Source of the DNA: Clostridiaceae bacterium
GTDB taxonomy: Bacteria > Bacillota > Clostridia > UMGS1883 > JAAYMJ01
Direction: 5' to 3'
Length of the DNA: 12,547 nt
NCBI GenBank assembly: GCA_012521455.1
Contig: JAAYMJ010000187.1
Span: 1 to 12,547 of the forward strand
Every line of letters begins with the position of its first letter. The first letter of the stretch is position 1. The notes below the pieces were generated by a model, which was not told where the DNA came from, ran no database searches, and saw only the letters and a list, made by a program, of their open reading frames with translations. This document shows, one piece after another, positions 1 to 12,547 of this stretch. The translations under genes and the position numbers were made by a program.

Positions 1-1698
1 CCCATAACCGCTGCCGAAGGGGAAGTGCTGTTTTTAAGAAGAACCCCCGGGAAACTAAAAACCGTTGTTTTGGGAAGGCCTGTGAGCCTTGAGGATTTGA
101 CCAAGTTTTGCATAACCAGCGAAAAAGCCCCAAAGGAAGTAAAATTCTTAATCTCTGATTTTTATATTTCAAAACAAGTCCCGGAATTTTTTGTTGACGA
201 CGTAAAACTTGTGGATGAGCTTGGGCAAAAGAAACTTTCCAGCTGGGAAGGAAAGACCAAGTCCATTGATGAAATGATTGAATTCATGAAGCGTGAGGCC
301 CAAAAGGAAATCGGCCCCCAAATGGAAGGAAGAAGCCCTTACGGCGGGGACTTGTCCAAAAGGTTTGAGCCCACAGGCTTTTTTGCGTTGGAACACGATG
401 GGAAAAGGTGGTATTTAAAAGACCCCGACGGCTATGCCTTTATTAGCTCGGGCCTTGACTGCGTAGGAGTTGACGGGGACTGCAATTTGGAAGGAATTGA
501 GTCTTTTTGCGACTACCTTCCCAAAAAAGAAGGGGAATTTTTAAGCGGCGCGTGGCGAAGGTGGGGGGACAGGGAACCTACAATGTTGAGCTTTCACAAA
601 TTAAACCTAATGAGGGCTTTCGGTGAAGAATGGTACGAAAAATGGACCCACATGACCAAAAGAAGATTGATTGAATGGGGGATTAACACCGTTGCCTGCT
701 GGTCGGACCCCAATTTTGAGAAAAACAGCAAAATCCCCTATGTCCACATATTCCACGGCTACCCCACCACCCAAAAGAAAATATTCAGGGATTTTCCCGA
801 CGTGTTTTCCGAAGAGTTCAGGCAGAGCGCAAAAGATTACGCGAAACAGCATGAGCCCTATAAGGACGATAAATATTTAATCGGCTACTTTATGAGCAAC
901 GAGCCAAACTGGGCCTTTGTGAACAACTTAAATATCGCGGCGGTAATGCTTGAAAAGGATGAGGACTTCCACTCAAAAGATGAGCTTGTGAAATTTTATA
1001 AAAATAAATACAAAACCATTGACAAGTTAAACGAGGCGTGGAAGTCAGGCTATGAAACCTTTGAAGAACTAAAAAGGCCGGTTAAGGTTAAAGACAGGGC
1101 AAAAGAGGCGCTTGAGGACCTATGGGATTTTTCAAAGGAAATGATCAGGGAATACTCCAAAGTGCCCGCTTTGGCAATTAAAGAAATTGACAAAAACCAC
1201 CTGAATTTAGGCTTGAGGTACGCGTGGCTTTCCAGCGACGCGATAATCGCGGGAAGCGAATACTTTGACATCTTCTCCTTTAACTGCTACGACATGGACC
1301 CCTACGGAAGCATTGAAGAAATCGTGAAACGGGTTAATAAACCCGTTATGATTGGTGAATTCCACTTCGGTGCGTTAGACCGCGGCCTTGACGCCACGGG
1401 GATAAGGGCGGTAAAAAACCAAAAGGACAGGGGTGAAGCGTATAGAAGATATATGCACCGCGCGGTAAGCCACCCCTTCTGCGTGGGGGTCCACTACTTC
1501 ACTCTAAACGACCAAGGCTATCTTGGCAGGTTTGACGGCGAAAACTATCAAATCGGATTTGTTGACGTGTGCCAAAAACCCTATTACGATTTTATTGAAG
1601 GGGTAAAGAAGGCAAATTCTGAAATCTATCTTGTGGCCTCGGGCGAAATGGAAGTAACAAACGATATACCCGAAGAAATCCCAAGAATATTTTATTAA
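1..1698 (+). CDS. Clan GH-A glycoside hydrolase, agarase/GH42-like (5' end outside window)
   Basis: The frame is open from base 1, so the gene begins upstream; the first possible internal start is GTG at 25, used for numbering here. Residues about 1-80 look like the end of a beta-sandwich or carbohydrate-binding domain (a 'VPEFFVDDVKLVDE' stretch of the kind preceding agarase-like catalytic domains). From about residue 114 the text reads like a TIM-barrel hydrolase entry (GFFALEHDGKRWYLKDPDG). The likely acid/base is Glu293 in 'YFMSNEPNW' (codon 901-903) and the likely nucleophile Glu445 in 'MIGEFHFG' (codon 1357-1359), the NE...E pattern of retaining clan GH-A enzymes. It probably cleaves a beta-linked galactoside or related polysaccharide, but the substrate is not readable from sequence. 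I see no signal peptide, but the true N-terminus is missing. GH50, GH42 or an unassigned sister family are all possible; the exact family is uncertain. Confidence 0.75.
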   Translation, partial: PITAAEGEVLFLRRTPGKLKTVVLGRPVSLEDLTKFCITSEKAPKEVKFLISDFYISKQVPEFFVDDVKLVDELGQKKLSSWEGKTKSIDEMIEFMKREAQKEIGPQMEGRSPYGGDLSKRFEPTGFFALEHDGKRWYLKDPDGYAFISSGLDCVGVDGDCNLEGIESFCDYLPKKEGEFLSGAWRRWGDREPTMLSFHKLNLMRAFGEEWYEKWTHMTKRRLIEWGINTVACWSDPNFEKNSKIPYVHIFHGYPTTQKKIFRDFPDVFSEEFRQSAKDYAKQHEPYKDDKYLIGYFMSNEPNWAFVNNLNIAAVMLEKDEDFHSKDELVKFYKNKYKTIDKLNEAWKSGYETFEELKRPVKVKDRAKEALEDLWDFSKEMIREYSKVPALAIKEIDKNHLNLGLRYAWLSSDAIIAGSEYFDIFSFNCYDMDPYGSIEEIVKRVNKPVMIGEFHFGALDRGLDATGIRAVKNQKDRGEAYRRYMHRAVSHPFCVGVHYFTLNDQGYLGRFDGENYQIGFVDVCQKPYYDFIEGVKKANSEIYLVASGEMEVTNDIPEEIPRIFY

Positions 1699-1699
1699 T

Positions 1700-1730
1700 A
1701 AGAAATGCCGCGAAATCCGCGGCATTTCTT
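1700..1730 (+). terminator. Hairpin terminator after the glycoside hydrolase gene
   Basis: A perfect 13-bp inverted repeat (1700-1712 with 1718-1730) has a 5-base loop and starts 2 bases after the stop codon. The 3' arm ends in TTTCTT and the 5' arm begins AAGAAA. There is no further T run, so the U-rich tail is part of the stem. It separates the hydrolase from the trp operon. Bases 1731-1819 show no gene; I see only a short inverted repeat there (GGCAT 1773-1777, ATGCC 1802-1806) of unknown meaning. Confidence 0.75.
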
Positions 1731-1819
1731 GTGCCTAAAAAAGGTAATTTTGTTTTACTTTATCAAAAACAGGGCATGGCTTACAAAAAATATAGTACAA
1801 TATGCCAAACCCATTTTTA

Positions 1820-1848
1820 TTGACAAAAGATTGTGCATGGAATATAAT
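1820..1848 (+). promoter_or_regulatory. Sigma-A promoter of the trp operon
   Basis: The -35 box TTGACA (1820-1825) and -10 box TATAAT (1843-1848) are both perfect consensus, with a spacer of exactly 17 bases. Transcription should start near 1855, which leaves a leader of about 130 nt before trpE and puts the triplet array at the very 5' end of the RNA. So strong a promoter fits an operon controlled mainly by attenuation downstream. Confidence 0.9.
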
Positions 1849-1853
1849 AAAAC

Positions 1854-1899
1854 CAGATGAGATGAGAAGAGCTTAGGAAGATGAGATGAGATTGACGAG
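1854..1899 (+). promoter_or_regulatory. TRAP-type triplet array in the trp leader RNA
   Basis: Seven canonical triplets are visible: GAG at 1859, 1864, 1869, 1883, 1888 and 1897, and UAG at 1874. Most are spaced by two bases, a 5-nt period. Near-cognate triplets fill some other positions: CAG at 1854 (possibly upstream of the transcript start) and AAG at 1878; one slot near 1892-1895 has no clear triplet. TRAP (MtrB), an 11-subunit ring activated by tryptophan, binds 9-11 such G/U-AG repeats separated by 2-3 nt in Bacillus. The array overlaps the 5' arm of the antiterminator and lies before a terminator and trpE, the same order as in the B. subtilis trp leader. The call rests on pattern alone; the binding-protein gene is not in this window. 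Confidence 0.75.
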
Positions 1900-1963
1900 G
1901 TAAAATTTAATACCGCCATACACTTTTTGTGTATCTAAAATTTGTCGTCTCATGTCTTCTTCC
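1876..1963 (+). promoter_or_regulatory. Predicted antiterminator stem-loop of the trp leader
   Basis: The 5' arm made of the triplets can pair with the sequence before and inside the terminator: 1876-1881 (GGAAGA) with 1958-1963 (TCTTCC), 1886-1891 (ATGAGA) with 1948-1953 (TCTCAT), 1894-1896 (GAC) with 1944-1946 (GTC) and 1903-1908 with 1938-1943 (AAATTT). An apical hairpin caps it (ATACAC 1918-1923, GTGTAT 1929-1934, five-T loop). Because it uses 1958-1963, it excludes the terminator. A protein bound to the triplets would block it. The pairing was done by eye, without an energy calculation. Confidence 0.65.
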
Positions 1964-1984
1964 GGGTGGAAGGAGGCTTTTTTT
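1954..1984 (+). terminator. Attenuator terminator before trpE, containing the trpE SD
   Basis: A 10-bp stem (1954-1963 with 1968-1977, two G-U pairs) closes a GGGU loop and is followed by seven T (1978-1984), ending four bases before the trpE ATG. Its 3' arm contains AAGGAGG (1970-1976), the only good Shine-Dalgarno sequence for trpE. Forming the hairpin would therefore end transcription and, in any transcript that reads through, hide the ribosome binding site. Confidence 0.85.
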
Positions 1985-1987
1985 ATT

Positions 1988-3460
1988 ATGTTTTATCCAA
2001 GTCTTAAAGAAGTATGCGAATACGCAAAAGTCTATAACATTATTCCCGTCATGTACGAATACTACGCGGATTTGGACACACCCATAAGCGTGTTTTTAAA
2101 ACTCAAAAAGGATAACAACTGTTTCCTTTTAGAAAGCGTAGAAGGGAGCAAGTCCAAAAAGCGGTATTCATTCATCGGAAGAAATCCCTTTTTAATATTT
2201 AAAGGATACAAAGACAAAGTGGTAATTAAAGATTACAGCGGGGAAGAAAAGGAGTATAAGCTAGACCCCATCGGAAAGCTAAAAGAGCTTATGGAATAAT
2301 ACAAATCCCCCAAAATCCCGGGATTTCCTTCATTTACAGGCGGCGCGGTGGGCTTTTTTTCCTACGACGCCGTAAGGCTTATTGAGGATTTAAAAAATGA
2401 GCCGCGTGAGGATATAAAAATACCGGAACTTCACTTTTTGTTCACCGATGAAATCATCGCCTTTGACCATATAAGGCAAAAACTTATCATCATTGTAAAT
2501 ATGCACGTTAAAGAGGATATAGAAAAACAGTACGAGCGGGCAACCAAAAGGATAATCGAAATACAAAACGAGCTTTATGAAAAGCGGGCGTATGATTTTC
2601 AAAACAAGGACACAAAAAACCGCATACCCCCCCAGATTGAAAGCAATATGACAGAAGATGGGTTTTGCGCTATCGTAAATAAAGCAAAGGAGTATATCCA
2701 AAACGGCGACATTTTCCAGGTGGTGCTCTCACAGAGATTTAAAATAAAAACCAATGTGGACCCCCTTAATGTTTACAGGGCGCTGAGGATTATAAACCCC
2801 TCCCCCTATATGTACTACCTCCAATTCGACGAGTATAAAATCGTGGGGGCATCACCTGAAATGTTAGTGAGGGTTGAAGACGGCATAATTACCACCTGCC
2901 CGATTGCGGGAACCAGAAAGCGGGGAAAAAATGATGAGGAGGACGAAGTTTTAGGAAAAGAACTCCTTTCCGACCCCAAGGAAAACGCGGAACATGTAAT
3001 GCTTGTGGATTTAGGGAGAAATGACATTGGAAAGGTTTCGGAATTTGGCTCGGTTAAAGTCTCAAGGCTTAAATATTTGCAAAGTTTTTCCCATGTAATC
3101 CATTTGGTAAGCGATGTAACAGGTATTTTAAGAAAGGATAAAACCCCCCTTGACGCGCTTTTAGCCACCATTCCCGCGGGCACCTTGACAGGGGCGCCAA
3201 AGGTGAGGGCAATGGAAATCATAGATGAATTGGAAAATGTAAAGCGGGGGGTATATGGCGGGGCAATATGCTATCTTTCCTTTTGCCAAAACCTCGACAG
3301 CTGTATAACAATCAGGACCGCGTTTTTCAAGGACAATTTCGCCCTGATTCAGGCGGGCGCGGGAATTGTGGCAGATTCCATCCCCCACCTGGAATACGAG
3401 GAGACCAAAAACAAGGCAAAAGCCATGATTAAGGCAATTGAGGAGGGGGATTTCATATGA
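1988..3460 (+). pseudogene. trpE: Anthranilate synthase component I, split by an in-frame TAA
   Basis: TrpE combines chorismate and ammonia (from TrpG) to make anthranilate, the first committed step of tryptophan synthesis. The chosen start is ATG 1988, 11 bases after AAGGAGG; an in-frame ATG at 1952 lies inside the terminator and has no SD. Codon 104 (2297-2299) is TAA, yet the same frame continues with full TrpE similarity to 3460, giving 490 residues if read through, near normal length. The stop falls just before the core motif 'FTGGAVGFFSYDAVR'. The first part (103 aa) carries the tryptophan-binding motif LLES (47-50). The rest carries the chorismate-binding domain, with PIAGTRKRG from 305, 'ENAEHVMLVDLGRND', 'IPAGTLTGAPK' and 'IQAGAGIVADS'. 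A restart at GTG 2348 (ORF 2348-3460) would begin inside a conserved strand and is unlikely to give active enzyme. The frame is otherwise clean, which suggests a recent mutation, a sequence error or suppression. The end overlaps trpG by 4 bases (ATGA). Confidence 0.88.
2297..2299 (+). other. Premature stop codon TAA in trpE (codon 104)
   Basis: The local reading is Lys-Glu-Leu-Met-Glu-stop-Tyr-Lys-Ser-Pro. One base change would restore CAA, GAA or AAA. TAA ends several neighbouring genes here (the glycoside hydrolase, trpA, the glycosyltransferase, mraZ, ftsL), so it is a true stop in this organism and not a reassigned codon. Confidence 0.9.
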
Positions 3461-4032
3461 TTTTGATTTTGGATAACTACGATTCTTTTACCTACAATTT
3501 ATATCAATACATTGGCACAATAAACCCCGGTGTTGAGGTTTTTAGAAACGACAAAATCACAGTGGATAAGGTATTATCCAAAAACCCAAGCCACATTATC
3601 CTTTCCCCCGGGCCGGGGTACCCAAAAGATTCGGGCATAATGCTTGATTTAATAAAGGCAGCAGCCCCCCGGATCCCCCTTTTAGGGGTGTGCCTGGGCC
3701 ATCAGGGGATTGGCGAGGCCTTTGGGGGAAGGGTTGTGAAAGCCCCCTATCTCATGCACGGGAAAAGCGATTTTATAAACATAGATACCCGCGTTCCCAT
3801 CTTTTGGGGCTTGCCTGAAAAAATCGAAGTGGGAAGATACCACTCATTGATTTTGGAAGATGTTGGACTTGGGGAATTCGATATAATTGCAAAATCCAAT
3901 GACGGCCTTATTATGGGAATAAAGCATAAAAAATATGACACCTACGGGATCCAGTTTCATCCCGAGTCGGTGCTGACCCCCTTTGGGATTGAAATCATCA
4001 AGAATTTTTTAAGCATTAAAGGGAGGAATTGA
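3457..4032 (+). CDS. trpG: Anthranilate synthase component II (glutamine amidotransferase)
   Basis: This 191-residue class I glutamine amidotransferase hydrolyses glutamine and passes ammonia to TrpE; in some bacteria the same subunit also serves PabB in folate synthesis. The triad is complete: Cys79 in 'LGVCLGHQG', His168 and Glu170 in 'QFHPES'. The oxyanion-loop motif 'LSPGPGYP' is also present. The N-terminus 'MILILDNYDSFTYNLYQY' is typical of the family, which supports ATG 3457. The start overlaps the trpE stop (ATGA) and a GGAGGGGG sequence precedes it, so translation is probably coupled to trpE. If ribosomes leave at the trpE nonsense codon, this coupling could reduce TrpG output. Confidence 0.96.
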   Translation: MILILDNYDSFTYNLYQYIGTINPGVEVFRNDKITVDKVLSKNPSHIILSPGPGYPKDSGIMLDLIKAAAPRIPLLGVCLGHQGIGEAFGGRVVKAPYLMHGKSDFINIDTRVPIFWGLPEKIEVGRYHSLILEDVGLGEFDIIAKSNDGLIMGIKHKKYDTYGIQFHPESVLTPFGIEIIKNFLSIKGRN

Positions 4033-4033
4033 A

Positions 4034-5059
4034 ATGATAATCAAGGAAGCTATAAAAAAATTAGTTGACAGGATAGATTTATCAGAAAGCGAAGCGTATC
4101 AGGTAATGGACGAGGTATTGGACGGGGGGGCAACGGAAGCGCAGGTGGCGGCCTTTTTAATCTCTTTGAGAAATAAGGGCGAAAGCATTTCCGAAATCAC
4201 GGGCTGCGCTAAAAAAATGAAGGAAAAAGCCATAAATATAAAGCCCAATTTAAAGGAATACATCGACTGCGTGGGAACGGGCGGGGACGGCACAAACACC
4301 TTTAACATTTCCACCACCGCCGCCTTTGTGATTGCCGCCGCGGGAGTACCCATCGCAAAGCACGGAAACCGGGCGATTTCTTCAAAAAGCGGCAGCGCGG
4401 ACTTGCTTGAGGCATTGGGCATAAACATAAACCTTTCTCCCGAAAATGTTAAAAAATGCGTGGAAGAAATCGGGATTGGGTTTATGTTCGCCAAAAACTT
4501 CCACCCCCACATGAAAACCGTGGCGAAAGTAAGAAGCGAACTAAATATAAGAACCATATTTAACATCCTCGGCCCCATCTCAAACCCGTCAGGGGCAAAG
4601 TACCAGGTAGTCGGCGTGTATAACCCGAACTTAACACATCCCATAGCCAACGCAATGCTTAATATGGGAGTGGAAAAGGGCATGGTTATAAGCGATATGA
4701 ACACGGGCATGGACGAATTTTCAACTTTTGGGGAAACAAAGGTTTCTGAAATCAAAGAAGGAAAAGTCATTGACTATATCGCAAAGCCCGAGGACTTCGG
4801 CATTGCGCGGGCCAGCCTTTCCGACATAAAAGGCGGCTCAGCTTATGAAAACAGGGAATTTACCCTGTCGGTACTACAAGGGGAAAAATCCCCCAAGCGG
4901 GATATAGTGGTGCTAAACGCCGCCTGCGCGATTTACGCGGCGGGAAAGGCGGGAAGCATTAAAGAGGGGATTGAAATGGCCGAGTATGCCATTGACTCCA
5001 ACAAAGCCTATGAAAAAATGCTTGCGCTAAAAAAATTAAGCGGGGAGCTTGCGGTATGA
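4034..5059 (+). CDS. trpD: Anthranilate phosphoribosyltransferase
   Basis: TrpD transfers the phosphoribosyl group of PRPP to anthranilate. The 341-residue length is normal. The PRPP-binding glycine loop GTGGDGTNTFNIST starts at residue 81 and the KHGNR anthranilate/PRPP motif is at 109-113. The helical N-terminal domain ('SEAYQVMDEVL...ATEAQVAAFLISLR') is also typical. The start ATG 4034 is one base after the trpG stop, with GGGAGG (4021-4026) seven bases before it. The stop overlaps trpC by 4 bases. A 223-codon open frame on the opposite strand (4099-4770) is a shadow of this gene. Confidence 0.97.
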   Translation: MIIKEAIKKLVDRIDLSESEAYQVMDEVLDGGATEAQVAAFLISLRNKGESISEITGCAKKMKEKAINIKPNLKEYIDCVGTGGDGTNTFNISTTAAFVIAAAGVPIAKHGNRAISSKSGSADLLEALGININLSPENVKKCVEEIGIGFMFAKNFHPHMKTVAKVRSELNIRTIFNILGPISNPSGAKYQVVGVYNPNLTHPIANAMLNMGVEKGMVISDMNTGMDEFSTFGETKVSEIKEGKVIDYIAKPEDFGIARASLSDIKGGSAYENREFTLSVLQGEKSPKRDIVVLNAACAIYAAGKAGSIKEGIEMAEYAIDSNKAYEKMLALKKLSGELAV

Positions 5060-5817
5060 TTTTGGATGAAATTTGCAAAAAAAAGAAAGGGCGGGTTGAG
5101 GAAGCCAAAAGAAGGGCGCCCCTTGAAACCTTAGCCCTTGACAGGACCCCCCTGGATTTTAAAGAGGCAATTTCAAAAAGCATATCAATAATTGCCGAAA
5201 TCAAAAAAGCTTCCCCTTCAAAAGGTGTAATCAGGAAGGATTTTTCCCCCCAAGATATTGCCAAAAGCTATATGGAAGCAAAAGTTGAAGCCTTAAGCAT
5301 ACTCACCGAGGAAGACTACTTTTTGGGAAGCGTTGATTATTTAAAAAAGGTGAGGGAAATCACAAACATCCCCATTTTAAGGAAGGATTTTATAATTGAC
5401 GAATACCAGGTTTATGAGTCCAAAGCAATCGGGGCGGACGCAATACTTTTGATTGCGGCAGTTTTGGATGATGATAAACTAAAGAAATTTTATACCCTCG
5501 CAAAAAACTTAGGCCTCTCCGTTTTATTGGAAGTACACGACAAAGAGGAAATGGAGAGGGCGGCAAGTATTGGCGCGGAAATAATCGGGATAAACAACCG
5601 TGATTTAAAGACTTTCAGCGAGGATATAAAAACCACCGGGCGTCTTTTAAATTACGCCCCCGAAGGCGCAATTATAGTTTCAGAAAGCGCCATCAGGACA
5701 CCAAATGATTTAAAATACCTCAAAAATTTGGGGGTGAGCGCCGCGCTTATTGGCGAGGCCTTCATGCGGCAGGATGATATAAAAGAGGCAGTACGCAATT
5801 TAAGGAGCATGGTATGA
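5056..5817 (+). CDS. trpC: Indole-3-glycerol phosphate synthase
   Basis: This single-domain (beta/alpha)8 enzyme of 253 residues closes the indole ring of 1-(2-carboxyphenylamino)-1-deoxyribulose 5-phosphate with loss of CO2. The catalytic region is complete: 'IIAEIKKASPSKG' with Glu48 and Lys50, 'ILRKDF' with the general acid Lys110, 'GINNRDLKTF', and 'SESAI' in the phosphate-binding part. It is separate from trpF, unlike the fused TrpCF of E. coli. The ATGA overlap with trpD and GGGGAG eight bases before the start indicate coupled translation. Confidence 0.97.
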   Translation: MILDEICKKKKGRVEEAKRRAPLETLALDRTPLDFKEAISKSISIIAEIKKASPSKGVIRKDFSPQDIAKSYMEAKVEALSILTEEDYFLGSVDYLKKVREITNIPILRKDFIIDEYQVYESKAIGADAILLIAAVLDDDKLKKFYTLAKNLGLSVLLEVHDKEEMERAASIGAEIIGINNRDLKTFSEDIKTTGRLLNYAPEGAIIVSESAIRTPNDLKYLKNLGVSAALIGEAFMRQDDIKEAVRNLRSMV

Positions 5818-6422
5818 CAAAGGTAAAAATTTGCGGGATTTGGGAATTTGAAACCATTGATATTTTAAACGAATGTTTGCCCGACTATATTGGCTTTGTA
5901 TTCGCGAAAAGCCCCAGGCAGGTAACGGAGGATCGGGCAAAGGAATTAAAAGGGCGCCTTCACCCACAAATTAAAACCGCGGGGGTTTTTGTCAACGAAA
6001 GTATTGAAAAAATCTTAAAAATAATAGATAATGTAAACATTGACGCCATCCAGCTGCATGGGGACGAAGATGACTCATATATAAAAAAGCTAAAAGAAAA
6101 AACCAAAGCGGAAATCTGGAAAGCCGTAAGGGTAAAAGAGGGAATGAGTTTGGATTTTTCAAAAATACCTGCCGACAGAATCCTGCTTGACACTTACAAA
6201 ACGGGCGTGTTTGGCGGAAGCGGCGAAAAATTTGACTGGTCCCTTGTTGATGTAAAAATTTATAAAGACATAATTTTAGCGGGCGGGATAAATTTGGATA
6301 ATGTTTCGCAAGCTTTGAAACTATCCCCCTACATGCTGGATATCTCAAGCGGGGTTGAAAGTAACGGGCGCAAGGATGGCGGAAAAACTGCAAAAATCAT
6401 AAAGCTGATTCGAGGAGAGTAG
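5814..6422 (+). CDS. trpF: Phosphoribosylanthranilate isomerase
   Basis: TrpF carries out the Amadori rearrangement of phosphoribosylanthranilate, the step between TrpD and TrpC. The 202-residue length is normal. Both catalytic residues are in the expected places: Cys7 in 'VKICG' (general base) and Asp126 in 'RILLDT' (general acid). The phosphate-binding '[10 protein letters not shown]' and the C-terminal '[16 protein letters not shown]' are also clear. After KICG the usual Arg/Thr-type residue is Trp ('[10 protein letters not shown]'), a mild oddity. The start ATG 5814 overlaps the trpC stop, with AAGGAG (5802-5807) six bases before it. Confidence 0.96.
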
Positions 6423-6426
6423 GACC

Positions 6427-7617
6427 ATGAAAAAAGGACGATACGGGGAATTCGGCGGGCAGTACGCCCCTGAAACCCTTATGAACGCGCTATCAGAACT
6501 TGAGGCTGAATTTGAAAAGGCCATAAAAGATGAAAAATTCTGGGAAGAATTTAATTTTTATTTAAGGGAATACGCAAACCGCCCTTCCAATTTGTACTTC
6601 GCAAAACGCATGACCGAAGACTTGGGCGGATGTAAAATCTATTTAAAACGCGAGGATTTAAACCACACAGGCGCCCATAAAATCAATAACGTGCTGGGCC
6701 AAATTATTCTAGCCAAAAGAATGGGAAAGAAAAAGGTAATCGCCGAAACAGGGGCAGGCCAGCACGGGGTTGCCACAGCTACGGCGGCGGCACTTTTCGG
6801 CATGGAATGTGAAGTGTTTATGGGGGAAGAGGACACAAAGCGGCAGGAACTAAACGTGTTTAGGATGAACCTTTTAGGCGCGAAAGTTACCCCCGTAAAA
6901 AGCGGCACGGGGACACTAAAGGACGCCTGCAACGAGGCTATGCGGGCATGGGCGGAACACGCCGGGGACACCTTCTATGTGCTGGGCTCCGCCGTAGGCC
7001 CCCATCCGTACCCTGCCATTGTTAAGGAGTTTCAAAGGGTAATAAGCCGTGAAATGAAGGAGCAAATATTAGAAAAAGAGGGAAGGCTCCCTGATTATGT
7101 AATCGCCTGCGTAGGCGGCGGGAGCAACGCCATAGGAAGCTTTGCCGAATTCATCGGTGAGCCGTCCGTGAAACTAATCGGCGCGGAAGCCGCGGGGAAA
7201 GGCATTGACACGCCGTATCACGCCGCAACAATCTCAAAAGGGGAAGTGGGGGTACTCCATGGCATGAAGTCCCTCTTTTTGCAGGACGAATACGGCGGTA
7301 TCCAGGAGGTATATTCCATTTCCGCGGGCCTTGACTACCCCGGTATCGGGCCTGAACATGCTTACCTTCACAAAACAGGGAGGGCGCAGTATTATCCCGT
7401 AACCGATAAAGAGGCGGTTGACGCTTTTTGCTATCTAACCAAAACCGAGGGGATAATCCCCGCTGTTGAAAGCGCCCACGCGGTGGCGCAGGCAATAAAG
7501 ATGGCGCCAAAACTTCCAAAGGATGAAATAATGATAATCTGCCTTTCCGGCAGGGGCGACAAGGACGTTTATTCCGTAGCGAAATATTTGGGGGTAGAGT
7601 TTAATGAACAGGATTGA
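6427..7617 (+). CDS. trpB: Tryptophan synthase beta chain
   Basis: TrpB condenses indole with serine using pyridoxal phosphate and works as an alpha2-beta2 complex with TrpA. At 396 residues it is a standard-length TrpB1-type chain. The PLP lysine is Lys85 in 'HTGAHKINN', the cofactor phosphate loop is GGGSNAIG from residue 230, and '[14 protein letters not shown]' is present. The N-terminus '[13 protein letters not shown]' is the family signature and supports ATG 6427. It lies 4 bases after trpF with AGGAGAG and TAGGA before it. Its end overlaps trpA by 14 bases. Confidence 0.98.
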
Positions 7618-8392
7618 TAAAATGTTTTTGGATAAAAAGGGGCAAAAGGTTTTCATCCCCTTTATCACCGCGGGGGACCCTGATATTGGCACAACCATGG
7701 ATTTAGTCTTTGCCATGGAAGAGGCGGGCGCCGACTTAATCGAGCTGGGGGTACCCTTTTCCGACCCCATTGCGGAAGGCCCCGTTATTCAGGAGGCAAA
7801 CGCAAGGGCGCTAAAAAACGGGGTGAATTTGGATATAATCTTTGACGCGGTTGGGAAAATCAGAAAAAAAAGCCAAATCCCCCTTGTGTTTTTAATGTAT
7901 TATAACAGCCTCTTTAAATACGGGCTTGAAAGGTTTTTTAAAGCCTGCAAGGAATATGGGATTGACGGGGTAATTATCCCTGATTTGCCCTATGAGGAAT
8001 CTGGCGAAATAGCGGAATATGAAGAAAAGTACAATGTGTACCAGATATCACTAATTTCCCCCACAAGCCATGACAGGATTGAAAAAATCGCAAAATCCGC
8101 CAAAGGGTTTTTGTACTGCGTGTCCTCTTTGGGGGTAACGGGCGCACGCGATAAATTTGAAACGGACTTTAAGGCGTTTTTTGATGAGATAAATAAGTAC
8201 GCCAAAATCCCAAAATGTTTGGGCTTTGGTATTAAAGATGAAACGCAGGCTAAGCTTTTGAGGGAATACGCCGACGGAATAATTGTGGGAAGCGCGGTGG
8301 TTGCGCTGATTAAAGAGGGGAAAGATAAGGAAGAAAAAATACGCTTGGTAAAAGAATATGTATCCAAAATGGCAAAAGCCACAAAGGAGTAA
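7604..8392 (+). CDS. trpA: Tryptophan synthase alpha chain
   Basis: TrpA cleaves indole-3-glycerol phosphate and channels the indole to TrpB. The 262-residue (beta/alpha)8 protein has the catalytic Glu47 (Glu49 in Salmonella) in '[11 protein letters not shown]'. The second catalytic acid, Asp60 of Salmonella in 'SDPLADGP', is Glu58 here ('SDPIAEGP', codon 7775-7777). I believe this AEGP form also occurs in other clostridial TrpA proteins, but I could not check it. Other family parts, such as '[13 protein letters not shown]', '[11 protein letters not shown]', 'SSLGVTGAR' and 'GFGIKDETQ', are normal. The start is within the end of trpB, so translation is coupled; its SD is weak (GGGGGTAGAG). 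It is the last trp gene and is followed by a terminator. Confidence 0.96.
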
Positions 8393-8421
8393 GCGTTATA
8401 AAAACGGGGTATTGCCCGTGT

Positions 8422-8455
8422 AAAATGCCGTATGGGTTCACATGCGGCATTTTTT
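8422..8455 (+). terminator. Intrinsic terminator of the trp operon
   Basis: A 13-bp stem (8422-8434 with 8441-8453, one G-U pair) with a 6-base loop ends in a run of six T (8450-8455). It starts 30 bases after the trpA stop. A smaller hairpin (ACGGG 8404-8408, CCCGT 8415-8419) lies just before it. Confidence 0.88.
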
Positions 8456-8514
8456 GTGTCAAAGCATTATACCTTGTTTACCCGTTACATAATAAACGCA
8501 AAAATACAAATAAT

Positions 8515-8543
8515 AAGGCTGCAAAAAATTGCAACCTTTTTTT
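8515..8543 (+). terminator. Second terminator-like hairpin, just before the glycosyltransferase gene
   Basis: Bases 8515-8524 and 8529-8538 pair over ten positions with one C-A mismatch, closing an AAAA loop. A seven-T run (8537-8543) follows and overlaps the end of the stem. It ends 19 bases before the next start codon. It may be a back-up terminator for trp or an attenuator in the leader of the next gene. I see no convincing consensus promoter in 8456-8514. Confidence 0.55.
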
Positions 8544-8562
8544 GTTTTGCGGTGGGATAAAA

Positions 8563-9900
8563 ATGGTGAAAGTTATAAATAAACTCTGCACGGCGTTTTT
8601 TGTATTTGCGCTTGCATTGAGCTTTTCCTATCTTATTTTAGAAGGTAAAATTTTAGGGATTTTATTTTTTTCCCTTTTTTTTGTTTTGCAAATTAACGCC
8701 AAAAAAATATTAAAGCCTTTAGGGGAGGGGGCGTATCTTGCCTTAATCCTTGCCTGCGCCTTTGCCATCCGCTTGATTTTTGCCATTTTTGTAAACCCCG
8801 CCCCCGAGTCCGATTTTTTAACATATTATAATTTAGCAAAAGCATTATCACAAGGCAAAACCCAATATAACGAATATATCGCCCTCTTTCCCCATGTAAT
8901 AGGGTATCCCACAATCCTTTCCTTTTTCTTTACACTGTTTGGGGATAAACTCATTGTAGCTAAAATATTAAACGTAATTTCCCAGACGGCAACGGTTTAT
9001 TTAGTTTATAAAATCACTGAAAAAGTAAACCCCAAAGGGAAAAGGTGCGCCGCGGCCTTTTTGGCCTTTTGCCCCAATTTAATCTATCCCGTGTCCCTTG
9101 TTGCAACTGAAAATTTCCACATTTTCTTTTTGGCTTTGTCAATTTATTTATACCTTATTAATAAAAAAAGGGCGGCGTTTTATATCTTAAGCGGCTTATT
9201 TTTTGCCCTTTCAAATTTCATAAGGCCTGTTTCAATCATCTTTATAGCTTCAATCCTGATTTACGAGTTTTTGCGCTACAGGATGAATTTTAAAAGAATT
9301 GTGAATTTGTTTTTATTGCTTATATCCTTTTTTGCGGCATTTAGCGCCTTAAACTATTACACGGAAAAAAGAATAGGGCAAAGCTGCGCGAAAAACAGCT
9401 TCGGCTATAACCTTTATGTGGGGCTAAACCATGAAAGCATGGGAATGTGGAACGAAGAAGACGCGAAAACATTTGACAGTTTATCAAAGAAAAACTCCCC
9501 CCAAAACGTACACAACATATTTATTAAAAAAAGCATAGAAAGGTTTTTTGACATAAAAACCATCCCCCTTTTATTTAAAAAGCAGGTGATAATGTGGGCG
9601 GATGAGGGCTATTTTGCATGGTGGGATAAGCTTCCCTTTATATTTTTCATCCTCGCCCAAAGCTATTATGTCTCAATTTTTTCCCTTTGCGCCCTAAATC
9701 TGATAAAAAACAAGTCGGATAATGGGCAAATTTTGTTTTTTGAAATTGTCATAATTTTGACAGTTTTGTCTTTTACCCTGCTTGAAGCCCAGGGCAGATA
9801 CCGCCTTTACCTGTATTTGGCATTTTGCACAATTTCTTCAGGATTTTTTTGGCATAAAAACTTAAAAAATAATGAAAAAATTTTAAAAAAAGTATTGTAA
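8563..9900 (+). CDS. Polytopic membrane glycosyltransferase, GT-C fold (GT39/PMT_2-like)
   Basis: The protein is hydrophobic with about ten or more membrane segments over 445 residues. Near the N-terminus it has the GT-C layout: membrane helix, 'FAIRLIFAIF', then an outer-face loop 'PESDFLTYYNLAKALSQG' with Asp84 as the likely catalytic Asp. Near the end is 'LEAQGRYRLYLYL', common in bacterial PMT_2/ArnT-like enzymes. Such proteins move sugars from polyprenyl-phosphate donors to cell-surface acceptors; donor and acceptor here are unknown. I chose ATG 8563 with GGTGGG at 8551-8556. The longer frame from ATG 8425 starts inside the trp terminator and adds a segment unlike the family. The base composition is more AT-rich than the trp genes, as expected for a membrane protein. 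No terminator follows; the stop codon is inside the -35 box of the mraZ promoter. Confidence 0.78.
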   Translation: MVKVINKLCTAFFVFALALSFSYLILEGKILGILFFSLFFVLQINAKKILKPLGEGAYLALILACAFAIRLIFAIFVNPAPESDFLTYYNLAKALSQGKTQYNEYIALFPHVIGYPTILSFFFTLFGDKLIVAKILNVISQTATVYLVYKITEKVNPKGKRCAAAFLAFCPNLIYPVSLVATENFHIFFLALSIYLYLINKKRAAFYILSGLFFALSNFIRPVSIIFIASILIYEFLRYRMNFKRIVNLFLLLISFFAAFSALNYYTEKRIGQSCAKNSFGYNLYVGLNHESMGMWNEEDAKTFDSLSKKNSPQNVHNIFIKKSIERFFDIKTIPLLFKKQVIMWADEGYFAWWDKLPFIFFILAQSYYVSIFSLCALNLIKNKSDNGQILFFEIVIILTVLSFTLLEAQGRYRLYLYLAFCTISSGFFWHKNLKNNEKILKKVL

Positions 9901-9923
9901 ATAAATTTCATTTAGGTTAAAAT
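9895..9923 (+). promoter_or_regulatory. Candidate promoter of the mraZ/dcw operon
   Basis: TTGTAA (9895-9900) and TAAAAT (9918-9923) are separated by exactly 17 bases. The -35 box contains the stop codon of the glycosyltransferase gene. Transcription would start near 9930, directly before the repeat array. An alternative -10 is TATAAA (9929-9934), with a poorer -35. Confidence 0.55.
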
Positions 9924-9931
9924 TACTTTAT

Positions 9932-9971
9932 AAAGTGGTTTAAAGTGGAGTAAAGTGTAACGAAGTGGAGG
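9932..9971 (+). promoter_or_regulatory. MraZ-type operator: four direct repeats with 10-bp period
   Basis: Four head-to-tail 10-base units are seen: AAAGTGGTTT (9932), AAAGTGGAGT (9942), AAAGTGTAAC (9952) and GAAGTGGAGG (9962). MraZ proteins are known to bind short tandem repeats with about one helical turn period before their own gene (TGGGN in E. coli, AAAGTGKCWN in Mollicutes). The spacing, position and AAAGTG core match this. The last unit runs into the mraZ SD (GGAGG 9967-9971), so binding at the DNA would cover the end of the leader. Confidence 0.82.
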
Positions 9972-9979
9972 TGGCATGG

Positions 9980-10411
9980 TTGTTAGCAGGTGAATACAGG
10001 CACTCTGTGGACGCAAAAGGCAGGATAATCATGCCATCAAAATTCCGCGAAGAACTAGGCGAATCTTTTGTCGTAACAAAGGGGTTTGAAGGCTGCCTTG
10101 TGGCGTATTCCAACGAAGAATGGGAGAAATTTGTTGAAAAATTGCGCACACTGCCTGAAAACCAAAAGAACGTAAGAAGATTGTTAAGGATACTCTTATC
10201 GGGCGCCTCTACCGTGGAAGTGGACAAGCAGGGAAGACTGCTTTTGCCGCAGAACTTAAGGGAGGCGGCCAACATTACCAAAGAAGTTACCATCATCGGG
10301 GTTTTAAATAAAGTTGAAATCTGGGACAGCGAAGCATGGCAAAGATACACTGAAGATGAAGAAGGCTTGTCCTTAGAAGACGCGGCTGAATCCATAGATA
10401 TGCTCTTTTAA
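9980..10411 (+). CDS. mraZ: Transcriptional regulator MraZ
   Basis: MraZ is a ring-forming DNA-binding protein with two AbrB-like SpoVT/MraZ domains that regulates the division and cell wall cluster. Both copies of the DxxGR motif are visible: DAKGR (11-15) with 'MPSKFREELG', and DKQGR (82-86) with 'LLPQNLREAA'. I chose the TTG start at 9980, eight bases after GGAGG, because it yields the usual 143 residues beginning 'MLAGEYRHSVDAKGR'. The longer GTG 9965 start would place the SD inside the coding region. It is the first gene of the dcw cluster and lies 12 bases before rsmH. Confidence 0.95.
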   Translation: MLAGEYRHSVDAKGRIIMPSKFREELGESFVVTKGFEGCLVAYSNEEWEKFVEKLRTLPENQKNVRRLLRILLSGASTVEVDKQGRLLLPQNLREAANITKEVTIIGVLNKVEIWDSEAWQRYTEDEEGLSLEDAAESIDMLF

Positions 10412-10423
10412 GGATGGTGCGGT

Positions 10424-11350
10424 ATGGATTTTAGTCATGTGAGTGTACTTTTAAAAGAAAGCATAGAACTTTTAAACATAAAGCCCGGCGGCATATACTT
10501 TGACCTGACTTTAGGCGGCGGGGGCCACAGCCTTGAGATACTAAAGCGGGGCGGCCGCGTGGTAGGGATTGACCAGGATACCGCCGCAATCCGCGCGTCG
10601 GAAGAAAGGCTAAAAGAATACAGCGAAAATTTAACATTAGTGCATGATAATTTTAAAAATTTAAAAACAATAGCAAAAAACCTAAACATTGATAAAGCCG
10701 ACGGGATAATTGCCGATTTAGGGGTGTCATCACACCAGCTTGACGAAGCCCAGCGGGGGTTTTCATATATGCAAGACGCCCCCTTGGATATGAGGATGGA
10801 CCAAAGCCGGGATTTTTCGGCCTATGATGTAGTGAATTTTTACAGCGAAGATGAACTTTACCGGATTATTAAGGAATACGGCGAAGAAAAGTGGGCAAAA
10901 CGGATTGCGGAATTTATCGTAAACGAAAGAAAGGACAAAGAAATCAAGACCACTTTTGAGCTTGTCAAAATCATAAAAAAAGCAATCCCCAAAGGGGCAA
11001 GGATTGACGGGCCCCACCCTGCGAAAAGGACTTTTCAGGCAATAAGGATTGAAGTAAACGGTGAGCTTGACGCGCTGAAGGAAATCATCATAGACGCGGT
11101 GGATTTGCTAAATACAGGCGGCAGGATAGCTGTAATAACCTTTCATTCTTTGGAAGACAGGATTGTCAAAGATGAATTTAAAAAGCTTCAAAAGGGCTGC
11201 ACATGCCCGCCCAATTTTCCGGTTTGTGTTTGCGAGCTTGAGCCAAAGCTAAAGATTATCACAAAAAAACCAATTACGGCTGATGAAAAAGAATTGGAAG
11301 AAAATCACCGCGCAAGGAGCGCAAAGCTGAGAGTAGCGGAAAAAATATAG
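10424..11350 (+). CDS. rsmH: 16S rRNA (cytosine-1402 N4)-methyltransferase
   Basis: RsmH (MraW) uses S-adenosylmethionine to methylate N4 of C1402 in the 16S rRNA decoding site. The 308-residue length is normal. The SAM loop GGGGHS is at 31-36, followed by '[11 protein letters not shown]'. Also clear are '[18 protein letters not shown]', 'APLDMRMD', '[18 protein letters not shown]' and the Cys-rich '[13 protein letters not shown]' seen in Firmicute members. It starts at ATG 10424 after AAGGATGG (10410-10417) and is co-transcribed with mraZ. Confidence 0.97.
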
Positions 11351-11368
11351 CATATGAGGTGTTAGCCC

Positions 11369-11857
11369 ATGTTGTATGATACCTACGGCACCAGCGCGAG
11401 GGTATTGGAAAACGAACCGATAAGCGTAAAACCTTATGAAGAAAGCGAAAAGCTAAAGAGAATAAGAAGGCAGCGGGAAATCAGGGCCAAAAAAATGAAG
11501 GCGAAAGTCGTAATAGGGATTATTTCCTTTGGCCTTATTACTTTTCTTATGATTCTGCAAAACGCCATGATTAACGACCAATTTAACAGGCTCAACAGTT
11601 TAAGGAAGGAATATGAAAATATTAAAAACGAAGTGGATTTGTTGAGAATTCAAATTGAAAAGCAAGTGGATTTAAGCAAGGTTGAGGAAGTGGCATATGG
11701 GAAGCTGGGCATGCAAAAGCCCGACAGGTCCCAGATTGTTTACATAAACGTAAATGAAAAAGACATATGCGAAGTAATTGAAGACGAAAGCAAAGTACAG
11801 GTGGCACTAAACAGCATAATGCAAAAGATTCAAAGCGTACTGGAATATTTGTATTAA
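11369..11857 (+). CDS. ftsL: FtsL-like cell division protein
   Basis: This 162-residue bitopic protein has a basic cytoplasmic N-terminal part (KLKRIRRQREIRAKKMKAK, to about 46), one membrane helix (about 47-65) and an outer heptad-like segment (about 66-105, 'NRLNSLRKEYENIKNEVDL'). It then has 'VEEVAYGKLGMQKPDRSQI', a typical FtsL ending. FtsL joins FtsB/DivIC and FtsQ/DivIB at the septum and helps activate FtsW and its PBP. Sequence conservation in this family is low, so the call depends on topology and on its place between rsmH and the PBP gene. The start ATG 11369 has AGGTG seven bases before it. Confidence 0.85.
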   Translation: MLYDTYGTSARVLENEPISVKPYEESEKLKRIRRQREIRAKKMKAKVVIGIISFGLITFLMILQNAMINDQFNRLNSLRKEYENIKNEVDLLRIQIEKQVDLSKVEEVAYGKLGMQKPDRSQIVYINVNEKDICEVIEDESKVQVALNSIMQKIQSVLEYLY

Positions 11858-11877
11858 TTAGTGATTATACATTTATT

Positions 11878-11939
11878 ACGGGACAAATTTTTGGGGGAGT
11901 AATTATGTTACTCTCCCAATTTAATATAATATTTCCCGT
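11878..11939 (+). other. Nested inverted repeats and possible -10 box between ftsL and the PBP gene
   Basis: An inner 12-bp stem (11891-11902 with 11908-11919, one G-U pair, loop TTATG) lies inside an outer 6-bp inverted repeat (ACGGGA 11878-11883, TCCCGT 11934-11939) followed by TTTT. A perfect TATAAT (11925-11930) lies between them, but the -35 region 16-17 bases upstream is weak (ATTATG or TTATGT). This may be a partial terminator, a processing site or a second promoter for the PBP gene. Confidence 0.5.
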
Positions 11940-11969
11940 TTTAATGTGTTGACGGAAAGGATTGATAAA

Positions 11970-12547
11970 ATGGCAACCGGCACAAAAAACATAAAAAGAA
12001 GAATGACAGCCTTGTTTGCCATATTTTCCCTATGCATTATGCTTTTAATTTCAAGGCTTTTTTATTTGCAGATAATTAAGGGCCCGCAGCTAAAGCAGGA
12101 AGCCTTTGAGCAGCAGACCAGGGACAGCATTATAAGCCCAAAGCGGGGGACAATCTATGACAGAAACCGCAAGGTTCTAGCCCAAAGCGCCACTGCGGAA
12201 ACTGTAACGGTAAGCCCCAGGGAAGTGGCGGAAAAAGAGGACCCACAAGAGGTCGCAAAAGCGCTTTCTGAAATACTTGGCCTAAACTATGACGATGTAT
12301 ATAAAAAGGTAACGCAAAACACAAGCTATGTAATAATCAAAAAAAAGATAGACAAAGAATTGGCTGATAAAATCAGGGAACTAAACTTTACAGGAGTGAA
12401 TTTGATAGAGGACTCAAAGCGCTATTACCCCTACGGCAAATTTGCCTCCCATACAATCGGGTTTACGGGGACCGACGACCAGGGGCTTGAAGGCTTGGAG
12501 GCAGTGTTAGACAGCGTTTTAGCAGGAACCCCCGGAAGGATACAAAG
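11970..12547 (+). CDS. Class B penicillin-binding protein, PBP2/SpoVD-like (3' end outside window)
   Basis: The open frame runs from ATG 11970 off the end of the window (192 codons seen). AAAGGA (11956-11961) lies eight bases before the start. The N-terminus has a basic stretch, one membrane helix (about 12-33) and then the class B PBP signature RGTIYDRNRKVLA (59-71). A dimerisation/pedestal domain follows, with 'SKRYYPYGKFASHTIGFTG' and 'GLEGLEAVLD'. The transpeptidase domain with SxxK, SxN and KTG is beyond the window. Such proteins cross-link peptidoglycan at the septum with FtsW. From what is visible it could be the division PBP (pbpB/ftsI) or the sporulation protein spoVD; these are often adjacent in Firmicute dcw clusters. 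Confidence 0.93.
   Translation, partial: MATGTKNIKRRMTALFAIFSLCIMLLISRLFYLQIIKGPQLKQEAFEQQTRDSIISPKRGTIYDRNRKVLAQSATAETVTVSPREVAEKEDPQEVAKALSEILGLNYDDVYKKVTQNTSYVIIKKKIDKELADKIRELNFTGVNLIEDSKRYYPYGKFASHTIGFTGTDDQGLEGLEAVLDSVLAGTPGRIQ

Follow-up and report, generated by a model that had tools for sequence, protein, structure and literature searches.

The stretch of DNA analyzed here, 12,547 nucleotides from a Clostridiaceae bacterium (hereafter the window), carries a tryptophan operon in which a consensus promoter is followed by a row of (G/U)AG triplets, an intrinsic terminator and then the genes in the order trpEGDCFBA. The features are listed below by position in the window.

1820..1848, + strand: sigma-70 promoter, TTGACA-17-TATAAT, 12 of 12 consensus positions
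1859..1899, + strand: TRAP-type array, with GAG at 1859, 1864 and 1869, UAG at 1874, AAG at 1878, GAG at 1883 and 1888, an empty slot at about 1893, and GAG at 1897
1876..1898, + strand: predicted antiterminator 5' arm, the later half of the array (ViennaRNA, leader to 1963, -32.6 kcal/mol)
1942..1963, + strand: predicted antiterminator 3' arm, whose last ten bases are the terminator 5' arm
1954..1984, + strand: intrinsic terminator, with a 10-pair stem (1954-1977, -13.5 kcal/mol), loop GGGT, then T7 (1978-1984)
1972..1976, + strand: GGAGG, the likely trpE Shine-Dalgarno sequence, within the terminator 3' arm and 11 nt before the ATG at 1988
1988..3460, + strand: trpE frame, interrupted by an in-frame TAA (2297-2299)
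3457..8392, + strand: trp genes downstream of trpE, trpG to trpA
3457-4032, + strand: trpG (GATase)
4034-5059, + strand: trpD (Glycos_transf_3)
5056-5817, + strand: trpC (IGPS)
5814-6422, + strand: trpF (PRAI)
6427-7617, + strand: trpB (PALP)
7604-8392, + strand: trpA (Trp_syntA)

The start of trpE is placed at the ATG at 1988 to agree with the position at which the gene begins in relatives. An uninterrupted protein of 502 amino acids in the protein database (P0001) has 100% identity to the trpE product over the 386 residues searched; an intact copy of trpE therefore exists, and the in-frame stop may be an assembly error or a strain variant. Ahead of the operon, positions 1-1698 form an open frame with no NCBIfam match at E 0.001, and beyond it mraZ (9965-10411) opens an apparent division and cell-wall cluster.

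The -10 box ends at 1848 and the array begins about 11 nt downstream, with a transcript start predicted from promoter spacing at about 1854-1857. The first-pass annotation, made from the sequence alone, had described seven exact triplets, mostly at a 5-nt period, at the 5' end of the trp transcript, with imperfect slots near 1878 and 1892-1895, and this description is accurate. The exact triplets follow one another in steps of 5, 5, 5, 9, 5 and 9 nt, each 9-nt step concealing one slot: the first of these is AAG, NAG with N = A being a weaker triplet, and the second is empty (TGA/TTG). Over nine slots the array amounts to seven (G/U)AG and one AAG, which agrees with the about 7-11 (G/U)AG triplets, 2-3 nt apart, of a TRAP-regulated trp attenuator leader. 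RNAs with seven or more repeats are stably bound by TRAP in vitro, according to a passage of PMC4027176, so that seven to eight contacts would be enough in principle and the imperfect slots, for which a ring with fewer contacts had been suggested as one explanation, do not require a smaller ring.

Chaining (G/U)AG triplets at steps of 4-6 or 9-10 nt yields a maximum of seven for the window. Among 300 dinucleotide shuffles of the whole window the longest chain was five (14 of 300), as it was among 5000 shuffles of 1800-1999 (8 of 5000), and none of either set reached seven. The pattern KAG-NN-KAG-NN-KAG-NN-KAG, of which 0.01 occurrences are expected in the window, has a single match in the 1,815,236-base assembly, namely the trpE leader array, and its reversed control has none; a stricter five-triplet pattern finds no match in this genome.

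Predicted competing structures in the leader

The whole leader folds much better than its shuffles (z-score -4.66), and in the predicted folds an antiterminator that overlaps the array excludes the terminator. The pair probability of the terminator rises from 0.03-0.07 in the free leader to about 0.99 when 1859-1899 are forced unpaired (ViennaRNA), a shift that is partly built in because antiterminator and terminator share arms. At a leader length of 1977 the free fold also permits the terminator, the first triplets then being paired differently, and the outcome therefore depends on folding order. The terminator hairpin contains the likely trpE Shine-Dalgarno sequence, and from this arrangement a double role can be predicted, with a single hairpin that may stop transcription as well as translation.

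TRAP and its genomic setting

A TRAP gene is found in the same genome (G000:C362), scoring 127.4 bits against the Pfam family PF02081 (cut-off 21.3) and 131.8 bits against the NCBIfam equivalog 'trp RNA-binding attenuation protein MtrB' (cut-off 117), and all 15 PDB sequences that its product matches at E 0.001 are TRAP/MtrB. The residues which we take to be the tryptophan and RNA contacts, in B. subtilis numbering, are conserved in it, and there is no sign of the divergent TRAP that had been offered as a second explanation for the imperfect slots. Across 109 related TRAP loci K56 is invariant, position 37 is K in 105 and position 58 is R in 98, while position 51, V here and H in Bacillus, varies among relatives (H in 59, N in 33 and V in 5).

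Of the two proteins that the first-pass annotation had associated with such an array, mtrB is present above both the Pfam and NCBIfam cut-offs, and anti-TRAP (PF15777) has no match above its cut-off of 32 in the assembly, which is 81.75% complete; the only candidate, at 24.8 bits inside a 395-aa open frame, was rejected. Within the window no Rfam family reaches its threshold, and a T-box (RF00230) ahead of trpE was sought and rejected, with no match in the window, in the same 81.75% complete genome at E 0.001 or in the trpE locus (L111) at E 0.01. No TrpP transporter that might serve as a second target was found in the genome at E 0.001.

The mtrB gene lies between a dnaE-like gene and pfkA (644-1125 of locus L001), beside a 67-aa protein of no Pfam family. 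At least one of these neighbors (the dnaE-like C-terminus, the 67-aa protein or pfkA) stands beside mtrB on the same strand in 78 of 110 TRAP loci, a count that includes the locus itself and some duplicates of one genome; the neighborhood was not seen in the remaining 32, among them many from Paenibacillus and family f18. The recurring neighborhood, rather than a species tree, suggests that mtrB may be old in Clostridia and may have been lost where T-boxes serve trpE.

Arrays and T-boxes among relatives

TRAP is present in 33 of 147 sampled genomes, including this one, and is thus no rarity among the relatives, which corrects the first-pass description of TRAP control as best known in Bacillus and a limited set of other Firmicutes. 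A trpE match was found in 59 genomes, 26 with TRAP and 33 without, and we compared the trpE leaders of all 26 TRAP-bearing and 29 of the 33 TRAP-less genomes (G018, G082, G105 and G120 were left out), applying a single rule of at least four triplets at steps of 4-6 nt. Such chains occur in 14 of the 26 TRAP-bearing leaders, the window included, versus none of the 29 TRAP-less ones (Fisher p 2.2e-6, only a guide since the genomes are related). Beyond these 14, two more TRAP-bearing leaders (G098, G100) hold broken or short arrays as judged by eye; in all, twelve TRAP-bearing genomes have no four-triplet chain before trpE, and the trpE leader L173 (G047) has no array.

A T-box precedes trpE in 26 of the 29 TRAP-less leaders; the remaining three (L129, L134, L192) are cut short by the ends of their contigs. 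The contrast with T-boxes that the first-pass annotation had drawn for clostridial trp operons therefore stands, as does its expectation that the triplets would be conserved in related species, provided that these bear TRAP. Among the TRAP-bearing leaders ten of 26 have a T-box before trpE, two of them (G071, G098) with an array as well, and two others (G045, G054) have neither. Some of the T-boxes, at 75-92 bits, fall short of the 93-bit gathering score of Rfam, although their E-values are 1e-14 or better. In the window's own order, nine TRAP-less genomes have trpE. Six of these carry a T-box, in two the leader is truncated by the contig end, and the ninth is G018, one of the four left out. 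In a tree of 30 TrpE sequences that of the window joins families f12 and f18, both array-bearing (support 98/93), apart from the T-box TrpE of its order, on a branch flagged as long; in that tree the 'Tbox' label on G010 and G023 is no result, as both leaders run off their contigs.

Several individual loci may be recorded here. In L177 and L150 (G071) and in L178 (G098) a T-box upstream of trpE is followed about 90-110 nt on by triplets of the TRAP type that cover the ribosome site of this gene, so that tRNA and tryptophan control are apparently stacked in the predicted leaders of these two genomes. L131 (G146) and L132 (G030) are TrpE matches with an in-frame stop (TGA and TAA, respectively); both genomes have TRAP, yet a T-box lies before trpE. 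G001, from the window's order, has TRAP, but no trpE match and no five-triplet array, and its sole four-triplet match is inside a reading frame.

Genome-wide, five-triplet arrays occur in 21 of 33 TRAP-bearing versus 9 of 114 TRAP-less genomes (p 1.5e-10), and a reversed control leans the same way but more weakly (11 of 33 versus 16 of 114, p 0.02). With overlapping registers counted, there are 78 matches versus 18 for the control in TRAP-bearing genomes and 16 versus 17 in TRAP-less ones. We inspected 30 array loci, one per genome. Among the 21 from TRAP-bearing genomes, 18 precede tryptophan genes (seven trpE, four trpP-like, four trpB-like, one trpB, one trpG-like and one trpD), with the gene family confirmed for 16, seven as trpE matches and nine through family scans, and named by eye for L164 and L166; the other three are L143 (methyltransferase-like), L154 and L155. 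None of the nine loci from TRAP-less genomes precedes a tryptophan gene, three being short tandem repeats, five lying inside other frames and one (L170) being neither. As a general detector the four-triplet pattern proved too weak, giving 21 matches versus 56 for the control in 11 other TRAP-bearing genomes.

A predicted TRAP attenuator and its alternatives

With a TRAP gene in the same genome, the row of GAG/UAG triplets is very probably a TRAP binding site, and we read it, with a probability of roughly 0.92, as the predicted site at which tryptophan-activated TRAP acts in a transcription attenuator of trpEGDCFBA. The organism thus appears to switch tryptophan synthesis in the way of Bacillus and not by the tRNA-sensing T-box of its near relatives. 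From the computed evidence, which comprises the triplet sites, a gene for TRAP, the competing folds and the occurrence in relatives, we infer TRAP binding, its dependence on tryptophan, termination and the effect on translation. Under tryptophan shortage, positions 1876-1898 in the later half of the array would pair with 1942-1963 as the antiterminator, and RNA polymerase would read on. With ample tryptophan, TRAP would wrap the nascent array and prevent the antiterminator, the hairpin 1954-1977 and its U tract would end transcription, and any transcript that escaped would have its trpE Shine-Dalgarno sequence held in this hairpin.

This reading is supported because the array greatly exceeds chance expectation and has no second copy in the assembly, TRAP is encoded in the same genome with its contact residues conserved, promoter and terminator are rightly placed, the terminator comes to dominate once the array is unpaired, chains of four or more triplets are, among the trpE leaders compared, confined to TRAP-bearing genomes (14 of 26 versus 0 of 29), 18 of the 21 array loci inspected in other TRAP-bearing genomes stand ahead of tryptophan genes, and no T-box was found in this genome. 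The proposal of TRAP-type control of a clostridial trp leader is accordingly supported by the TRAP gene and by the recurrence of arrays in TRAP-bearing relatives. Counting against it are the seven to eight contacts, compared with 11 in B. subtilis, the 12 of 26 TRAP-bearing genomes without a chain and the ten with a T-box before trpE, the partly built-in fold shift together with the alternative fold at 1977, and the in-frame stop in trpE of this assembly.

That a purine-rich sequence should resemble a TRAP site by chance is conceivable given how short the triplets are, and four of them alone mean little, as the excess of control matches in the 11 TRAP-bearing relatives illustrates; but no shuffle reached seven, the lone four-triplet match in 1.8 Mb precedes trpE with none in the control, and both the TRAP gene and the similar leaders of relatives make coincidence very unlikely. 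It is somewhat easier to imagine, though still improbable, that TRAP binds and acts only on translation, the hairpin locking the trpE Shine-Dalgarno sequence and termination being minor. The GGAGG does lie in the 3' arm of the hairpin, and the corresponding hairpin of the relatives L117 and L118, having no U tract, can act only by locking the ribosome site; here, however, the stem of -13.5 kcal/mol runs directly into T7, as in a standard intrinsic terminator. Control by another leader device, whether a T-box or a leader peptide read by the ribosome, we regard as extremely unlikely. T-boxes do stand before trpE in most TRAP-less relatives, but the searches of window, genome and trpE locus described above returned none, and the sole TGG in 1855-1987, at 1967, falls in the terminator, with no separate Trp-codon leader peptide seen.

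TRAP attenuation, a textbook case, is understood in detail in Bacillus, and T-box leaders sense uncharged tRNA, not tryptophan. Trp T-boxes resemble the present leader as devices before trpE and are found in relatives of the same order; they differ in that none was detected in the window or its genome. The closer likeness is to the B. subtilis trpEDCFBA attenuator with TRAP (mtrB), which shares the leader row of (G/U)AG, an antiterminator overlapped by the array, a competing terminator and TRAP in the genome. In the parts of PMC4027176 that deal with the B. subtilis leader, it has 11 repeats, an antiterminator at +60 to +111 and a terminator at +108 to +133, and a section of PMC11255114 describes the trpE Shine-Dalgarno sequence as sequestered by a separate hairpin downstream of the TRAP site, apart from the terminator. 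In contrast, the window has seven to eight triplets, the first of them about 4 nt downstream of the predicted transcript start, together with trpG inside the operon, a terminator that itself contains the Shine-Dalgarno sequence and no anti-TRAP above the cut-off. The trp leaders of TRAP-bearing relatives in families f12, f18 and f54 likewise have a promoter-adjacent array that pairs with sequence ahead of trpE, and a hairpin at the trpE ribosome site. They differ in that L117 and L118 have a separate terminator-like hairpin upstream of their Shine-Dalgarno hairpin, and in L113-L115 the Shine-Dalgarno sequence is overlapped by a weak hairpin with U6, whose computed energy in L113 and L114 is -4.4 to -4.9 kcal/mol; the window hairpin, with U7, is the strongest of those compared.

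Because our coverage of the literature was partial and older reviews list TRAP in a few non-Bacillus Firmicutes, we make no claim of a first report. Among the titles and abstract openings surveyed on TRAP outside Bacillus none treats TRAP in Clostridia, although such a survey cannot exclude one; a passage of PMC3766115 names TRAP for Bacillales, and a figure in PMC2494555 marks 'TRAP protein is present' for some Firmicutes. The TRAP-attenuated trp operon belongs to a known type, and what a specialist may find new is its spread, its exchange with T-boxes and the condensed hairpin. We lean slightly toward the view that TRAP is an old clostridial regulator, often in a dnaE-mtrB-pfkA neighborhood, that swaps with T-boxes before trpE between families and within the window's order, with attenuation condensed here into a single terminator and Shine-Dalgarno-lock hairpin and driven by a short array that lies at the extreme 5' end, no anti-TRAP being detected, and with a T-box and then a TRAP-type array stacked ahead of trpE in another family (G071 and G098), the array covering the ribosome site. 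If the pattern holds, TRAP attenuation would be spread through Clostridia, with a regulon of trpE, trpB, trpB-like, trpG-like, trpD and trpP genes; the visible exchange with T-boxes would form a natural series on swapping a tryptophan-sensing regulator for one that senses uncharged tRNA; and the single terminator and ribosome-site hairpin would be a simpler attenuator than that of Bacillus. In one family short arrays of four or five triplets stand before trpE, trpD and trpB (L112/L218, L211 and L216 in G073; L168 and L116 in G100), and in G073 the four-triplet pattern has four real matches versus three for the control.
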